NCBI RefSeq assembly: GCF_000788395.1
Contig: NZ_CP009889.1
Span: 1,178,001 to 1,242,000 of the forward strand
DNA length: 64,000 bases
Direction: 5' to 3'
Source of the DNA: Pseudoalteromonas piratica
Lineage (GTDB): Bacteria; Pseudomonadota; Gammaproteobacteria; Enterobacterales; Alteromonadaceae
Part shown: positions 1-64,000 of the stretch, in pieces
Layout of the letters: each line of letters begins with the position of its first letter
How positions within the stretch are numbered: the first letter of the stretch is position 1
Notes under the pieces: generated by a model
Database searches by the model: none
What the model saw: only the letters and a program-made list of their open reading frames with translations
Told to the model about the DNA's origin: nothing
Position numbers and translations under genes: made by a program

Positions 1-473
1 AAAGCGTACGATCTCCTCAAGAAATTTATGGCTTTGAAGCAGCATTAGAAGCACAAGCAACAGACAACATTAAACTGGGTGTTAACTACAGTTGGTTAGA
101 AGGTAAAAACACCGATACCGACGAGTACCTAAACGGCAGTACCATTAACCCACCCAAACTAGCAGGTTATGCCGATATTTCGTTAAGTGACGATTGGCAA
201 ATGTCAGTTACCCTAATGCATGTTGGCAGTCGTGACCGCTTTGAGAAAGTAGGTGATGTTTACACCGGTACAAATGGCCCTGTCAGTAGCTATCAAGTTG
301 TTAACTTGAGTACTTCTTATCAAATTAACCAAGCCTTTAAAGTGTATGGCGGTGTTGAAAACTTGCTTAACCAAGATTACTACCCAGCTCGCTCACAAAG
401 CTATACTGGCAACGGTTACAATGTAAAAGGCAAAGGCGCAACCGTTAATATTGGTATGAATTACTTCTTCTAA
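1..473 (+). CDS. TonB-dependent receptor, C-terminal part (5' truncated by window edge)
   Basis: The reading frame is open from base 3 and has no start in the window, so only about 156 C-terminal residues are present. The segment alternates short hydrophobic beta strands with polar turns and ends in NIGMNYFF, the terminal aromatic of an outer-membrane beta barrel. YGGVENLLNQDYYPA matches the penultimate strand region of siderophore-type TonB-dependent receptors. By family knowledge it imports an iron chelate or similar ligand across the outer membrane using TonB energy. The plug domain and the substrate cannot be judged. It ends just before a bidirectional terminator, and a PepSY iron operon lies 5 kb downstream. 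Confidence 0.85.
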   Translation, partial: SVRSPQEIYGFEAALEAQATDNIKLGVNYSWLEGKNTDTDEYLNGSTINPPKLAGYADISLSDDWQMSVTLMHVGSRDRFEKVGDVYTGTNGPVSSYQVVNLSTSYQINQAFKVYGGVENLLNQDYYPARSQSYTGNGYNVKGKGATVNIGMNYFF

Positions 474-480
474 AATGCTA

Positions 481-507
481 AAAAGGTGCTGTTACAGCAC
501 CTTTTTT
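481..507. terminator. Bidirectional intrinsic terminator
   Basis: An 11-bp perfect stem, aaaaggtgctg / cagcacctttt, with a 3-base loop (492-494) is followed by T's on the plus strand and by T's on the minus strand. It serves the TonB receptor (stop at 471-473) and the convergent EamA gene. The EamA stop codon is the loop itself. Confidence 0.85.
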
Positions 508-1349
508 CTTTTCGCTAAGAACTGATTTAACCAAAGAGCAAACACAATAATCGCACCACCTAAACCTAACCGAACCAGGTCTGCATCTCGATTCCAAATC
601 ACGACATTCACAATAATACCTGCGGGAATTAGGAGGTTATTCATTACCGCAAGCGCGCCAACATTTACCTCTACCGCGCCTTTATTCCACGCAAAATAAC
701 CAAGACCAGATGCAATTAAGCCTAAATACGTCAGTACACCCCATTGCGTTGCTGTGGTTGGTAATTTATCCACATTACCAAACAGTGCAAAGCAACTTAC
801 AGCAACCACTAACGCGCCAATAAAAAACCAGCCAAACACGGTTTTATGTTCAAGTGTCTGCTCGCTCATTAAGCGCTTATAAAACACTTGGCCACTTGCA
901 AAACACAGGTTTGCCCCTTGTACTAAACATAACCCCAGTAAAAAGTCGCCATCAATGCCTTCGTAGCGAATCGCAATGGCACCAAAAATCGCTATCACCG
1001 CCACCAGCAAAAACTGGGCATTAAAGCGTTTTTCCAGTAAGTCATTTAGTAAGGTGATGTAAAGTGGGGTCATCACGGTAAACAGCAATACCTCAGGCAC
1101 ACTTAAATACAAAAAACTGTGATAGTAAAAGCTGTACATTACGCCTAATTGAATAGCGCCTATGGCCATCAACTTTAAGGCAATGCCTTTTGGTGTACTA
1201 AGTAGCTTTAAAAAGGGTAAAAACACACACGTTGCAAGTGCTACGCGCATTAGCACACTAAACCAAGCATCCACTTGGCCTGCTAAATACACACCAATTA
1301 AGCTAAACGAAAAAGCCCATAATAATGTGACCGAGATAAGGTAGTTCAT
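492..1349 (-). CDS. EamA/DMT-family transporter
   Basis: This 285-residue protein is almost entirely hydrophobic, with about ten membrane segments in two repeats of five, the normal architecture and length of EamA (RhaT/DMT) drug and metabolite exporters. It probably sits in the inner membrane and moves a small metabolite such as an amino acid or amine. The substrate cannot be inferred from sequence. The C-terminus ends in KRKKVL, a positive-inside tail. The stop codon lies in the loop of a shared terminator. It appears monocistronic, since the next minus-strand gene upstream starts at 2448 after a gap of about 100 bp. Confidence 0.88.
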   Translation of the reverse strand: MNYLISVTLLWAFSFSLIGVYLAGQVDAWFSVLMRVALATCVFLPFLKLLSTPKGIALKLMAIGAIQLGVMYSFYYHSFLYLSVPEVLLFTVMTPLYITLLNDLLEKRFNAQFLLVAVIAIFGAIAIRYEGIDGDFLLGLCLVQGANLCFASGQVFYKRLMSEQTLEHKTVFGWFFIGALVVAVSCFALFGNVDKLPTTATQWGVLTYLGLIASGLGYFAWNKGAVEVNVGALAVMNNLLIPAGIIVNVVIWNRDADLVRLGLGGAIIVFALWLNQFLAKRKKVL

Positions 1350-1446
1350 GAATATTAAAGGTGATTTAAAAAAGGCAGTTTAGCGAATTTTGTAAAGGAA
1401 TGGTATGCAGAGACATTGCCCTTCTGCATACCAATCTTAAAGTGCC

Positions 1447-2448
1447 TTAGTCTTTTTCAAGCACTATGCGATAACGCGCCTTGCCCGATTTTAAATGATC
1501 AAGCGCGGCGTTTATGTCACTCATTTTAAAGGTTTCTATTTGCGGTTTTATGTTGTGTTGCACCGCAAATTCAAGCATTTGTGCAATGGTTGCAGGGCTA
1601 CCCACCGGTGAGCCCGATACTTGTTTTTGCCCACCAATTAAACCAAAAGCGCCCAAATCAAGCGGCTCTAAAGTGGCACCCACAAAGTGCAAACGCCCTT
1701 TGGGTTTGAGGGTTGATAAATACAAATTCCAATCAAGTTTTACGTTAACCGTTGAAATAATAAAGTCAAAGCGATTAGCGGCCGCTTCAATTTCGCGATT
1801 ATCACGCGAGTTAAGCGTGTGGTGCGCGCCAAGTTGTTTGGCTTCTGCCGATTTAGATTCAGACGATGTAAATGCCGTGACCTCGCAGCCCCACGCATTT
1901 AAAAATTGCAATGCTAAGTGGCCTAAACCGCCAATACCTATCACCGCCACTTTATCGGTTGGTTTAACATCAAACTGCACAAGCGGGTTAAATACCGTAA
2001 TACCACCACAAAATAACGGCCCGGCAGATTGTGCGTCCATGCCATTTGGTAAAGCCACCACCGCTTTTTCATTAGCACGCACTTTATCGGCAAAGCCACC
2101 ATGGCTCATAATGGTAGGGATTGCTTGCTGACATAAATTTTCATCACCGGTATTACACGAAAAACAGCTTTGGCAATAGCCCGAATGCCAACCAAGACCA
2201 ACCAGTTGCCCTTCGCTGAGATTGCTTACATGACTACCCACTTTGCTCACACGTCCCACCACCTCGTGGCCGGCCACCAGTGGGTATTGTGAAAAGCCCC
2301 ATTCGTTATCAATCATTGAAATATCGGAGTGGCAAATACCACAGTATTCCACGTCAATTTCAACATCATGAGCACCAAGTTCACCCACTTCGATGTGATG
2401 CTGTTCAAGCGCGCCACCGGCTTCTTTTGCAGCGTATGCTGTTATCAT
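1447..2448 (-). CDS. ahr: Zinc-dependent NAD(P)H aldehyde reductase (Ahr-like)
   Basis: This 333-residue medium-chain dehydrogenase/reductase has the catalytic zinc ligands in CGICHSD and AGHE. A structural zinc cluster lies in the CQSCFSC..C segment and the cofactor loop is [11 protein letters not shown]. The blocks [13 protein letters not shown] start, [19 protein letters not shown] and KARYRIVL follow E. coli Ahr (YjgB) closely from memory, including the total length. It is expected to reduce medium- and long-chain aldehydes with NADPH in the cytoplasm. The start has a purine-rich ribosome site (aaagggaaacc) just upstream. It stands alone between EamA and a lipoprotein gene. Cofactor preference is inferred from the family. 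Confidence 0.88.
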
Positions 2449-2528
2449 ATTGGTTTCCCTTTTTTTATCATGTGTTATTCGTGTACTGCTTGGGTAATCA
2501 GAAAGATCACCCTAAAATGAAGCGAACG

Positions 2529-2789
2529 TTAAAAATCACAATCAAGTAATTTCATTGGTTTGTCGGCAGCAAGCACGCAGCCCCTTGCTTCGTCGGTTGC
2601 TGCTTTGCATTGTTTTAGCATTTCTGAGCTACTTGGCGCTTTGTCGCCTAAAATACGTTTTGCATGGGCTACAACAGATTTGCATTCACTTACAGGTACA
2701 GGTTCTGCCTTTGAACAGCCCGCTAATACAACTAGCAATAGTGAGGAGAATAAAACGGATGTTACTGTGGATAGAGGTAATTTAGTCAT
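2529..2789 (-). CDS. Small lipoprotein of unknown function
   Basis: Starting at the ATG at 2789 gives 86 residues with a hydrophobic signal and the lipobox VLAGC, so the mature protein is probably lipid-anchored with four further cysteines (SECKS, KQCKA, RGCVL, LDCDF). A GTG nine codons upstream (2816) keeps the frame open, but it would only add residues before a complete signal peptide. I do not recognise the family. The evenly spaced cysteines suggest two disulfides in a compact periplasmic helix bundle, which is inference. Confidence 0.65.
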   Translation of the reverse strand: MTKLPLSTVTSVLFSSLLLVVLAGCSKAEPVPVSECKSVVAHAKRILGDKAPSSSEMLKQCKAATDEARGCVLAADKPMKLLDCDF

Positions 2790-2871
2790 AACAATTCCAA
2801 CTGAATAAGTGTTCACTCAGTATAGTCATGATTTAAAAAGCAGTGCTGAAATCTTTAAAGTAAGGCTCCGA

Positions 2872-3231
2872 CTAATCGATTTTGCAGAGCACACGGTTAT
2901 CTTGTGTAATCTCAATTCTAAACCGTTTATTTAGCTCGCTGTTTGTGACATAGCCGCAGCTGCCCTGATAGGTCATTGCATGAGCGGTGATTATTTTATA
3001 GTGATAGGTGCCATCGCGAGGTTGCGATAAAGCATAATAAAGCGTATTGCTCGAGCCGGTTTTAATATCACCAAAATCTAACCGGCTTGATGGTAGCTCA
3101 ATAGTCGCATGGGTTATGTTGCTGCCCGAATTGTTCTCTATGGTGAGCGCCGGCGATACATAAAACCACAGCCAATAAAGCCCACACAAAAACGTAACTA
3201 TCATCAACACAATTTTAAACAGGCGATTCAT
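2872..3231 (-). CDS. Single-pass membrane protein, unknown
   Basis: The ATG at 3231 is preceded by aaggaacc at good spacing, so it is preferred over an upstream in-frame start at 3252. The 119-residue product has one N-terminal membrane segment (about residues 6-28), then a periplasmic domain of beta character with cysteines at SCGYV and VLCKI. No family was recognised. A cytochrome-assembly or secretion accessory role cannot be excluded, but nothing supports it. Confidence 0.6.
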   Translation of the reverse strand: MNRLFKIVLMIVTFLCGLYWLWFYVSPALTIENNSGSNITHATIELPSSRLDFGDIKTGSSNTLYYALSQPRDGTYHYKIITAHAMTYQGSCGYVTNSELNKRFRIEITQDNRVLCKID

Positions 3232-3280
3232 TTGGTTCCTTGCGGGTGACACCCAGCATAAATTTAAATGTTATACCTTA

Positions 3281-3356
3281 ATTCCACAAACGTTTTAAAT
3301 TGGCGCTCGCAAGGGTTTCAATGATTATCAATCATTTTCATATTAGGAAAATGCAA
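3281..3356 (-). pseudogene. Remnant of an Excalibur-domain gene
   Basis: Read on the minus strand this stretch encodes HFPNMKMIDNH-stop-NPCERQFKTF. It aligns with PNVKMDGDNDGIPCERQFKK, the C-terminus of the intact Excalibur protein at 3695-3985. The calcium-loop aspartates are lost and an in-frame TGA interrupts it. Homology stops at about 3356, eight bases before a copy of the 26-bp repeat. It is best read as a decayed duplicate. Confidence 0.7.
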
Positions 3357-3365
3357 TCAAGTTAA

Positions 3366-3391
3366 AATCAACGTCTCTGACCCCATTGATT
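3366..3391. repeat. 26-bp palindromic repeat, copy A
   Basis: The 26-base unit starts AATCAACG and ends TTGATT, with CTCTGACCCC in the middle. It differs from copy B (4075-4100) at one base. It abuts the broken end of the Excalibur remnant. Confidence 0.75.
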
Positions 3392-3404
3392 TATTATCTG
3401 TTTG

Positions 3405-3647
3405 CTATGATTGAAAATCCAAAGGAATTTCTTTTTTAAAAAGCTCAATGGTAGCTTCTACAACCTCAAGAGAGACACTTTTTTCGTAAACCGTGACTTC
3501 ACACGAATTTTTAGTGTCATCTCGAAATATCTCAAGCAATAATTTACCTTCGTGGTAAACCTCAACTCCAATTCCATCTCGACCACCACTGATGTCACTT
3601 GCGATTGTAACCTCATAGTCGTTGCTAAGAATAACGTTATTCCCCAT
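3405..3647 (-). CDS. Hypothetical 80-residue protein
   Basis: A short acidic soluble protein without signal peptide, predicted as strands followed by a C-terminal helix (EVVEATIELFKKE). The middle, IGVEVYHEGKLLLEIFRDD, resembles small immunity-like or phage-neighbour proteins in general shape only, and no family is assigned. It lies between repeat copies A and B next to the Excalibur gene, on the same strand, with a weak ribosome site. The accessory setting argues for acquisition by transfer. Confidence 0.55.
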   Translation of the reverse strand: MGNNVILSNDYEVTIASDISGGRDGIGVEVYHEGKLLLEIFRDDTKNSCEVTVYEKSVSLEVVEATIELFKKEIPLDFQS

Positions 3648-3694
3648 AAAAATTTTAAAGACAGACTTTATTAGCTTGCTAAACGTGTGTAGAA

Positions 3695-3985
3695 CTAACC
3701 TTTTTTAAATTGACGCTCACAAGGTATTCCATCATTATCGCCGTCCATTTTCACATTTGGACAATGTTTAATGAAAAAGAGTGCTTCTTCATAAGATGTC
3801 ATCTGCGAGCAATACTGCCTTTTATCACACTTAAACTTTGCTTTTTGCTTTACACTACGTTTGTTTTGGCTCTTATTTTGTTTAGAGCCATTAAAGTCGT
3901 ACGTTTTTTTAGCGTTTACAGCCTCACCTGACACTGCAACAAACGTGAAAGCCATAAACACGGCAAGTAAACAATTTAATTTCAT
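3695..3985 (-). CDS. Excalibur calcium-binding domain protein
   Basis: This 96-residue protein has an N-terminal signal peptide (about residues 1-25) and a basic linker rich in K, Q and N. Its C-terminal Excalibur domain carries the calcium loop DGDNDGIPCE plus cysteines at FKCDK, YCSQM and KHCPN. The family is extracellular and binds calcium through the D-x-D-x-D-G loop, often next to nuclease domains. Here the domain stands alone. A decayed second copy lies 340 bp downstream. It may act in cell-envelope or surface DNA chemistry, which is inference. Confidence 0.85.
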   Translation of the reverse strand: MKLNCLLAVFMAFTFVAVSGEAVNAKKTYDFNGSKQNKSQNKRSVKQKAKFKCDKRQYCSQMTSYEEALFFIKHCPNVKMDGDNDGIPCERQFKKG

Positions 3986-4074
3986 CTTTTCACATCCCTT
4001 ATGAAAGGTGTATTACCAAGTTCAACTGAAGCCAAAATCATTGGATAAAATCAGTTACTCATTACTTATATTGA

Positions 4075-4100
4075 AATCAACGACTCTGACCCCATTGATT
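4075..4100. repeat. 26-bp palindromic repeat, copy B
   Basis: Same unit as copy A, with ends AATCAACG and TTGATT, located 13 bases beyond the stop codon of the HNH endonuclease gene and upstream of the Excalibur gene. The outer six bases form an inverted repeat. Confidence 0.75.
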
Positions 4101-4112
4101 CTCAACCATTGA

Positions 4113-4976
4113 TTAAACGACGTTTTTCTCGATGGCTTTCGCTTTAAACATTAATTCATTATTCCAGGTTTCGCGATCAACAGCATAATGCGCTCTGCGA
4201 TGACAAGTTGGACATAAAGTAATTACGTTTTCTGGGCTATCAGCTCCACCGTCCGATAAACGAGTGAGGTGATGAACTTCTAGGTAAGGTCCTGACTTTG
4301 TATCAAAAGGAGCTTTATCTCCGCAACCCTCGCAAAAGCCACCTGCGCGTTTTTTAGCGTAAAGTTTGATTGCATCACTACGATGCTTAACATAAATAAG
4401 TTTTTCTTTTTGGTTTGCTTGGGTTGGTGTACTACTTAGCGCAATTTCACGTAATTCTTTTAATGATTTACTCCTCGTTGGCTTTTTAAGGTATGACGCT
4501 TTCGGCGATTCAACCCCATCACTTTTCATTTTTGTAATGAAATCCAAATGAAATATATAAGCCGCTCTTTGTTTTCCATTTTTGTCAGGCCTTTCTTCGA
4601 TGTGGTGAGTTATATAATTGCACTTACCAACAAATCTAACCATGCCTTTAGATACTGACTCAAAAAGAAGAATTTCTTTATTATTTTTTTGATGGTCGCG
4701 AATGGCTAAATTTCCTTTAGCCATTATCATATCGCCTTCTTGTCCTTCACCTGTATATCTGAATGTTCCATCAGGACTGACCCCATCAGAATAACCAAAT
4801 TCCTCACCTGTTTCACTGGTGAAAATAAAGACATAAGGGTATTGTGATGGAGTTGCAATACCACCGTATTGTTGACCTTTGTAAACTCCATGTATATCAA
4901 TTCTACGGTTATATATTTTTCCAACTTCGAACACGAATCCCTCCTCTTCGCCTAAGGTCGCTGAATCAACGACCAC
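4113..4976 (-). CDS. HNH endonuclease with ScoMcrA/SRA-like N-terminal domain
   Basis: The C-terminal third (about residues 215-265) is a zinc HNH nuclease: CEGCGD, then LEVHHLTRLSDGG, then ENVITLCPTCHRRAH, with all metal and catalytic positions present. Residues 15-140 contain GKIYNRR, GGIATP, YTGEGQEGDM and GNLAI, which I associate with the SRA-like DNA-reading domain of ScoMcrA-type restriction enzymes. The likely role is cleavage of foreign modified DNA (type IV restriction), with no partner methylase needed. None is nearby. The annotated start is a GTG with GGGAG upstream, preceded at once by an in-frame stop, and it falls inside repeat copy C. The first residues may therefore not be native. 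Confidence 0.8.
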   Translation of the reverse strand: MVVDSATLGEEEGFVFEVGKIYNRRIDIHGVYKGQQYGGIATPSQYPYVFIFTSETGEEFGYSDGVSPDGTFRYTGEGQEGDMIMAKGNLAIRDHQKNNKEILLFESVSKGMVRFVGKCNYITHHIEERPDKNGKQRAAYIFHLDFITKMKSDGVESPKASYLKKPTRSKSLKELREIALSSTPTQANQKEKLIYVKHRSDAIKLYAKKRAGGFCEGCGDKAPFDTKSGPYLEVHHLTRLSDGGADSPENVITLCPTCHRRAHYAVDRETWNNELMFKAKAIEKNVV

Positions 4977-4989
4977 GCTCCCGTTGATT
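4964..4989. repeat. 26-bp palindromic repeat, copy C (diverged)
   Basis: Same 26-base length, with perfect 8-base inverted ends AATCAACG / CGTTGATT. It matches copy B at 20 of 26 positions. It overlaps the first codons of the HNH gene, so copies B and C bracket that gene exactly. Confidence 0.6.
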
Positions 4990-5165
4990 CACCGCAAGAC
5001 CTTTATTAGTGAGCATTACCATTTGATGTAGTTACATACAACTTCAAACTCATCTTCTATTAGTTTTTTATCTAATACTTTCAGTACATTAACAACGATT
5101 AATTTTGTTAACAATAAGAATTTAAGCATATAAAACGTGTCATTTGTGAATTGCACCCATAATGA

Positions 5166-5179
5166 CATTACATGTAATG
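5166..5179. promoter_or_regulatory. Perfect 14-bp palindrome, possible operator
   Basis: CATTACA/TGTAATG is a perfect dyad typical in size for a dimeric regulator. A half-site recurs about 45 bp downstream. The regulator is unknown, and the position fits control of the HNH gene or the iron operon. Confidence 0.35.
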
Positions 5180-5336
5180 GTAGAGAATTAAACTTATTTA
5201 ACTATAACAAGGCATTACATGTTTAATAGACACAGCTCAAGACGTAAAAAAATAATAAACACCACTATTAATCATTCACTTAAGTAAAGCCCTATAAACA
5301 GTAAAAACTACTTTTATAAAACCAAACATTTATAAC

Positions 5337-5361
5337 AATAACGATAACTGTTATCATTCGT
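5337..5361 (+). promoter_or_regulatory. Probable Fur box
   Basis: The core GATAAC-T-GTTATC (5343-5355) is a perfect dyad inside an AT-rich stretch resembling the GATAATGATAATCATTATC consensus. It lies 32 bp before the start of an operon whose families (DUF3649, PepSY, DUF3325) are iron-associated. Confidence 0.55.
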
Positions 5362-5386
5362 GATTATTTAATTTTCGCAATCATTT

Positions 5387-5677
5387 ATGGATCACGCATT
5401 GACTTTAATTCGTGCTAACAAAGACGTTATTTCCCGTATTTTCGTCGCTGTAATAATGGGTTACGGCATCACCATGTCACTTAGCATTTTACTATCTGTG
5501 TTATTACCGCTTAACCAAACCGATGCCATTGCGGCCAGCTCTATGCTCAGCTTCGCTGTTTTTACCGGTTTTGTAATGTTTGTGTTTTCAGCTAAATCAA
5601 TTAAGCAGGTGTTTTTTCAAAGCTTAGGGGTACTTGTTGTAAGTGCCGCTTTAAACGTTTTATTTATGGCAGTGTGA
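5387..5677 (+). CDS. DUF3649 small inner-membrane protein, iron uptake associated
   Basis: The 96-residue protein has three hydrophobic segments (about residues 17-38, 48-66 and 74-94). The length, the RIFVAVIMGYG start and its place before a PepSY membrane protein identify the DUF3649 family, which occurs next to siderophore receptors and PiuB-type proteins. It is the first gene of a three-gene operon behind the Fur box and lies 9 bp from the next start. Its biochemical role is unknown. An accessory subunit in ferric-siderophore handling at the inner membrane is the contextual inference. Confidence 0.8.
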   Translation: MDHALTLIRANKDVISRIFVAVIMGYGITMSLSILLSVLLPLNQTDAIAASSMLSFAVFTGFVMFVFSAKSIKQVFFQSLGVLVVSAALNVLFMAV

Positions 5678-5686
5678 GGCACCTTT

Positions 5687-7291
5687 ATGAAAAGTGGTTT
5701 TAGACAATCCATGGCGTGGCTGCATACCTGGACAGGCATCTTAGTAAGTTGGCTGCTCTACTTTATTTTTGTGACAGGTACCTTAGGCTATTTTGATAGT
5801 GAAATTGATGCCTGGATGGCGCCAGAATTACCCCCCAATACTGCATCGGTAAGTGCATCGTTAAATACTGCTGATACCCACTTAAATGCTTATGGGCTTG
5901 ATGCAAAAGAGTGGCGAATTTACTTACCAATTGTCAGGTCCGAGCCTCATTTGTGGCTAAGGTATCAACAGAAAAATGCCGACGGAAAACTCAAAAACGT
6001 CAGTAAAACCCTTAATGGCGAAAACGGCGAAGAGCTTATCCATCGTAAAACAGGCGGCGGCCAAGCACTTTATCGCATGCATTACCGCTTGCACTATTTA
6101 CCTAGGCAGTTTGCCTATTACCTAGTTGGCATCTTTACCGCTTTTATGTTGCTTGGTTTAGTCACCGGTATTGTGGTGCATAAAAAAATATTTAAAGAGT
6201 TTTTCACCTTTCGCCGTAACAAAGGCGCGAGTTCGTGGCTTGATGGCCATAACTTAATGAGTGTAGTGAGCTTGCCATTTCATTTGATGATCACTTACTC
6301 AGGGCTGATTATGTTTATGTTTACCTACGTCCCCTTCGTATTGAATGCGAGTTACGGCTTTGGGGCTGAAAATAAACAACGCTTTTTTGATGATTATTAC
6401 CAGCGCGGTGCGCCCAATAGTCCATCTGGTATAGCGGCAACTCCGCTAGGGCTAAATACCTTGTACCAAAGGGCTGAAGAAGTCTTAGCAAACAACAAAG
6501 ATACTCGTCGCGCCATCGCCATTCGTGTTTATCATCCACACGACAGCAACAGTTTGGCGGTATTTTCCCTTGAGCAAAAGTCGCCAAGCGATGATGGTGG
6601 AAAGCTAATTTTGCATGCCACTACGGGTGCACTTTACCAATATACACCGCAGTATCAGGGAACACGTCATGTGCAGTCTGTATTTTTGGAGCTCCACGAA
6701 GGTATATTTGCTACCTTACCGGTGCGCTGGCTTTATTTTTTTGCAGGTCTTACAGGTTCAATCATGATTGCATCAGGCATGGTATTGTGGACCACCAAGC
6801 GCCGTAAAAAAGCGCTCACTAACCCACAGGGATTACCTTTTAGCTTTAAACTGACCGAAGGTTTAAATATTGGTACTGTTGTTGGTTTGCCTGCTGCCAT
6901 TGCGGTGTACTTTTTAGCAAACCGTCTTATTCCTGTCGATTTTGCGCACCGTGCTGATTGGGAAATGCACTGCTTTTTTATCACCTGGTTCTGTTTTATT
7001 GCCTATGGCTGTTGGTTTAGCTGGCGTAAATTAGCGGCCGTTGCGTGGTATCGGCTATGGCTAAGTGCTGGCTTTTTATTTGTCCTAGTGCCTATGGTAA
7101 ATGCCCTCACCACACACCGTGGTTTGATTGCCAGTTTACAAAATAAGGATACGCTGTTTGTTGCCTTTGATTTAGTCACTATGTTGGCTGCGCTTTGCTG
7201 CTTTACCATCGCAGCAAAGGTGAAAAAGCATCGCTTAACACCACTTCCAACATGCACCAATAACACACAACCCAAAGAGGCGACTGTATGA
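5687..7291 (+). CDS. PepSY-associated TM protein (PiuB-like)
   Basis: This 534-residue inner-membrane protein has the PepSY_TM layout. A first TM follows SMAWLHTWTGILVSW, then come a periplasmic PepSY-like region, paired TMs around residues 145-165 and 195-225, a second periplasmic domain (about 240-340), and C-terminal TMs. Conserved histidines lie in LHTW, MHYRLHYLPR, DGHNLMS and LELHEGIF, positions that bind haem or act in electron transfer in the family. Such proteins are thought to be ferric-siderophore reductases. The coding region overlaps the next gene by ATGA, so the operon is translationally coupled. Confidence 0.85.
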   Translation: MKSGFRQSMAWLHTWTGILVSWLLYFIFVTGTLGYFDSEIDAWMAPELPPNTASVSASLNTADTHLNAYGLDAKEWRIYLPIVRSEPHLWLRYQQKNADGKLKNVSKTLNGENGEELIHRKTGGGQALYRMHYRLHYLPRQFAYYLVGIFTAFMLLGLVTGIVVHKKIFKEFFTFRRNKGASSWLDGHNLMSVVSLPFHLMITYSGLIMFMFTYVPFVLNASYGFGAENKQRFFDDYYQRGAPNSPSGIAATPLGLNTLYQRAEEVLANNKDTRRAIAIRVYHPHDSNSLAVFSLEQKSPSDDGGKLILHATTGALYQYTPQYQGTRHVQSVFLELHEGIFATLPVRWLYFFAGLTGSIMIASGMVLWTTKRRKKALTNPQGLPFSFKLTEGLNIGTVVGLPAAIAVYFLANRLIPVDFAHRADWEMHCFFITWFCFIAYGCWFSWRKLAAVAWYRLWLSAGFLFVLVPMVNALTTHRGLIASLQNKDTLFVAFDLVTMLAALCCFTIAAKVKKHRLTPLPTCTNNTQPKEATV

Positions 7292-7653
7292 GTTTCGTTA
7301 TTTCGCTTTTATTAATTTATCAGGCGCTGTGTTTGTTTTTACTCGCCATGCCTAAGTACACAAAAACCCTAGGTCGCGAGTTTAAACCGCTTGATAAACA
7401 AATTCGCTGTTATCGAGGTGGCGCATGGTTACTGATGGCTACTGCATTGCTTATTTTGAGTTTACAAATGGGAGTGGCAAATGGGCTTGTGGTTATCTTC
7501 GGCGCCACGGCATTGCTTGCTACTGTGCTTTCAGTAGCGTTTAAAAAAGCACCGTTTTTGTCGCTTTTTCCGGTTATTCCCAACAAAAAGCCAATTAATT
7601 TAATGATAACCAGTGTGTTATTACTGGAATTAACGCTCTGGTACTTTGTTTAG
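7288..7653 (+). CDS. DUF3325 membrane protein
   Basis: This 121-residue protein with four hydrophobic segments matches the DUF3325 family in length and in its place as third gene after DUF3649 and PepSY genes. Its ATG overlaps the PepSY stop by four bases (ATGA), showing coupled translation. The function is unknown. The conserved trio suggests a small inner-membrane complex for iron-siderophore processing. A strong terminator follows the stop. Confidence 0.8.
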   Translation: MSFVISLLLIYQALCLFLLAMPKYTKTLGREFKPLDKQIRCYRGGAWLLMATALLILSLQMGVANGLVVIFGATALLATVLSVAFKKAPFLSLFPVIPNKKPINLMITSVLLLELTLWYFV

Positions 7654-7658
7654 AGATA

Positions 7659-7695
7659 GCGATACGTGTTGCTTACACGTATCGCCCTTTTATTT
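7659..7695 (+). terminator. Intrinsic terminator of the PepSY operon
   Basis: An 11-bp perfect stem, gcgatacgtgt / acacgtatcgc, with a 5-base loop is followed by ccttttatttt. It sits between convergent genes (DUF3325 and upp). Confidence 0.85.
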
Positions 7696-7698
7696 TCG

Positions 7699-8328
7699 CT
7701 ATTTTTTTGTACCAAAAATTTTATCACCGGCATCGCCAAGCCCCGGTAATATGTAGCCTTGCTCATTCAGTTTGTCATCGACACTGGCAGTATAAAGAGT
7801 AATATCTGGGTGAGCCTCTGCCAGCGCTTGAATGCCTTCAGGTGCGGCAACAAGTACCATGGCTTTTATCTCTTTTACACCGTGTTTTTTCAGTAAATCA
7901 ATGGTCGCAATCATTGAGCCACCGGTTGCCAGCATTGGGTCAACCACAAGCGCTACACGCTTATCTAAATCGGATGTGAGCTTTTCAAAATACGGTACAG
8001 GCTCTAACGTTTCTTCATCACGATATAGCCCTACCACCGAAATTCGGGCACAAGGAATAACGGTTAATACACCTTCGTTTAAGCCAAGTCCTGCTCTTAA
8101 AATTGGCACTAAGGTTAATTTTTTCCCTGCCAATTGCTCGGTGGTCACATCGCCCTGCCATGTGGTTGTGGTGGTATCTTCAAGTGGTAAATCACGTGTT
8201 GCTTCAAAGGTTAAAAGGCTGCCAATTTCAGATACCAATTCACGAAACGCTTTAACGCTAATATCGTGCTGGCGCAAAAGCCCCATTTTATGACTGATAA
8301 GAGGGTGCTTTACCTCAACTACATTCAT
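7699..8328 (-). CDS. upp: Uracil phosphoribosyltransferase
   Basis: Upp makes UMP from uracil and PRPP in pyrimidine salvage in the cytoplasm. The 209 residues match E. coli Upp in length and sequence from the start [14 protein letters not shown] to [12 protein letters not shown]. The PRPP loop [15 protein letters not shown] and the block VPILRAGLG are intact. The ATG at 8328 with GGAG seven bases upstream is chosen over an upstream in-frame TTG (8340). No uracil permease gene (uraA) is adjacent. Confidence 0.97.
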
Positions 8329-8399
8329 ACTGTGCTCCAAACTTAATTATTGTTTTTTATAGTTTATCAAGCAGCTGTGGATCGATGAACTTTTTTTGC

Positions 8400-9263
8400 T
8401 TAGTCGAGTAAAACCGATTGGCTATTACGCGCGGTTAGCTTGTTAGTTCGGTTTTCGTTAATGTAGCTGAGCAAACGCTGTTGGTTGTCGGGAAATTCAT
8501 TGGTGAAGGTACGTGCATGTCGGCACCCTTCAAATTGCCAAAACTGGCTATTTTCCCCTGCAAACGAATACAGCGCTTGGCCGCGAGAGATTGGGATTAG
8601 ATTATCATCTTGGCAATGAGCAATCACCATATCAACGTCTGTAAGTGCTGTGATATTTTCTTTGGGCGCACGTTCATCACTTACCAGACTTGGAATTTTG
8701 TTACTAAACCATTTAGCAACTGGAATATTAGCCACTACATCATGGGCTAGATTTTGATAACTTTCGAAACTCGAATCAATCACTAAGAGATCAAACTGAG
8801 ATTCAAGCTGGCTTTTTTCAAGCCCATCGAGTGCAATCGCACCGCCCATTGAGGTGGCAATAATCACTTTATGTGAATAATTTAAGTCAGCAGTTATCTC
8901 GAAAATAGTTTGCGCATCAAGGGCAAGATGCTGGCGTGTGGGAATACCCGTTGAAAGACCATAACCTGAATAATCAACCAGCAACACATCGTAGCCTTCA
9001 TCAACCAACCACACTACCTTTTCAACGGTTTGTGTTAAATTGCCGCGGTTACCATGAAAGTGAATTACTAGACCAATCGGGTCATCAGTTAAATGGTGCT
9101 GTAAATGCAGGGTGTTTCCCGAGCGAGAACGGATAAAACTGTCTTTTACCGGATGGTGAAAGTCACTTTTATTAAAGCCAATGTCATCATTGGGGCTGTA
9201 AAGAAAATAATTAGTACTGCATCCTTGCAAGCATACGCATATTACCAGTATTAACCACTTCAT
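8400..9263 (-). CDS. Alpha/beta hydrolase lipoprotein
   Basis: This 287-residue protein starts at the ATG at 9263, which has GAGG upstream. The signal ends in a lipobox (LQGC), so the enzyme is probably membrane-anchored. Motifs in order are the oxyanion-hole strand HFHGNRGN, the nucleophile elbow ATSMGG (Ser), the acid CQDDN and the histidine in CRHAR. The fold resembles Bem46/YhfR-type serine hydrolases. It should hydrolyse an ester or thioester, but the substrate is unknown. It is monocistronic. Confidence 0.82.
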   Translation of the reverse strand: MKWLILVICVCLQGCSTNYFLYSPNDDIGFNKSDFHHPVKDSFIRSRSGNTLHLQHHLTDDPIGLVIHFHGNRGNLTQTVEKVVWLVDEGYDVLLVDYSGYGLSTGIPTRQHLALDAQTIFEITADLNYSHKVIIATSMGGAIALDGLEKSQLESQFDLLVIDSSFESYQNLAHDVVANIPVAKWFSNKIPSLVSDERAPKENITALTDVDMVIAHCQDDNLIPISRGQALYSFAGENSQFWQFEGCRHARTFTNEFPDNQQRLLSYINENRTNKLTARNSQSVLLD

Positions 9264-9334
9264 ACACACCTCAAGGTTGTGCTTTTATTAGTAGTTAATA
9301 CGTGGTTATTTGAGGTTCAGTTCACTGCAATCAG

Positions 9335-9718
9335 TTAAAAGGCGTTTTTATTACTGCGTGGCGCGCCCATTAAAATGCCTAAATGGCAAACACATACCGA
9401 TAAAAATGCGCTTAATCCCAATGCCCCACCATAGCCATTAATTAATGGCACTAAGTATTCAAACAGCAGTGAAAATATCAAAGCGGCAATAAATTGGGTA
9501 TATAAGCCAAATCGTTTTGGCGCGCTCATACCAACAAAGGTGCTGCCAAAAAACACTAAGCTATAAAGCTCAACATTTAAATTTGCAGCGTAAAACACCA
9601 AATAAGCAATAATCGAAAGCGACGTTGACGCACGTATACCATCAAAGCGATTTCGCTTTGCCAGTAAAAATGTGGCCATCGCACCTATTAGGGAAATAAT
9701 GATTAAATCTAAACTCAT
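9335..9718 (-). CDS. Small four-TM membrane protein, partner 2
   Basis: The 127-residue protein has about four hydrophobic segments. The ATG at 9718 overlaps the stop of the upstream gene as ATGA, so it is translated with it. The blocks FVGMSAPKRF and NGYGGALGLSAF mirror TGCFAGMCSVS and GFGGRLGGIAF of the upstream gene product, which suggests tandem paralogs that may form a heterodimer. No known family was recognised. A small transporter or channel role is a guess. Confidence 0.7.
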   Translation of the reverse strand: MSLDLIIISLIGAMATFLLAKRNRFDGIRASTSLSIIAYLVFYAANLNVELYSLVFFGSTFVGMSAPKRFGLYTQFIAALIFSLLFEYLVPLINGYGGALGLSAFLSVCVCHLGILMGAPRSNKNAF

Positions 9719-10080
9719 AACAGCCCTTTTAGTAATACAAATAGCGCACTGCACGTAAACGCGATGCCACCTAAACGCCCACCAAAACCTTCAAATAAAT
9801 TAATACTTTTCACGTATAACACAGTGCCAATGGCACCGATAAATATAAACTCCCACGCACTACTGACGGTTGATACTGAGCACATTCCTGCAAAACAGCC
9901 AGTATATATCGCAGCGATTGGGTGGTGTTTGTAATCGTTTTTGAAAGGGATAAAACTGCTAATTAATGCCGGAATAGTTGCAGCAAGCACAATGGGTATA
10001 TCAAAAATAGCATGCAGTAAATAACAGCTTACGCTGCCCAACAAAAATAGGCTGTAGATTAAAGGGATAAAGGCATTCAT
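9715..10080 (-). CDS. Small four-TM membrane protein, partner 1
   Basis: A 121-residue, very hydrophobic protein with about four membrane segments. The motifs YTGCFAGMCSVS and EGFGGRLGGIAF are glycine-rich helices near conserved positions also seen in its downstream neighbour. It is first gene of a two-gene operon with a 4-bp overlap. No family was recognised. The order and mutual similarity suggest duplicated halves of one transporter, as in paired SMR-type proteins, although the sequence does not look like SMR. Confidence 0.7.
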   Translation of the reverse strand: MNAFIPLIYSLFLLGSVSCYLLHAIFDIPIVLAATIPALISSFIPFKNDYKHHPIAAIYTGCFAGMCSVSTVSSAWEFIFIGAIGTVLYVKSINLFEGFGGRLGGIAFTCSALFVLLKGLL

Positions 10081-10230
10081 AAGTGAGTAGTGTAATTAAA
10101 CTGTGCCTAGTTGAATAGTGTTTCTTAGTCGCTTCTCTTTGTAATTGTAAGCAAATTTGTTTTTCGCTAGAAAAACACAGGCAAGCTGTTTAAGCTGACA
10201 TTGGGGCTATATTTTAAGGAAAGAATACAG

Positions 10231-11325
10231 ATGCGCACGCATGCCATAGCAATGATCTGCATTGCATTTTCATCATTTTTATCACACACCGCATTTGCCT
10301 TTGATCGCGAATTACGTTCACCTCCGCGTAAACTCACAACTGAACAAGCAAGGGTTGCGGCCAATAATTATCAAAAATACTGTGCTCTTTGCCATGGTGA
10401 AAATCGCGAGGGACACAAAAACGATCACGCGCCTTCACTTCGCAGTAAAAGCTTAATGGAGTCTGGCATTGCCCATCAAATTTTAAGGCCTATGCAATAT
10501 GGTCGTGTAGGTACGGCAATGGGTGGCTACCTTGATGAGGTTGGCGGCCCCATGACCTTAGCGGAAACCTGGGATTTAACCTATTGGTTATTTGAGCAAG
10601 CCGGATATGATAGATTAAAATTTTCCACCAATCCTGTTCTCGGCGATATAAAACGTGGTGAAGTTGTTTACCAAAAAGAATGTGCCAGTTGCCATGGCAG
10701 CAAAGGCGAAGGTGTGACTGGGCCTGCCATTATGAATCCTTCGGCGCTTGCGCATAATACCGATGAATTTATTCGCCACGCCATTGAAAATGGTAGGCAA
10801 AACACGCCTATGGTGGCGTTTAAAGACAAGCTTTCAAGTGCTGACATTGATAATATTACGGCGTTTCTTCGCAGTAAATCTCTTGGCTGGAGCGATGAAA
10901 CACCGGTTTTAAAGGCGCTGCCTTCTCCTGAAGATTACATTATTAACAAACAAGGCGATGACCCTAACTTTGATTTAAAGAATGGCATGTATGTGCTTTC
11001 TAAAGACTTAAATGCTGCGCTTAATGCGAATAAGCGTATGGTATTGCTGGATACGCGTGTGACATCGGTGTGGCAAACTGCGCACATTGAAGGGGCGATT
11101 CCATTTCCTTACTATGCAGATTTGGATGAGACCGTTGCCGGTATTCCAAAAGATGTGCAAATTGTCGCTTATTGCTCCTGCCCTCGTGCTGCCGCAGATC
11201 ACACCATAAATCGATTACGTCAACGCGGTTACACGCGTACCGCTGTTTTATGGGAAGGTATTTTTGGTTGGATGAATCAAGGGTTTCCAGTGAGGCGAGG
11301 TGATATTGAAGGGGTGAATGATTAA
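10231..11325 (+). CDS. Dihaem cytochrome c fused to a rhodanese domain
   Basis: The ATG at 10231 follows aaggaaagaatacag. The 364-residue product has a signal peptide ending near AFA (about residue 23). Two class-I cytochrome c domains carry CALCH (51-55) and CASCH (151-155), the latter followed by KGEGVTGPAI. A C-terminal rhodanese domain (about 258-357) contains LLDTR, GAIPFPY and the active-site loop YCSCPRAAA (catalytic Cys 315). It is exported, presumably to the periplasm. The fusion suggests electron transfer coupled to sulfur transfer or sulfur-compound oxidation. No other sulfur-oxidation genes are near, so the pathway is inference. Confidence 0.85.
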   Translation: MRTHAIAMICIAFSSFLSHTAFAFDRELRSPPRKLTTEQARVAANNYQKYCALCHGENREGHKNDHAPSLRSKSLMESGIAHQILRPMQYGRVGTAMGGYLDEVGGPMTLAETWDLTYWLFEQAGYDRLKFSTNPVLGDIKRGEVVYQKECASCHGSKGEGVTGPAIMNPSALAHNTDEFIRHAIENGRQNTPMVAFKDKLSSADIDNITAFLRSKSLGWSDETPVLKALPSPEDYIINKQGDDPNFDLKNGMYVLSKDLNAALNANKRMVLLDTRVTSVWQTAHIEGAIPFPYYADLDETVAGIPKDVQIVAYCSCPRAAADHTINRLRQRGYTRTAVLWEGIFGWMNQGFPVRRGDIEGVND

Positions 11326-11356
11326 CTTTTTACCCTACAGATAAAGCTTGAGTAAC

Positions 11357-11382
11357 ACGTCGGCATACTCTGTTGCCGACGT
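11357..11382. terminator. Hairpin between convergent genes, weak terminator
   Basis: A 9-bp perfect stem, acgtcggca / tgccgacgt, with an 8-base loop lies between the cytochrome-rhodanese gene and the DUF2750 gene. The following T-tract is poor, so termination may be weak or Rho-assisted. Confidence 0.45.
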
Positions 11383-11408
11383 ATTATTATAAAAAGACTA
11401 AAGGTGAA

Positions 11409-11780
11409 TTAAGCCTTAACTGGTACAATACTCGCTAATGCTTGACTAAAATCCGTTACTTCAAGCTCAACAATATCGCCTTCTTCAGCCCAGTTCACAC
11501 CGATTACAATATCATCTTCTTTGAGGTCTTCTAGCCAATAATCAAGCCAATCTGTAATTGAAATTTCGCTCGGTTCAAACTCTTGCCACTCTTGCACACA
11601 ATGCACTTGAGCCAATTCTTTGGTTGACCAAACAGGCATTACTTCAGCATTTTCAAAGTTTGGAGAATCTAATACGACCCAATCTTCACTGGCTTTGTCT
11701 TGCAATGCCCAAACTGACTGAGCTGTTGTACTTTGAGTTAAAAATTCTGCAAGAATTTCACGTTGATTCGTTTCACTCAT
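11409..11780 (-). CDS. DUF2750 family protein
   Basis: This 123-residue acidic soluble protein has the pattern VWALQDKASEDWVVLDS, then MPVWSTKELAQ, then WLDYWLEDL, then IGVNWAEEGD, which I recognise as DUF2750. No enzymatic motif is visible, and the family has no established function. The ATG at 11780 has GGAG upstream and is preferred to the in-frame GTG at 11792. It is monocistronic and convergent with the cytochrome-rhodanese gene. Confidence 0.82.
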   Translation of the reverse strand: MSETNQREILAEFLTQSTTAQSVWALQDKASEDWVVLDSPNFENAEVMPVWSTKELAQVHCVQEWQEFEPSEISITDWLDYWLEDLKEDDIVIGVNWAEEGDIVELEVTDFSQALASIVPVKA

Positions 11781-11969
11781 AATTTTCTCCACTATCTAAC
11801 ATGACTTTAGCGAGATTATACCCTTTATATGACAAAATTATCGCACTGTTATGGAGTTAAACTGTTTTCAATGAAAAAAGTGGTTTTGAATTACTTTGTA
11901 ACAGATTTTCTATTTCATTTAGCCATCGTATTTTTTACGCTACATGTAATATCAATTTAGGGAAGAGCT

Positions 11970-12662
11970 ATGAAAGATCTACAAAAATTAGTTGGCAGCC
12001 TAAATAAATCAGGTGCATTAAGCGGTTTTTTAGGGGGAGTAGCAGGCGGAGGATTAACCAGCCTGTTAGGCGGTAAAAAGTCAAAAAAGATGGGAACAAA
12101 AGCGGTTAAGTACGGTGCCCTTGCCGCCGTAGGAGGACTCGCTTGGAAAGCCTATCAACAATACAGCGAAAAAAGCAGTAGCGCGCAACAAACGGCTGAT
12201 AAGCAAGCCTTTGATCAGGCTATGCAACAACGCCAAGGCGCAAACCGCTATCAATTTGAGCCTGCAGATATTCAGCAACAAACGTTTGAGCAAGTCGTTG
12301 AAGATGAAACGGGTTGTGGTCAGCTGCTACTTATGCGTGCAATGATTGCTGCAGCCTATGCTGATGGCCATATCGATGAAAACGAAAGACAAAAAATCTT
12401 TGCTCAAGTAGAACAAATGACATTATCAATGAACGAAAAGGCTATGTTATTTGATGAACTTAGAAAGCCCATGAGTTTGTCTGAACTTGTGGCATCAGTC
12501 CCCAATGCACAAACAGGTATCGAAGTGTATGCCGCAAGTGCCAGTGCCATTGATTTAAGCCAACAAGTATCGCAGCAATACTTACAAACTCTGGCAAATC
12601 AATTGTGTTTGCCACGGGAGTTGGTAAACAACATTCACCATCAAATTACACATGGCAATTAA
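11970..12662 (+). CDS. DUF533 / TerB-like protein (YebE-like)
   Basis: The 230-residue protein has a glycine-rich N-terminus (about residues 15-60) that may contact membrane, then a glutamine-rich linker. A C-terminal TerB-like helical domain contains MRAMIAAAYADGHIDENERQKI, split here as AAAYADGHID and NERQKI. This is the DUF533 architecture of E. coli YebE, in which the acidic DGHID segment resembles a metal site. The role is unknown, though the family is often stress-linked. The ribosome site is ggaagagct. A perfect terminator follows. Confidence 0.85.
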   Translation: MKDLQKLVGSLNKSGALSGFLGGVAGGGLTSLLGGKKSKKMGTKAVKYGALAAVGGLAWKAYQQYSEKSSSAQQTADKQAFDQAMQQRQGANRYQFEPADIQQQTFEQVVEDETGCGQLLLMRAMIAAAYADGHIDENERQKIFAQVEQMTLSMNEKAMLFDELRKPMSLSELVASVPNAQTGIEVYAASASAIDLSQQVSQQYLQTLANQLCLPRELVNNIHHQITHGN

Positions 12663-12667
12663 TCAAT

Positions 12668-12699
12668 AAAAAACCAGAGTATTACTCTGGTTTTTTATT
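12668..12699. terminator. Bidirectional intrinsic terminator
   Basis: A 13-bp perfect stem, aaaaaaccagagt / actctggtttttt, with a 3-base loop and T-tracts on both strands serves DUF533 (+) and the SYLF gene (-). Confidence 0.88.
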
Positions 12700-12716
12700 A
12701 TTAAAACTGAGCTTAA

Positions 12717-13289
12717 TTATTTTTTCAGCGGTTTATAATCATATTTTTGCCCAGCTATGGCTGCTTCGTACATCAAGCCACCTTTAGCGAGCGTCATCAC
12801 TGCCATGCCTTTACGATAAACCGCTTTATTTTGCTTGGTTGAATCAGCGTCTGTGCCTTGGCTAGAGCTCAGCCCAGTAGAGCCAGCCTGCGCTTGTGCT
12901 GCTGCAGTAATGGCAACGGCCGATGCACCGGCGCCAAACTCAAAGTTGCCTGAGGTAAATTCATCAAACGCACGTTTGTCTTTAAAAAAGATGATTTGGC
13001 TATATGCTTGGCCACCTGCTTGAAAACCCAGTGATAATTGGCTCATGCTTGTTTTGCCGACAATCTTGCCTTGTTTGTAAACTTGCCCTTTACCATAGGC
13101 TGCGCCTAAGCCCAGCCCACCCTTACCTATGGTAGGAAAAACAGCATAGCCATAGGCATTATTAAAAAAGGACTTTGCTGCTGCCGATTGGCGGAAATTG
13201 TTGATTGTAATTTGATAATCATCGGCTTTTGCCACAGCGCTTAAGCTCATTAAACACAGTGACATTAAAACGGTTAAAAACTTACCCAT
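12717..13289 (-). CDS. SYLF/Ysc84 lipid-binding domain protein, exported
   Basis: The ATG at 13289 has aaaggag nine bases upstream, which rules out the longer in-frame start. The 190 residues comprise a signal peptide (to about AKA) and a Ysc84/SYLF domain with YGYAVFPTIGKGGLGLGAAYG and QAGGQAYSQIIFF, which in eukaryotes binds phosphoinositides. Bacterial members are periplasmic or envelope proteins of unclear role. A small membrane protein gene lies immediately upstream on the same strand and may be cotranscribed. Confidence 0.88.
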   Translation of the reverse strand: MGKFLTVLMSLCLMSLSAVAKADDYQITINNFRQSAAAKSFFNNAYGYAVFPTIGKGGLGLGAAYGKGQVYKQGKIVGKTSMSQLSLGFQAGGQAYSQIIFFKDKRAFDEFTSGNFEFGAGASAVAITAAAQAQAGSTGLSSSQGTDADSTKQNKAVYRKGMAVMTLAKGGLMYEAAIAGQKYDYKPLKK

Positions 13290-13337
13290 GCTTTTGTCTC
13301 CTTTACGTAACACGCGAGCTTACTTAGAAGGTAAGCG

Positions 13338-13556
13338 TTAGTTAATCACTTTTTCGACTTTGCCATTGTGATAGGCATACTTTACCGAAGTCTTTTTATT
13401 GCTGATTAAACGAGTAAACAATACGCTCAGCGAAATAAACAGCACCACGGTTAACCATACAAACAGTACAACCGGTAATATCATTACGGCTAAAACTAAC
13501 GATAAAATGACTGTTAAGGCTAAATATAGCTTAGATTGAAACATTGTTTTGTTCAT
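13338..13556 (-). CDS. Small membrane protein
   Basis: A 72-residue protein starting at the ATG at 13556 with aaggaaac upstream. One long or two short hydrophobic segments (about residues 12-52) are followed by a basic tail with KKTSVKYAY. It is not a recognised family. It lies 48 bp from the SYLF start and both genes have strong ribosome sites, so a bicistronic unit is likely. Confidence 0.65.
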   Translation of the reverse strand: MNKTMFQSKLYLALTVILSLVLAVMILPVVLFVWLTVVLFISLSVLFTRLISNKKTSVKYAYHNGKVEKVIN

Positions 13557-13667
13557 AACGGTTTCCTTGTGTTGTAGCACTATTTTTAATCACGTTAACT
13601 TAATCTAGGCTTAATCATTTAGCTTAACGAAAAAAGTATTCAGCCAGGAGAAACTTACAGTACTCCT

Positions 13668-14588
13668 CTATTGTGTCATTACGTGTTTCATTACCTGTCG
13701 CAACCATTTATTTTTTTCATTAGCGCGTTTTCTTTTTTGCCAGAGCATGGCTATTTCAAAATCGGGCACCGCAATAGGTGGGGCAAAGCTGACCATCTCA
13801 TTGCTCGGCAACACAATTTCTGCCATACGTTTGGGCACAATTGCTATAAGGTCTCGCTCTTGCAAAAGACGTTGAATTGTTAAAAAGTTTCGACTGGCAA
13901 CGGTGACTTTACGCGTTAAACCAGCCTCAGCAAGCAAGTTATCAACTTGCGTCACTAAGCTGCCATCAGGGCTGACTATGGCATGTTCAATATTTGCGAG
14001 TTGTGCTTTTGTTATGGGTGCAATGCGCTGTGCAAACTCCTTATTGAGTAAACACACATGCTGCTCGGTATAAAGCGCTTCACTTTCAAAGGCATTGGGT
14101 AAATTAGGCATACTGCCTATCACTAAATCCAGCGATTCTTGTTCAGCAATGGTTTGATAGTTACTACGATTAACATTGATAAAACTTATTTGAGCATGGG
14201 GGGCTTCACCGCGAATTAAATCGTAAATCGCTGGCGCAAAAATAAATTCGGCATAATCCGTTAAGCCAATGCGGCATACACCTTGGTAACTGGCGGCTTC
14301 AAATGTATTTTGTGTCAGTACATTTTGCGAAAGACTTTGCAGCATGCCATCTATCAAGGGGTAGAGTGAATGCGCATGATCTGTGGCCACCATTTTGTGG
14401 CCAACTCGGACAAATAAATCATCATTTAGTAACGCTCTTAGACGTGCCAAACTGTGGCTCATTGCTGATTGACTCACACAGTGTTTTTCTGCCGCCAAGC
14501 TCACACTTTGATAGCGATACAAAAATGCAAAGGCCACCAGCAAATTTAAATCAACATTACGCCACTGGGTTTCATCAAAACGACTCAC
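13668..14588 (-). CDS. LysR-family transcriptional regulator
   Basis: This 306-residue protein has an N-terminal winged helix (LNLLVAFAFLYRYQSVSLAAEKHCVSQ region, helix-turn-helix SQSAMSHSLARLR) and a C-terminal periplasmic-binding-like effector domain. The helix resembles the NodD/LeuO-type subgroup. It is divergent from chrA with a 97-bp shared intergenic region, the normal arrangement for a LysR regulator and its target, so control of chrA is likely though the inducer is unknown. Confidence 0.9.
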   Translation of the reverse strand: MSRFDETQWRNVDLNLLVAFAFLYRYQSVSLAAEKHCVSQSAMSHSLARLRALLNDDLFVRVGHKMVATDHAHSLYPLIDGMLQSLSQNVLTQNTFEAASYQGVCRIGLTDYAEFIFAPAIYDLIRGEAPHAQISFINVNRSNYQTIAEQESLDLVIGSMPNLPNAFESEALYTEQHVCLLNKEFAQRIAPITKAQLANIEHAIVSPDGSLVTQVDNLLAEAGLTRKVTVASRNFLTIQRLLQERDLIAIVPKRMAEIVLPSNEMVSFAPPIAVPDFEIAMLWQKRKRANEKNKWLRQVMKHVMTQ

Positions 14589-14685
14589 ATTGCAATCCTA
14601 TTTAATTCATAGTTATTAGAAATAACATTAATTTGTTTAATGTTACTGTTTTTTTTATGCTTTGCGCATTATTAATTAAATAAGC

Positions 14686-15840
14686 ATGCATGAATTTATG
14701 CTCAGTATTTTTAAAACCTTCTTTTTACTTGGATGGGTCAGTTTTGGCGGACCCGCAGCGCATATCGGCTATTTTAGAAAAACTTTTGTTGAAAAGTATA
14801 AATGGTTAAGTGATGACGAATACGGACAACTCATTGCGCTTAGCCAGTTCTTACCTGGTCCAGGCTCAAGCCAAGTTGGTTTTGCTTTAGGATATAAACG
14901 CGGCGGTTTAAGCGGCGCAATCGCGGCATTTATAGGTTTTACCCTACCCTCAGTCGTTATTATGGTGTTGCTGGCAACCATGGCAAGTTCACTTACAGAT
15001 AACTCCCTTTTTAATAGTGTTGTTCATGGTTTAAAGCTGTTGGCGGTATTGGTGGTTGCCGATGCAGCTTGGGGCATGTTTAACAGTTTTTGCAAAAGTA
15101 AACCCACAGCATTTTTGTGTTTTGTTACTGCTTTAGTAATGCTTTTAATGCCGAGTATCACATCACAATTTATTGTTTTATTAGGTGCAGCAATTTTTGG
15201 TGCAATAGCACTGAAAGGGACTACTCCGGCTAATACAGATTCATTTAAACCCAGCCTTATACCCTTACTTGGCTTTGTTGTATTACTGATTGGTTTGCCG
15301 TTTGTTAGTTATCTCGCCCCAGAAATCGCTCTCTTTAATGATTTTTATCAGGCTGGCAGTTTAGTGTTTGGGGGTGGTCATGTTGTATTGCCATTATTGC
15401 AAAATATTGTGGGGGATAAACTATCACAAGATGCGTTTATTACCGGTTATGCTGCAGCGCAAGCAGTACCGGGCCCGATGTTTACATTTGCCACTTACAT
15501 CGGTTATGAGCTATTTGAAAACGCACCAATATCTGGCGCATTAATCGCCACACTTGCCGTGTTTTTACCTGGGTTTTTATTGTTACTCGCGGTATTAAAA
15601 GACTGGCAAATTCTTGCGGCAAAGCCACGTGTTGCAGGTGCCCTTACAGCGGTTAATGCTGCTGTTGTGGGCTTACTGATTGCTGCACTTTATCAGCCTA
15701 TTTTTATCAGTGCGGTTGCAGCACCAAAAGATATTGCCATGTTGCTAGTAGGCGTATTTTTACTTAAGCAACTTAAGTTACCTATTATCGCGTTAGTTGT
15801 GTGCTTTATGCTTGGTGGCATTGTACTGCCCTATATTTAA
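14686..15840 (+). CDS. chrA: Chromate transporter, long-chain CHR family
   Basis: The 384-residue inner-membrane protein contains two CHR halves of opposite topology. The N-half has SFGGPAAHIGYFR and FLPGPGSSQVGFALGY. The C-half has FGGGHVVLPLLQ and AAQAVPGPMFTFATYIGYE. These duplicated PGP motifs are diagnostic of ChrA, which exports chromate using the proton motive force. Length is typical for a two-domain member. It is divergent from a LysR gene. Sulfate or another oxyanion could be the physiological substrate. Confidence 0.92.
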   Translation: MHEFMLSIFKTFFLLGWVSFGGPAAHIGYFRKTFVEKYKWLSDDEYGQLIALSQFLPGPGSSQVGFALGYKRGGLSGAIAAFIGFTLPSVVIMVLLATMASSLTDNSLFNSVVHGLKLLAVLVVADAAWGMFNSFCKSKPTAFLCFVTALVMLLMPSITSQFIVLLGAAIFGAIALKGTTPANTDSFKPSLIPLLGFVVLLIGLPFVSYLAPEIALFNDFYQAGSLVFGGGHVVLPLLQNIVGDKLSQDAFITGYAAAQAVPGPMFTFATYIGYELFENAPISGALIATLAVFLPGFLLLLAVLKDWQILAAKPRVAGALTAVNAAVVGLLIAALYQPIFISAVAAPKDIAMLLVGVFLLKQLKLPIIALVVCFMLGGIVLPYI

Positions 15841-15912
15841 ATCACTTACAGCTCCTGTTAATTGCGCTCGCATACAATTTAACTTATGCTAGCGCCTTTT
15901 TGGTTGGCCAAT

Positions 15913-16248
15913 ATGATCTGTTCTCAATGCCAAACAGCATTTTCGTGTACTAGTAAAGAAGGCAAATGTTGGTGCTTTTCCTTACCTACAATTTTGCCTG
16001 TTAAAAAAGGTCAAGATTGCCTGTGTAAAGACTGTTTAATTGACAAAATTAATGCTGAGCTTGAAACCTTGTATAAAACGAAAACAAATAAAGAGCTAGT
16101 GCAACTGGCTGCCAAATATCAAAACCAATTTCCTGTGGCTAAACTTGATTATTACTTAAATGAAGAAGGCTTTCGCGTGATGACTAAGTGGGCCCATTTA
16201 AAACGTGGCTATTGCTGTGGAAATGGCTGTAAACATTGCGCTTACTGA
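15913..16248 (+). CDS. Cysteine-rich CWC / DUF5522 fusion protein
   Basis: From the ATG at 15913 the protein has 111 residues. An N-terminal CWC zinc-type segment (MICSQC, FSCTS, GKCWCFSLP, CLCKDC) joins a C-terminal DUF5522 segment ending YCCGNGCKHCAY. Both parts are normally separate small proteins with metal-binding cysteines. Function is unknown, and a metal-binding or redox role is inferred. An in-frame ATG at 15886 would add nine hydrophobic residues. Neither start has a good ribosome site, and the shorter fits the family start. Confidence 0.75.
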   Translation: MICSQCQTAFSCTSKEGKCWCFSLPTILPVKKGQDCLCKDCLIDKINAELETLYKTKTNKELVQLAAKYQNQFPVAKLDYYLNEEGFRVMTKWAHLKRGYCCGNGCKHCAY

Positions 16249-16288
16249 AATGAAAATGTGCACCATGCAATATGATGCACTGACAAAA

Positions 16289-16537
16289 TTAACGGTAAAA
16301 CGCTTCAACCGTACCTTTTGACTTAATTAACATTGGTTGGCCAAAACGATCTAGCGCTTTTGGTGCTGCTGTTTTAATCCAACCTTCGCTAATGCAATAC
16401 TCTTCAACATCTGAACGCTCTTTGCCGTTAAAGCGAATACCAATATCGAGTTTTAAAATTTCTTCCGAGTAGAACTTGCTGCGCGGGTTGATTGATAGGC
16501 GATCTGGTAATGTTGGTAATTCAGTTTTATCGTTCAT
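16289..16537 (-). CDS. DUF3297 family protein
   Basis: The 82-residue protein has the DUF3297 core LPDRLSINPRSKFY, IGIRFNGKERSDVEEY, SEGWIK and KGTVEAFYR at normal family length. It is a small soluble cytoplasmic protein of unknown function, conserved across Proteobacteria. The two genes around it are on the plus strand. A possible 26-codon leader ORF sits 19 bp upstream. Confidence 0.88.
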   Translation of the reverse strand: MNDKTELPTLPDRLSINPRSKFYSEEILKLDIGIRFNGKERSDVEEYCISEGWIKTAAPKALDRFGQPMLIKSKGTVEAFYR

Positions 16538-16556
16538 ATTTCTTTCTTAGTTAATC

Positions 16557-16637
16557 TCATTTAGATGATTGCGACATTGTAGGTAATTGGTGCAAAGCGC
16601 TCAATAGCAAAGCGTAATTTAATCGCTTTGAGGCCAT
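16557..16637 (-). CDS. Possible 26-codon leader ORF upstream of DUF3297
   Basis: ATG at 16637 with TTAGGAG eight bases upstream, encoding MASKRLNYALLLSALHQLPT plus six residues, stopping 19 bp before the DUF3297 start. Its DNA contains caaagcg/cgctttg inverted repeats (around 16607-16632) that can form a hairpin. It could be a translated leader, or a chance ORF inside a structured 5' leader. Confidence 0.3.
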   Translation of the reverse strand: MASKRLNYALLLSALHQLPTMSQSSK

Positions 16638-16766
16638 GTTTCGTACTCCTAAGAAATAAACCTTTACACAAAACAACTTGTTAGCAACGAGTGATTACTT
16701 CTATAGTTAGATTAGCAAGCTATTCATTGCGGTTTTACTTTTTATAAGACGTAAGGGAGTTCGCGT

Positions 16767-17165
16767 ATGGCAGTAGCATTAAACAATCAGTGCATCTCGT
16801 TTTACTTACTTAAACCTGAAACTTACCTGTTTGGTAAACACTATTTTATTCGCAAAAAAATTAAAGCTGCGGGTTTAAAAATCATTGGTAAGAAAAAAAT
16901 AAGTCTCTCATTCAATGACTTAATGGCGCTTTATCCAAATCTGATGGCACGGATTACCATGTCATTAAGAGTGCCATTTCTAATGGACTTAGACATGTAT
17001 TTTGTTGAAGGTGAAAACGTTGTTTCACGTTTAAATTCGCTGAAATACGATATTCGCCAGGAGTTATCTGGCGCTAAACTTGGCGGCTTTTTACATACCC
17101 CAGATAGCCCGCAAGAATTAAAGCAGCATCTCTCAATTTTATTAAAAGAAAGCCCTCAAGCTTAA
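16767..17165 (+). CDS. Nucleoside diphosphate kinase-like protein
   Basis: The 132 residues are not a standard Ndk, but the order of elements matches its fold. FYLLKPETYLFGKHYFI corresponds to the Ndk start MIKPDGV..G, AAGLKIIGKKKI to KGFKLVALK, and VVSRLNSLKYDIRQE to the AV..TR.LMG region. GGFLHTPDSPQELKQHL corresponds to the catalytic NIIHGSDS..SA..EI motif, with His 110 at the phospho-histidine place and Lys 16 kept. The Asn before the histidine is replaced. It may be a diverged or regulatory member. The assignment rests on motif reading alone. The ribosome site is aagggag. Confidence 0.5.
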   Translation: MAVALNNQCISFYLLKPETYLFGKHYFIRKKIKAAGLKIIGKKKISLSFNDLMALYPNLMARITMSLRVPFLMDLDMYFVEGENVVSRLNSLKYDIRQELSGAKLGGFLHTPDSPQELKQHLSILLKESPQA

Positions 17166-17175
17166 ACACCAAACA

Positions 17176-17203
17176 AAAAGAGCAGCCAAATGGCTGCTCT
17201 TTC
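17176..17203. terminator. Bidirectional terminator hairpin
   Basis: An 11-bp stem, aaagagcagcc / ggctgctcttt, with a 4-base loop. The minus-strand reading continues into tttttgttt, so it mainly ends the Tim44-like transcript. On the plus strand it lies 12 bp after the NDK-like stop. Confidence 0.8.
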
Positions 17204-17222
17204 AAAATATAACCAAAGTTAC

Positions 17223-18062
17223 TTAAGCGGCATTATCTTCAATGCCAACAATGATCCAAGGTGCATCTTGCGCTGATAAATTGCGCTCAAGGTGCCACAC
17301 TTCATCAATTGGCTCTTCTTGTTTATCACCTAGGTCACGGTACTTACCACGAAAACGCACGCTAATTTCCCACAGCATCGGCGATGTATTTGCACGAGCA
17401 AGCTCGGCATCAATAAACATCACTTCGGTTGCAACTTCCGTTACCTCAGCACGCTCCGCTTTTAGTTCAGCCAATAATTGCTCACTTACATATTCTGAAA
17501 TCACATCAAAATTATTGTCATTCCATGCTTTTTGCAGCGTGTGGTAGTGCTCTCGGGCGCCTTGTAAAAAGCCGTTTAAATCAAAGTTAATTGGCAAGTT
17601 CATCGGTACAGATTGGCTTTGACCAAACCCTTGCGATTGAAATTGCTGTGGCGCTTGGCTTGGTGCTTCTTGCTGCCCAATAGGTGGCATGCCAGCAAAT
17701 TGCCCTTGGCTTTGCGCTTTTTTAACCATCATCATTTTGAATAGTTTAAATAACACAAAGGCTACAAGTGCCATTAGAATGAAGTCCATAAACTGGAAGC
17801 CTTCAAAATCGCCGCCTAACATTGCAGCGATTAAGCCACCCGCGAGTAAACCACCTAAAATGCCACCCATTAGGCCTTTTTTAGATGATTTTTTAGCGGG
17901 TAGCGTTGGATTAGTAGTATTAACTTGTTCTTTTTGCTGTGTTGTTGTGGTTTGCTTTGTTTTGCCTTTACTTTTACTGCCGAATTTCTTGCGTGCATCA
18001 GCGTCAAAAGAAAGCGTTAAGGTAAGTGCGATTAACGCGAAAAACCATGCGAATTTTTTCAT
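17223..18062 (-). CDS. Tim44-like domain protein
   Basis: This 279-residue protein has an N-terminal signal or anchor (to about residue 22), a basic K/T/Q linker and a glycine-rich membrane segment (LMGGILGGLLAGGLIAAMLGG region). A second TM (FILMALVAFVLFKLF) and a Gln/Pro linker follow. The C-terminal Tim44-like domain (about 165-275) contains AREHYHTLQKAWNDNN and DEVWHLERNL. Bacterial members are envelope proteins of unknown role with a fold shared with mitochondrial Tim44 and MRPL45. It is monocistronic with a terminator right after the stop. Confidence 0.87.
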   Translation of the reverse strand: MKKFAWFFALIALTLTLSFDADARKKFGSKSKGKTKQTTTTQQKEQVNTTNPTLPAKKSSKKGLMGGILGGLLAGGLIAAMLGGDFEGFQFMDFILMALVAFVLFKLFKMMMVKKAQSQGQFAGMPPIGQQEAPSQAPQQFQSQGFGQSQSVPMNLPINFDLNGFLQGAREHYHTLQKAWNDNNFDVISEYVSEQLLAELKAERAEVTEVATEVMFIDAELARANTSPMLWEISVRFRGKYRDLGDKQEEPIDEVWHLERNLSAQDAPWIIVGIEDNAA

Positions 18063-18177
18063 TGAATTATTCCGTATAAAAATGCTGTGAGCATTCTAAA
18101 ATTCACATTTTGATAGTCAATAGTTCCATTGAGATTTAAAACGTTAAAATTAACCAAAGATAAGTTAAATTTATTTT

Positions 18178-18210
18178 AAACTGCACCACAATGCTGTGGT
18201 GCAGTTTTTC
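18178..18210. terminator. Perfect 13-bp terminator hairpin
   Basis: The stem aaactgcaccaca / tgtggtgcagttt with a 4-base loop is followed by a T-tract on the plus strand. It sits 7 bp beyond the arsH stop, so it probably also ends arsH on the minus strand, where the T-tract is weaker. Confidence 0.75.
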
Positions 18211-18216
18211 ATTTTT

Positions 18217-18942
18217 TTAGTGGCAACATGCTTTATTTGGTGTGTTGATATGTTTTTTAAGGGTGTTATTTAACGCTGCGGTTTCTTGCTTGGATGCATT
18301 TCGCTCACTAAATCTATCCACCATAAAGCTATCATGATCTCTTAATAAATACGTAAAACGCATCAACTCTTCCATCACATCAACCACTCGATTGCGATAA
18401 TTTGACGCTTTCATCTCTCCTGAAGGTTCAAACTCTTGGTACACCTTAGCAATAGATGATTGGTTGGCAATGGTGAACATGCGCATCCAGCGTCCTAAAA
18501 CACGCATATTATTTAACGCATTAAAGCTTTGAGAACCACCACTGACCTGCATTAAGGCCAGTACCTTACCTTGTGAAGGACGCACAGCCCCTGATGATAA
18601 CGGCAACCAGTCAATTTGATTTTTAAATACTGCTGACATATTGCCGTGGATCTCAGGTGAGCACCACACTTGCGCCTCAGACCAATTAGCCAACTCGCGT
18701 AATTCTTGTACCTTATTATGAGAGGCCGATTCATCATTATCAAAAACGGGTAACCCTGTTGGGTCAAAGATACGAACTTCGGCGCCCATTTGCGTTAAAA
18801 TGTCAGCAGCTGTGTGTATTGCAAGCTTACTGTAAGACGTATCACGCAAAGAACCGTATAACATTAACACTTTTGGTTTGTGTGTACTCAGTGCTTTGAT
18901 TTCAGGTTTTAAATTGAATGTTTCGTTACTTAAAAAGTGCAT
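18217..18942 (-). CDS. arsH: NADPH-dependent FMN reductase ArsH
   Basis: From the ATG at 18942 (aaaggtag upstream) the protein has 241 residues. The flavodoxin-like fold shows the phosphate loop [13 protein letters not shown], and [19 protein letters not shown] and [11 protein letters not shown] are ArsH signatures. ArsH oxidises trivalent organoarsenicals or reduces quinones and metals with NADPH. No arsR, arsB or arsC is present, so it is an orphan, and redox stress may be its real setting. It is divergent from sigZ with a shared palindromic control region. Confidence 0.9.
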
Positions 18943-18975
18943 AGTGACTACCTTTATTAATTCATTTACACCTCT

Positions 18976-19038
18976 TAAGACGAGCGACATCACGAAAAGA
19001 CGAAAATTTTTCGTCCTACTGTGAAAATTGACGTCTTA
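18976..19038. promoter_or_regulatory. Nested inverted repeats between arsH and sigZ
   Basis: An inner dyad, GACGAAAA-T-TTTTCGTC (18999-19015), is flanked by outer arms taagacg (18976-18982) and cgtctta (19032-19038). The spacing and symmetry in a divergent 138-bp promoter region suggest an operator for one regulator controlling both genes. Confidence 0.5.
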
Positions 19039-19080
19039 TTTGTACACTTTGTAGTAATAACACTAAGGCAGTAAGTGACA

Positions 19081-19617
19081 ATGAACATCGAACATGTCTG
19101 GCAAGATTATCAGCAAGCATTAAAAAGCTTTCTTCATACTAAGATTGAAAATAAAGCAGATGTTGATGATTTAATGCAGGAAATTTTTATAAAAACCTAC
19201 CAAAATTTGCATTTGGTTAAGGACATTAGCAAGGTCAAATCGTGGCTTTTTCAAGTTGCCAATAACACCATCATTGATTTTTATAGAGCACGTGCCAAAC
19301 AGCAAAACCAAACTGAAACACCTCAAATATTGGCCGACAATGAACAAGTCAAACATGACTTAATGAATTGCTTAGCGCCATTTATTCAAAACTTGCCGCA
19401 AGAGCAGCAAGCATTGTTAATTGCAGTGGATTTGGAAAATGAAGAGCAAAAGGCCCTAGCGGAGAAAATGGGGGTGAGTTACTCCACATTAAAATCTCGC
19501 GTTCAATCAAGCCGAAAGGCGTTACGTGCATTATTTGATGAGTGTTGCCACTTTGAATTTGACTATTGTGGCAAAGCGATTGATTACCATCGTAAACCTG
19601 AGTTCACTAAGTTTTAA
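19081..19617 (+). CDS. sigZ: ECF-type sigma factor SigZ
   Basis: A 178-residue ECF sigma factor. Region 2 has DVDDLMQEIFIKTYQNL and SWLFQVANNTIIDFYR. Region 4 has LPQEQQALLIAVDLE and GVSYSTLKSRVQSSRKAL. The C-terminal extension CCHFEFDYCGKAIDY is typical of SigZ and could bind metal or sense redox state. The ATG at 19081 is preferred to a GTG two codons before. No anti-sigma gene is adjacent. It lies between arsH (divergent) and an NlpC/P60 lipoprotein gene 33 bp downstream. Confidence 0.88.
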   Translation: MNIEHVWQDYQQALKSFLHTKIENKADVDDLMQEIFIKTYQNLHLVKDISKVKSWLFQVANNTIIDFYRARAKQQNQTETPQILADNEQVKHDLMNCLAPFIQNLPQEQQALLIAVDLENEEQKALAEKMGVSYSTLKSRVQSSRKALRALFDECCHFEFDYCGKAIDYHRKPEFTKF

Positions 19618-19650
19618 TCTTATTGCAACGATTTAAAAGGACTTAAACGC

Positions 19651-20148
19651 ATGATGAAGACACCAACAAACACCTATTTACTATGGCTTTGTTTACTTAG
19701 CGTGACGCTAATAGGCTGTTCAAACCCCGTTTCAAAGAATATTAAACGCGATACAAACTCAACGTTACACTCTAAAACAAACACAAAACATCTGCTTTAT
19801 CAGCAGTTAACTGAGTGGCAAGGCGTGCCCTATAAGTTGGGAGGCACATCGAAAAAAGGCATCGATTGTTCAGCATTTGTGCAAAAAACGTTTATCGATC
19901 GCTTTGGTTTTTTATTACCCAGAACGACCGCACAACAAGCACAGTTTGGTACAGAAATTAATAAAAGAGAATTACAAGCGGGCGATTTAATTTTCTTTAA
20001 AACAAGCTACAAAACACACCATGTTGGCATCTATGTAGAGAACGATCAGTTTATCCATGCGTCCACCAGCAATGGGGTCATGTTATCTTCTATTACAAAC
20101 CGGTATTGGAAAAACGCTTTTTGGCAAGCAAGGCGCGTTTCATATTAA
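19651..20148 (+). CDS. NlpC/P60 family lipoprotein peptidase
   Basis: The 165-residue protein has a lipobox ending at Cys 23 (TLIGC) and an NlpC/P60 domain with catalytic Cys 73 (GIDCSAFV), His 124 (HHVGIYV) and His 136 (FIHAS). This is the MepS/Spr type, an endopeptidase acting on peptidoglycan cross-links from the outer membrane. It is 33 bp behind sigZ on the same strand and probably cotranscribed, which suggests a cell-wall target for the SigZ response. Confidence 0.88.
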   Translation: MMKTPTNTYLLWLCLLSVTLIGCSNPVSKNIKRDTNSTLHSKTNTKHLLYQQLTEWQGVPYKLGGTSKKGIDCSAFVQKTFIDRFGFLLPRTTAQQAQFGTEINKRELQAGDLIFFKTSYKTHHVGIYVENDQFIHASTSNGVMLSSITNRYWKNAFWQARRVSY

Positions 20149-20180
20149 CCATTTTATTAAGTATTGGCTTTGGCAAGTAA

Positions 20181-20212
20181 AAAAGAGTGAATGTTTTCAC
20201 ACTCACTCTTTG
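20181..20212. terminator. Bidirectional terminator
   Basis: The stem aaagagtga / tcactcttt with a 12-base loop is flanked on the minus strand by a run of T's (ttttttacttg). It ends the subtilase transcript and can also stop read-through from nlpC. Confidence 0.7.
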
Positions 20213-20254
20213 AAAGACTATAACAACTGTTAGTTCTAATACTTGATAAATGTA

Positions 20255-22756
20255 TTAAAAGTTAACAGTCACTTCATTTGAGCACACATCACCCGCTTGA
20301 CATACTTTATAAGTAAAGCTGGTTTCTGTTACGCCGCGGCTAAAGTCACGGTAAACACCATTGTTTTCAACTGTATCGAAAAGCACACCATTACGGTAAA
20401 TATCAACCATGCCTGGTGCTGCGCCATCAATTGTTAGTTCAACACGCATAAAGCCTGTACGTGATAAGTTTGCACGTTTTACAGCCACTTCAATGTCTAC
20501 ATCAGAGATAATAACTTCTTTGGTTACCGTGTCTGATAAGCCTTCTGAATCGGTTGTTGTTAACGTCACATTGTAAGTACCTGCAGTTGCAAAAGCATGA
20601 ACAGGACTTGCTTGCGAAGAAGTATTACCGTCACCAAAATCCCAAGCGTACGATACAATATCGTTATTTCTATCAGAGCTGGTATTTGTGAACATCACAT
20701 TATAACCATCACGCTCAAATGAGAAGTCAGCGACTGGTGCAACAGGCGCAACATCACCAATGGCACTAAATGTAAGTGACCAGTTATCTAATGAACCATT
20801 GTCGGCGTTAAATGTATCAACAACACTTAATGTCCAGTCACCCGCTGCATTTTCGCCGTTGAAAATAACCGCTTCATAAGTCTGGTTAATGTCATCTGCG
20901 GCACCGCCTGACTTATTATGCAACGTGGTCACTGTGCCCGATGGCGATGTTAATGTAACAACCAGATCGCCGATATATGTGTGGGTAATGTTTACTGTGG
21001 CTAACGTATTAAAAATCGTTAGCTCATCAGCAACAGTAATGGTTGATGTTACCCCAGCTGGATCGTTGTCTGGGATTGCAACACTGGTATCATTACCATA
21101 GCTAAAGTCTGTTAAGCCTTGTGGATTAACATACAAGTCCACAGCACTCGTTTTTTCTAGGTCGCCACTTTGGCCTGTTAAAGTAAAGCTGTATTCCCCC
21201 CAAGGGGTCTCACCTGTTGTAGGTACACTGAGCGTGACCACTTGACCCGGTGTTGCACTGTCGGCAGAGAGAGAAGCACCTTCAAGCGTACTTTCTAAAG
21301 TAAGGCTAACAACATCATTCCACTCAGCCACTGAAGCGATTTCAAATTCATAAGTCGCTGTATCACCAGCAGTAATGACTTGTGAAGTTGGACGTGTTAC
21401 AAATCTGAAACCAGGCTCTGGGTTAGATTGCTCAACCGCAGATAATGCATTTAAGCGGTTACCCGATACTGTTTTACCTTGTAATGCTGCATTTGCATCG
21501 CCCGAATTCATCAACAAATCTTTTAACTCTTGAAAGTTAAGTGTTGGATTAACTGATAACGCAAGCGCAGCAACACCTGCTACATGAGGAGTTGCCATTG
21601 ATGTACCTGAATACGTCGCGTAGCTATTACCTGGAACAGTCGATAAAATATTTGAACCAGGCGCACCTAGATCAACACTGGTTAAACCCCACTGTGAAAA
21701 GTTTGACATGTTATCTGAGTGATCAGTACTTGCTACTGCAAGCACGCTGTCATGTTCATAACTTGATGGGTAATGCGGGTTCGCGTCATTATCAACAGCA
21801 TCATTACCTGCCGCTGCTACAAATAAAATATCCGCTTGTTCTGACGCTGTAATAGCATCTGCGAGTGCTTGGCTATAGCCACCGCCACCCCAGCTGTTAT
21901 TCAACACTTTAACATCGATGCCAGCTTCTTTTAGACCTACCATGTAGTTTATACACTTGATAGCATCAGATGTTGAGCCTGAGCCCGATGCTGATAAGAA
22001 CTTACAGCCGACCATTGAAACGTGATGGTTAACACCAACTACACCAAGACCGTTATTGCCTGTTGCACCAATCGTACCTGCAACGTGAGTACCATGGCCT
22101 TGATCATCCATTGGATCGCCCGAGTCAGTAATCGCATTGATACCGTAAATATCATCAATGTAACCATTACCGTCATTATCTATTCCATCACCTGGGATCT
22201 CATTAGGGTTTTGCCACGCGTTTGCTTGTAAATCTTGGTGCAAGTAGTCAACACCAGTATCAATAATACCGACTACAACCTCATGGCTACCAGTTGAGAT
22301 ATTCCATGCTTCAGGTGCATCAATATCCGCGTCATTTGCACCGCCAGTTTGACCTGTATTGTTTAAACCCCATAGGCTTGAGAATTGAGGATCATCCGGT
22401 AAATTGTTAATCGACACAACATAATCCGGCTCCACATATGCAACAGCAGGATGGTTCTGTAGTTTTAAAATTGCGTCTTTAGCCGAGGTTTTGTCCAATG
22501 AGTATTGGGCTAATCGACCCGCTAAAATATGTTTGTAGCGATCATCGATTTCATCAAGGTTGGCATCTGAGATTTTTGCAGTAACTAATTTTCTCGCCGC
22601 AGCCTTTTCAGCCTGCTTTGCATTTTCTTTATAAACAACAATTACAGAATTTGGTTTGTAACTGTGACCACTTTTTTTGTCTGGCGAAATCATTGCTGAC
22701 GCACTTGCTAACATCGGCAGCATCGCAATAGTTAATGCGGAAAGTTTTGCTTTCAT
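20255..22756 (-). CDS. Secreted S8 serine protease with P-domain and PKD domain
   Basis: This 833-residue protein has a signal peptide (to about ASA, residue 20), an inhibitor-I9-like propeptide (35-115) and a subtilisin domain (about 130-440). The triad is Asp 166 (IIDTGVD), His 221 (GHGTHVAG) and Ser 386 (GTSMATPH). A proprotein-convertase P-domain follows (about 550-665, YIGDLVVTL and GDWTLSV), then a PKD domain (about 672-752, YAWDFGDG), then a beta domain with one disulfide (KVCQAGDVCS). It should be exported and degrade extracellular protein. The gene is divergent from the curli operon. Confidence 0.95.
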   Translation of the reverse strand: MKAKLSALTIAMLPMLASASAMISPDKKSGHSYKPNSVIVVYKENAKQAEKAAARKLVTAKISDANLDEIDDRYKHILAGRLAQYSLDKTSAKDAILKLQNHPAVAYVEPDYVVSINNLPDDPQFSSLWGLNNTGQTGGANDADIDAPEAWNISTGSHEVVVGIIDTGVDYLHQDLQANAWQNPNEIPGDGIDNDGNGYIDDIYGINAITDSGDPMDDQGHGTHVAGTIGATGNNGLGVVGVNHHVSMVGCKFLSASGSGSTSDAIKCINYMVGLKEAGIDVKVLNNSWGGGGYSQALADAITASEQADILFVAAAGNDAVDNDANPHYPSSYEHDSVLAVASTDHSDNMSNFSQWGLTSVDLGAPGSNILSTVPGNSYATYSGTSMATPHVAGVAALALSVNPTLNFQELKDLLMNSGDANAALQGKTVSGNRLNALSAVEQSNPEPGFRFVTRPTSQVITAGDTATYEFEIASVAEWNDVVSLTLESTLEGASLSADSATPGQVVTLSVPTTGETPWGEYSFTLTGQSGDLEKTSAVDLYVNPQGLTDFSYGNDTSVAIPDNDPAGVTSTITVADELTIFNTLATVNITHTYIGDLVVTLTSPSGTVTTLHNKSGGAADDINQTYEAVIFNGENAAGDWTLSVVDTFNADNGSLDNWSLTFSAIGDVAPVAPVADFSFERDGYNVMFTNTSSDRNNDIVSYAWDFGDGNTSSQASPVHAFATAGTYNVTLTTTDSEGLSDTVTKEVIISDVDIEVAVKRANLSRTGFMRVELTIDGAAPGMVDIYRNGVLFDTVENNGVYRDFSRGVTETSFTYKVCQAGDVCSNEVTVNF

Positions 22757-23150
22757 TATTGAAATTCCATTTTTATATAAATGTACGCTCGCAATGCGAG
22801 CACCTATCTCAACTTTCAGCAGTCTAAATTTTTAAGCAACTTTTCTATCAAACACAGATATTTGTCAGCGGGCAAGCAAGAAAGTGAAAATATTTCCCAA
22901 GCATAGATAAGTAATTGATCTTAAATAATTAGTATATTTAAAAATTTCAATTCACTAAAAAAAGTAAGGGCTTTTATGACTAGCACTTTTTTGGTAGAAG
23001 CAAAGTAATAATTACGTCATCAATTTGTAAAATTAGATTTAAAACACTGTTTTTTAAGTAGTTTTAAAGAAGCACAAATTTGACTGATGGTGTAATAACT
23101 GAGAAAAGGTGTACTTTATTTTTCGTCGTGTTCCAACAAAGTTAAATGTG
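22757..23150. other. Divergent promoter region, subtilase / curli operon
   Basis: This 394-bp AT-rich region is without a supported gene. It must hold the promoters of the protease (-) and the csg operon (+). An upstream in-frame GTG (23109) for csgB lies here behind a purine-rich gagaaaag. No unambiguous CsgD site was identified. Confidence 0.5.
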
Positions 23151-23633
23151 ATGAAAACTAACACAGGTAATAGTCCTATTTGCAACAGCTCATTGTGTAA
23201 ACAATTTGCAATGAACATAGCCATGCTTGTAGGAAGTGTATTGTTAGTGCCAACCGTTTTAGCTCAGGACCTTCAAGAATCACCTCTTTCACTCAGTCTA
23301 AATTCTTCCCTGCAATACCGAGTCGGTGCGCAACAGCACCAGGTAGTTGTCACTCAGTACGGGATATTAAACAAAGCAACAGTAAACCAAATAAACGAAG
23401 CGTCTAATCAAGCACATGTTGTTCAATTTGGCAGTAATAATTACGCTGAATTATTTCAGTTCGGCAGCCAAAACGTTGTCAATCTTTCTCAACAAGGGAA
23501 TAACAACTATGCCGAAATACTTCAGCAAGGTGATGCCAACATTGCCAACATTTCTCAGGCCGGAGAACAAACATTCAAAGTACAACAGATTGGTAATGGC
23601 CTTGAAGTTAATGTGACGTTTCATAAGCAATAA
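23151..23633 (+). CDS. csgB: Minor curlin subunit CsgB-like
   Basis: From the ATG at 23151 the protein has 160 residues, with an N-terminal hydrophobic export signal ending near VLAQD. The body consists of curlin repeats of about 22 residues with the pattern Q-x-G-x-x-N (VTQYGILN, FGSNN, QQGNNN, QQGDAN). First place in the operon, the short length and the divergent C-terminal repeat point to the nucleator CsgB, which anchors fibres and templates CsgA. The start is uncertain because the GTG at 23109 is also possible. Confidence 0.82.
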   Translation: MKTNTGNSPICNSSLCKQFAMNIAMLVGSVLLVPTVLAQDLQESPLSLSLNSSLQYRVGAQQHQVVVTQYGILNKATVNQINEASNQAHVVQFGSNNYAELFQFGSQNVVNLSQQGNNNYAEILQQGDANIANISQAGEQTFKVQQIGNGLEVNVTFHKQ

Positions 23634-23651
23634 TTACAAAGGAGATACTCC

Positions 23652-25160
23652 GTGAATAAAAAATTATCGTTAGTGACTTGTGCTGTGGCATTAGCACTTG
23701 GTTCTGCAAGCGCTGCTGCAAATACAAAAGATGAAAGTGCATCGGCAAAAGCAAATAACACGATTAAAAATGTTGCTAATACTATGATTATCAACCAAAC
23801 ATCAGGTACTGGTGTAGCGTTTGGTAACGATTTAGTAGCATTACAAGAAGGTGACTTACACTATCTTGAAACTGATACACAAGGTACAGCAAATAGCATG
23901 GAAACAAGCCAAGTGGGTATGGGTAATATTTTATTACTGAGTACACAAGGCAACGATAATGCAGAGTCATACAATCAAAATGGTTCAAACCACATTGCAG
24001 TAAGTGATGTGACGGGTAATGCCAACCAAATTAACGTTTCGCAATCTGGCCAAGATTTCTTTGGTATTTCTAATGAAGCAATCAATATTGTGACTGGTGA
24101 CAACAACGATATCACAGTTGAACAAGGTGATGGCGGTCATTGGGCTTACAACACAGCAATGGAAGGTAATGACAATAGCGTCTACATCAATCAGTCTGGT
24201 GTGTGGAACGAGACTCGCCTAGACAGTGTTCAAGGTGATATGAATGACATCGAAGTTGAACAATCAGGTTTTTGGAATGTTACAGCGGTACAAGAACTGA
24301 CTGGCAACAATAACGAAATCGAAGTCATGCAAGAGGGTGATTTACATCGCGTAACGATTGGTTCGGTATCAGGTGATGACAATGACATTAGCATTGATCA
24401 AGAAGGTGTAGAAAACGAGTTCACAGCAGCATTAATTGAAGGAAATGATAATACCGTTTCTATTGACCAAGAAGGTGTTGCTAACCGTTTCGAAAGTACA
24501 CTTATTATTGGTGAAGACAACGAACTAGTGGTTGAGCAACGTGGTGAAGGCAATGAGTCTAGCAGCGATGTTATCGGTAATGACAATGATTTCCAAGTTA
24601 CCCAACTTGGTAATGCTAACACGTCTTATGTGGGTGCGATTGGTGATAACAATGAACTAATTGTTCATCAAGATGGTGACAACAATGCCAGCCACTTAGC
24701 ACATTTCAATGGCAGCGATAATGATGTTGAAATTACCCAAGTAGGTAACGAAAACAGCAGCTACATTCAGTCTTCGTATCCTGACCAATCGCTTACCAGC
24801 TATAACAACCAAATTACGGTTCAACAGCTGGGTAATCAGAATGAATCTGCGGTTACATTTAGCACAGCGATTGATAGTAACGACAATACCTTAGATATTG
24901 CACAAGATGGTGACATCAACTCGCTAGACCTGTTAATCGAAGGCAGCGGTAATATGCTTAACATTGCTCAAACAGGTAACTACAACATGGTTGGCGGTAT
25001 GGGCACGGGCGCTTTCTTAGTACAAGGCTCTGATGTTGAGTTAACAATTAACCAAGTTGGTGATGGTAACTTAGTTGATGGTGGTATTTATAGTGCTTCT
25101 GGCAGCGTAACAGTGACACAAACAGGTGACTACAACACTGCAACTATCATTCAACAGTAA
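23652..25160 (+). CDS. csgA: Major curlin subunit CsgA-like, greatly enlarged
   Basis: The GTG start has aaaggag eight bases upstream. The 502-residue protein has a Sec signal (to SASAAA) and about twenty repeats of the form x-N-x-h-x-h-x-Q-x-G-x-x-N, for instance ITVEQGDG, VEQSGFWN and IDQEGVEN. E. coli CsgA has 151 residues and five repeats. The repeats are very acidic (many DN, DND, EG) and often lack the second conserved Gln. The protein should be secreted through CsgG and polymerise into extracellular amyloid. It is 18 bp behind csgB. Confidence 0.85.
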   Translation: MNKKLSLVTCAVALALGSASAAANTKDESASAKANNTIKNVANTMIINQTSGTGVAFGNDLVALQEGDLHYLETDTQGTANSMETSQVGMGNILLLSTQGNDNAESYNQNGSNHIAVSDVTGNANQINVSQSGQDFFGISNEAINIVTGDNNDITVEQGDGGHWAYNTAMEGNDNSVYINQSGVWNETRLDSVQGDMNDIEVEQSGFWNVTAVQELTGNNNEIEVMQEGDLHRVTIGSVSGDDNDISIDQEGVENEFTAALIEGNDNTVSIDQEGVANRFESTLIIGEDNELVVEQRGEGNESSSDVIGNDNDFQVTQLGNANTSYVGAIGDNNELIVHQDGDNNASHLAHFNGSDNDVEITQVGNENSSYIQSSYPDQSLTSYNNQITVQQLGNQNESAVTFSTAIDSNDNTLDIAQDGDINSLDLLIEGSGNMLNIAQTGNYNMVGGMGTGAFLVQGSDVELTINQVGDGNLVDGGIYSASGSVTVTQTGDYNTATIIQQ

Positions 25161-25172
25161 TTTATTGAGGTG

Positions 25173-25194
25173 AGGGCCTGTTACTACAGGCCCT
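25173..25194 (+). promoter_or_regulatory. csgA-csgE intergenic hairpin, possible attenuator
   Basis: A 9-bp perfect stem, agggcctgt / acaggccct, with loop tact is followed by atttta. It ends five bases before the csgE ATG and its 3' arm contains the only AGG resembling a ribosome site. It may cause partial termination after csgA and mask csgE translation. Confidence 0.55.
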
Positions 25195-25199
25195 ATTTT

Positions 25200-25595
25200 A
25201 TGAAGTTTTTAATCACATTTGTCATATCAATCGCACTAGTAGTGTTACCAATGCATGCAATTGCTAACAGCGATGATATTGAAATTAGTGGATTATTACT
25301 GGATCGCACTTTAAGTCGTTCTGGTAAAGAGTTTTATCATAAATTCAGTCTGCTATGGCAAGACATGCCAAGTACAACAGGTATTAATGTTGTAATTAAA
25401 GAAGCGGTCGTTCCAAGAGCTGGCACAAAGTTGTTTGTTGAAGTGAATTCAAAAGCCATTTATGCCACTTATATGGGAAGACGCATAGAGCCTGTGGAAG
25501 ATAAAGTAGAACAAGCAATTTTTGCCACAATCGATGCAATAGCAAAATCACAATTTGTTGAGCAAAGTGAAGATTTAGCAAGTAGTGGATGGTAA
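25200..25595 (+). CDS. csgE: Curli secretion specificity factor CsgE
   Basis: From the ATG at 25200 the protein has 131 residues, with a signal peptide ending HAIA. The mature part keeps the CsgE pattern: LLLDRTLSRSGKEFYHKFSLLW aligns with the [22 protein letters not shown] of E. coli, split here at the FYHKFS core. CsgE is a periplasmic nonamer that caps CsgG and guides curlin subunits to it. It lies between csgA and csgF, and a hairpin immediately upstream may set its level. Confidence 0.85.
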   Translation: MKFLITFVISIALVVLPMHAIANSDDIEISGLLLDRTLSRSGKEFYHKFSLLWQDMPSTTGINVVIKEAVVPRAGTKLFVEVNSKAIYATYMGRRIEPVEDKVEQAIFATIDAIAKSQFVEQSEDLASSGW

Positions 25596-25602
25596 CGGAT
25601 AA

Positions 25603-26022
25603 ATGAAAAAAATAATAATACTTGGCAGCTGGATGCTGCTTTTCTCAGCACATGCAATATCAACTGAGTTGGTGTATACCCCCATAAATCCAAGCTTTGG
25701 TGGCAGCCCCCTAAATGGCGCCATGCTCTTAAATAAAGCCCAATCACAAAACAAACACCGCGCTCCTGTCAGTGAAAAAACCTATGCTGAAAAGTTTCAG
25801 GAATCACTTGAACGCGCATACATCAACCGTATGGTTCGTGAGATCACTGATCTTGCTTTTGGTGAAGGCGTTGAAGACAGTATGTTTAATCAAGATTCTA
25901 TTTTTATGAGTGGTGATTATGAAATACAAATTTTGACCAGTGGGAGTGACTCAATAACGGTGCAAATTACCAACACCGTGACAGGCGAAGTTGTGGTTGT
26001 TGAAGTGCCGAGGTTTGGTTAA
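25603..26022 (+). CDS. csgF: Curli assembly factor CsgF
   Basis: The 139-residue exported protein starts MKKIIILGSW, and its mature N-terminus contains the CsgF signature NPSFGGSPLNGAMLLNKAQSQN, shown here in two parts: NPSFGG and NGAMLLNKAQ. In E. coli this segment inserts into the CsgG channel as a second constriction, while the rest is surface exposed and holds CsgB. It starts 7 bp after csgE and its stop overlaps the csgG start (TAATG), so they are coupled. Confidence 0.9.
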   Translation: MKKIIILGSWMLLFSAHAISTELVYTPINPSFGGSPLNGAMLLNKAQSQNKHRAPVSEKTYAEKFQESLERAYINRMVREITDLAFGEGVEDSMFNQDSIFMSGDYEIQILTSGSDSITVQITNTVTGEVVVVEVPRFG

Positions 26023-27227
26023 TGATGTTACGAATTATTTTAGCCTGTTTATTAGTGATTATTTCGGGGTGTAGCACCATAAAAAAGACCCTACCACCGG
26101 ATCTTGAACTCGCACAACAACTTGAAAAAACGCAAACATTCAGTGAATTATCGAACTTGCCACAACCAGCGGGCAGTATTCCTGTTTCTGTCTATTCATT
26201 TCGCGATCAAACTGGGCAATACAAGCCACAAGCAAATGTAAGTTCTTTCTCAACCGCAGTTACACAAGGTGCCAACTCAATTCTTGTTCAAGCATTACAT
26301 GAATCTGATTGGTTTATTCCAGTCGAACGCGAGGGCTTACAAAACATTCTCACCGAACGTAAAATCGTGCGCGCAGCGCTCTCAAATAAAGAAGAAGAAA
26401 AAACGCAGCTGCCACCACTCACAACTGCCAAGATTATTTTAGAAGGTGGTGTAATCAGCTATGACTCCAATGTTAAAACTGGCGGTCTAGGTGCGGAATA
26501 TTTTGGCATAGGTGCGTCTGAATTATATCGTGAAGATGTGATTTCGATTTATTTAAGAGCGGTTGATGTTCGCACTGGTCAAGTGCTGTTATCAGTAGCA
26601 ACCACTAAAAAAGTGCTCAGTTTAGAAATGCGAGCGGGATTTTTTAGGTATGTTAGCTATAAACGCCTTGCCGAAGCCGAAGCAGGCTTCAGTGAAAATG
26701 AGCCGATGCATATTTGCGTAAAACAAGCGATTGAAAAAGCGCTGACAGAATTAGTGCAAAAAGGAATAAAGAAAGGGGTTTGGAGCACAAAAGAACAGAC
26801 TCAGCAACTGGCAAAAGCTAAGCTACAAAAACAGCTGGCGGCGCAAAAAGCAGCGGTAAGACACAAACAAGTAGTAAAGTCACCACTACCAAGTATTAGT
26901 TTTATGGTGCAATTTAGAACAGCGACAGCAGATATTGAACCTGTTTACACACATCAGCTTCAGCAAATTCTAGCACTGTTATCTCAACAGCCATCGGCGC
27001 ATGTTGAACTATTTGGTTTCGCGGACAAACGTGGCACAAGTGACACAAATAAAACCCTATCTTTATCTCGTTCACAAGCAATTGCCAGCTACCTCATTAA
27101 CAATGGCATCGCACACGAGCGAATAAACATTATGGCAAGGGGTGAAAATGATGCGCAATATGCTCAGCATGACAATGAGGGGCTGTTTTTCGACCGTCGT
27201 GTAATTATTAATGTAAAAGCCAGTTAA
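26022..27227 (+). CDS. csgG: Curli secretion pore CsgG fused to an OmpA-like domain
   Basis: The 401-residue protein has a lipobox with Cys 17 (ISGC) and a full CsgG domain (about 20-265) with WFIPVEREGLQNILTER, LEGGVISYDSN, GAEYFGIGA and NEPM. After a basic Gln/Lys linker (about 255-290) comes an OmpA-like peptidoglycan-binding domain (about 292-400) with FGFADKRGTSD, LSLSRSQAIASYL and FDRRVIINV. E. coli CsgG ends after the pore domain at 277 residues. The pore should export curlins across the outer membrane, and the extra domain should tether it to the cell wall. Confidence 0.88.
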   Translation: MMLRIILACLLVIISGCSTIKKTLPPDLELAQQLEKTQTFSELSNLPQPAGSIPVSVYSFRDQTGQYKPQANVSSFSTAVTQGANSILVQALHESDWFIPVEREGLQNILTERKIVRAALSNKEEEKTQLPPLTTAKIILEGGVISYDSNVKTGGLGAEYFGIGASELYREDVISIYLRAVDVRTGQVLLSVATTKKVLSLEMRAGFFRYVSYKRLAEAEAGFSENEPMHICVKQAIEKALTELVQKGIKKGVWSTKEQTQQLAKAKLQKQLAAQKAAVRHKQVVKSPLPSISFMVQFRTATADIEPVYTHQLQQILALLSQQPSAHVELFGFADKRGTSDTNKTLSLSRSQAIASYLINNGIAHERINIMARGENDAQYAQHDNEGLFFDRRVIINVKAS

Positions 27228-27245
27228 ATTCCCTTTTCCTAGCAT

Positions 27246-27277
27246 AAAAAAAGCGCATTCACTGCGCTTTTTTTTTT
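27246..27277. terminator. Bidirectional terminator csgG / csgD
   Basis: An A-run and the stem agcgca / tgcgct, extended by A-T pairs, with a 5-base loop and a long T-tract on both strands. The csgD stop codon overlaps its T-tract. Confidence 0.88.
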
Positions 27278-27971
27278 AGCTTTGATGGCTGATATCAATG
27301 CCACCTTTAATACTCGCTGGCAAAAATTGTTGCGCCCAATTGACTAATTCTATTCGATTACGCGCTTTGGTTTTTCTAAAAGCACTATAAAGGTGTGTTT
27401 TTACGGTATGGTCACTGATATGCAACTGCTCGGCGACATCTTTGTTTTGGGCACCTTGAGAAATTAAACGAATAATTGTCCGTTCGCGATTAGTTAATTT
27501 ATCCAACACATCACTTTTGCCTTGGCACTGTTTTCGTTTTGGCTGAGCTGCCAATAAACTGGAAAAAGCATGGCAAATTTCACCGCGCTTAAACCACAAC
27601 TCATTATTGAGTACTTTTTGAATTCCTTTAAATAATAAGTCAGGGGTATCGTCTTGATAAAACACCCCTTTTACATTAGCGAGCAAAAGCAATTGCTCAC
27701 AAATATTCTCTTTTTCGGCGTTGTAAACGAGCACATTTTGTTTCGTGGCCAGTTCCATTAATGTGCTGGGTAACATATCGTTCCAAGGTGCCCCTTTTGC
27801 ACAAATTAAATATAAATCAAACTGTTTTTCAATATCTAAACAGCTTGGAAACACAGATTCAACCTTAACGTTAAAACACAGTGTCTCTAGCACTTTTAAT
27901 ACAAGGTTAGCGGAGTTTTGTTGCGCATGAGATGCGACTTGTAAGTAAACTTTTGAATCCATTCTAGTCAC
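27276..27971 (-). CDS. csgD: LuxR-family regulator CsgD-like
   Basis: This 231-residue protein has an atypical receiver-like N-terminus containing the CsgD block NVKGVFYQDDTPDLLFKGIQKVL. The C-terminal LuxR winged helix has LTNRERTIIRLISQGAQNKDVAEQL and ISDHTVKTHLYSAFRK, cited by core ISDHTVKTHLY. CsgD activates curli genes and, in many species, cellulose or c-di-GMP genes. Here it converges on csgG instead of diverging from csgBA. The GTG at 27971 has aaggatttaa at good spacing. An ATG three codons later is the alternative. Confidence 0.82.
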   Translation of the reverse strand: MTRMDSKVYLQVASHAQQNSANLVLKVLETLCFNVKVESVFPSCLDIEKQFDLYLICAKGAPWNDMLPSTLMELATKQNVLVYNAEKENICEQLLLLANVKGVFYQDDTPDLLFKGIQKVLNNELWFKRGEICHAFSSLLAAQPKRKQCQGKSDVLDKLTNRERTIIRLISQGAQNKDVAEQLHISDHTVKTHLYSAFRKTKARNRIELVNWAQQFLPASIKGGIDISHQS

Positions 27972-28191
27972 TTAAATCCTTTTAATTTTCTTAGAATAAC
28001 TTTTCCAGACTATTTCATTTTAGATGCTCTGTAAAACAATAAGTTATATCATTTTGTAATTAAAACAGGTACTGAAATATTTTTAGCTTTGTTCGGTACC
28101 ACACCATTTAATGACTGTTCTAAAAATGAAGTTTAGGCAGGCAACTAGTCTAAATGAATATGCAATAAGCATTACTAATGAGATGTGAGAA

Positions 28192-30954
28192 TTAATCCAA
28201 CATGGGTAGTTTAATTCGGTAACCCAACCCTCCTTCAGAGACGTTAAAACACTCAATTGAGCCTTTTAAATCTTGAGTAATATTATTGTAAGCAATATGA
28301 AGCCCTAAGCCTGAATGGCCGCGATGCCGTTTAGTGGTATAAAAAGGTTCAAAAATGCGCTTTTCAGCGCCTTGTTCAATGCTTTTTCCGTTATCATAAA
28401 ATTTGAGTTGAAGTTGCTGCGCCTCTGTTTCAATTACACAGTTTATTTCAATAAACGGGACATCGGCATGAATGAGTGCGTTTTCTATAAGAATATTGAA
28501 AACTTGAGCAATCGTCGCAGGAAAACTATGTAAGCTTGCTTTGCCTTGCAGTGTTAGCTTGGCATTTTCAGGGCTGATTTGCAGGGTATTGAGTGCAACT
28601 TTAAAGCTTTCGGTCAGCAAGTTATTAATATTTATATCTTCCGGTTTTTGCGCACTATTTTTACCCGCCAACAGCTTAAATCGCTCAACAAGTTCGCCTG
28701 CTTTACCGACCCCACTTTCAATAAGTTGACTGCTATTATTGACATCATTTAAAAATGTTTCGAACCCTTGGCTTGACAGCGTTTTACTCTTGAATTGTGA
28801 CTCTGTGGAGAGCGTTTGCATTTTTAAATGACTAACGGCCGTAATTGCAGTGCCTAATGGCGTATTAATTTCGTGGGCAAGCCCTGCCACCATGCTGCCT
28901 AATGCTGCGTGTTTTTCTGCCTCAATGATATATTCTTGTGCAACTTCTAGTTTTTCAATGGTATGAATTAATTTTTGGTTCATCGTTGCCAGCTCAGTTG
29001 TTCGTTCCAGTACCCGTTGCTCGAGCTCGTTGTTTAATTCTTTAAGCGCGACTTCTTGTTGTTTTAAGGTTGTTATATCGCGTTGGGTACCAGTGATCCT
29101 AACGGCTTTTCCTGTGTCGTCATCAAATTCAACAACTTTCCCCCTGTCTAATAACCAGCGCCACTCTCCTTGATTGTTGAGAACACGATAACTTGCTTCA
29201 AAAAAAGGCGTTTTACCTTCAATATGTGTATTGAGGGCATCATTTAATAAATTGTAATCATCTGGATGCACAAACTCCTTAAGCGAGTTTACATCTAAGC
29301 CTGATGCTGCCTCAGAAAATCGTGAGTGTGCAGGCAAATTTTCACGTTTTATTTCACCATTTATGAGATCCCAATCCCAAAGAGTATCCCCGCTGCCCCA
29401 CAGTGCTAAGTTTAATCGTTGCTGTGATTGCTCTACCTCTTTTCGTGTTTTAATTTCAAGCTTAATGCGATTTTGTTGTTGTACTTTTCGAACTATCAGC
29501 CAGCTAATAATAAAAATTGCCATTAACAGCAGTGCTATCCAGTTTCGGGTTGCTTCAACACGCTCCAATTCCGTTTGTTTTAGTTGGCTTTCTTGCTGCG
29601 CTAATTGTAATTTTTGTTGGGCACTAAAAAGTTGATTTTCAACAATTAAGGACTCTAAACGTTGCTGACTTTGTTTATCAAAAAGCGCAGCTTTTAAGCT
29701 TTGATATTCGGTTAATGCTGCCAGTGCTTGCTGGTAAAGGCCTTGCGCTTTTAACGCATTTACTAAGCCTTCAAAAGCCGCAAACGTGACGACATTTTTT
29801 TGCACCTCTTTACTTAAATCCAAAGCTGTTTGATAACGTGTTTGTGCCTTTTCATATAATCCTTGGTTGAAATAAACATCGCCATACTCCACCCCAGCTT
29901 CAGCAATGCGTGATTTTGCATTTCGTTTTTGGTAAATCAACATGGCATCATCTAAATGCGTAAGCGCTTCATCAAGGCGACTTTGTTGTTTCGCGATACG
30001 TGCGCGATATAAATAAGTAGAGCCCAGCAACATTGTATTATTAAGTTGCGTTGCGAGCACCTGTGCTTTATCAAGATAGCGTTGCGCCTCGGTCAGCTCG
30101 CCTTTTAAACGATGCGTTTCTCCCAAGTTGTTATAGGAATAAACCATGCCGCGCTGATACCCTATTTTTTGCTTAAGATTTAGCGAACGTTTATGAAAGT
30201 TAATGGCTTCATCATAACGCGCCAAGTCTTTATATATAATGGCGGTATTGTTGTAGGTAATAGCAAGGCGTCGGTCTTCTGCTGTTCCTTCCATCTGTCT
30301 CAGTGCCTGCAACATATTATCGAGCGCTTTATCAAAATCACCAATGGTGCGATAGATCATGCCAAGGCGGTTGTAAGTCACTGCCAACATATTTTGATCT
30401 TTTATTGCTTTGAAAACAAATTGCCCTTTGTACAAAGCATCAAATGCATTTTTAAATTCAGTTAACGCGAGGTAAGTATCAGCAAGGTTGGTATATGCGG
30501 TCCCAATAATGCGGTTATTTGTGTATTCAGGATAAAGTTGAATAACCGCTTTTTGGTCAGCGATTGCATCCGTGTAGTGTGTTTGTTCTGCATGTAGCGC
30601 TGCCCTAACGAAAAGTGCATCTGCATGTGCCGGTGCAGATACATCACCTGCATTTATCACATCAAACGCTTGTGTAACAATGCGATACGCTTTTTCACGT
30701 TCGCCTAAATATTGATGTGCCTTAGCGTAGTGACTGAGCATAGTCACCTTAGCGCTATTGCTATATTGGCTATCGAGTAAATTTGTCGAGACTATATAAT
30801 CAATAACCTGCTGTGGGTTATTAACAGCGTTTTTTTCAAGGAAGGTGATAACTTCAGCCAAAGGCGCCCCTTTTTTCGGAGGCACAATCTCCGTTGCACT
30901 TACAAAAGTCAGGCAACAACAATAGATAAGGAAAGTCAAAAATAGTCGTGACAT
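28192..30954 (-). CDS. TPR-containing PAS histidine kinase
   Basis: The 920-residue sensor kinase has a signal peptide (1-20) and a periplasmic array of TPR repeats (about 40-430, for example GTAYTNLADTYLAL). A coiled coil follows (430-470), then one TM (about 472-490), a PAS domain (about 510-630) and a second coiled coil. The HisKA domain carries His 694 in GLAHEINTPLG, and the HATPase_c has ENALIHAD and SGLGLHIAYN. No receiver is fused and no regulator is adjacent. The TPR region may sense a periplasmic protein or peptide. It lies just upstream of csgD on the same strand, across a 220-bp gap without an obvious terminator. Confidence 0.92.
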   Translation of the reverse strand: MSRLFLTFLIYCCCLTFVSATEIVPPKKGAPLAEVITFLEKNAVNNPQQVIDYIVSTNLLDSQYSNSAKVTMLSHYAKAHQYLGEREKAYRIVTQAFDVINAGDVSAPAHADALFVRAALHAEQTHYTDAIADQKAVIQLYPEYTNNRIIGTAYTNLADTYLALTEFKNAFDALYKGQFVFKAIKDQNMLAVTYNRLGMIYRTIGDFDKALDNMLQALRQMEGTAEDRRLAITYNNTAIIYKDLARYDEAINFHKRSLNLKQKIGYQRGMVYSYNNLGETHRLKGELTEAQRYLDKAQVLATQLNNTMLLGSTYLYRARIAKQQSRLDEALTHLDDAMLIYQKRNAKSRIAEAGVEYGDVYFNQGLYEKAQTRYQTALDLSKEVQKNVVTFAAFEGLVNALKAQGLYQQALAALTEYQSLKAALFDKQSQQRLESLIVENQLFSAQQKLQLAQQESQLKQTELERVEATRNWIALLLMAIFIISWLIVRKVQQQNRIKLEIKTRKEVEQSQQRLNLALWGSGDTLWDWDLINGEIKRENLPAHSRFSEAASGLDVNSLKEFVHPDDYNLLNDALNTHIEGKTPFFEASYRVLNNQGEWRWLLDRGKVVEFDDDTGKAVRITGTQRDITTLKQQEVALKELNNELEQRVLERTTELATMNQKLIHTIEKLEVAQEYIIEAEKHAALGSMVAGLAHEINTPLGTAITAVSHLKMQTLSTESQFKSKTLSSQGFETFLNDVNNSSQLIESGVGKAGELVERFKLLAGKNSAQKPEDININNLLTESFKVALNTLQISPENAKLTLQGKASLHSFPATIAQVFNILIENALIHADVPFIEINCVIETEAQQLQLKFYDNGKSIEQGAEKRIFEPFYTTKRHRGHSGLGLHIAYNNITQDLKGSIECFNVSEGGLGYRIKLPMLD

Positions 30955-31041
30955 CAGATTAACCTAAAGCAGTCTCTTGTATAGTGTAGACCAGTTTTTA
31001 AGCTAAGGCTGAAGGCTTAGTTTGCTTGTGTTGTAGGCGAT

Positions 31042-31069
31042 GATTGAGTGAGCAGTTGCTCACTCAATC
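31042..31069. terminator. Hairpin after the chemoreceptor gene
   Basis: A 12-bp perfect stem, gattgagtgagc / gctcactcaatc, with a 4-base loop sits 9 bp beyond the MCP stop. The following T-tract is weak, so it may stabilise the 3' end or act as a Rho-linked terminator. Confidence 0.5.
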
Positions 31070-31077
31070 CAGTATAT

Positions 31078-33033
31078 CTATTTAACGTGGAAACGATTCA
31101 CTAAATTACGTAAATCCTCAGATAACACCACTAATTGCTGTGACCCCTCAGCTAATTCATCTGCAGAAAGTGCGGTGTGTTTAACTGAATCACTGATCCC
31201 AGAAATATCACAGTTAATTTCATCTGCAGCGTCATATTGCGACTGCGCTGCATCGGAGATTTGCGAAATTAACTGTTTCACCGTATTTACCGCCCGGCTG
31301 ATATCGTCAAACGAGTTATGGGCCTTTTCAGCTTTTTCAATGGCATCAGCGGAATGTGTAACACTACTTGCCATCTTGTCAGACACTAAACGTGTTTGTT
31401 GAATCAAACTGTTTAGTACCTTATCAATTTCTTCTGTTGATTCATGAGAGCGTTTAGCAAGTGTACGCACTTCATCTGCTACCACGGCAAAACCACGCCC
31501 TTGTTCGCCGGCTCTTGCAGCTTCAATCGCTGCATTTAACGCAAGTAAATTTGTTTGTTCTGCAATACCACGAATAACATCAAGAATTTTAGTAATATTT
31601 TCACTCTCTTTCTCAAGTTGAGTCATCGCTTGCGATGACTCACTAAGTGAGTCATTCAAACTGGTTACTTCGGATACAGCACGCTTTACATCATTGTTAC
31701 CCTCTAAGGCATAATGCTCGGCTTGTTCAATATCACTTAATGCGGTGGAGCAATTTTCGGACACTTGTTTTGATACATCAGCAAGATTTGCTGTACCGCG
31801 AGCGGCTTCTTCGCTACTACCTTCTTGATCATGGCTAGCACGCATAATCTCTGTCACTTTTTCTCCGGAAGCCGTTGCTGATTCATTTAAAATTTGAGAT
31901 TTGTGGTTAATGTCTTTCACTAATTCATTAATCGTTGTGAGGAATTGATTAAACCATTTAGCCAGTTGGCTAATTTCGTCATTACCAATCACATCAAGAC
32001 GTTTCGATAAATCCCCCTCGCCTTGTGCTATCTCTTTAAGCCCTGCTGATACTTTTTCAATCGGATAAACAATGCGGTTTGCGAGTAAAACACCCACACC
32101 TACAAAACTAGCAATCATAATGAATGCAATTATGCCGATAAAAACCTTCATTTCTGAAGCCGACTGTAGAATTTCATCTTGCTCAATAACAGCAACAAAG
32201 CGCCAATTGAGTTCTTCTGAAAAATAAGTGGTGGCTTCTAATGTTTTGCCTTGGCTTTCAATTGTAAAAGACCGACTAGATAAGTTTTTGGATAACGATT
32301 GATAAATAGGTGAAGTGAGTTTTGATATTGGTTTAAAGTTATTATCAGCATTGCGCGGATCGGCAAGCACTGTACCAGAGCCGTCTACCAAAATAAGATA
32401 ACCGGTATTACCAATTTTGATGCTTGATACAATGTCTGTGAGTGTTGCCAGCGTTACATCCAGTGACTGTACACCAACAAATTGCCCCATATCATTATTA
32501 ATTGCTTTGGCAACAGATACCATTGCTTGCCCTGTTACACCTTGATACGGCTCGGTAATAACTGTTTTACCACGTGCGCTCTGCGCCAGTTTATACCATG
32601 GCCGTTGACGAGGATCATAGTTACCTAAAGGCTCCGCTGGATATTGTATAAAGCCGCCCTGCTCTGTGCCTAAATACACAAATAGTAATTCGTTATGGGT
32701 TTTACCAAAGGTTTCATAAAGCCTAAAAATGCCTGCTTCACCGGGTACTGCATCTAGGGGAGACATTGATTTTTCAGGCCCCATATAAGTGGTGACATCA
32801 GTTGGCACATTTCGCACAACCTGTGCCTGGGCGAGAAAGTCTGCATTATGCTTAACTTGCTGAAAAAAGAGTTCAAAGCCTTTTTCTACTTGGCGTATTT
32901 CAGCATGAGTCGTCGTTAAGAAGCGAGTAAAGCCATCACTTTTTGCTTGCGATAACGATAGTATCGAGATTGCTAAGATAGGAACGATTACGGTAATTGC
33001 AAATCCCGCAATCAATTTAGTGCGCATTTTCAT
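31078..33033 (-). CDS. Methyl-accepting chemotaxis protein with dCache sensor
   Basis: The 651-residue chemoreceptor has TM1 (about 9-27) and a periplasmic dCache domain (about 40-280) with [33 protein letters not shown] and [10 protein letters not shown], which typically binds amino acids or similar small ligands. TM2 lies near 290-312. A HAMP domain and a cytoplasmic signalling hairpin follow, with [20 protein letters not shown] and [18 protein letters not shown]. It relays to CheA/CheW to steer swimming. No che genes are nearby. The ribosome site is aaaggctg. It is monocistronic. Confidence 0.95.
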
Positions 33034-33206
33034 AATACAGCCTTTATTGTTTTTTTAACTGCTAAACGATTTAACTATACCTAGTTGCTATCGGTCAGAA
33101 CAATAAAAATGTTAACAAATTGCCATTACAAAATTAACAAATACTATTTATTTGTTAGATTTTTAAAATATAGTCATTATTTAATCGTATACAACTTACA
33201 CAAATG

Positions 33207-33238
33207 AAAACGGCCATATTGCGCAAATAAGGCCGTTA
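33207..33238 (-). terminator. Probable terminator of nth
   Basis: The stem aacggcc / ggccgtt encloses a second dyad, ttgcgcaa, and is followed on the minus strand by ttttcattt. It is 29 bp past the nth stop. Confidence 0.6.
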
Positions 33239-33266
33239 TAAACACATTTTATTTTTGTCGAACCTG

Positions 33267-33935
33267 TTAAGGTTTTTTAATCACTTTTGGGTGTTTGCGA
33301 TTTGGGTAACATGTGGTGCAAATTGGGCACACTAAACCATGGCAACCTCGTGCTGTACAGAATTCACGACCGTAATAAATAATTTGCAGATGTAAGTCGT
33401 TCCAGCGCTCTTTAGGAAACAAACGCTTTAAATCCTTCTCAGTTTGTTCAACATTTTTACCATTGGTAAGCCCCCAACGCTGGGCAAGTCGATGGATATG
33501 CGTATCCACAGGGAATGACGGAACCCCAAATGCCTGCGCCATAACGACACCAGCGGTTTTATGGCCCACACCGGGCAGTGTTTCTAATAAAGCCATATCT
33601 TCTGGCACTACACCATTATGCTCAGTGACTAAAATTTCAGATAATCGCTTGATCGCTTTCGATTTTTGCGGCGACAACCCGCATGGCCTGATAATGGCTT
33701 GAATATCCTCTACATCTTTAAGTGCCATATCAAATGGATTGTCTGCAAGTTGCCACAACTTTGGAGTGACCTGATTAACCCGCTCATCGGTACATTGAGC
33801 GGACAGCAATACAGCGACTAACAAGGTGTAAGGGTCTTTGTGATCTAATGGAATGGGTGGGTTTGGGTAACGCTTTTCAAGATCTTCTAAAATAAATGCA
33901 ACACGTTCATTTTTTAAGAGGTTTTTTAAAGACAC
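33267..33935 (-). CDS. nth: Endonuclease III-type DNA glycosylase/AP lyase
   Basis: This 222-residue base-excision repair enzyme removes oxidised pyrimidines and nicks the abasic site. It shows the helix-hairpin-helix LPGVGHKTAGVV with the catalytic Lys, the Asp in PVDTHIHRL, and a C-terminal 4Fe-4S cluster (C..RGC..LVCPICTTC). The GTG at 33935 is spaced properly from aggat. The sequence differs clearly from E. coli Nth, for example SAQCTDERVN, and belongs to a sister subfamily. A second, classical nth may exist elsewhere. Confidence 0.87.
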   Translation of the reverse strand: MSLKNLLKNERVAFILEDLEKRYPNPPIPLDHKDPYTLLVAVLLSAQCTDERVNQVTPKLWQLADNPFDMALKDVEDIQAIIRPCGLSPQKSKAIKRLSEILVTEHNGVVPEDMALLETLPGVGHKTAGVVMAQAFGVPSFPVDTHIHRLAQRWGLTNGKNVEQTEKDLKRLFPKERWNDLHLQIIYYGREFCTARGCHGLVCPICTTCYPNRKHPKVIKKP

Positions 33936-34118
33936 AACCAAATCCTAAGTATTTATTCAAAGCCGCTAAAATACACTGAATTAGCCGACGCTGCCAATCG
34001 AAATTCACTCAAAATCATTTAGCTTAATAAACTGAGCTAGACTGGGTATGCATGAACCAAGCAAGGTAACGTTAAATAGTTTAACGCACACCCTCGCTAG
34101 TAAATTTAGGTAAACGGC

Positions 34119-34229
34119 TTATTTGCAGTACTGATCACCATAATAATTATTCGGATAGTTACATACTCTTTTTGGAGTAATAGCCGACGTATTGAATACT
34201 TGTTTGAAAGTGTGAAGAATAACATTCAT
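34119..34229 (-). CDS. Small ORF, 36 residues, with strong ribosome site
   Basis: ATG at 34229 is preceded by caggagagcaaaa, an excellent Shine-Dalgarno at proper distance. The product starts MNVILHTFKQVFNT and ends NYPNNYYGDQYCK, with two cysteines and an aromatic, Asn-rich tail. No signal peptide or TM is seen. It lies alone in the 388-bp gap between nth and the GFA gene, with about 100 bp clear on either side. The ribosome site and isolated position favour a real small protein. No function is proposed. Confidence 0.5.
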   Translation of the reverse strand: MNVILHTFKQVFNTSAITPKRVCNYPNNYYGDQYCK

Positions 34230-34329
34230 TTTTGCTCTCCTGCGAGTTAATTACAGGCTAAGTATGCAATGAAACTTTCAAACAATAAAATAAATTAAAA
34301 CGAACTTATAATTCAATTTTTTAGATGAT

Positions 34330-34683
34330 CTAGAGCTTATTTCGACCATCAAAATGCGTAATTGCCAATTCACGTGGTTCAATGCCTTCAACACAGCCCA
34401 GATTAATGCGGTAGCTTCTAGGTTGATAAATTGTATCGTGAAATGGGTAAATGCCACACTGCTTGCAAAAATAGTGGTTCACATCATGATCTGCCCAATG
34501 ATAAGTGGTTAAAAACGATTCTCCACTTATTAACTTAAAGTGTGCTTCATCAAAGCATTGCTTAGACATAATGGCGTTTTTGCGAATACAAATAGAGCAG
34601 TTACATTGTAAGGCATCTTCAATAGGTGCACTTTCAAATTCAAATTGCACCGCTTTACAATGACAACTTCCGATATATTTCAT
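34330..34683 (-). CDS. GFA/CENP-V family zinc protein
   Basis: The 117-residue protein contains the GFA fold ligands: GSCHCKAVQFEFE, CNCSICIRK, HYFCKQCGIYPFH and the motif INLGCVEG. Members bind zinc through these cysteines. The founding enzyme condenses glutathione with formaldehyde, but most small members have no proven reaction. The ATG is preceded by aaggaatgccatt. It is monocistronic and soluble. Confidence 0.9.
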   Translation of the reverse strand: MKYIGSCHCKAVQFEFESAPIEDALQCNCSICIRKNAIMSKQCFDEAHFKLISGESFLTTYHWADHDVNHYFCKQCGIYPFHDTIYQPRSYRINLGCVEGIEPRELAITHFDGRNKL

Positions 34684-34768
34684 AATGGCATTCCTTATTT
34701 AAAACACCACTGTATGTATAAACAGTTAAAAAGGGAAGTATTTATTTTGATTTAATTGCTAACGCGTT

Positions 34769-35236
34769 TTACAAAGGGTAATACATAATGTGTTGAGGCC
34801 CTGCCGGGCCTGCTAAATAGAGCTGTTCTTGTTCAATAAAGCCTGCTTTTTGATAACATTTTTTAGCCAATGCATTTTTGCAATTAACGGTTAAATAAAG
34901 CCAGTTATACGTTTTATATTCTTGTTTTAAATAGCTAATTAAAGATTGTAATGCACTTTGGCCAATGCCTTTTCCTTGCTGTTTTTGATCTATTACAAAT
35001 GAACGTAGACCAACGCCATCACTTGGGCAAAAAGCATGCGTTTTACTGTAATCACAATCGAGCTTAAAGAAACCAACAACCTTTGAGTCCATCACAACCA
35101 CATACAAATGCACATTAGCATTACACTCTTTTAAAAAATCAGAGGCACTGCAAGCAAATTGAACTTGTGCTTCAGCTAAAGCAACTTGCTTGAGTCCTTC
35201 CAAATACTGAGGCATCAGTTTTTCAATGGTAATCAT
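34769..35236 (-). CDS. GNAT-family N-acetyltransferase
   Basis: This 155-residue protein has the GNAT fold with motif A, LRSFVIDQKQQGKGIGQSAL, containing the acetyl-CoA pyrophosphate loop QGKGIG. Motif B is NALAKKCYQKAGFIEQE. The substrate, an amine or an N-terminal residue, cannot be told. There is no operon partner. The ribosome site is weak. Confidence 0.88.
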   Translation of the reverse strand: MITIEKLMPQYLEGLKQVALAEAQVQFACSASDFLKECNANVHLYVVVMDSKVVGFFKLDCDYSKTHAFCPSDGVGLRSFVIDQKQQGKGIGQSALQSLISYLKQEYKTYNWLYLTVNCKNALAKKCYQKAGFIEQEQLYLAGPAGPQHIMYYPL

Positions 35237-35342
35237 TTCATATATTTTTAAGTAAATGCATAGAAAAGAGGTTTATCATGGCGCGCTTAGTCATTGTAAA
35301 ACCTCACTATTACTTTATTTTTTAGCTATTAACAGTATGTGG

Positions 35343-35969
35343 TTACAGTGTGGTTGAAAGTTCGACACTCTCATTTTTAGCCGCAATTTTGCCTGTTTCA
35401 CGATACGACTCCAGGTCTGTAAGTGCACTTTTAGAACTCAGCAAAGCATAATCAAGATAGAACTTAACTTGTGTTAATTCTCGCTTCATACCATCAAGGT
35501 AGCGAACATATAAATCATTCTCTAATAATTCATCAAGTTCATCGTGACTTTCAAAGATAAACTGATTAACCATGGTTTTTGCTTCAGAGGTACTGCGATT
35601 TGCCGCATCCAATGAGATTAATAGTTCAACAGGCAAAGTATTTAGCTCATCACGATTTTGTGAAAACTGCCAAGCACCTTGTTTAACAGTCAGCATTTTA
35701 AAAACAAATGCATATTGTTCGGTTTCGCCCGTTTCCTCTAATACATGCTCGTATTGATTTGACTGTTCAATACTCTGCTGATAACTGCTCGCAGCAGTCT
35801 CTAAACGAATAATATTCTGCTGCAATTCATAAGCAATTTTAGTAAGTAATTGCTCTGCAGTTTGGCGTTGTTGAAAGTTGTTGTACCAGGCATTAATACC
35901 TAAGGCGATTAATACACCGAGCGTAATAACAATTAGTTCAAACGCGACTTTACTGATTATTTTTTTCAC
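35343..35969 (-). CDS. Single-pass membrane protein (DUF6090-like), unknown
   Basis: The 208-residue protein has one N-terminal TM (FELIVITLGVLIALGINAWY) followed by long amphipathic helices, probably a coiled-coil extracytoplasmic domain. The TM plus NFQQRQTAEQLLTKIAYELQQN pattern recalls the DUF6090 group, but I am not certain. It is divergent from a LysR gene with 205 bp between, which may be a control pair. Confidence 0.6.
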   Translation of the reverse strand: MKKIISKVAFELIVITLGVLIALGINAWYNNFQQRQTAEQLLTKIAYELQQNIIRLETAASSYQQSIEQSNQYEHVLEETGETEQYAFVFKMLTVKQGAWQFSQNRDELNTLPVELLISLDAANRSTSEAKTMVNQFIFESHDELDELLENDLYVRYLDGMKRELTQVKFYLDYALLSSKSALTDLESYRETGKIAAKNESVELSTTL

Positions 35970-36174
35970 ACGACTTTCTTCTAACTAATTAAAATTGATA
36001 CGTTTTTAATTGTACCTAGATAAAGACTAAACACCATAGCGACTCGTCACATTGTTTAATGCAAACACCTTAAGCGTATCGATTTACAAGCCACAAACTC
36101 AAACGGCACTTAGTTGAATTAAATTCATCGATTCATTAAAGTGGTCAAGACACAAGCAGACTTAGGTTTATAAA

Positions 36175-37065
36175 ATGCGCGCTAAATACCCTCCACTGCA
36201 TTTACTCAGTATTTTTGAAGCGGCTGCCCGCCATCAAAACTTTAAAGCTGCGAGCAATGAACTGTGCATCACACCTTCCGCAGTGAGCCATCAAATTAAA
36301 TCCCTTGAAGAACAACTTGGTTTTAGTTTGTTTCAACGAAAAAGTCGCGGTGTCGTATTAAATAGCGCAGGTGAAATGTATTTAAATTTTGTCCAGCAAG
36401 GGCTCGAGTGTTTTGAGCAAGGAACGCGCAAAGTGTGTAATCGTTTTTCTTCTCAAGCGCTTAAAATATCTTGTTTTTCAACCATGGCTAGTCACATCAT
36501 CATACCCAATTTGGGTAGTTTCCAAGCACTTCATCCCGATATTGAATTGCGCATTGAAACAGGTAACCAAGTCGCAGATTTACGCTATGATGATATTGAT
36601 TTGGCTATCCGTATTGGCCAAGGTAATTGGCCCAATACAACAAATCAAAAACTTATCGACTTAACCATTTCAGCAGTATGCTCCAAAGAGTTTCTCAATA
36701 AACATCAAATCACTACATTTAACGATATTAATCATTTACCTTTAATAGACTTATCTTACATGGAAGATGTCTGGCTGCAGTGGTCACATGCCACAGGCAC
36801 CAATTTTACTCAAAACAAACGTGCCCTTTCTTTTAACGATTATGACTCTTCAATTAATGCCGCAAGTCAAGGTTTAGGTTTGGCTTTGGGTATATTCCCG
36901 ATTGAAAATAGTAAATTAAAAAACAATACGTTAATCACCCCTTTTTCTGAGTTTGTGCCTTTTCAAAGGGGGCTATACGCCGTTTATCGAGAAGAAGATA
37001 GTAATCGTCATGATATACAGTGCTTTATTAATTGGCTTGCAAACACATCTGCTCTTTACAATTAG
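36175..37065 (+). CDS. LysR-family regulator, GcvA-like
   Basis: The 296-residue regulator has a winged helix with FEAAARHQNFKAASNELCITPS and the recognition part SAVSHQIKSLEEQLG, plus FQRKSRGVVLNSAG. The effector domain has LRIETGNQVADLR and DIDLAIRIGQGNWP, the GcvA/AmpR-subgroup pattern. It could regulate the divergent DUF6090-like gene, but subgroup targets are usually adjacent enzymes, and none is present. Confidence 0.9.
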   Translation: MRAKYPPLHLLSIFEAAARHQNFKAASNELCITPSAVSHQIKSLEEQLGFSLFQRKSRGVVLNSAGEMYLNFVQQGLECFEQGTRKVCNRFSSQALKISCFSTMASHIIIPNLGSFQALHPDIELRIETGNQVADLRYDDIDLAIRIGQGNWPNTTNQKLIDLTISAVCSKEFLNKHQITTFNDINHLPLIDLSYMEDVWLQWSHATGTNFTQNKRALSFNDYDSSINAASQGLGLALGIFPIENSKLKNNTLITPFSEFVPFQRGLYAVYREEDSNRHDIQCFINWLANTSALYN

Positions 37066-37236
37066 GAATGCTCACAGTCTAAAAATCACAAACATCGTTT
37101 TTTGTGCTGATTATCTCAAGCGGCAAATAGAGATGAATACCATTCACCTATAGAGTGAATATTTTCCTTTTGTCATCACTGCGAATTAGCTTTAAAGTTG
37201 AATGTAAGGGTTCACGCTATTTCAAGGATTCAAGTT

Positions 37237-37527
37237 ATGTCTAACTTCGTGATAATAACTTATAGAGTATTTGCTATTTTGATTATTTTAATGCCGTTGG
37301 TCATTAATCTCACAGTGAAAGGCGGTATCACAGCGTCACTAATTTATGCCCCAACACTGACCATCATTGCGCTTTTAATAGCAGTTTATTTGGACGGAAG
37401 AGTGGTAGCGGCAATTCATCACTCAACATCAAGATTTGCCCACCATACGTTAAATCATCAACGCATTCGAAAAGTAAAACCACCTTTGTTAGCGCGATTT
37501 AAAGACTCTCAGTGTTGCTTTAAATAA
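37237..37527 (+). CDS. Small two-TM membrane protein
   Basis: ATG at 37237 has aaggattc eight bases upstream, so 96 residues are preferred over the longer frame from 37198. Two TMs (about 5-27 and 36-57) are followed by a basic, histidine-rich tail (HHSTSRFAHHTLNHQR) ending in CCFK. It may bind metal through the tail. No family is known. Confidence 0.6.
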   Translation: MSNFVIITYRVFAILIILMPLVINLTVKGGITASLIYAPTLTIIALLIAVYLDGRVVAAIHHSTSRFAHHTLNHQRIRKVKPPLLARFKDSQCCFK

Positions 37528-37597
37528 CAGGACAAAATCAGTGCAGTGACTTAAATTCAGTTTGCGTGTTGTAACTACCAACACACTGATAATTTGA

Positions 37598-38551
37598 TTA
37601 GTTGCCCTCTGAAATGCCCGCGCTTTCATTGATTAAATCTTCCAATTCATCACTGTTAATTGTGCCGCAAGAGTTGGATGTATTACCGCAGCTGCGTCCT
37701 TTAATTCGACTTCCCGTTGCAGGTATAAACTTAGCTTTACTGCGCTTAAACTGAGCGAGCGAGTTGCTCAGTGAATCTTCCGCCACGACACCATCAGGGT
37801 TAACTGTGATGACCTCGATGTTTAACATGCGCTCAAACTCGGTAATTTTATCGGCTTGTTTTGGGGTTGGCGTATTCTTAAGTGACGCAATAATGGCAGA
37901 CAGCTGTTCGCGGCTATCATGGTAATCGTTAATGACTAATGTTTTGTAGTATTCGGCCGCTTGTAATTCATCTTGTTCAACGCCATAACCGGCATGATAA
38001 ATTTGTGCTAAACGGTAAATTGCTGGTGCATAGCGTGTTTCACTAGCCTGTTTTAAATATGCAATGCTCTGATTGATATCTTTTTCTTCATACGACAGAG
38101 CAAGTTTATAAAGCGTTGGCGCATAGTTTTGTGCAACAAGCAATGAAAAGAGCTCATCTGCTTGTTGAATATCTTGTTCAATTCCAATGCCTTGCCGGTA
38201 CATTTTTTCGAGGGTTTGCGCCGCCTTCAATGCATACTTTTTAGCACCTGGGTTATTATTTTGTGTGGTGCGTTTTAGCCATTTAACGGCCTCTACGGTA
38301 TCTTGCGCAACCCCATCACCATATAAATAAGCATAACCCAATACCAGTTGGGCTTTAGGCTCTTTCCAGCGGGCATATTTACGCATTTTTTGCATTTTCT
38401 TTGCACATGCATCTGTATTACATATTTTCTGATATTTTGCTGCTTCTTGAGATAAACGCTCTGCCGGTGTTAACTCAAGTGCAAATGCCGTTTCAAGAAA
38501 TACTGAAAAGCACAGTGGTAGCATTAACCATGTTGCTCTAAAGGTATACAT
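37598..38551 (-). CDS. Sel1-like repeat protein, exported
   Basis: The 317-residue protein has a signal peptide to about AFA and Sel1/TPR-like repeats (for example LGYAYLYGDGVAQDTVEAVK, and RLAQIYHAGYGVEQDELQAA). Its C-terminal tail contains FIPATGSRIKGRSCGNTSN and two cysteines. Sel1 proteins are scaffolds in the periplasm. The ATGSRIKG segment recalls the TonB-receptor plug motif TGSRI, but no barrel follows. It is divergent from the multihaem cytochrome gene. A ggag ribosome site precedes the start. Confidence 0.75.
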   Translation of the reverse strand: MYTFRATWLMLPLCFSVFLETAFALELTPAERLSQEAAKYQKICNTDACAKKMQKMRKYARWKEPKAQLVLGYAYLYGDGVAQDTVEAVKWLKRTTQNNNPGAKKYALKAAQTLEKMYRQGIGIEQDIQQADELFSLLVAQNYAPTLYKLALSYEEKDINQSIAYLKQASETRYAPAIYRLAQIYHAGYGVEQDELQAAEYYKTLVINDYHDSREQLSAIIASLKNTPTPKQADKITEFERMLNIEVITVNPDGVVAEDSLSNSLAQFKRSKAKFIPATGSRIKGRSCGNTSNSCGTINSDELEDLINESAGISEGN

Positions 38552-38802
38552 TCAATTCTCCTTTTGTCGTTAACAATCCATCGCGTAATCATCTACCAAT
38601 AAAATAACGTTATGCAACAGTCATTTAATTATGATATTAAAACGCTTTAGTAATACTAGTACTTTCATAAACAGTGGCGCACTAATTGTAAATGAAACAG
38701 AGTTTAGACTAACACAAGTCGATAAACGTTAACTCAGCAACTTTTGCCTTTCCAAGAGCATCTTGTTATAAGTGTAAAAAATCAATAATAAGACAATGGA
38801 AT

Positions 38803-41073
38803 ATGTTGAAGGCCTTTTTTGCTTGTATCGTTTCAAGCTGCCTATTTTTAGCCACCGCAGCAGAAGCTCTGCCGGATAATTCACCTGAAACTGTGTGTGC
38901 TTCTTGCCATCAAAGCCAAGTTAAAGATTGGCAAAGTTCACATCATTTCCATGCAATGGAAAAAGCATCAGAGGCATCCGTTTTAGGTGATTTCAATAAT
39001 GTGACGCTTAAATATCAGAACGAAACCGTACGATTTTATAAACAGGGTCAACAGTTTTATATTGATATGCCTAATTTAGACGGTGTAATAAGCAGTTACC
39101 CCGTTGCCTTCACCTTTGGTTATGAACCACTGCAACAATACATGTTTGACTTTGGAAATGGGCATTTTCAATTTTTTCCATTTGCTTGGGATAGTCGAAA
39201 AGCGACTCTAGGTGGTCAGCGTTGGTTTATCCTTCACCCAGAGCAAGACACACATGACGAGTTTCATTGGAGCCAAAAAGGACAGAATTGGAATAGCATG
39301 TGTGCTGATTGCCACTCAACTGATTTTAAAAAGAATTTTGACTTAAACACTAACCGTTTTAACTCCAGTTTTAGCGCTATTAATGTCAGTTGTAATGCCT
39401 GTCACGGTGATAGCAAACATCACCTAAACTGGGCGAATGGCGACCAAAGCATTCAAAATAAAGGGTTTAAAACTAAAATTGGCGCAAAAACGGCACTATT
39501 TAAAACAAATAGCAAAGGTGAAATGCACAGTGTTGAACCGCTAAAAGACTCAGATCAGGTTAAGCTTTGCGCGAGTTGCCATGGAAGACGTTCTTCTTTA
39601 TCAGATAGACACAGTCCACATGACTTTTTCAATGCCTTTCAACCAGCTCTCATTACGCCCCAACTTTACCAAACTGACGGACAAGTATGGGATGAAAACT
39701 ATGTTTGGGGTTCATTTGTGCAAAGTAAAATGCATGACGCGGGCGTCACGTGTAGCAATTGCCATAATCCACATAGCGGTAAACTTAAAATTGAAGGTAA
39801 TCAAACCTGTACCCAGTGCCACGCCAGCAGCACATTTGATACACCAAAACATCATGGCCATATGCTAAATAGCTCTGGTAGCCAATGTGTTGATTGTCAC
39901 ATGCCAACAACAACCTACATGCAGGTTGATGCCCGACGCGATCATAGCTTTAAAGTGCCGAGACCGGATCTAACTTTGAAAACAGGTGTAACCAATGCAT
40001 GTAATCAATGCCATCAAGACAAAACGGCAAATTGGGCTGTTTCTCAAATTAAACAGTGGCATCCGTCGTCAAAGCATATCGGGAGTGACCATTTTGCCAC
40101 GTCTTTTTATCGTGCAGAAAACCGTTTACCCGGCGCAGACACTCTGCTGACACGTATTTCACAAGATAACACCTACCCGGACATTATTCGTGCTTCCGCA
40201 CTTTATCGAATGCGCGAAACCCCTGGGAATAATGCGCTGGTTGCAATTGCACGCGCTGTTAAAGATGTTGAGCCTTTAAAACGCTCTGCCGCAATTAATG
40301 CAGCAGCAGCCTACCCCGTTGTCGACCGATGGCGACTGTATAACCACTTATTGGAAGATCAGCATAAAAGTATTCGCATTGAGGCCGCCCGTGGTTTAGC
40401 CGCAATGCTGATAGCAGCCTTTCCAAATGAACTATCCGAAGCAGATAAGCAACGTTTATCAACAGGGTTAGCCGAATACAGACAAACACAAATGTATAAT
40501 GCAGAACGAGGTTATGCGCATACTAACCTCGGTCTTTTAGCACTCGAATTAAAAGACTTTAAACAAGCAAAAGTGCATTACCTTGATGCGATTAACATAG
40601 AGCCTATTTTTATGCCTGCCTATGTAAACCTTGCTGATTTATATCGCCAACAAGGCAATGAGACTAAAGCGCAAAAAATGCTTAAGCAAGCTCTGAAAGT
40701 AAACGCTAAGGCCAGTGAAGTGCACTATGCCCTTGCGATGAGCCAAATACGAAGTAAACAAAAACAAGCGGCGCTGGAGAGTTTAAAGAAAGCGACGGAT
40801 TTTGCGAAAAATAATGCCAGTTATGCGTACACTTATGCGTTGTTATTACAGGATCAAAAGCTGCTTGACGAGGCAATTCGATATTTCGAAAAAGCGTATT
40901 CAATTACGCCAAATAACCCAGATATCAGTTACAGTTTGGCTCAGAGTTATATTCAGTTAAATCAATTTCAACAAGCTCTATTCTATGCGCAAAACCTAGC
41001 AAAATTAGTACCTGACAACCCGCAAATTAATCAAATGGTGCAACAACTTCGCATGATGCAAGGCGTAAATTAA
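38803..41073 (+). CDS. Eight-haem c-type cytochrome with HEAT and TPR tail
   Basis: The 756-residue protein has a signal peptide (to about AEA) and eight CxxCH haem motifs: CASCH, CADCH, CNACH, CASCH, CSNCH, CTQCH, CVDCH and CNQCH, all within about residues 30-415. The remaining half has helical HEAT-like segments and three or more TPRs (about 580-750). The front resembles cytochrome c554/octahaem reductases. It is presumably periplasmic, with a role in electron transfer and TPR-mediated docking to a partner. The substrate (nitrogen, sulfur or metal) is not visible. Confidence 0.9.
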   Translation: MLKAFFACIVSSCLFLATAAEALPDNSPETVCASCHQSQVKDWQSSHHFHAMEKASEASVLGDFNNVTLKYQNETVRFYKQGQQFYIDMPNLDGVISSYPVAFTFGYEPLQQYMFDFGNGHFQFFPFAWDSRKATLGGQRWFILHPEQDTHDEFHWSQKGQNWNSMCADCHSTDFKKNFDLNTNRFNSSFSAINVSCNACHGDSKHHLNWANGDQSIQNKGFKTKIGAKTALFKTNSKGEMHSVEPLKDSDQVKLCASCHGRRSSLSDRHSPHDFFNAFQPALITPQLYQTDGQVWDENYVWGSFVQSKMHDAGVTCSNCHNPHSGKLKIEGNQTCTQCHASSTFDTPKHHGHMLNSSGSQCVDCHMPTTTYMQVDARRDHSFKVPRPDLTLKTGVTNACNQCHQDKTANWAVSQIKQWHPSSKHIGSDHFATSFYRAENRLPGADTLLTRISQDNTYPDIIRASALYRMRETPGNNALVAIARAVKDVEPLKRSAAINAAAAYPVVDRWRLYNHLLEDQHKSIRIEAARGLAAMLIAAFPNELSEADKQRLSTGLAEYRQTQMYNAERGYAHTNLGLLALELKDFKQAKVHYLDAINIEPIFMPAYVNLADLYRQQGNETKAQKMLKQALKVNAKASEVHYALAMSQIRSKQKQAALESLKKATDFAKNNASYAYTYALLLQDQKLLDEAIRYFEKAYSITPNNPDISYSLAQSYIQLNQFQQALFYAQNLAKLVPDNPQINQMVQQLRMMQGVN

Positions 41074-41108
41074 CGTTATTGCTGTTCAATGGTAATGTTT
41101 GAGGGCAT

Positions 41109-41140
41109 AAAAAAGGCGAGCATTTAGCTCGCCTTTTTTA
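41109..41140. terminator. Bidirectional terminator
   Basis: A 13-bp perfect stem, aaaaaaggcgagc / gctcgcctttttt, with a 5-base loop, between the cytochrome gene and convergent yjdM. T-tracts are present on both strands. Confidence 0.9.
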
Positions 41141-41159
41141 TGCATGTAATTGCAACTGT

Positions 41160-41495
41160 CTATGCTTTTTTCACAAACTTTGCAGTCACCATCATCTCGC
41201 CAACACCATCAACTTTACAATCAAGTTCATGGTCCTTTTTATCAAGTACACGACGAACAAGTGCCTTAGTACCAATCTTAATCACTTGTGAGCTGCCCTT
41301 AATTTTAAGGTCTTTAATTACTGTTACTTTATCGCCATCAGCAAGTAACGCGCCATTAGCATCTTTCACTTCAATAAGATCTTCTTTCGCTTGTTCTTCA
41401 GGGTTCCACTCATGTGCACATTCTGGGCAAACTAGATTATCTTGGTCTTGGTATACGTATTCAGAATTGCAACTAGGGCAAGGAGGTAACGACAT
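41160..41495 (-). CDS. yjdM: YjdM (PhnA-type) zinc-ribbon protein
   Basis: The 111-residue protein has an N-terminal zinc ribbon ([16 protein letters not shown]) and the PhnA domain with [19 protein letters not shown] and LKIKGSS. This is the E. coli YjdM/PhnA pattern at nearly identical length. Despite the old name it is not part of the phosphonate operon, and its function is unknown. It is monocistronic. Confidence 0.93.
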
Positions 41496-41668
41496 AAAAT
41501 TTCTCTGATCCTGTATTATTTGCCGCTATTTTAATGGATAAGTCCCTATTACGCGAGTGGGTATTAACAATAAACCCATTAATTTTGATGGTGGTTGCTA
41601 TTTTAATAAATTGCTACATCACATAAGCTTATTGTTAACCTTATGAACTAACAATTTTATTCTGTAAG

Positions 41669-42940
41669 TTAGTTCTGATAAGCAACGACGCAATTACGCC
41701 CTTGTTCCTTTGCTTGATAGAGCGCTTTGTCTACACGTTTAAATAACGACTCAAAACTGACATCATCGCTTTGTTTCATCACAAGCCCTATGCTCACTTT
41801 GGCGAGAACACCGCCGCGTTCTGTCACTATTGGGGTGTTATCCTGATATTCGCGTATCCGCTCTGCAACAAGTTGAGCTTTATCAAATGGCGTATTAGGC
41901 AGTAGAATGGCAAACTCTTCACCCCCAATACGGGCTAACACATCACCTTCTCGCAAGTTTGCCTGTAAGTTAGTTGCGAAAGATTGTAATACAACATCAC
42001 CAATGGGGTGGCCATATTGATCATTTATCTTTTTAAAATGGTCAATATCAAGTGACATCAATGCATAAGGTTCACTACTTCGTTCAGCACGTTTAAATTC
42101 GCGTTCTGCTGTTTCTACAAAATAGCGCCTGTTGAAGAGATTGGTTAGATAATCGGTATTTGCTTGTTTGCGAAATTGTTCTTTTAACTCGTAAAGCTCT
42201 GTCACTTCTGTTGAAAAACCAATTAGCGACTTTCGCCCTTGTTGCTCAAACGGTACTTTTACACTTAAATAGTGGCGAATGTTACCTAGTTCATCTTCAA
42301 CGGTTTCTTCAATTGTTTGTTTTTCGCCACTGATAAAAAGTGCGGAGTCACTTTCATGAAAGTGATCAGCCATCTCTTTTGGCAATATGTCCTGCTCTTT
42401 TGCGCCAACGATCTGCTCTACAGGTAATCCAAATAATTCTGCCACCTTCGCATTAACATACATAAATTCGCGCGCATCATTTTTCATATAGATATGCGCA
42501 GCAACATTATCGAGTACAATATCCAGTAACTTGTTTTGTTCAATCACTTTGTTTTGTAACTGCCGTTGCTCTGTGACATCCGTTGCAATGCCACACACAC
42601 CAATCAGGTTATTATTATCGTCGTACAGTGGCTTTTTGATGATTTGATAAGTGAGTTCACGATTAAACGCTTTTACAAAATTGGTTTCTTCTTTTTTTAA
42701 CACTTTGCCGGTGCGCATCACCAACTGGTCGTTCTCAATCAATTCTTTTGACTGAGCCAAATCGAAGAAATGGCTATCGTCTTTACCAATAATCTCCTCT
42801 ATTGGTAAACCAAATACTTTAGCGACAGCTTGGTTAACGTAGGTATATCGACCATCTAAATCTTTGCTAAAAACGCATGCTTCTATTGTGCTTAGCATGC
42901 CTTCTAACATAGCAATTCTTGTTTTTAGTTCAGTTGTCAT
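41669..42940 (-). CDS. Diguanylate cyclase with two PAS domains
   Basis: The 423-residue protein has two PAS domains (about 10-125 and 135-250) and a GGDEF domain (about 260-420) with the active site ARIGGEEFAILLP and an intact allosteric I-site REGD five residues before GGEEF. It should make c-di-GMP in the cytoplasm and be product-inhibited. There is no TM, so the PAS domains sense an internal signal. The ATG start has no strong ribosome site in view. Confidence 0.93.
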   Translation of the reverse strand: MTTELKTRIAMLEGMLSTIEACVFSKDLDGRYTYVNQAVAKVFGLPIEEIIGKDDSHFFDLAQSKELIENDQLVMRTGKVLKKEETNFVKAFNRELTYQIIKKPLYDDNNNLIGVCGIATDVTEQRQLQNKVIEQNKLLDIVLDNVAAHIYMKNDAREFMYVNAKVAELFGLPVEQIVGAKEQDILPKEMADHFHESDSALFISGEKQTIEETVEDELGNIRHYLSVKVPFEQQGRKSLIGFSTEVTELYELKEQFRKQANTDYLTNLFNRRYFVETAEREFKRAERSSEPYALMSLDIDHFKKINDQYGHPIGDVVLQSFATNLQANLREGDVLARIGGEEFAILLPNTPFDKAQLVAERIREYQDNTPIVTERGGVLAKVSIGLVMKQSDDVSFESLFKRVDKALYQAKEQGRNCVVAYQN

Positions 42941-43542
42941 TGTTCACCTAACGTTACCATATGGAGCCTACTGTCTTGCTATCGCGAGAAAATAATGGCT
43001 GACACAATAGCGTTTGCTTTAACAAAGTATATAGTAAATTTAGCGTAACGAGAAATTCATTAACAGGATTATTGAGAAAACAAAATCAATTATCTCAATA
43101 ACTTAACTTCGTAGTTTATAATACAAGCAAAGCATGAAATAGTTACACTTGACGTTTGTTTAATGGCTAGAGCGTGTTGAACTTTGCCGTCTATTTCTGC
43201 AGCAGTTTGTTGGGCATTTAAACGAGGTATAGCGATTTGGTGAAGTTAAGTTACATAAATGAGCGATAAAGACTTTGTGCTCCTGCAAAGTCACATTACC
43301 CTACATCTATATAGGGCAAGGCAGTATAAATGCCAAACAAGCGCCGCCTAACAGGTTCAACCCAAAGCATTTTGTTCTTTGTTGTTAATTCTTGACTTAG
43401 CCCGCTAGGCCTACAAAGCAACGCCGCGATCAAAAAGCTTTGGATTTGAACAGAATTTAGACCACAAAGATCAACACGCCCTCATAATTGCAAAACAAGC
43501 AATAAGCACGTTAAAATTCATGCGCTGAAAATAACAATAATA
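42941..43542. other. 602-bp gene-free region holding a MITE-like element
   Basis: No ORF with coding features was found. The right half (43170-43482) is bounded by inverted repeats and is listed separately. The left 230 bp is AT-rich and is probably the divergent promoter region of the diguanylate cyclase. Confidence 0.6.
43170..43482. mobile_element. MITE-like non-autonomous element with terminal inverted repeats
   Basis: GCGTGTTGAACTTTG (43172-43186) at the left end matches the reverse complement of the right end (43465-43479) at 14 of 15 bases. The 310-bp interior has no ORF and contains several short dyads. The end sequence resembles IS5-family termini from memory. No clear target duplication was found. 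Confidence 0.55.
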
Positions 43543-44433
43543 ATGCAGTTTATGGCCAAAACTATTCTGGTTTTATCAATTACCTTGTGTCTTGCAAGCT
43601 TTGCTCTCTTAGCACAACCATCGCTTTGTACTAACTGTCCAAACCTTACCAAAGTAAAAAACCGCAGCCATTTTGATGCGCAATCTTACTATCACAACAG
43701 TTATAACACAGACTCAACGGATGCAAGCGCCTTCAAGTACGCGGTACATCGAGACATTAATCAAACATATCGTACGTTACGCTATCGTGAGATTTGGACC
43801 GCACTGACCTACACTGATGAAGATCCAAAAGACCCTTCAAAAATTCGCTTAATTTATAAGAACACTGCAATTGCAAAACAACACAATGGCAGTGGAAAAC
43901 ACAGCACACAGCAGAATTATTGGAATCGAGAGCATATCTGGCCAAAAAGCCATGGTTTTCCAAAAAAGTCACAACAAGGTTATACCGATTTACACCACTT
44001 GAAACCTGCGGATGTATCTATGAATACACAGCGCAGTGACAATGACTTTCTAAGTGGCGGCCAACCAATAAAAGAAGCCCCTCTTAACAGAAAAAACAAG
44101 TCGTACTCGTTTGAGCCCCATGACACTGTTAAAGGCGATATTGCTAGAATGATATTTTATATGGATGTGATGTACGAAGCTAACTCACATCATGACATGC
44201 CAGATCTTGAAATAGTCAAGCACAGTAATTCTCCCCGTACCGACTTAACAAGCGGTATTGGCCAAATTGGTGATTTATGTTCCTTGTATCAATGGCACTT
44301 TTTGGATCCTGTTGATGCATTTGAAATTAATCGAAACAATACAATTTATGAGTTTCAGGCAAACCGTAATCCGTTTATCGATAATCCTGACTGGGTAAAA
44401 GTTATTTATCAATCTAATTGCGATAGTGTATAA
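43543..44433 (+). CDS. Exported endonuclease I (EndA/NucM-like)
   Basis: The 296-residue nuclease has a signal peptide (about 1-24). The endonuclease I domain shows the beta-beta-alpha metal motif NREHIWPKSHGFP, the block DLHHLKPADVSMN, and RSDNDF. This family cuts DNA and RNA non-specifically in the periplasm or outside. It may degrade extracellular DNA for nutrition or biofilm turnover. It follows the MITE-like element directly and has no strong ribosome site. Confidence 0.9.
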   Translation: MQFMAKTILVLSITLCLASFALLAQPSLCTNCPNLTKVKNRSHFDAQSYYHNSYNTDSTDASAFKYAVHRDINQTYRTLRYREIWTALTYTDEDPKDPSKIRLIYKNTAIAKQHNGSGKHSTQQNYWNREHIWPKSHGFPKKSQQGYTDLHHLKPADVSMNTQRSDNDFLSGGQPIKEAPLNRKNKSYSFEPHDTVKGDIARMIFYMDVMYEANSHHDMPDLEIVKHSNSPRTDLTSGIGQIGDLCSLYQWHFLDPVDAFEINRNNTIYEFQANRNPFIDNPDWVKVIYQSNCDSV

Positions 44434-44523
44434 AAAACGTATATTAATTATCTATTAGCTCAGCACATTGGGGATTATTAATTAAAATAAATTCCTCTCT
44501 CAACTTATCTTTTTGGAGTCTTT

Positions 44524-45141
44524 ATGGATCTTGCTCTGTGGCTTAGTTTAGCCAGCATTTGCGCAGTTGGTGCGATGTCACCAGGACCTAGCTTAGCGGT
44601 TGTTTTATCACATTCAATGGCGCAAGGTGCAAAACAAGGCTTAGTTGCCAGTGTCTCACACGGGATTGGTGTGGGCATTTACGCTGCACTAGCCGTAGTT
44701 GGCTTGGCAGGGCTAATTCAGCAGTTTCCCCTAGCATATAAAGCGCTGTTATTTGGTGGTGCGCTCTACTTAGTCTATCTCGCATTTACTATTTTAAAGG
44801 CAGGGGAAAGTAAACTGAGTTTATCGCAAGCCGCCTCAACAAGCATGTTGTCTGCAGCGAGAGATGGTTTTGCAATCGCCTTCTTAAACCCTAAGCTTGC
44901 GATATTTTTCCTTGCGCTTTTCTCGCAATTTATCAACCCTGAGACAATTACCCTAACGCAAGCAGCCATTATGTGCTTAACCGTGTTTATCATTGATACT
45001 TTGTGGTACTGCATTGTGAGTATTATTACAAGTAAAGCAAATCAAAAATTTGATCTTACTCGTTACGCAAATGTCATCAATAAGCTACTGGCATGTGCAT
45101 TTTTGCTGTTGGCATTACGTGTCGTCATTACCAATATTTAA
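44524..45141 (+). CDS. LysE/RhtB-family amino acid exporter
   Basis: This 205-residue membrane protein has six hydrophobic segments and the family signature GAMSPGPSLAVVLSHSMAQG plus GISHGIGVG-like VSHGIGVGIYA. The LysE/RhtB family exports amino acids such as lysine, threonine or homoserine lactone. The exact substrate is unknown. The ribosome site is tggagt. The next gene starts 9 bp after its stop, so a two-gene operon is likely. Confidence 0.92.
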   Translation: MDLALWLSLASICAVGAMSPGPSLAVVLSHSMAQGAKQGLVASVSHGIGVGIYAALAVVGLAGLIQQFPLAYKALLFGGALYLVYLAFTILKAGESKLSLSQAASTSMLSAARDGFAIAFLNPKLAIFFLALFSQFINPETITLTQAAIMCLTVFIIDTLWYCIVSIITSKANQKFDLTRYANVINKLLACAFLLLALRVVITNI

Positions 45142-45150
45142 GGCTTAAAA

Positions 45151-45798
45151 ATGTCAAAAAAAGCAATTGTTATTGGCGCTACAGGACTGGTGGGTAGTGA
45201 GTTAATCAAATTACTGTGTGACAACGAAACTATATCGCAAGTGGTGGTTTTGGCACGCAGGCCTATTGCGATAAAACATGCAAAAATTATAAGTCATATC
45301 ATAGATTTTGAAAATTTAGCTGCCAATAAACAACTGTTTAACGGAGATATGTTATTTTCTTGCCTAGGTACCACAAAAAAACAAGCCAAAACCATTTCCG
45401 CCCAACGGCGTGTTGACCTAGATTATCAACTATTAGCCGCCAAAATGGCAGCATCTAACAATGTAAGTCATTACTTACTTGTTTCTTCAAGCGCTGCAAA
45501 TAGTGGCAGCCTTAGTCCATATTTAAAAATGAAAGGCGAACTCGAAGAGTATGTGAAACAGTTGCCCTTTCAAAAAATCTCTATTTTACAGCCTTCTTTA
45601 TTAACAGGGGTTCGTCATACTTCACGCCCTCTTGAGGAGTTAGGCAGTAAAATTTTGCCCTTTTTATGTAAATTACCGTGGCTAAAACGCTATACCCCTA
45701 TAACAGGTAAGCAAGTTGCAGAGAAATTAGTTCATGTATGCCAAACACAAACGGAAAATATTGCCATCTATTCTTTAGATGAACTTTTTAACGTTTAA
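45151..45798 (+). CDS. NAD(P)-binding oxidoreductase/epimerase-like
   Basis: This 215-residue protein has a Rossmann fold with GATGLVGSELIKLL near the N-terminus, FSCLGTTKKQA and HYLLVSSSAAN, the pattern of atypical short-chain dehydrogenases similar to HTATIP2/TIP30. Catalytic Tyr and Lys are not evident in the usual Y-x3-K form; the SSSAAN..YLKMKGELE segment may supply them (SPYLKMKGE). The substrate is unknown. It is cotranscribed with the LysE gene. Confidence 0.82.
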   Translation: MSKKAIVIGATGLVGSELIKLLCDNETISQVVVLARRPIAIKHAKIISHIIDFENLAANKQLFNGDMLFSCLGTTKKQAKTISAQRRVDLDYQLLAAKMAASNNVSHYLLVSSSAANSGSLSPYLKMKGELEEYVKQLPFQKISILQPSLLTGVRHTSRPLEELGSKILPFLCKLPWLKRYTPITGKQVAEKLVHVCQTQTENIAIYSLDELFNV

Positions 45799-46017
45799 TT
45801 TTTATTTGCTTTGAAAAAATTCCCCCGAACTAAAACTCTCCGCTTAGAAACTAACAAATCAAAACTAAAAAATATTACTTTTCAATAGATTAAGTTGAAG
45901 TCAAAAATTTTCGAATATCAATTTCACCCTGCGACTAAAACAACATTAGTGTAATTATTTAAATTATACTGTATACAATATTTACACAGCACAAAGCATC
46001 CTGTAACATTTATTTAC

Positions 46018-46033
46018 ATAATGTATACATTAT
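46018..46033. promoter_or_regulatory. Perfect 16-bp palindrome before the TonB receptor gene
   Basis: ATAATGTA/TACATTAT lies 28 bp before the start of the 987-residue receptor, with a similar tactgtatacaat at about 45967-45979. Position and symmetry suggest a repressor operator over the promoter. Confidence 0.5.
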
Positions 46034-46061
46034 ACCGTAAATCAAATCAGGATATGCAACA

Positions 46062-49025
46062 ATGATAACAACAAGCAACTTACTCAAACGCTCTGCCTGT
46101 GCGCTAGCTGTCGCATCGGCAATGACCATTAGTGTTCCAACTCTCGCAAACGATACCTTTAATGGTACCGTAAAAGGTGTAGTATCAAGTGCTGAGCAAC
46201 AACAACTTGCCAATGCGACCGTCACACTTAAACATAAAACAAAAGGCATTAGTCGCTCGATTAAAACAGCGGAAGATGGCAGTTATACTCTCAGAAAATT
46301 ACCTATCGGTGAGTACACGCTCACTATTGAAAAAGAAGGCTACGAGCAAGTCTTAGAGCAAGATATCTTAGTTACCGTGGGTGGTTCGATTGTTTTTGAC
46401 AATACCATGTACTCAGTGGGTACAAATATGGAAACCATTGAGATTACAGGTAGTCGCATTGCACGAGTAGATATGGAATCATCAACAGGTGGGATTGTTG
46501 TAACGCAAGCTGAATTAAAACGCTTGCCTGTCGAGTCTGGCTTTGAAGCCATAGCTCTACTTTCACCAGGTGTCGTGAGTAACGGCGAATTTGCTGCGGC
46601 AAGTATTGGTGGTAGCTCTTCAGCAGAGAATGCGTATTACCTCAACGGTATTAACATTACCAACATTAAAACAGGTATTGGCCACATTGCACTACCTTGG
46701 GAAGGGGTGGCGCAAACCGAAGTGATGACGGGTGGTATTGACCCTAAATTTGGTGGTGCACTCGGTGGTATTGTTAATGCTATTTCAAAATCAGGTAGTA
46801 ATGAATGGGAATTCGAAGCGTATGCGCGTATAGATCCTGAAGCGACACGCTCACATCATAAAAATATGATAGACCGAGAAGGTAATTACTTTTCAAACAG
46901 TGAACAAGATGAAAGTACCTTCACACGTTATTCTTTTTCAGCAGGCGGTGCTTTAATTGAAGACACCTTGTTCTTCTACGGTGTATATGCACCTCAGAAA
47001 AATGACTATGAAGCTGCGGGTAGTAACACCATTGATATTGGTGAAACTACATCAGACCGTTACCTTGCGACAGTTGATTGGTTTATTACCGATGATCACT
47101 CGCTAACAGCAACAGCAATCGGTTTTACTAACAAAGGCAAAGGTAAAACCTATGCGAATGACTGGGAAACGCAGGAAGTTGGTGAATATTTAAGTGATTA
47201 CAAATCGCGCACCGGTGGTGATATTTTTGGTTTAACTTACTCAGGTATCATTAATGATGATATGTCTGTTGAAGTGGTAGCGGGACGCACCGTTGATAAA
47301 ACCTATAATTCTGCAACCAGCTCAGATCCGCTTGTATGGTCTCGTCTAACGGGTGGTTGGGTAAAACTCTCGCAAGAATCAGCGTCATCAATTACTGAAG
47401 CTGAATTTATCCGCGACCAATTACGTGCTGACTTTAACTGGACCCTCGACGACCATGATATCAAAGTAGGTTTTGACTATGTAAATATCGATGTAGATTA
47501 CGTAAATAGTCCAAATGGTGTAGATGACCGTGCAGGTTGGTGGTACCCAATGTACGCATGGCAAGGAAACCCTGTTGATCACCCTGCTGGTCAACCATTT
47601 ATCGAACAACGAGTGCGTACCGACTTTACCGACTCAGAAGTCAATTCAACCGCGTTTTATATTCAAGATACATGGACAGTCACAGATCAACTTACGCTTA
47701 ACCTCGGTTTACGTTATTCAAGCGTATATAACACAGTATCAACAGGCGAAAAGTATGTTGATGTAGATAATCAAATTGCACCGCGTTTACAGGCAATTTA
47801 CGACCTAGGTGAAGGCACGTCAAAAGTATACGCTACTTTTGGGCGTTACTATCAGCCAGTATCTGCGAATATGAACATTACCCAAGGTGGTCAACGTCGC
47901 GATATCAGTTACTACTATGAATTGGGTGACGTTGATGAGAATGGTCAATCAATCTTACTGCCTGACGGCTCTCCTAGCACAGGTGCCTACATTGGAGAAG
48001 AAGTTGTTCAAACAGGTGAAATCGACACCGGTATGATTGTAAGCCAAGACCTAGAAGCAATGTATTCAGATGAGATTACCATCGGCTATCAAGGTGAATT
48101 TTTAGATGGCGATTTAGTGTATGGCGTACGTGGTATTTATCGTGACTTAAAGCAATCAATCGAAGATACCAACTACGCACCTGTGATGCGCAAATGGTTT
48201 GCTGAAAACGGTATCGACAGCGATCCAGGTTATGCTTATATTCTCAATAACCCAGGTACTGATCTAGAAGTGTTTTATGATACCAATGGTGATGGCAATG
48301 CAGAACGTATTGTGATCCCGGCTGATTATATCGCCTTGCCAGATCCAAAGCGTAAATATGGCGCAATCGAGAATACGGTGTCTGGTAATATTGGCAAAGA
48401 CTTTTACTACAATGCTTCATATACATGGTCACATAGTTGGGGTAATACCGAAGGCTTAGTGCGAACCGATAATGGTCAGGCCGACCCAGGTTGGACTACC
48501 TCGTATGACTATGCCGATTTAATGGACCATTCAAGCGGTAACCTGCCAAATGACCGTCGTCACTCATTTAAAATGAATGGCTATTACAATATTACCGATG
48601 AATTAATTGTCGGTTTTAATATGCGCATTACCTCTGGTGTACCTATCAGTAAGTTCTCGCGTCACCCAGTGGGCGTAGATAGCTGTGTGGAAGGTTCTGT
48701 TTGGGATGAATGTAATAGCCGAGGTTATGACCACGTCTCATTCTATGACGCAGACGGTAACCCTGCTCCGCGCGGTACTTTTGGCGAAACGGATTGGTTA
48801 AAAGAATTTGATTTAAGCCTTGCATACAATATTTCAGTTGCAGGTAACCCGTTAGAGCTAAAAGCAACTGCATATAACTTGTTTAACTTCGATACACAAA
48901 CATCGGTTGTGCAAGCGAATGCCCGTGATGGCGCAAACGGCCAAGAAGTCAACCCTAATTGGGGCATGACATCAGGTCGATTAGGTGCTCGTTACATCAG
49001 CTTTGAAGCACGTTACGCTTTCTAA
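46062..49025 (+). CDS. TonB-dependent receptor with carboxypeptidase-like N-domain
   Basis: The 987-residue outer-membrane receptor has a signal peptide to about TLA and an N-terminal CarboxypepD_reg/Cna-B-like domain (about 32-115, DGSYTLRKLPIGEYTLTIE). A plug follows (about 130-240) with ITGSRIARVDMESSTGG and GIDPKFGGALGGIVNA, then a beta barrel ending in YISFEARYAF. It is of the Oar-like class. Substrates of this class are usually large, such as peptides or polysaccharides, but it is unassigned here. No SusD partner is present. A palindrome lies in the promoter and a strong terminator after the stop. Confidence 0.93.
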   Translation: MITTSNLLKRSACALAVASAMTISVPTLANDTFNGTVKGVVSSAEQQQLANATVTLKHKTKGISRSIKTAEDGSYTLRKLPIGEYTLTIEKEGYEQVLEQDILVTVGGSIVFDNTMYSVGTNMETIEITGSRIARVDMESSTGGIVVTQAELKRLPVESGFEAIALLSPGVVSNGEFAAASIGGSSSAENAYYLNGINITNIKTGIGHIALPWEGVAQTEVMTGGIDPKFGGALGGIVNAISKSGSNEWEFEAYARIDPEATRSHHKNMIDREGNYFSNSEQDESTFTRYSFSAGGALIEDTLFFYGVYAPQKNDYEAAGSNTIDIGETTSDRYLATVDWFITDDHSLTATAIGFTNKGKGKTYANDWETQEVGEYLSDYKSRTGGDIFGLTYSGIINDDMSVEVVAGRTVDKTYNSATSSDPLVWSRLTGGWVKLSQESASSITEAEFIRDQLRADFNWTLDDHDIKVGFDYVNIDVDYVNSPNGVDDRAGWWYPMYAWQGNPVDHPAGQPFIEQRVRTDFTDSEVNSTAFYIQDTWTVTDQLTLNLGLRYSSVYNTVSTGEKYVDVDNQIAPRLQAIYDLGEGTSKVYATFGRYYQPVSANMNITQGGQRRDISYYYELGDVDENGQSILLPDGSPSTGAYIGEEVVQTGEIDTGMIVSQDLEAMYSDEITIGYQGEFLDGDLVYGVRGIYRDLKQSIEDTNYAPVMRKWFAENGIDSDPGYAYILNNPGTDLEVFYDTNGDGNAERIVIPADYIALPDPKRKYGAIENTVSGNIGKDFYYNASYTWSHSWGNTEGLVRTDNGQADPGWTTSYDYADLMDHSSGNLPNDRRHSFKMNGYYNITDELIVGFNMRITSGVPISKFSRHPVGVDSCVEGSVWDECNSRGYDHVSFYDADGNPAPRGTFGETDWLKEFDLSLAYNISVAGNPLELKATAYNLFNFDTQTSVVQANARDGANGQEVNPNWGMTSGRLGARYISFEARYAF

Positions 49026-49046
49026 TTAACCATTAAGCAAAAAACT

Positions 49047-49080
49047 AAAAAGCCCGAAACAGTGTTTCGGGCTTTTTTTT
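49047..49080. terminator. Terminator of the TonB receptor gene
   Basis: The stem aaaaagcccgaaac / gtttcgggctttt with a 3-base loop is followed by a run of T's. It also serves the convergent small gene at 49097. Confidence 0.9.
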
Positions 49081-49096
49081 CACAAGATACACAACA

Positions 49097-49309
49097 TTAA
49101 CTGCCAGGCTCAAGCTCACTACTTAATATGAGTTGTCCTTGCTCATCACAACTAACATAGTTTTCTTGCGTTAAATAATCGATTACCGTATCAACATCGC
49201 TTTCTGCCACTCCCGACAGAACTAATTCATGGCGTTTAAGAGGCTTTGGATAACTTGTCATCAACTCACTCAAAACCACACGCATTATTAATTTATTTTT
49301 ACGACACAT
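49097..49309 (-). CDS. Small conserved-looking protein, winged-helix size
   Basis: A 70-residue soluble protein, SELMTSYPKPLKRHELVLSG and DVDTVIDYLTQENYVSC, whose helix-turn-helix-strand pattern looks like a truncated winged helix. No family was recognised. An internal ATG at 49285 is possible. It is convergent with the TonB receptor and upstream of the DUF368 gene's terminator. Confidence 0.5.
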   Translation of the reverse strand: MCRKNKLIMRVVLSELMTSYPKPLKRHELVLSGVAESDVDTVIDYLTQENYVSCDEQGQLILSSELEPGS

Positions 49310-49421
49310 AAGACTTCACTAACGGTTATTTTATGTTCAGGTATTTTGTATCATAAAAACTCTAAATAGCACACTTTTTATTCACATTTATACACTGAAA
49401 TAACACTACTGTTTTGGTAAC

Positions 49422-49455
49422 AAAAAACCCGAGAGAAATGCTCGGGTTTTTAGTT
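49422..49455. terminator. Terminator after the DUF368 gene
   Basis: The stem aaaaaacccgag / ctcgggtttttt with a 7-base loop lies just past the DUF368 stop, with T-tracts on both strands. Confidence 0.85.
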
Positions 49456-49472
49456 TGATATCAAGTTTAAAA

Positions 49473-50420
49473 CTAGCCTTTTGGTTTATCTGCTGTGAGT
49501 TTTTCAATGGCTAAAATTAAACCCAAACCAAAAAGTGCTAATGCAAAACAAATTAACGTTTGCGGGTCTTGTCCTGTCACCATTTGATAGGTCTCTGGCC
49601 CAATATTCGTTTGCGATAACGGCTTTTCAATGCCTTTTGAATTGGTGTATGTACTCACCACCTGTTTCCAAGGCCATAGTAAATTCAACGAACCAAATAA
49701 AAATCCAGCGAGTAATGCAAAGGTAACGTCTCTAAAACGCGCGAGTAACCATCCTAAAAAATGTGAAAAGGACATTAAGCCAACAACACAACCGGCTAAA
49801 AACAGCCCGATTAGCGGTAAATCAAGTGACGTCACAGCGCCAAGTACGTGCCCGTACATACCTAGCAATAATAATATAAAACTCCCTGATATCCCGGGTA
49901 AAATCATGGCACAAATGGCAATCGCACCGGCCACAAAGTAGTACCACCAGCTGGCGTTAGCCTCTGCAGGAGCAAGCGAAGTAATCGTAAAAGCAATGAC
50001 AGTACCTAAAATGCAGGCAAACACCGTTTTAATATCCCAACTTTCTAATTGTTTTGCGATATGTAAAAACGACGCGATGATAAGCCCAAAAAAGAAAGAC
50101 CAAACCAAAGTTTGATGATGCGCCAACAAGTAAGTAATGATTTTCGCAAGTGACAGTGCGCTCAGGGCTAAACCACTAAAAACTGCTAGCAAAAAATTAC
50201 CGTCAATATGCTGCCAAAGCGCTTTGATACCCTGATTTTTTAATACCTTTAATGCGCTAAAATTAACACTGCGAATGGCGCTCAGTAATCGCTCATAAAT
50301 ACCCGTAATAAATGCAATGGTGCCACCTGAAACGCCAGGTACTACATCTGCTGCGCCCATACCTGCACCTTTCAAAAAGGTCATAACATAGTCTTTCAGC
50401 GTGTCTTTTTGCTGTGACAT
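49473..50420 (-). CDS. DUF368 polyprenyl-phosphate transporter-like protein
   Basis: The 315-residue inner-membrane protein has about eight to ten TMs and the two family motifs GAADVVPGVSGGTIAFITG and ICAMILPGISGSFILLLLG. DUF368 (PopT) proteins are one of two families shown to recycle undecaprenyl phosphate for envelope synthesis, often relevant at high pH or salt. Length is typical. A ggag-like ribosome site precedes the ATG. It is monocistronic. Confidence 0.9.
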   Translation of the reverse strand: MSQQKDTLKDYVMTFLKGAGMGAADVVPGVSGGTIAFITGIYERLLSAIRSVNFSALKVLKNQGIKALWQHIDGNFLLAVFSGLALSALSLAKIITYLLAHHQTLVWSFFFGLIIASFLHIAKQLESWDIKTVFACILGTVIAFTITSLAPAEANASWWYYFVAGAIAICAMILPGISGSFILLLLGMYGHVLGAVTSLDLPLIGLFLAGCVVGLMSFSHFLGWLLARFRDVTFALLAGFLFGSLNLLWPWKQVVSTYTNSKGIEKPLSQTNIGPETYQMVTGQDPQTLICFALALFGLGLILAIEKLTADKPKG

Positions 50421-50647
50421 AACCTTAATTTTCTCCTTAAATAAAAACTAGGCGTATATTAGGTTAAGTGGCATAAGAATACTATCTTGAGTTCACAAAC
50501 AAACTGATTGGCACTTCGAATATTTACTCGAATAACGTTAGTTTATTGCGCTATGTCAAACAATATTTACCCAAAAGTCATACTATGGTTGGTGAAAAAG
50601 TTATTTTCCTGTGAATGGAAGCACACTTTTAAAAAGGCTGTAGTTGT

Positions 50648-51667
50648 ATGTTGACACCTCAACAAGCACGCCAAAGGTTGCGTCGCGTAAGTTCTCATAG
50701 TATCGAAATTGCAGAAAGCTATGATGAATTATTAAATGATCTGCTCAAAGAAGGTTTACACTTTCTTGACGTCGATAGAATTTCGGTTTGGTTAGTTGAT
50801 CACATTGATTCACCAAATCAATTAAATTGTATTGCTAGTAGTGACTTTCAAAATGAACAAGCAAACAGCTTGGAGATACATCAATATCCCACTTATTTTG
50901 AACAAATTCTACTTGGCCATACTATTGCTGCAAACAATGTCGCTCAAGACAACCGTACGACCGAACTAATAATTCATAACCAAAATAGTTCACGTGCACT
51001 TTTAGACACGGTTATTTACTTAAATGGTAAACCCCATGGAGTGGTATCGTGCGAATCATTTGCTGAACACCATATTTGGACTGAGGATGATATTGTGTAT
51101 GCCGAATCACTAGCGGATAGCTGTAGTAGACGGTTAATGGCGCTAGAAACACTCAAGCTTCAAAATCAGTTAAAAGAAATGGTTTTTGTGGATACCTTAA
51201 CAGGTCTTAAAAACCGTCGGTATTTTAATGAACGAGTACAAAGCGCTAAAAATTCGCAGTATCGATTACAAACCCCGCTCTCACTTATCATGATCGACCT
51301 CGATCATTTTAAGCAAATTAATGATGAGTTTGGCCATGAGGCAGGTGATATCGTATTAGCTAAATTTGCCAAAAATTGTCAAAAGCAATTGCGCTTAGAA
51401 GATGTATTATGCCGTTACGGTGGTGAGGAATTTATTATCATCCTCCCCTACACTGCTGAACAACAAGCAATCCAATTAGCCGAGCGTCTGCGTTTATCCA
51501 TTGAAAATATGACCATTCAACATGAGCAGAAAATTATAAAACTTACCGCTAGTTTTGGCGTAGCTGAAATGGGACTAGAACACACTATAGAAGAAACGAT
51601 AAAAAAAGCAGATATTGCCGTGTATAGAGCAAAAGATGCTGGACGAAACTGTGTGATTGCAAATTAA
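50648..51667 (+). CDS. GAF-domain diguanylate cyclase
   Basis: The 339-residue protein has a GAF domain (about 20-165, ISVWLVDHIDSP and WTEDDIVYAESLADSC). Its GGDEF domain (about 180-337) has the active site CRYGGEEFIIILP and an I-site RLED five residues before it. It should synthesise c-di-GMP in response to a small ligand or redox cue bound by GAF. There is no membrane segment. It is divergent from DUF368 and followed by a terminator. Confidence 0.93.
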   Translation: MLTPQQARQRLRRVSSHSIEIAESYDELLNDLLKEGLHFLDVDRISVWLVDHIDSPNQLNCIASSDFQNEQANSLEIHQYPTYFEQILLGHTIAANNVAQDNRTTELIIHNQNSSRALLDTVIYLNGKPHGVVSCESFAEHHIWTEDDIVYAESLADSCSRRLMALETLKLQNQLKEMVFVDTLTGLKNRRYFNERVQSAKNSQYRLQTPLSLIMIDLDHFKQINDEFGHEAGDIVLAKFAKNCQKQLRLEDVLCRYGGEEFIIILPYTAEQQAIQLAERLRLSIENMTIQHEQKIIKLTASFGVAEMGLEHTIEETIKKADIAVYRAKDAGRNCVIAN

Positions 51668-51686
51668 TCCAATAATTTAGCATCAA

Positions 51687-51712
51687 TAAAAGGCACTAAA
51701 CTAAGTGCCTTT
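51687..51712 (+). terminator. Terminator of the GAF-GGDEF gene
   Basis: The stem aaaaggcact / agtgcctttt with a 6-base loop is followed by tgtctttt, 20 bp past the stop. Confidence 0.8.
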
Positions 51713-51955
51713 TGTCTTTTCTACACATAACCCAAACCTTCTTGGTCATTTTAATACTCACAATAAAACCCATCTTACAGGCATCAAATGCGCTTATTCC
51801 CATACTAATTTATGGTTTTTTTACGTAAGCAATACACTGTGAAACAGCTGCCTAACAAACCGATACAAAGCGATACAAACCGACAATTAACAGCAATAAA
51901 CATTCGATAAGAAGGCAAGTAACTTAATAACAGAACGTTAACAGGAGTTAAAAAA

Positions 51956-53113
51956 ATGAAAATGTTACTACCTCTAATCGCCCTAACAGGCTTATCAAAT
52001 GTGCTTGTAGCACAAGAACTTCCATTAAAATTAAAACAAGCGATGGACTCTGTTCGTATCGTCGGTGGCGAGCCCACTCGTCTTGGTGAACGTCCTTGGA
52101 TGGCATCAATGCAATTTGATCAACAACACTTTTGTGGTGCCTCAATCATTAACAAAGATTGGGTATTAACTGCTGCACACTGTGTTGAGTCGGTAAAATC
52201 ATCGGAACTGGCTAACATGTCTATCCGTTATAATTTTATCGATCAGGCAAGCGAGCAAGGTCAACGCGTAAAGATCGAAAACATTTATATTCACCCTGAA
52301 TATCTTGCTGGCAAATCAACTGATGTCGCTTTAGTTAAATTAGCTACACCAGTAACAGATATTGAATACCTAAAACTTGCAAGCGATGCCGACGCTAGCC
52401 AAATTCAAGCCGGTGTTAACGCGATTGTTTCAGGTTGGGGCACGACTTCAAGTGGTGGTGATGTCTCGCCACAATTACTTAAAGTCACCGTGCCATTGGT
52501 AACAAACGAAGTGTGTAATAGTGCAAGTGCATATAATGGCAAAATTGCTAACACTGAAATTTGTGCCGGATTTGCAGCAGGCGGGAAAGATTCATGTCAA
52601 GGTGACAGTGGTGGCCCGCTGGTTATTGCAGGTAATCAAGGACCATTACAAGTGGGTGTTGTAAGTTGGGGTGATGGCTGTGCACTTCCTAATAAATACG
52701 GTGTGTATGCGCGTGTTACCAGTTTTAACGCTTGGTTTGATGATGTAATGACCAATACAGACAATCACCCTGGTATTGGTGATGGTAATAACAACCCTGG
52801 TGAACCTGATAACGGTGGTGATAGCGTAGGTGAACTGATTACGGGGTTAAGTGCTGAAACAGATCAAATCGTTGGTTTTGAAATTGAAGTGCCTGAAGAT
52901 GCTAAGCTACTTTGGATCGATACACGTGGCGGTGAAGGTGATGTTGACCTTGTGCTAAACGGTGAAGACAAACAAAGCGAGAAGTTTTACTCAGTTATGG
53001 AAGGAAACGACGAGCATATTCTTGTGCAATTCCCAGAGCCAGGTGTGTGGACTCTCAAACTACATGCTTATGAGGCTTTTAAAGATGTCGAACTGGCTGT
53101 TGTAGTTCGCTAA
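51956..53113 (+). CDS. Secreted trypsin-like protease with C-terminal PPC domain
   Basis: The 385-residue S1A protease has a signal peptide (to about VAQ) and a short propeptide cleaved before IVGG (Arg 34-Ile 35). The triad is His 75 (TAAHC), Asp 123 (TDVALVKL) and Ser 218 (GDSGGPL). After a Gly/Asn/Pro linker (about 270-288) comes a bacterial pre-peptidase C-terminal (PPC) domain (about 290-385, WTLKLHAYEAF). It is exported and probably autoactivated. A strong ribosome site (aggag) precedes it. It is comparable to Vibrio secreted trypsins. Confidence 0.93.
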   Translation: MKMLLPLIALTGLSNVLVAQELPLKLKQAMDSVRIVGGEPTRLGERPWMASMQFDQQHFCGASIINKDWVLTAAHCVESVKSSELANMSIRYNFIDQASEQGQRVKIENIYIHPEYLAGKSTDVALVKLATPVTDIEYLKLASDADASQIQAGVNAIVSGWGTTSSGGDVSPQLLKVTVPLVTNEVCNSASAYNGKIANTEICAGFAAGGKDSCQGDSGGPLVIAGNQGPLQVGVVSWGDGCALPNKYGVYARVTSFNAWFDDVMTNTDNHPGIGDGNNNPGEPDNGGDSVGELITGLSAETDQIVGFEIEVPEDAKLLWIDTRGGEGDVDLVLNGEDKQSEKFYSVMEGNDEHILVQFPEPGVWTLKLHAYEAFKDVELAVVVR

Positions 53114-53127
53114 TCTTCCTTGTTGTC

Positions 53128-53155
53128 AAAAGAGAAGCTTTGCTTCTCTTTTTTT
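53128..53155. terminator. Terminator of the trypsin gene
   Basis: The stem aaaagagaagc / gcttctctttt with a 3-base loop is followed by TTTTT, 14 bp past the stop and 12 bp before the next start. Confidence 0.88.
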
Positions 53156-53166
53156 GGGTTAACGTT

Positions 53167-53490
53167 ATGAAGTATATTTTGTTGTTAATGCTGTCGATTG
53201 TGCCTTTACAATCGCTTGCTATGGTTGAGCCGCTCTATGGCATTAGTGTGGGTGAATCCAGCATTAAAATTAAGGTAACAAGCAATGGATGCACTACTGA
53301 AAAAGACTTTGAGTTGATGATTCGACATCATCGATTGGTCATAACACGCACAAAAATGGATAACTGTCGTGCACGAGCTAAATTGGTTGAGCTAATATTT
53401 CCTTTACGCGATACTTTAAAGAAACCAAAGTTATATAACCCTATCTTTTTAAGTCTGGAGCCGGTCTTTGCAAAAAATTCTTCTCATTGA
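53167..53490 (+). CDS. Small secreted protein upstream of a two-component system
   Basis: The ATG at 53167 gives 107 residues with a signal peptide (MKYILLLMLSIVPLQSLA). The short periplasmic protein has two cysteines (SNGCTTEK and DNCRAR), probably a disulfide. It is basic. Its stop overlaps the response-regulator coding region by 23 bp, so the two are translationally coupled. By position it may tune the sensor kinase. No family was recognised. Confidence 0.7.
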   Translation: MKYILLLMLSIVPLQSLAMVEPLYGISVGESSIKIKVTSNGCTTEKDFELMIRHHRLVITRTKMDNCRARAKLVELIFPLRDTLKKPKLYNPIFLSLEPVFAKNSSH

Positions 53491-54136
53491 TGACGACGCT
53501 TCGCTAACAAGCTTAATCAGTCAATTTTTAACAAGTAATGGCTATGTGGTTGAAGTGCTTAACAATGCATTAGAAACACAGCATGCCATCGATTCTTTCC
53601 AGCCGGACCTGATCATTCTCGATTTAATGATGCCAGACATCGACGGATTGACTTTGTGTCGACAAATCCGACCGACTTACCATGGTGTCATTATGATGCT
53701 TACCGCGTTAGGTGACGACATAGACGAAGTAACAGGCCTTGAACTTGGTGCTGATGATTATTTATGTAAGCCGGTAAAACCACGCTTATTACTGGCCCAT
53801 ATTCGTGCACAACTCAGAAAAGCAGCGCCGATAGGCGGCATAATTAATAGTTCTGGTCTTGTCATCGATACGCGAAAGCGCATTGTATCGGTCAATGGAA
53901 CGGCTGTTGAGCTAACGACTGCAGAGTTCGATTTACTGGCAATTTTGGCAAACCACAAAGGGCAGGTTATTTCCCGTGAAGACCTGCATATGCAGATTTT
54001 CCGTTTAGAGTATGACGGGATCGATCGCTCAATTGATTTACGTATTAGCCGGATTCGTAAAAAGTTGGCCGTTGTTGCACCAGATAATCAACTTATTAAA
54101 ACGGTCCGTAATACAGGTTACATTCTTTGTGATTAG
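53468..54136 (+). CDS. OmpR/PhoB-family response regulator
   Basis: The 222-residue regulator starts at TTG (53468) with GGAG eight bases upstream. Its receiver domain has IDDDAS, phospho-Asp in LIILDLMMPDIDG, and the Lys in CKPVKP. The winged-helix domain has TTAEFDLLAILANHKG and YDGIDRSIDLRISRIRKKL. It resembles RstA/CpxR-type regulators. Coupled to a small secreted protein upstream and to its kinase downstream (8-bp overlap). Confidence 0.92.
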   Translation: MQKILLIDDDASLTSLISQFLTSNGYVVEVLNNALETQHAIDSFQPDLIILDLMMPDIDGLTLCRQIRPTYHGVIMMLTALGDDIDEVTGLELGADDYLCKPVKPRLLLAHIRAQLRKAAPIGGIINSSGLVIDTRKRIVSVNGTAVELTTAEFDLLAILANHKGQVISREDLHMQIFRLEYDGIDRSIDLRISRIRKKLAVVAPDNQLIKTVRNTGYILCD

Positions 54137-55352
54137 CAAAAATCGCCCCCTGCTAATGTCAATGGCATGTCTTGTGATGTGCTTTATCGTCATAATGATA
54201 AGTTATGGCATTAATTGGTTATCTATCAATGAATACGCGCCTATTCGACATCACCTGCAACAGGTTAATCAGGAGTTAGCAGCGAAATATAATAACGAAA
54301 CACTGACATTAAAAACTTGGCAAACAGCTGCTTTAGAGTATCCAAATACCCATATCAGCTTAGTAAACTTGATTGATTTGGAAAAACAACACGCTAAACA
54401 ACTCACATCATTAGCCAATGGCGAATCGTTCACAGAAAGTGATGAGATGAGCGCCTATTTGAAGCTAACCGCCAATCAGTATTTAAAAATAACTCCTCTT
54501 ATTAATACGAGCATCCCGCTGATTTTAGCTTATAAGGTACTGGGCTTAACGGCTGTGTTTTTTGGCGGCTTGTGGCTACTTTATTGGTTTGCTTTAACGC
54601 GCTCCAACTTACATTCAGTGACAGAAAAAGAGCACAACCTTAATCCCAAACATGGGCAAATCGATGCTGATAGCCGTGATTTAGCAAGGATGCAAAAGGA
54701 TTTATTACATGGTATTGCGCATGAGCTTAGAAGTCCGCTTTCAAGGATGCAGTTTGCATTAGACATGTTGCCACAAACCAATGTTCCTGCGCACAAGAGT
54801 TTATACCGCCAAATCGATAATGAAGTGAATAGCCTTAACTTAATGGCAAACGAGCTACTTAATTATGCACGATTGGAATTTATGGAAAAACCCCTGTGTT
54901 TTTCAGAGCACCCCTTGGATGAGTTGATTAAAACAAGCTTAGCGAACGTAACCTCTCATTATCCTAAGCTACACTTTATTCATGATTCTTGTAGTTGTTT
55001 ATTACATTGTGACGGACCTTTACTAATCAAGGCATTAACCAACGTATTACAAAATGCGGGACGCGTAGCGAGTCAAGTGGTTGAAATCTCGTGTTGGTTT
55101 AGCCAAGGATATTGCCATATTGCTGTAGAAGATGATGGTCCGGGCATCCCAATAGAGAAAGTTGCTCAAATTTTTGAGCCTTTTACCCGACTAAACCCAA
55201 GCCGACAACGCGATTCTGGTGGTGTGGGCTTAGGCTTAGCTGTGACACACAGTATTATTTCTCGTCATCATGGACACATACGTGTCGACGAATCAAAGCG
55301 ACATGGCGCACGTTTTATCTTATCGTTACCCGCAACAAAACCAAGTTGTTAA
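54129..55352 (+). CDS. Sensor histidine kinase partner of the OmpR-type regulator
   Basis: The GTG at 54129 overlaps the regulator stop by 8 bases and gives 407 residues. TM1 (about 8-30), a periplasmic sensor domain (about 31-145) and TM2 (about 147-170) are followed by a linker. HisKA has GIAHELRSPLSRMQFALDM and the HATPase_c has DDGPGIP and GVGLGLAVTHSI. The sensor domain resembles none I recognise. It presumably phosphorylates the coupled regulator. Its stop overlaps the convergent phosphatase stop by four bases, with no terminator between. Confidence 0.9.
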   Translation: MISKNRPLLMSMACLVMCFIVIMISYGINWLSINEYAPIRHHLQQVNQELAAKYNNETLTLKTWQTAALEYPNTHISLVNLIDLEKQHAKQLTSLANGESFTESDEMSAYLKLTANQYLKITPLINTSIPLILAYKVLGLTAVFFGGLWLLYWFALTRSNLHSVTEKEHNLNPKHGQIDADSRDLARMQKDLLHGIAHELRSPLSRMQFALDMLPQTNVPAHKSLYRQIDNEVNSLNLMANELLNYARLEFMEKPLCFSEHPLDELIKTSLANVTSHYPKLHFIHDSCSCLLHCDGPLLIKALTNVLQNAGRVASQVVEISCWFSQGYCHIAVEDDGPGIPIEKVAQIFEPFTRLNPSRQRDSGGVGLGLAVTHSIISRHHGHIRVDESKRHGARFILSLPATKPSC

Positions 55353-55819
55353 TGCTGCAAAACAAAATGTTCACTGGCATTTTCGATTAGATCTAATACC
55401 CGTTCGAACCCTTGCTCACCACCATAGTAAGGGTCGGGTATTTCATTCACTCCCATATCGCCATAACTTAAAAATAGCTTCAATTTGGACTGATATGGAA
55501 ATGGGCAAATTGCCTTCAAATCGGCTAAGTTCTGTTTGTCTGCACACAAAATTTCATCGAAGTATTCAAAATCATTAGCGGTCACTTGTCGCGCGCGAAT
55601 TGATGAAAAGTCATAACCTCTTGCTTCTCCTGCAGCCCGTGAACGCGGATCCGATCGCTCGCCAGCATGATAAGCAATGGTCCCTGCAGAATCGATTTCG
55701 ATATCAACGTCATGCAAAGTCGCTTTTGCCTTTAACACAGCCTCCCCTGTCGGCGAACGACAAATATTACCCATGCATACGACTAGCACTCTAAAAGGTC
55801 TATTTTTCCTTTTACTCAC
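55349..55819 (-). CDS. Low-molecular-weight protein tyrosine phosphatase
   Basis: The 156-residue phosphatase has the P-loop VCMGNICRSPTGE (C-x5-R with Cys 15 and Arg 21) and the general acid in DPYYGG. Such enzymes dephosphorylate tyrosine kinases of exopolysaccharide export, or arsenate in ArsC-like members. No kinase gene is nearby. The start is GTG at 55819. The stop overlaps the sensor kinase stop convergently. Confidence 0.9.
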   Translation of the reverse strand: MSKRKNRPFRVLVVCMGNICRSPTGEAVLKAKATLHDVDIEIDSAGTIAYHAGERSDPRSRAAGEARGYDFSSIRARQVTANDFEYFDEILCADKQNLADLKAICPFPYQSKLKLFLSYGDMGVNEIPDPYYGGEQGFERVLDLIENASEHFVLQH

Positions 55820-55975
55820 AAATACTTACCCCAGTTTTAGACACTTCTTACACCTATCATAACATATCTTTAGCTATCAATAGGTTACATTTTTTGTGGG
55901 GGATATTTGGGCTAAAATCATCATTTTATTACTTCACAACACAATAGGTTTACGTTAAGACTTGATAACACCAAT

Positions 55976-58900
55976 TTAACTCGTTTTATGCGGTAGCCAA
56001 TTAAGCAGTTTGGTTTTAAGGTTCGATTCAACGATGGGTTTAGATACATAATCATCCATGCCCGCGGCCAAACACTTTTCTTTATCCCCCACCATCGCAT
56101 TTGCAGTCATGGCAACAATGGGAATACTTGTAAAGCGTTCACCAGCTTCACCTTGTCGAATGGCTTTTGTCGCATCATAACCATCCATTTCAGGCATTTG
56201 GCAATCCATTAATATAATGGAAAAAGGTGAATCAGCTTCACATTGCTTTAGGTGGCGAATCACTTCTTCACCATTGGCAGCGACGGTAATATCCATTAAA
56301 CCTAATTTGTTAAGCGTACTTTGTGCAACAATCTGATTAACCTGATTATCTTCCGCTAACAAAATCCGGATTCGACTATCCCATGCAATCTCATCTGGTA
56401 TTTTTTGCGTTTGCAATGTTTGAATATAGTGACGGGTGACAAGCGGATCAGCCTGTTTATAAGCATCGCCACCGTCAACTACAATTGCTAGCGCATCGAG
56501 CAAGTCCGAGGTAGTAGCTGGTTTTGGGAAATAGCCTGAAAAGCCCAGTTTTGCAAAAAACGCAGCATCGCCTTGATGGTTCATCGAAGTCATCATCACC
56601 AGTTTAGTGTCTTTCAACTGCGCATGATGTTTTATTTGACGCCCTAACTCGGCGCCATCCACTTCAGGCATTTGCATATCTAACAGAGCAATATCAAAGC
56701 ATTTATGATGTTTATCAAAAAATGCTTCGCACACTTCAATTGCTTGTTTTGCTGATAGCGCTTCGGTAACTGTTGCCCCCCAAAATTCTAATTGACCGCG
56801 TAAAACATCTAAATTGGTTTTGTTATCATCAACAATTAACACATTAAGTTTTTTAATATCGATAATAGGAATATCAGCTTGTACTGAATTACTTTTGCCT
56901 AATGATAGTGTGAACTTAAAGGTACAGCCTTTACCTATTTCACTGTGAACGCTGATATCGCCGCCCATCAGTGAGCAAAGATTTTTCACAATAGCTAAGC
57001 CTAATCCTGTGCCACCATATTTTCGAGTAGTCGATGCATCAACTTGTGAAAACGATTTAAATAGCTTTTCTTGTTGCTCTTTTGATATGCCTATCCCAGT
57101 ATCACTGATTTCACATTCAAATTGCCAATTTTCGTCATTGTGTTCTTCCAGGGTGGCCTTTATCACCACTTCGCCACGTGCTGTAAATTTTATCGCATTA
57201 CCGACAAGGTTATGTAAAATCTGACGCAAACGGGTTGGATCACCCGTAACTGTTTTTTTATTAATACCTGTTATATCTAGCACTAGTTCCAAGTTTTTCT
57301 GATGGGCTTGTATAGCAGAAGCCTCTGCAAATTCCCCCATCATTGCGCGCAAGTCAAACTCTATGTTTTCAAGCTCAAGTTTGCCGGCATCAATTTTTGA
57401 AAAATCTAAAATATCGTTCAATAAGTTTAACAAGGTATTCGCACTGCTAATCGCCACATTGGTACGATGTTGCTGTTCTTTATTAAGATCAGTATTGAGC
57501 AATAAATTAAGCATGCCCAGGACACCATTCATTGGCGTGCGGATCTCATGACTCATCGAAGCTAAAAATTCGCTCTTCGCATTATTAGCATGCTCAGCTT
57601 GATGCTTTGCTTGTTCGAGCGCTTTACTTGTTTCAATTCGCTCAGTGATATCTTGTTGAATACCAACAAAGGCTACGAGTTGCTGTTCCTCGTCAAACAC
57701 AGGCGATATCAGTAAATTATTCCAAAATGCTGTACCATCTTTGCGGTAATTCAATAATTCAATTCGGATCTTAGTTTTGTCTACTAGGGCTTGTTTTATT
57801 TGTTTGATTGCCTCTTGAGAGGTTTCTTGTCCTTGAAGGAATCGACAGTTACTGCCTAATACCTCAGATCCATAACCTGTCATTTTTTCAAAACCACTGT
57901 TAATAAATATCAATGGGTTGTCAGGCTTTGTCGCATCGGAGATTGAAATACCTAAATTACATGCTTCTATCGCTTGTGCTAACAAATCATTGCGCTCTTT
58001 TGCAGCTTGTAAGGCTTTTTGCGCCAATTTTTGCTCGGTAATATCCGTAATCGAGCCTGCCATTCGCGTGGCTTTCCCCGCTTCATTCCACAATGCCGTT
58101 CCCTTGGCTCTAAAGAATAAGTAATCGCCATTTTTACTACGTAAACGATACTCAACATCAAATGGTTCTTTATCTTTAAGATGAGCAACGACCCTTTCTT
58201 TGACATACTCTTTTTCATCTGGATGAAGTACTTTTTCGAAACTTATAAAAGTATTGGGATAAGCCTCTAAATCATCCCCCTGATAACCTAACAGCTCTCG
58301 AAAGCGCGGCGAGTAAAACACCGTGTTGTGCTCAATATTCCAATCCCAAATCCCATCACTGCTACCGGCAACTGCGACTTTAAATCGCTCTTCACTTTGT
58401 TTTATGGCGCTTTCTGATTCTGCCAGGCGACGATAAGGGTCTAACAATAGCTTGTGACCAACTAAATACAACACTACCCAGGCCACGACTAAGCTCACCA
58501 TTATTGCAGAAGCGACCTTGCTGATAATGCTCATCACGCGCTGTTCAACCAACTGCTGATTAAATTGGCTATCGAGAGTGAGCCCTGTATCGCCTAAAGA
58601 TAAAGAAGACACCGACTGGTATTCAAGCAGCGGATTAATCGTTGAGAAAGAGAGCCAATTGCCAGTCAAGGTCACAGCATAGGTATCACTGTTTATGACA
58701 TCTTCCAGCAACATGGTTAAACCACGTTCAAATTTTACAATCAATGCACCTTCACTAAGGCCATTATATTTCACAGGTACTGCAAGTAAAAAGTAGGCAC
58801 TATCACCTTCTTCAATGAGAGTGATGACATGCGCTGTCTCTTCCATCAATAACTTTTCCAGCCATGGTGCTTGCAATTCGAATAAAGTATTTGGCTGGTT

Positions 58901-59281
58901 ACTATATACAAGTTCGTTGGCGATATTCACAAGCCAAATCGGTTCTTTATTACCTACTATCTGGTAACTGTCTAGATAGTCTGCTAGCGATGCCGTTGAG
59001 ACATCTGACCCCATTACACCATTTATCAATATTGGCTGGCTTGCTAGGTCATGTAACAGCTGAAGACGTGTTTCTAAAAACTGTTGAACGTAACGGGCAC
59101 TTAACTGGGCTTCAGTTTGTGCGTAGTTGCTGTGATACTCACGCATACTTTTATCGGTAGTGAAACCAACAAGTAAAGAGCTCACCAGAACTGACAGCAG
59201 CAAACTCAATAATACAAACAATAAAAATGCATGGTTTACTGATAGTTGAAACTTATTGACCTGTTTTTCCATTACAAGCAC
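55976..59281 (-). CDS. LOV-containing hybrid sensor histidine kinase
   Basis: The 1101-residue hybrid kinase has TM1 (about 18-39), a periplasmic domain (about 45-245), TM2 (about 256-275) and a PAS domain (about 295-415). A second PAS has the LOV photoreceptor signature: NCRFLQG with flavin-adduct Cys 479, ELLNYRKDGTAFWN with Asn 511 and 521, and VGIQQD with Gln 542. HisKA (His 578 in SMSHEIRTPMNG), HATPase, and two receivers (Asp 868 and Asp 1026) follow. It may join a periplasmic input with blue-light sensing. GTG at 59281 abuts the binding-protein stop. An ATG at 59272 is the alternative. Confidence 0.93.
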   Translation of the reverse strand: MLVMEKQVNKFQLSVNHAFLLFVLLSLLLSVLVSSLLVGFTTDKSMREYHSNYAQTEAQLSARYVQQFLETRLQLLHDLASQPILINGVMGSDVSTASLADYLDSYQIVGNKEPIWLVNIANELVYSNQPNTLFELQAPWLEKLLMEETAHVITLIEEGDSAYFLLAVPVKYNGLSEGALIVKFERGLTMLLEDVINSDTYAVTLTGNWLSFSTINPLLEYQSVSSLSLGDTGLTLDSQFNQQLVEQRVMSIISKVASAIMVSLVVAWVVLYLVGHKLLLDPYRRLAESESAIKQSEERFKVAVAGSSDGIWDWNIEHNTVFYSPRFRELLGYQGDDLEAYPNTFISFEKVLHPDEKEYVKERVVAHLKDKEPFDVEYRLRSKNGDYLFFRAKGTALWNEAGKATRMAGSITDITEQKLAQKALQAAKERNDLLAQAIEACNLGISISDATKPDNPLIFINSGFEKMTGYGSEVLGSNCRFLQGQETSQEAIKQIKQALVDKTKIRIELLNYRKDGTAFWNNLLISPVFDEEQQLVAFVGIQQDITERIETSKALEQAKHQAEHANNAKSEFLASMSHEIRTPMNGVLGMLNLLLNTDLNKEQQHRTNVAISSANTLLNLLNDILDFSKIDAGKLELENIEFDLRAMMGEFAEASAIQAHQKNLELVLDITGINKKTVTGDPTRLRQILHNLVGNAIKFTARGEVVIKATLEEHNDENWQFECEISDTGIGISKEQQEKLFKSFSQVDASTTRKYGGTGLGLAIVKNLCSLMGGDISVHSEIGKGCTFKFTLSLGKSNSVQADIPIIDIKKLNVLIVDDNKTNLDVLRGQLEFWGATVTEALSAKQAIEVCEAFFDKHHKCFDIALLDMQMPEVDGAELGRQIKHHAQLKDTKLVMMTSMNHQGDAAFFAKLGFSGYFPKPATTSDLLDALAIVVDGGDAYKQADPLVTRHYIQTLQTQKIPDEIAWDSRIRILLAEDNQVNQIVAQSTLNKLGLMDITVAANGEEVIRHLKQCEADSPFSIILMDCQMPEMDGYDATKAIRQGEAGERFTSIPIVAMTANAMVGDKEKCLAAGMDDYVSKPIVESNLKTKLLNWLPHKTS

Positions 59282-60493
59282 TTAATTCTCAAATACATTA
59301 ATTCCACCATCAGGCATATACTTTGCCATGCATAAATCCGAAAGCCCGAGAGCTTCATGCGCATCAGGTGTGTTTTCCGACCATGGAGTAAAAGGTTGCT
59401 GATAGGTTTTAATCAGCCCAGTCACTGGCTGTTGCAAGTTTTCCAATTCAACACGCAGTGACTCGCGCATAAGTTTAACATCTTGATTAACCTGTGTATT
59501 TGACAATGCTGTTAAAAATACATTCGCTAAATCATATGCGTGAATAAAGCCAGCAGGTGCAGGCAGTGTGGCTTCGTCAGTAAACGTTTCTGGAAATAAT
59601 ATTTTGGCATCCACAATCGCTTGTTTGGCAAGTTCAGATTGGGTATTACGAAGGGAGAAACAGGTTTGAATAAAACTTAAATCAACATCATTTGCTAAAA
59701 ATGGCTTCACGTTATTAAAAAAGTCACCGCCTGTTATTCCCCAATGACTTACAATGGGTAATCGCTGTGATTTCGGTAAACTTGCCATTGCCTCTACAAA
59801 CTGTCGACCTTCAAGGGCGTTACCAACAAACAAGATGCAATCTGCGTTGCGCCCTGCGATGTCCCTTAAAATTATTTTTGCCGTGTTTAGTTTGGTATTC
59901 CAGCTAAACCAAGTGACGTTAGCGTCATTTTTTGAGGCCAGTGCTTTACTCATGGTTGCGAAGTTAGATTTGCCCCACGGTGTTTGTTCAAGCAGCATGT
60001 GTGGTCGCTGGCAACTTAGCTGCTCTTTTGCATAACTTACAATGCGATAACCAGCTTTCGTGTCATCAACCGAGAGACGAAAAACCCAATTTTTCGGTGA
60101 CGCAAAGCGCGTAATCGGGCCGCCCGCAGCCCAGGGCACAAGCAGTAATATATTATTTTCACTGATGAATTTTTTATGCTTAATGTAGGGTGGCGAATGG
60201 AGACCGCCCAGCATCATTAATGCATTAGGATCCGCTAAAAACTGCTTCATATGCCGTAAGCTACGATTACTGTTTCCACGGTGATCTTTTTCAATGAAAT
60301 TAAATTCAATATTAGGAAAGCTTGCTTGACGCTGTTTGAGTGCAGTCTCAAACCCCATTTTTATCGCGTTGGCTGACTGACTATGATTAGAGTAATCTGA
60401 ATCATGATAAATATTAAATACCTGCTTATTTGCCAACGCATTTACTGAAAAAAATATAAGCAAAATTAAAATAACGTTTGAAATGCGATCCAT
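59282..60493 (-). CDS. Periplasmic type-1 binding protein, sensor-associated
   Basis: The 403-residue protein has a signal peptide (to about ALA) and the two-lobe fold of Leu/Ile/Val-type binding proteins (Peripla_BP_6): MGFETALKQRQASFPN, MMLGGLHSPPYIKH, LLLVPWAAGGP and PIVSHWGITGGDF. No ABC permease or ATPase gene accompanies it. Its stop is directly followed by the hybrid kinase start, so it probably feeds ligand information to that kinase. The ligand is unknown, perhaps an amino acid, amide or aromatic acid. Confidence 0.88.
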   Translation of the reverse strand: MDRISNVILILLIFFSVNALANKQVFNIYHDSDYSNHSQSANAIKMGFETALKQRQASFPNIEFNFIEKDHRGNSNRSLRHMKQFLADPNALMMLGGLHSPPYIKHKKFISENNILLLVPWAAGGPITRFASPKNWVFRLSVDDTKAGYRIVSYAKEQLSCQRPHMLLEQTPWGKSNFATMSKALASKNDANVTWFSWNTKLNTAKIILRDIAGRNADCILFVGNALEGRQFVEAMASLPKSQRLPIVSHWGITGGDFFNNVKPFLANDVDLSFIQTCFSLRNTQSELAKQAIVDAKILFPETFTDEATLPAPAGFIHAYDLANVFLTALSNTQVNQDVKLMRESLRVELENLQQPVTGLIKTYQQPFTPWSENTPDAHEALGLSDLCMAKYMPDGGINVFEN

Positions 60494-60730
60494 TTGCCAA
60501 CCCTGTTAACCCTAATATCTAAACAATAGACAAGTTTTCGCGATTATAAAAGGATATAAATACATCATTTTATTACTATTTATTGATATAACTAAACGCT
60601 TGAATTTTTATTCTTTTTAAAATTAGCCAAGCGAAATCAATTTTCTAGAAATAATCTCGCTTTCACAGTAATTGCGTTCATACATGAGATGCTGTAACCT
60701 GCTCGGCCGCCGTCACAAGAGTTACTAAAA

Positions 60731-62128
60731 ATGCATTTCTCAGACTTAAATCTTTGCCCTGAAATCAATCAAGCAATTAAAGAGCAAGGTTATGAAAGCC
60801 CTACGCCAATTCAAGAAAAATCAATCCCTGCAATTTTAGCAGGTCGCGATGTAATGGCTGCGGCACAAACAGGCACAGGTAAAACTGCTGGATTTACGCT
60901 GCCAATGCTAGAAATGCTGAGTAAAGGGCCAAAAGTACGTAGCAACCAAGTGCGAGCACTGGTTCTTACGCCAACACGAGAACTTGCAGCACAAGTTTGG
61001 CAAAGTGTTGCAACCTACTCAAAACATTTATCGCTTTCATGTCAGGTGGTATACGGCGGGGTTAAAATTAATCCACAAATGCTTAAACTGCGTAAAGGCT
61101 GCGACATTTTAGTTGCCACCCCTGGCCGCCTACTTGATCTTTACCAACAAAATGCAGTTAAGTTTGATCAGCTTGAACTCTTTGTACTCGACGAAGCTGA
61201 CCGCATGCTCGATATGGGCTTTATCCACGACATTAAACGTGTGATTAAAGCACTGCCTGAAAAGCGTCAAAATTTACTGTTTTCAGCAACCTTTTCTGAT
61301 GATATCCGTGCGCTTGCTAAAGGCCTAATTAACGACCCAATCGAAATCTCAGTTGCTCCTGCCAATACAACAGCTAAAACAGTAACCCAATGGGCGTACC
61401 CGGTTGATAAAAGTAAACGCACTAGCTTGCTTAAACACCTAATTAAAACCAATAACTGGCAACAAGTACTGGTATTTACGCGTACTAAGCATGGTGCAAA
61501 CCGTTTAGTTCGTGACCTTGAAAAAGCCAAAATCAATGCCGCTGCAATTCACGGTAATAAAAGCCAAAGCGCACGTATGAATGCACTTAATGGCTTTAAA
61601 TTAGGTGATGTAAATGTACTGGTTGCAACAGACATTGTAGCGCGTGGCCTCGATATTCAAGAACTGCCTTATGTGGTTAACTTTGACCTGCCAAATGTGT
61701 ATGAAGACTATGTTCACCGTATTGGCCGTACTGGCCGTGCAGGTGCATCAGGAGAAGCAATTTCATTTGTAACAGCAGACGTCGCTGCCGATTTATTTGG
61801 TATTGAACGACTTATACAAGAAGTTATTCCGCGTAAAATTGAAGCTGGTTTTGAACCACAAAACCCTGTACCTGAATCAAAATTAGATACGCGTCCAATT
61901 AAGCCTAAAAAGCCGAAGAAACCGAAAAAGCCAAAAGCAAACGCGAGTACCAATGATAAGGTAAAAGCCGAGGCTAAAGCTGCAAGCAAACCAAAGAAAA
62001 AACAACCGTCAGCGCAGTCAAAACCTCAAGGTAATTCAACTACCAACAAAGGTCGCAGTGATAAAAAAGGTCAAACGAAACGGCCTAAGCGTAAACCAAA
62101 TAATGTGAAATTTAACGCCAACAAATAA
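60731..62128 (+). CDS. rhlE: DEAD-box RNA helicase RhlE
   Basis: The 465-residue helicase has the Q motif ([19 protein letters not shown] region), Walker [31 protein letters not shown], and [11 protein letters not shown] very basic Lys-rich C-terminal tail (about 395-465, [17 protein letters not shown]) binds RNA. The sequence order matches RhlE. It unwinds structured RNA in ribosome assembly or decay and is often cold-induced. A 237-bp leader precedes it, long enough for autoregulation. Confidence 0.95.
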
Positions 62129-62153
62129 ACTGCAAAGTTAAGTGTAATTACGC

Positions 62154-64000
62154 TTACCAAGTTAAACGAATAATATCACTTTGTGCACTTAACGATTCCA
62201 CCATAACTAGGGTGGAGTCGTTTGGTTGAATATCAAAATTTAAGCGAAACATGTTTTTACCTATCGCGGTACATTGCTCTGCATCTACGCTTGTTTGGGC
62301 TTTTAGTGTTCGCTGACAAAGCAAGCCAACCCGCTGTTCCAATTTTGTGTAATAAAATACATCGTCAAAATAATCCCAACGATGCACATTTGCTGAGTGC
62401 ACCTTGCCGAGCGCATTCACTTTTTGCCATTGCCCATCTTGTTTTGTTAAATGCCACGCCATTAAGCTTGGGTCGATTGCAACTGCACTTTTATTATCAG
62501 AATGCTTTTTAAAACTCACAAACCCATCAATAACTCGACTTCGTTCATTCGTTTGCGTATTCAATTTAATAATGGCAGGTGAATTACCAACATAATGAGC
62601 AAGGTATAAGTGAGTATTATCTTCATGCCATACTGGATTTTCTAAACGCTCAAGCGCTTTACTTACAAACTTCGGCGGGTGTGCTGTTTTAATCGAGTGA
62701 ATATCATTAACAATAAATAAGCGCCCATCAACAACTCCCGCAATCCGATTCCCATCAAAAGAAGCAGCTATCGCACTAAGTCCTTCTGGCGTATCAAACG
62801 CAACAATATCCTGCTCTTGGTTGTTGTTATTTAGTAACGTCAAGGCAAACTGATTAGCCTCTAATGAAGCATAAACGAGCGCTTTTCGCTCACCCACATA
62901 CAGCGGTAAGTCCTGCGCGCCTGTTTTTTTCAATATCCGAGTATTAAAAAGGTGCGGTGTTTCGCTCTCATTCACTTGGTTTAATTTAGGCTGTGGTACT
63001 TCTTTTAAATCCAAGTAGTCACCATTGTGCTCTCTTAAGATCAAACAGCGTTCGCCACAACTTGCATAAATATCAATTGCATTAGGGGGAAGTTCGATAT
63101 CAAAAGCAAAGCCGTTATTTGCCATCTTGAACGTTGCAGCTTGGCCAAAAAAGTTACTAATAATCACACCACTGTCGTCAAACAACCATACCATGCGGTT
63201 TGCCGTAAAAGGCAGCAAGTGATTTGCAATCACATCATTGCTTATTAAATCCACAATAATTAAAGATGACTGATTGTTTTCGACTTCTCTCAAAATAGCT
63301 ATTCGCTCACCATTTTTTGACTGCGCAGCATAGTAATCACCACGACCAGAAACATTGGGTAAGGACACAGGCTCTATATTTTGCGTGTTAAAATCAAAAC
63401 GATAAATGCTGTGAGGGGTTGGATTCGTTACTTCATCTGCAAGCCATAGCCCTGACTGATCAATTTGCCAGCCTAGAATGTATTTTGGCGTATTTGCGGT
63501 TATTGCAAACGGTGTTACGTTAGTAACATTACGGTTTTCATCGAAGCTTGCAATAAAGTGTTTTACCTTCAGACCAAAGCCAGATGTAAAGACTAACTGT
63601 TTACCATCTGGCGACCAAAAACTATCGGTATAGTGTTTATCATCCCAGCTTAAACGTTGAATTTCATTCGTAATGAGATCTTTTATGTAAAGTTGCTGCG
63701 CACTGATATTTGACTCGCGATGAAGAAACACCAATTGTTGTGATACTTTATTGTAATCAGCAAATATTTCAGAACCAGATAACGTGGTTAATCGCTCAAT
63801 TGTGCTTTGTGGCGCAGCTTCGGGGATGTGTTTTGGGCTAAAAATCCAGAGTAAAAGTCCCAATACCGCCATCATCAAAACGATTAATACTGGCTTGAAA
63901 CCTTTGCGCTGTTGTTTTTGCTCTAACGATGGGGCTGTGATTTTCTCAACTGACGCCAGCCATTTATACCCTTGTTTGGGTATTGTTTTAATAAAAAGGG
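62154..64000 (-). CDS. CadC-like regulator with WD40/PD40 periplasmic domain, 5' truncated
   Basis: The frame stays open to the window edge on the minus strand. Its first residues, LFIKTIPKQGYKWLASV, are the end of an OmpR-type winged helix, the CadC/ToxR signature KTIP..GY. A TM (LIVLMMAVLGLLLWIF) and a periplasmic beta-propeller of PD40/TolB-like repeats follow. So the protein is a transmembrane one-component regulator, not the isolated 574-residue propeller suggested by the internal ATG at 63878. The target is unknown. It is convergent with rhlE across 25 bp. Confidence 0.82.
   Translation of the reverse strand, partial: LFIKTIPKQGYKWLASVEKITAPSLEQKQQRKGFKPVLIVLMMAVLGLLLWIFSPKHIPEAAPQSTIERLTTLSGSEIFADYNKVSQQLVFLHRESNISAQQLYIKDLITNEIQRLSWDDKHYTDSFWSPDGKQLVFTSGFGLKVKHFIASFDENRNVTNVTPFAITANTPKYILGWQIDQSGLWLADEVTNPTPHSIYRFDFNTQNIEPVSLPNVSGRGDYYAAQSKNGERIAILREVENNQSSLIIVDLISNDVIANHLLPFTANRMVWLFDDSGVIISNFFGQAATFKMANNGFAFDIELPPNAIDIYASCGERCLILREHNGDYLDLKEVPQPKLNQVNESETPHLFNTRILKKTGAQDLPLYVGERKALVYASLEANQFALTLLNNNNQEQDIVAFDTPEGLSAIAASFDGNRIAGVVDGRLFIVNDIHSIKTAHPPKFVSKALERLENPVWHEDNTHLYLAHYVGNSPAIIKLNTQTNERSRVIDGFVSFKKHSDNKSAVAIDPSLMAWHLTKQDGQWQKVNALGKVHSANVHRWDYFDDVFYYTKLEQRVGLLCQRTLKAQTSVDAEQCTAIGKNMFRLNFDIQPNDSTLVMVESLSAQSDIIRLTW

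Follow-up and report, generated by a model that had tools for sequence, protein, structure and literature searches.

LuxQ and TorS are hybrid histidine kinases, and in the plan of ArcB, BarA and TorS a hybrid kinase carries a C-terminal Hpt domain. LuxP-LuxQ, TorT-TorS and XylFII-LytS are solved examples of sensor kinases activated by a binding protein, as listed in the review PMC6321045. Histidine kinases with a LOV domain include the engineered YF1 (4gcz) and the natural proteins 6ph4, 4r3a and 9vf7. Signal integration by sensor kinases has mostly been inferred from single inputs. In the open literature, no paper was found whose title or opening of the abstract describes the coupling of a LOV kinase with a binding protein, which is a weak negative, as subscription journals are thinly covered by such a search.

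The window, which is the whole stretch of 64,000 nucleotides analysed here, comes from a Pseudoalteromonas genome of 4.8 Mb in two contigs and is part of the second of these, which has 1.6 Mb. It contains a gene for a periplasmic binding protein and a gene for a membrane hybrid histidine kinase, both on the minus strand, and the two ORFs abut with a gap of 0. The preliminary description had placed both ORFs at the coordinates given here and had noted that they abut. The features of the pair are the following:

60431..60493, minus strand, probable signal peptide of the binding protein, residues about 1-21, judged by eye
59282..60493, minus strand, periplasmic binding protein gene, 403 aa, Peripla_BP_6 / Leu-Ile-Val-binding-protein fold class, its signal-like N-terminus lacking a lipobox
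55976..59281, minus strand, membrane hybrid histidine kinase gene, 1101 aa, GTG start with an in-frame ATG at codon 4
59162..59233, minus strand, first transmembrane stretch, residues about 17-40, hydropathy peak near 11-43
58532..59161, minus strand, periplasmic sensor region, residues about 41-250 (about 210 residues), probably dCache-like
58457..58531, minus strand, second transmembrane stretch, residues about 251-275, hydropathy peak near 248-282
58052..58321, minus strand, first PAS domain (PAS_3), residues 321-410, from Pfam
57614..57985, minus strand, LOV domain, residues about 433-556, from Pfam (PAS_9, 451-547), NCBIfam and the alignment to solved LOV domains
57845..57847, minus strand, codon of the presumed adduct cysteine, Cys479, which is Cys in 51/51 LOV-bearing genus loci
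57656..57658, minus strand, codon of Gln542, the LOV glutamine of strand I-beta, which is Gln in 30/51 genus loci
57383..57580, minus strand, HisKA domain, from Pfam, with the phospho-acceptor His578 at 57548-57550 by motif spacing
56900..57244, minus strand, HATPase_c domain, from Pfam
56417..56776, minus strand, first receiver domain (Pfam Response_reg), with the Asp, Thr/Ser and Lys of a working receiver present by eye
56006..56365, minus strand, second receiver domain (Pfam Response_reg), with the same Asp, Thr/Ser and Lys present by eye

The pair is like LuxP-LuxQ, TorT-TorS and XylFII-LytS in having a binding protein gene beside that of a kinase whose periplasmic domain lies between two transmembrane helices, and its kinase is a hybrid as LuxQ and TorS are. 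It differs from these systems by the LOV domain before the kinase, by the Peripla_BP_6 class of its binding protein and by a kinase without Hpt; the C-terminal Hpt of ArcB, BarA and TorS is missing. LOV histidine kinases share the LOV residues with it, and the alignment to YF1 continues through linker and kinase core (residues 432-797, 6.3e-45), whereas the kinase of the pair is anchored in the membrane, senses with a periplasmic region as well and has a binding protein of its own. Two inputs whose kinds of chemistry are known, the binding protein and the LOV domain, are wired in fixed order into one kinase. The best reading of this gene and domain order is that one phosphorelay would be fed by two sensors, one for light and one for a periplasmic ligand. 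The kinase, which occurs in marine bacteria of the genus Pseudoalteromonas and in some relatives, appears built to read a chemical, by way of its periplasmic partner, and blue light, by way of a cytoplasmic domain of flavin type.

The Pfam models HisKA, HATPase_c and two Response_reg matches define the hybrid kinase, in which Pfam gives no Hpt match, and the hydropathy profile places the periplasmic domain between two transmembrane helices. The NCBIfam LuxQ model matches the kinase core with 378 bits against a cut-off of 1200, which is below LuxQ proper, and the TorS model also matches, far under its cut-off. The periplasmic region of the window's kinase has no significant Pfam match, dCache_1 included. 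Among the N-termini of 29 kinases, 13 give a weak dCache_1 match (best 2.9e-9), and in separate scans six kinases or GGDEF-EAL proteins match it too, each below the 45-bit cut-off; the LuxQ periplasmic family is absent from the families matched by these N-termini, and unlike LuxQ the window's kinase has no match to it in its periplasmic region. A profile of the 29 N-termini has no match among solved structures. Structure predictions from two-row alignments are unusable, with a mean pLDDT of 45 for residues 1-558 of the kinase and of 40 for the binding protein. The distance from the DIT motif to the phospho-acceptor histidine is measurable in 77 of 99 kinases examined; 73 of these have 34 residues and three have 41, which is longer by one heptad, and the value of 12 obtained for L062 is probably due to a wrong motif picked up by the pattern. 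Such a constant spacing fits the need of transmission through a coiled coil.

The binding protein passes the gathering score of Peripla_BP_6 (37.6 against 31.7 bits, E 2.6e-9), a search proposed in the preliminary description, and all 41 members of its alignment match this model at E up to 0.1. A profile of the 41 proteins matches homologues of Leu/Ile/Val-binding proteins in the PDB, of which 4n0q is the best (1.7e-14), and these matches cover mainly the first lobe, by sequence. A pattern for a lipobox-like motif finds none in 105 of 106 homologues. Two sets of residues, D31, D33, R77, H99, E169 and E228 on one side and W121, W173, N225, H250 and Q276 on the other, are kept in 104/104 binding proteins of the family outside L158 and L159, which are linked to a transporter. 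These two proteins and a further transporter-linked relative, L161, share the second set (W121, W173, N225, H250, Q276) and W251 and are without D31, D33, H99, E169 and E228, residues that are invariant in the kinase-linked proteins. Since one set is shared and the other is missing from the transporter-linked relatives, it is plausible that the family binds one type of ligand and that its kinase-linked members have a sensor-specific surface. The tryptophan set would line the ligand pocket. By annotation, the neighbours of the L161 gene are an amidohydrolase and a carbon-nitrogen hydrolase, and an Azospirillum pair lies near phenylacetate genes; because of these neighbours a nitrogen-containing ligand may be guessed.

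The binding protein is present in 56 of 108 genomes of the genus, and the N-terminus of the kinase is present in the same 56. The ORF with this N-terminus starts between -23 and +20 bases from the stop of the binding protein in 56/56 loci, which argues that the adjacency is more than chance; three of these kinases, those of L040, L066 and L068, are divided over two ORFs. At the level of the family, 58 of 295 genomes match the binding protein, nine of them in the genus, and 49 genomes outside the genus have 52 places in all. Of these, 50 places in 48 genomes were compared, with G305 left out (two places, reading frame with many stops). The kinase lies directly downstream of the binding protein in 46 of these 50 loci and is split in L138 and L147. 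The exceptions are L129, which has a fragment of the kinase only, L130, which has no kinase, and L158 and L159, which have a transporter instead; a permease (BPD_transp_2) is confirmed after the binding protein in L158. Conserved synteny, the preliminary description's own test of the pair, is therefore seen without intervening transporter genes in 56/56 genus and 46/50 further family loci. Its statement that no ABC transporter lies beside the pair also holds in the window, where 12 ORFs between 50000 and 64000 reach 100 aa or more and none of them is a permease or ATPase gene, by reading of their translations and, for part of them, by the family scan.

In the class, 22 of 369 genomes match the binding protein, and several of the 17 stretches taken have a kinase beside it. 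In L191 (2950-7214) it is followed by a dCache-HAMP-PAS-PAS-GGDEF-EAL protein instead of the kinase. Fusions of DctP and Peripla_BP_6, of about 700-725 aa, are found in other Gammaproteobacteria (L192, L195, L196, L198, L199, L200 and L201), and in L192, L196, L199, L200 and L201 a kinase, assigned by similarity, follows. A wider contig scan with a single-protein query gave one relative, L205, from Pseudoalteromonas sp. G4.

LOV domains have a pair of asparagines in contact with the flavin and a glutamine in strand I-beta. The second PAS domain of the kinase was described earlier as having the full LOV signature with the adduct cysteine at codon 57845-57847, and this stands: NCRFLQG, NYRKDG, FWN and GIQ are intact in the alignment to solved LOV domains, and the GxNCRFLQ motif is present as GSNCRFLQG with Cys479 at that codon. 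The domain also has Asn511, Asn521 and Gln542, which presumably corresponds to Q513 of AsLOV2. Residues 429-558 align over nearly their full length to solved LOV proteins, of which 9vf7 is the best (1.6e-33), and chains that we take to be YtvA of B. subtilis are also among the best alignments. The NCBIfam YtvA family matches residues 433-563 at 3e-50, under the whole-protein cut-off of the model. In the 51 LOV-bearing genus loci (an alignment of 52 rows, in which the window is entered twice), the adduct cysteine and both flavin-site asparagines are kept in 51/51, the asparagine preceding the cysteine in 49/51, and the I-beta glutamine is replaced by Leu or Ile in 21/51 (L040 and L046, for example). 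Work on glutamine-deficient LOV domains is reportedly that of Dietler. According to PMC9098866, lack of this glutamine leaves LOV domains able to signal light, and the residues that most often replace it in nature are Leu and Ile. The 21 genus domains are alike to these glutamine-deficient receptors, whereas that of the window keeps its glutamine. To judge from the conserved site, the LOV domain would bind flavin.

LOV domains at E <=1e-20 are found in 53 of the 108 genus genomes, 51 of which have the pair. The remaining two, G091 and G107, encode a different LOV only, which is part of a protein of about 1600 aa, and G031 carries such a LOV additionally. The LOV of the pair is the only one of this grade in the window's genome, and a light-sensing receptor would give it a function.

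The binding protein adjoins a LOV kinase in 51 of the 56 genus loci and a kinase without LOV in five. In the rest of the family two groups are seen. In the near group (24 loci, 22 of them with kinases) no LOV is aligned, and in the distant group a LOV-type domain stands directly before HisKA in 24/24, with the cysteine kept in 20, from seven genera. The four that lost it (L140, L142, L143 and L155, all of genus code g24) are likely decayed photoreceptors, still joined to a kinase linked to the binding protein. In L033 and L034, which are sisters of the window's clade, the first PAS domain ends in the DVT-ER linker that follows the LOV domain in the window, and the distance from motif to histidine is unchanged at 34, as would be expected if a single coiled-coil-linked module had been removed precisely. 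Linker and spacing are also consistent with coiled-coil transmission. In a tree of the binding proteins (102 of 119 rows, 17 near-identical ones being dropped), presence of LOV needs six changes, of which at least five are forced by starred branches; the count takes gains and losses together. The LOV tree, in which row L240, labelled 'other', is the same LOV as L134, groups the genus LOVs with those of other proteins, and one clade for the LOVs of the receptor family is not rejected by the AU test (p 0.374). Two origins of LOV in the receptor family would be favoured. On the sequences compared, what stays constant in this family is the binding protein together with the periplasmic sensor, and LOV is the exchangeable part. 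Ligand sensing is probably the core function, with light as an added input, because LOV was lost or decayed while the pair stayed.

The most likely mechanism, which we regard as probable, is a receptor with two inputs, similar to LuxP-LuxQ or TorT-TorS and with a LOV domain directly before the kinase. The exported binding protein would capture a small, perhaps nitrogen-containing ligand and, like LuxP with LuxQ or TorT with TorS, would dock on the periplasmic domain of the kinase. The ligand signal would cross the membrane and the first PAS domain to the cytoplasmic helices; the solved precedents, as listed in PMC6321045, and the co-occurrence of the two genes are the basis of this chain. The LOV domain, immediately before the HisKA helix, would bind flavin, form an adduct at Cys479 in blue light and alter the coiled coil by which the kinase is driven, and light may in this way set how strongly, or whether, the ligand signal alters phosphorylation; this step is proposed because the photochemical residues are conserved. 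Phosphate would pass from His578 to the receivers, then to a separate Hpt protein and a regulator, a separate Hpt being supposed because the kinase has none and two short Hpt genes are present in the genome. The predicted gating by light of a receptor of this kind is well motivated by sequence. More tentatively, blue light may tune the gain of a periplasmic ligand receptor to which LOV was fitted at least twice and from which it was removed cleanly, and the pair would then be a conserved coincidence receptor, a proposal that seems to us possible but short of probable. If it is true, natural versions without LOV and without the glutamine would be ready controls. Relatives that differ in the absence of LOV only, at identical linker spacing, make the combination of a light switch with a transmembrane ligand signal directly testable, and an uncharacterised family for chemoreception in marine bacteria would gain a light input.

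That LOV is dispensable to the pair, being absent from five of 56 genus kinases and from the 22 near-group loci with kinases, speaks against the reading with two inputs. So do the periplasmic region of the window's kinase, which has neither a significant Pfam match nor one to the LuxQ periplasmic family, the family profile, which matches no solved structure, and the narrow distribution of the LuxU-like Hpt described below. The kinase could be driven by the binding protein only, with LOV as a structural or flavin-redox PAS spacer that has no physiological role in light. The pair is kept after LOV is gone in L033, L034 and L110, where the linker of the LOV side follows the first PAS domain and the spacing is unaltered, and together with the decayed domains (4/24 distant kinases) these versions indicate that the kinase core works without LOV; the glutamine missing from 21/51 genus domains would fit a spacer as well. 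The adduct cysteine, however, is required by the photochemistry and not by the PAS fold, and it is invariant in the genus (51/51) and kept in 20/24 distant domains, while domains without the glutamine still signal light and carry its commonest natural replacements, according to PMC9098866. This explanation is considered unlikely.

Far less probable is a kinase driven by light beside a binding protein that has no signalling role, either in a chance operon or as a leftover of uptake, to which we give the smallest weight of all. No transporter accompanies the binding protein, and its docking on the kinase is a prediction. Still, the binding protein stays and is strongly constrained also without LOV (56/56 genus loci, 22/24 near family loci with kinase), it elsewhere precedes quite different kinase or GGDEF-EAL modules, and such close tracking of the sensor region is not what a leftover would show; among 106 loci it is without a kinase only in L130, besides L129 with its fragment and the two transporter loci. 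The inputs could also be independent in time, with the protein acting as a ligand sensor in the dark and as a light sensor otherwise, and with separate outputs through the two receivers. Two intact receivers and the absence of Hpt in the window's kinase agree with such a division, but both inputs reach one HisKA dimer, and two receivers are unneeded for the LOV version, as the distant LOV kinases scanned (L139, L141, L152 and also L134) have one Response_reg match each. We regard independent inputs as improbable. The receptor with two inputs is retained as the preferred reading.

As to output, the preliminary description had stated that no obvious regulator lies near the pair. This needs correcting, as an OmpR-type regulator is about 2 kb away, but this regulator has its own histidine kinase and its position is not conserved. 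The regulator and its kinase lie at 53468-55352 on the plus strand. In the ORF list the two share about 125 bases, and for this reason they probably form a self-contained system. Their kinase is a singleton, since none of the neighbours compared in the other 105 loci is related to it, and the OmpR pair was rejected as the output regulator on account of its own kinase and of this singleton status. A GAF-GGDEF protein is encoded at 50648-51667 of the window.

The window's genome has 11 Hpt matches, 10 of them over the cut-off and two in short stand-alone ORFs. At another place in this genome (L252 3422-6201, C2 about 304400-307200) a receiver-sigma54 regulator is followed one gene further by a stand-alone Hpt, in a locus resembling those for polysaccharide export, an arrangement that we take to resemble the LuxO-LuxU plan. 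The LuxU-like Hpt was rejected as a genus-wide relay, with close relatives (E <1e-20) in only six of 108 genomes.

A FAN1-like/DnaQ-like nuclease was also rejected as a partner of the pair; it is found in 94 of 108 genomes and beside the pair in 38 of 56 loci, and its place downstream is probably a matter of synteny only. This nuclease, of about 720 aa, has FAN1_HTH, VRR_NUC and RNase_T domains and lies downstream on the same strand in loci of the range L039-L083, for example at 10792-12957 in L073. In the window's genome it is encoded at another place, C2:109587.
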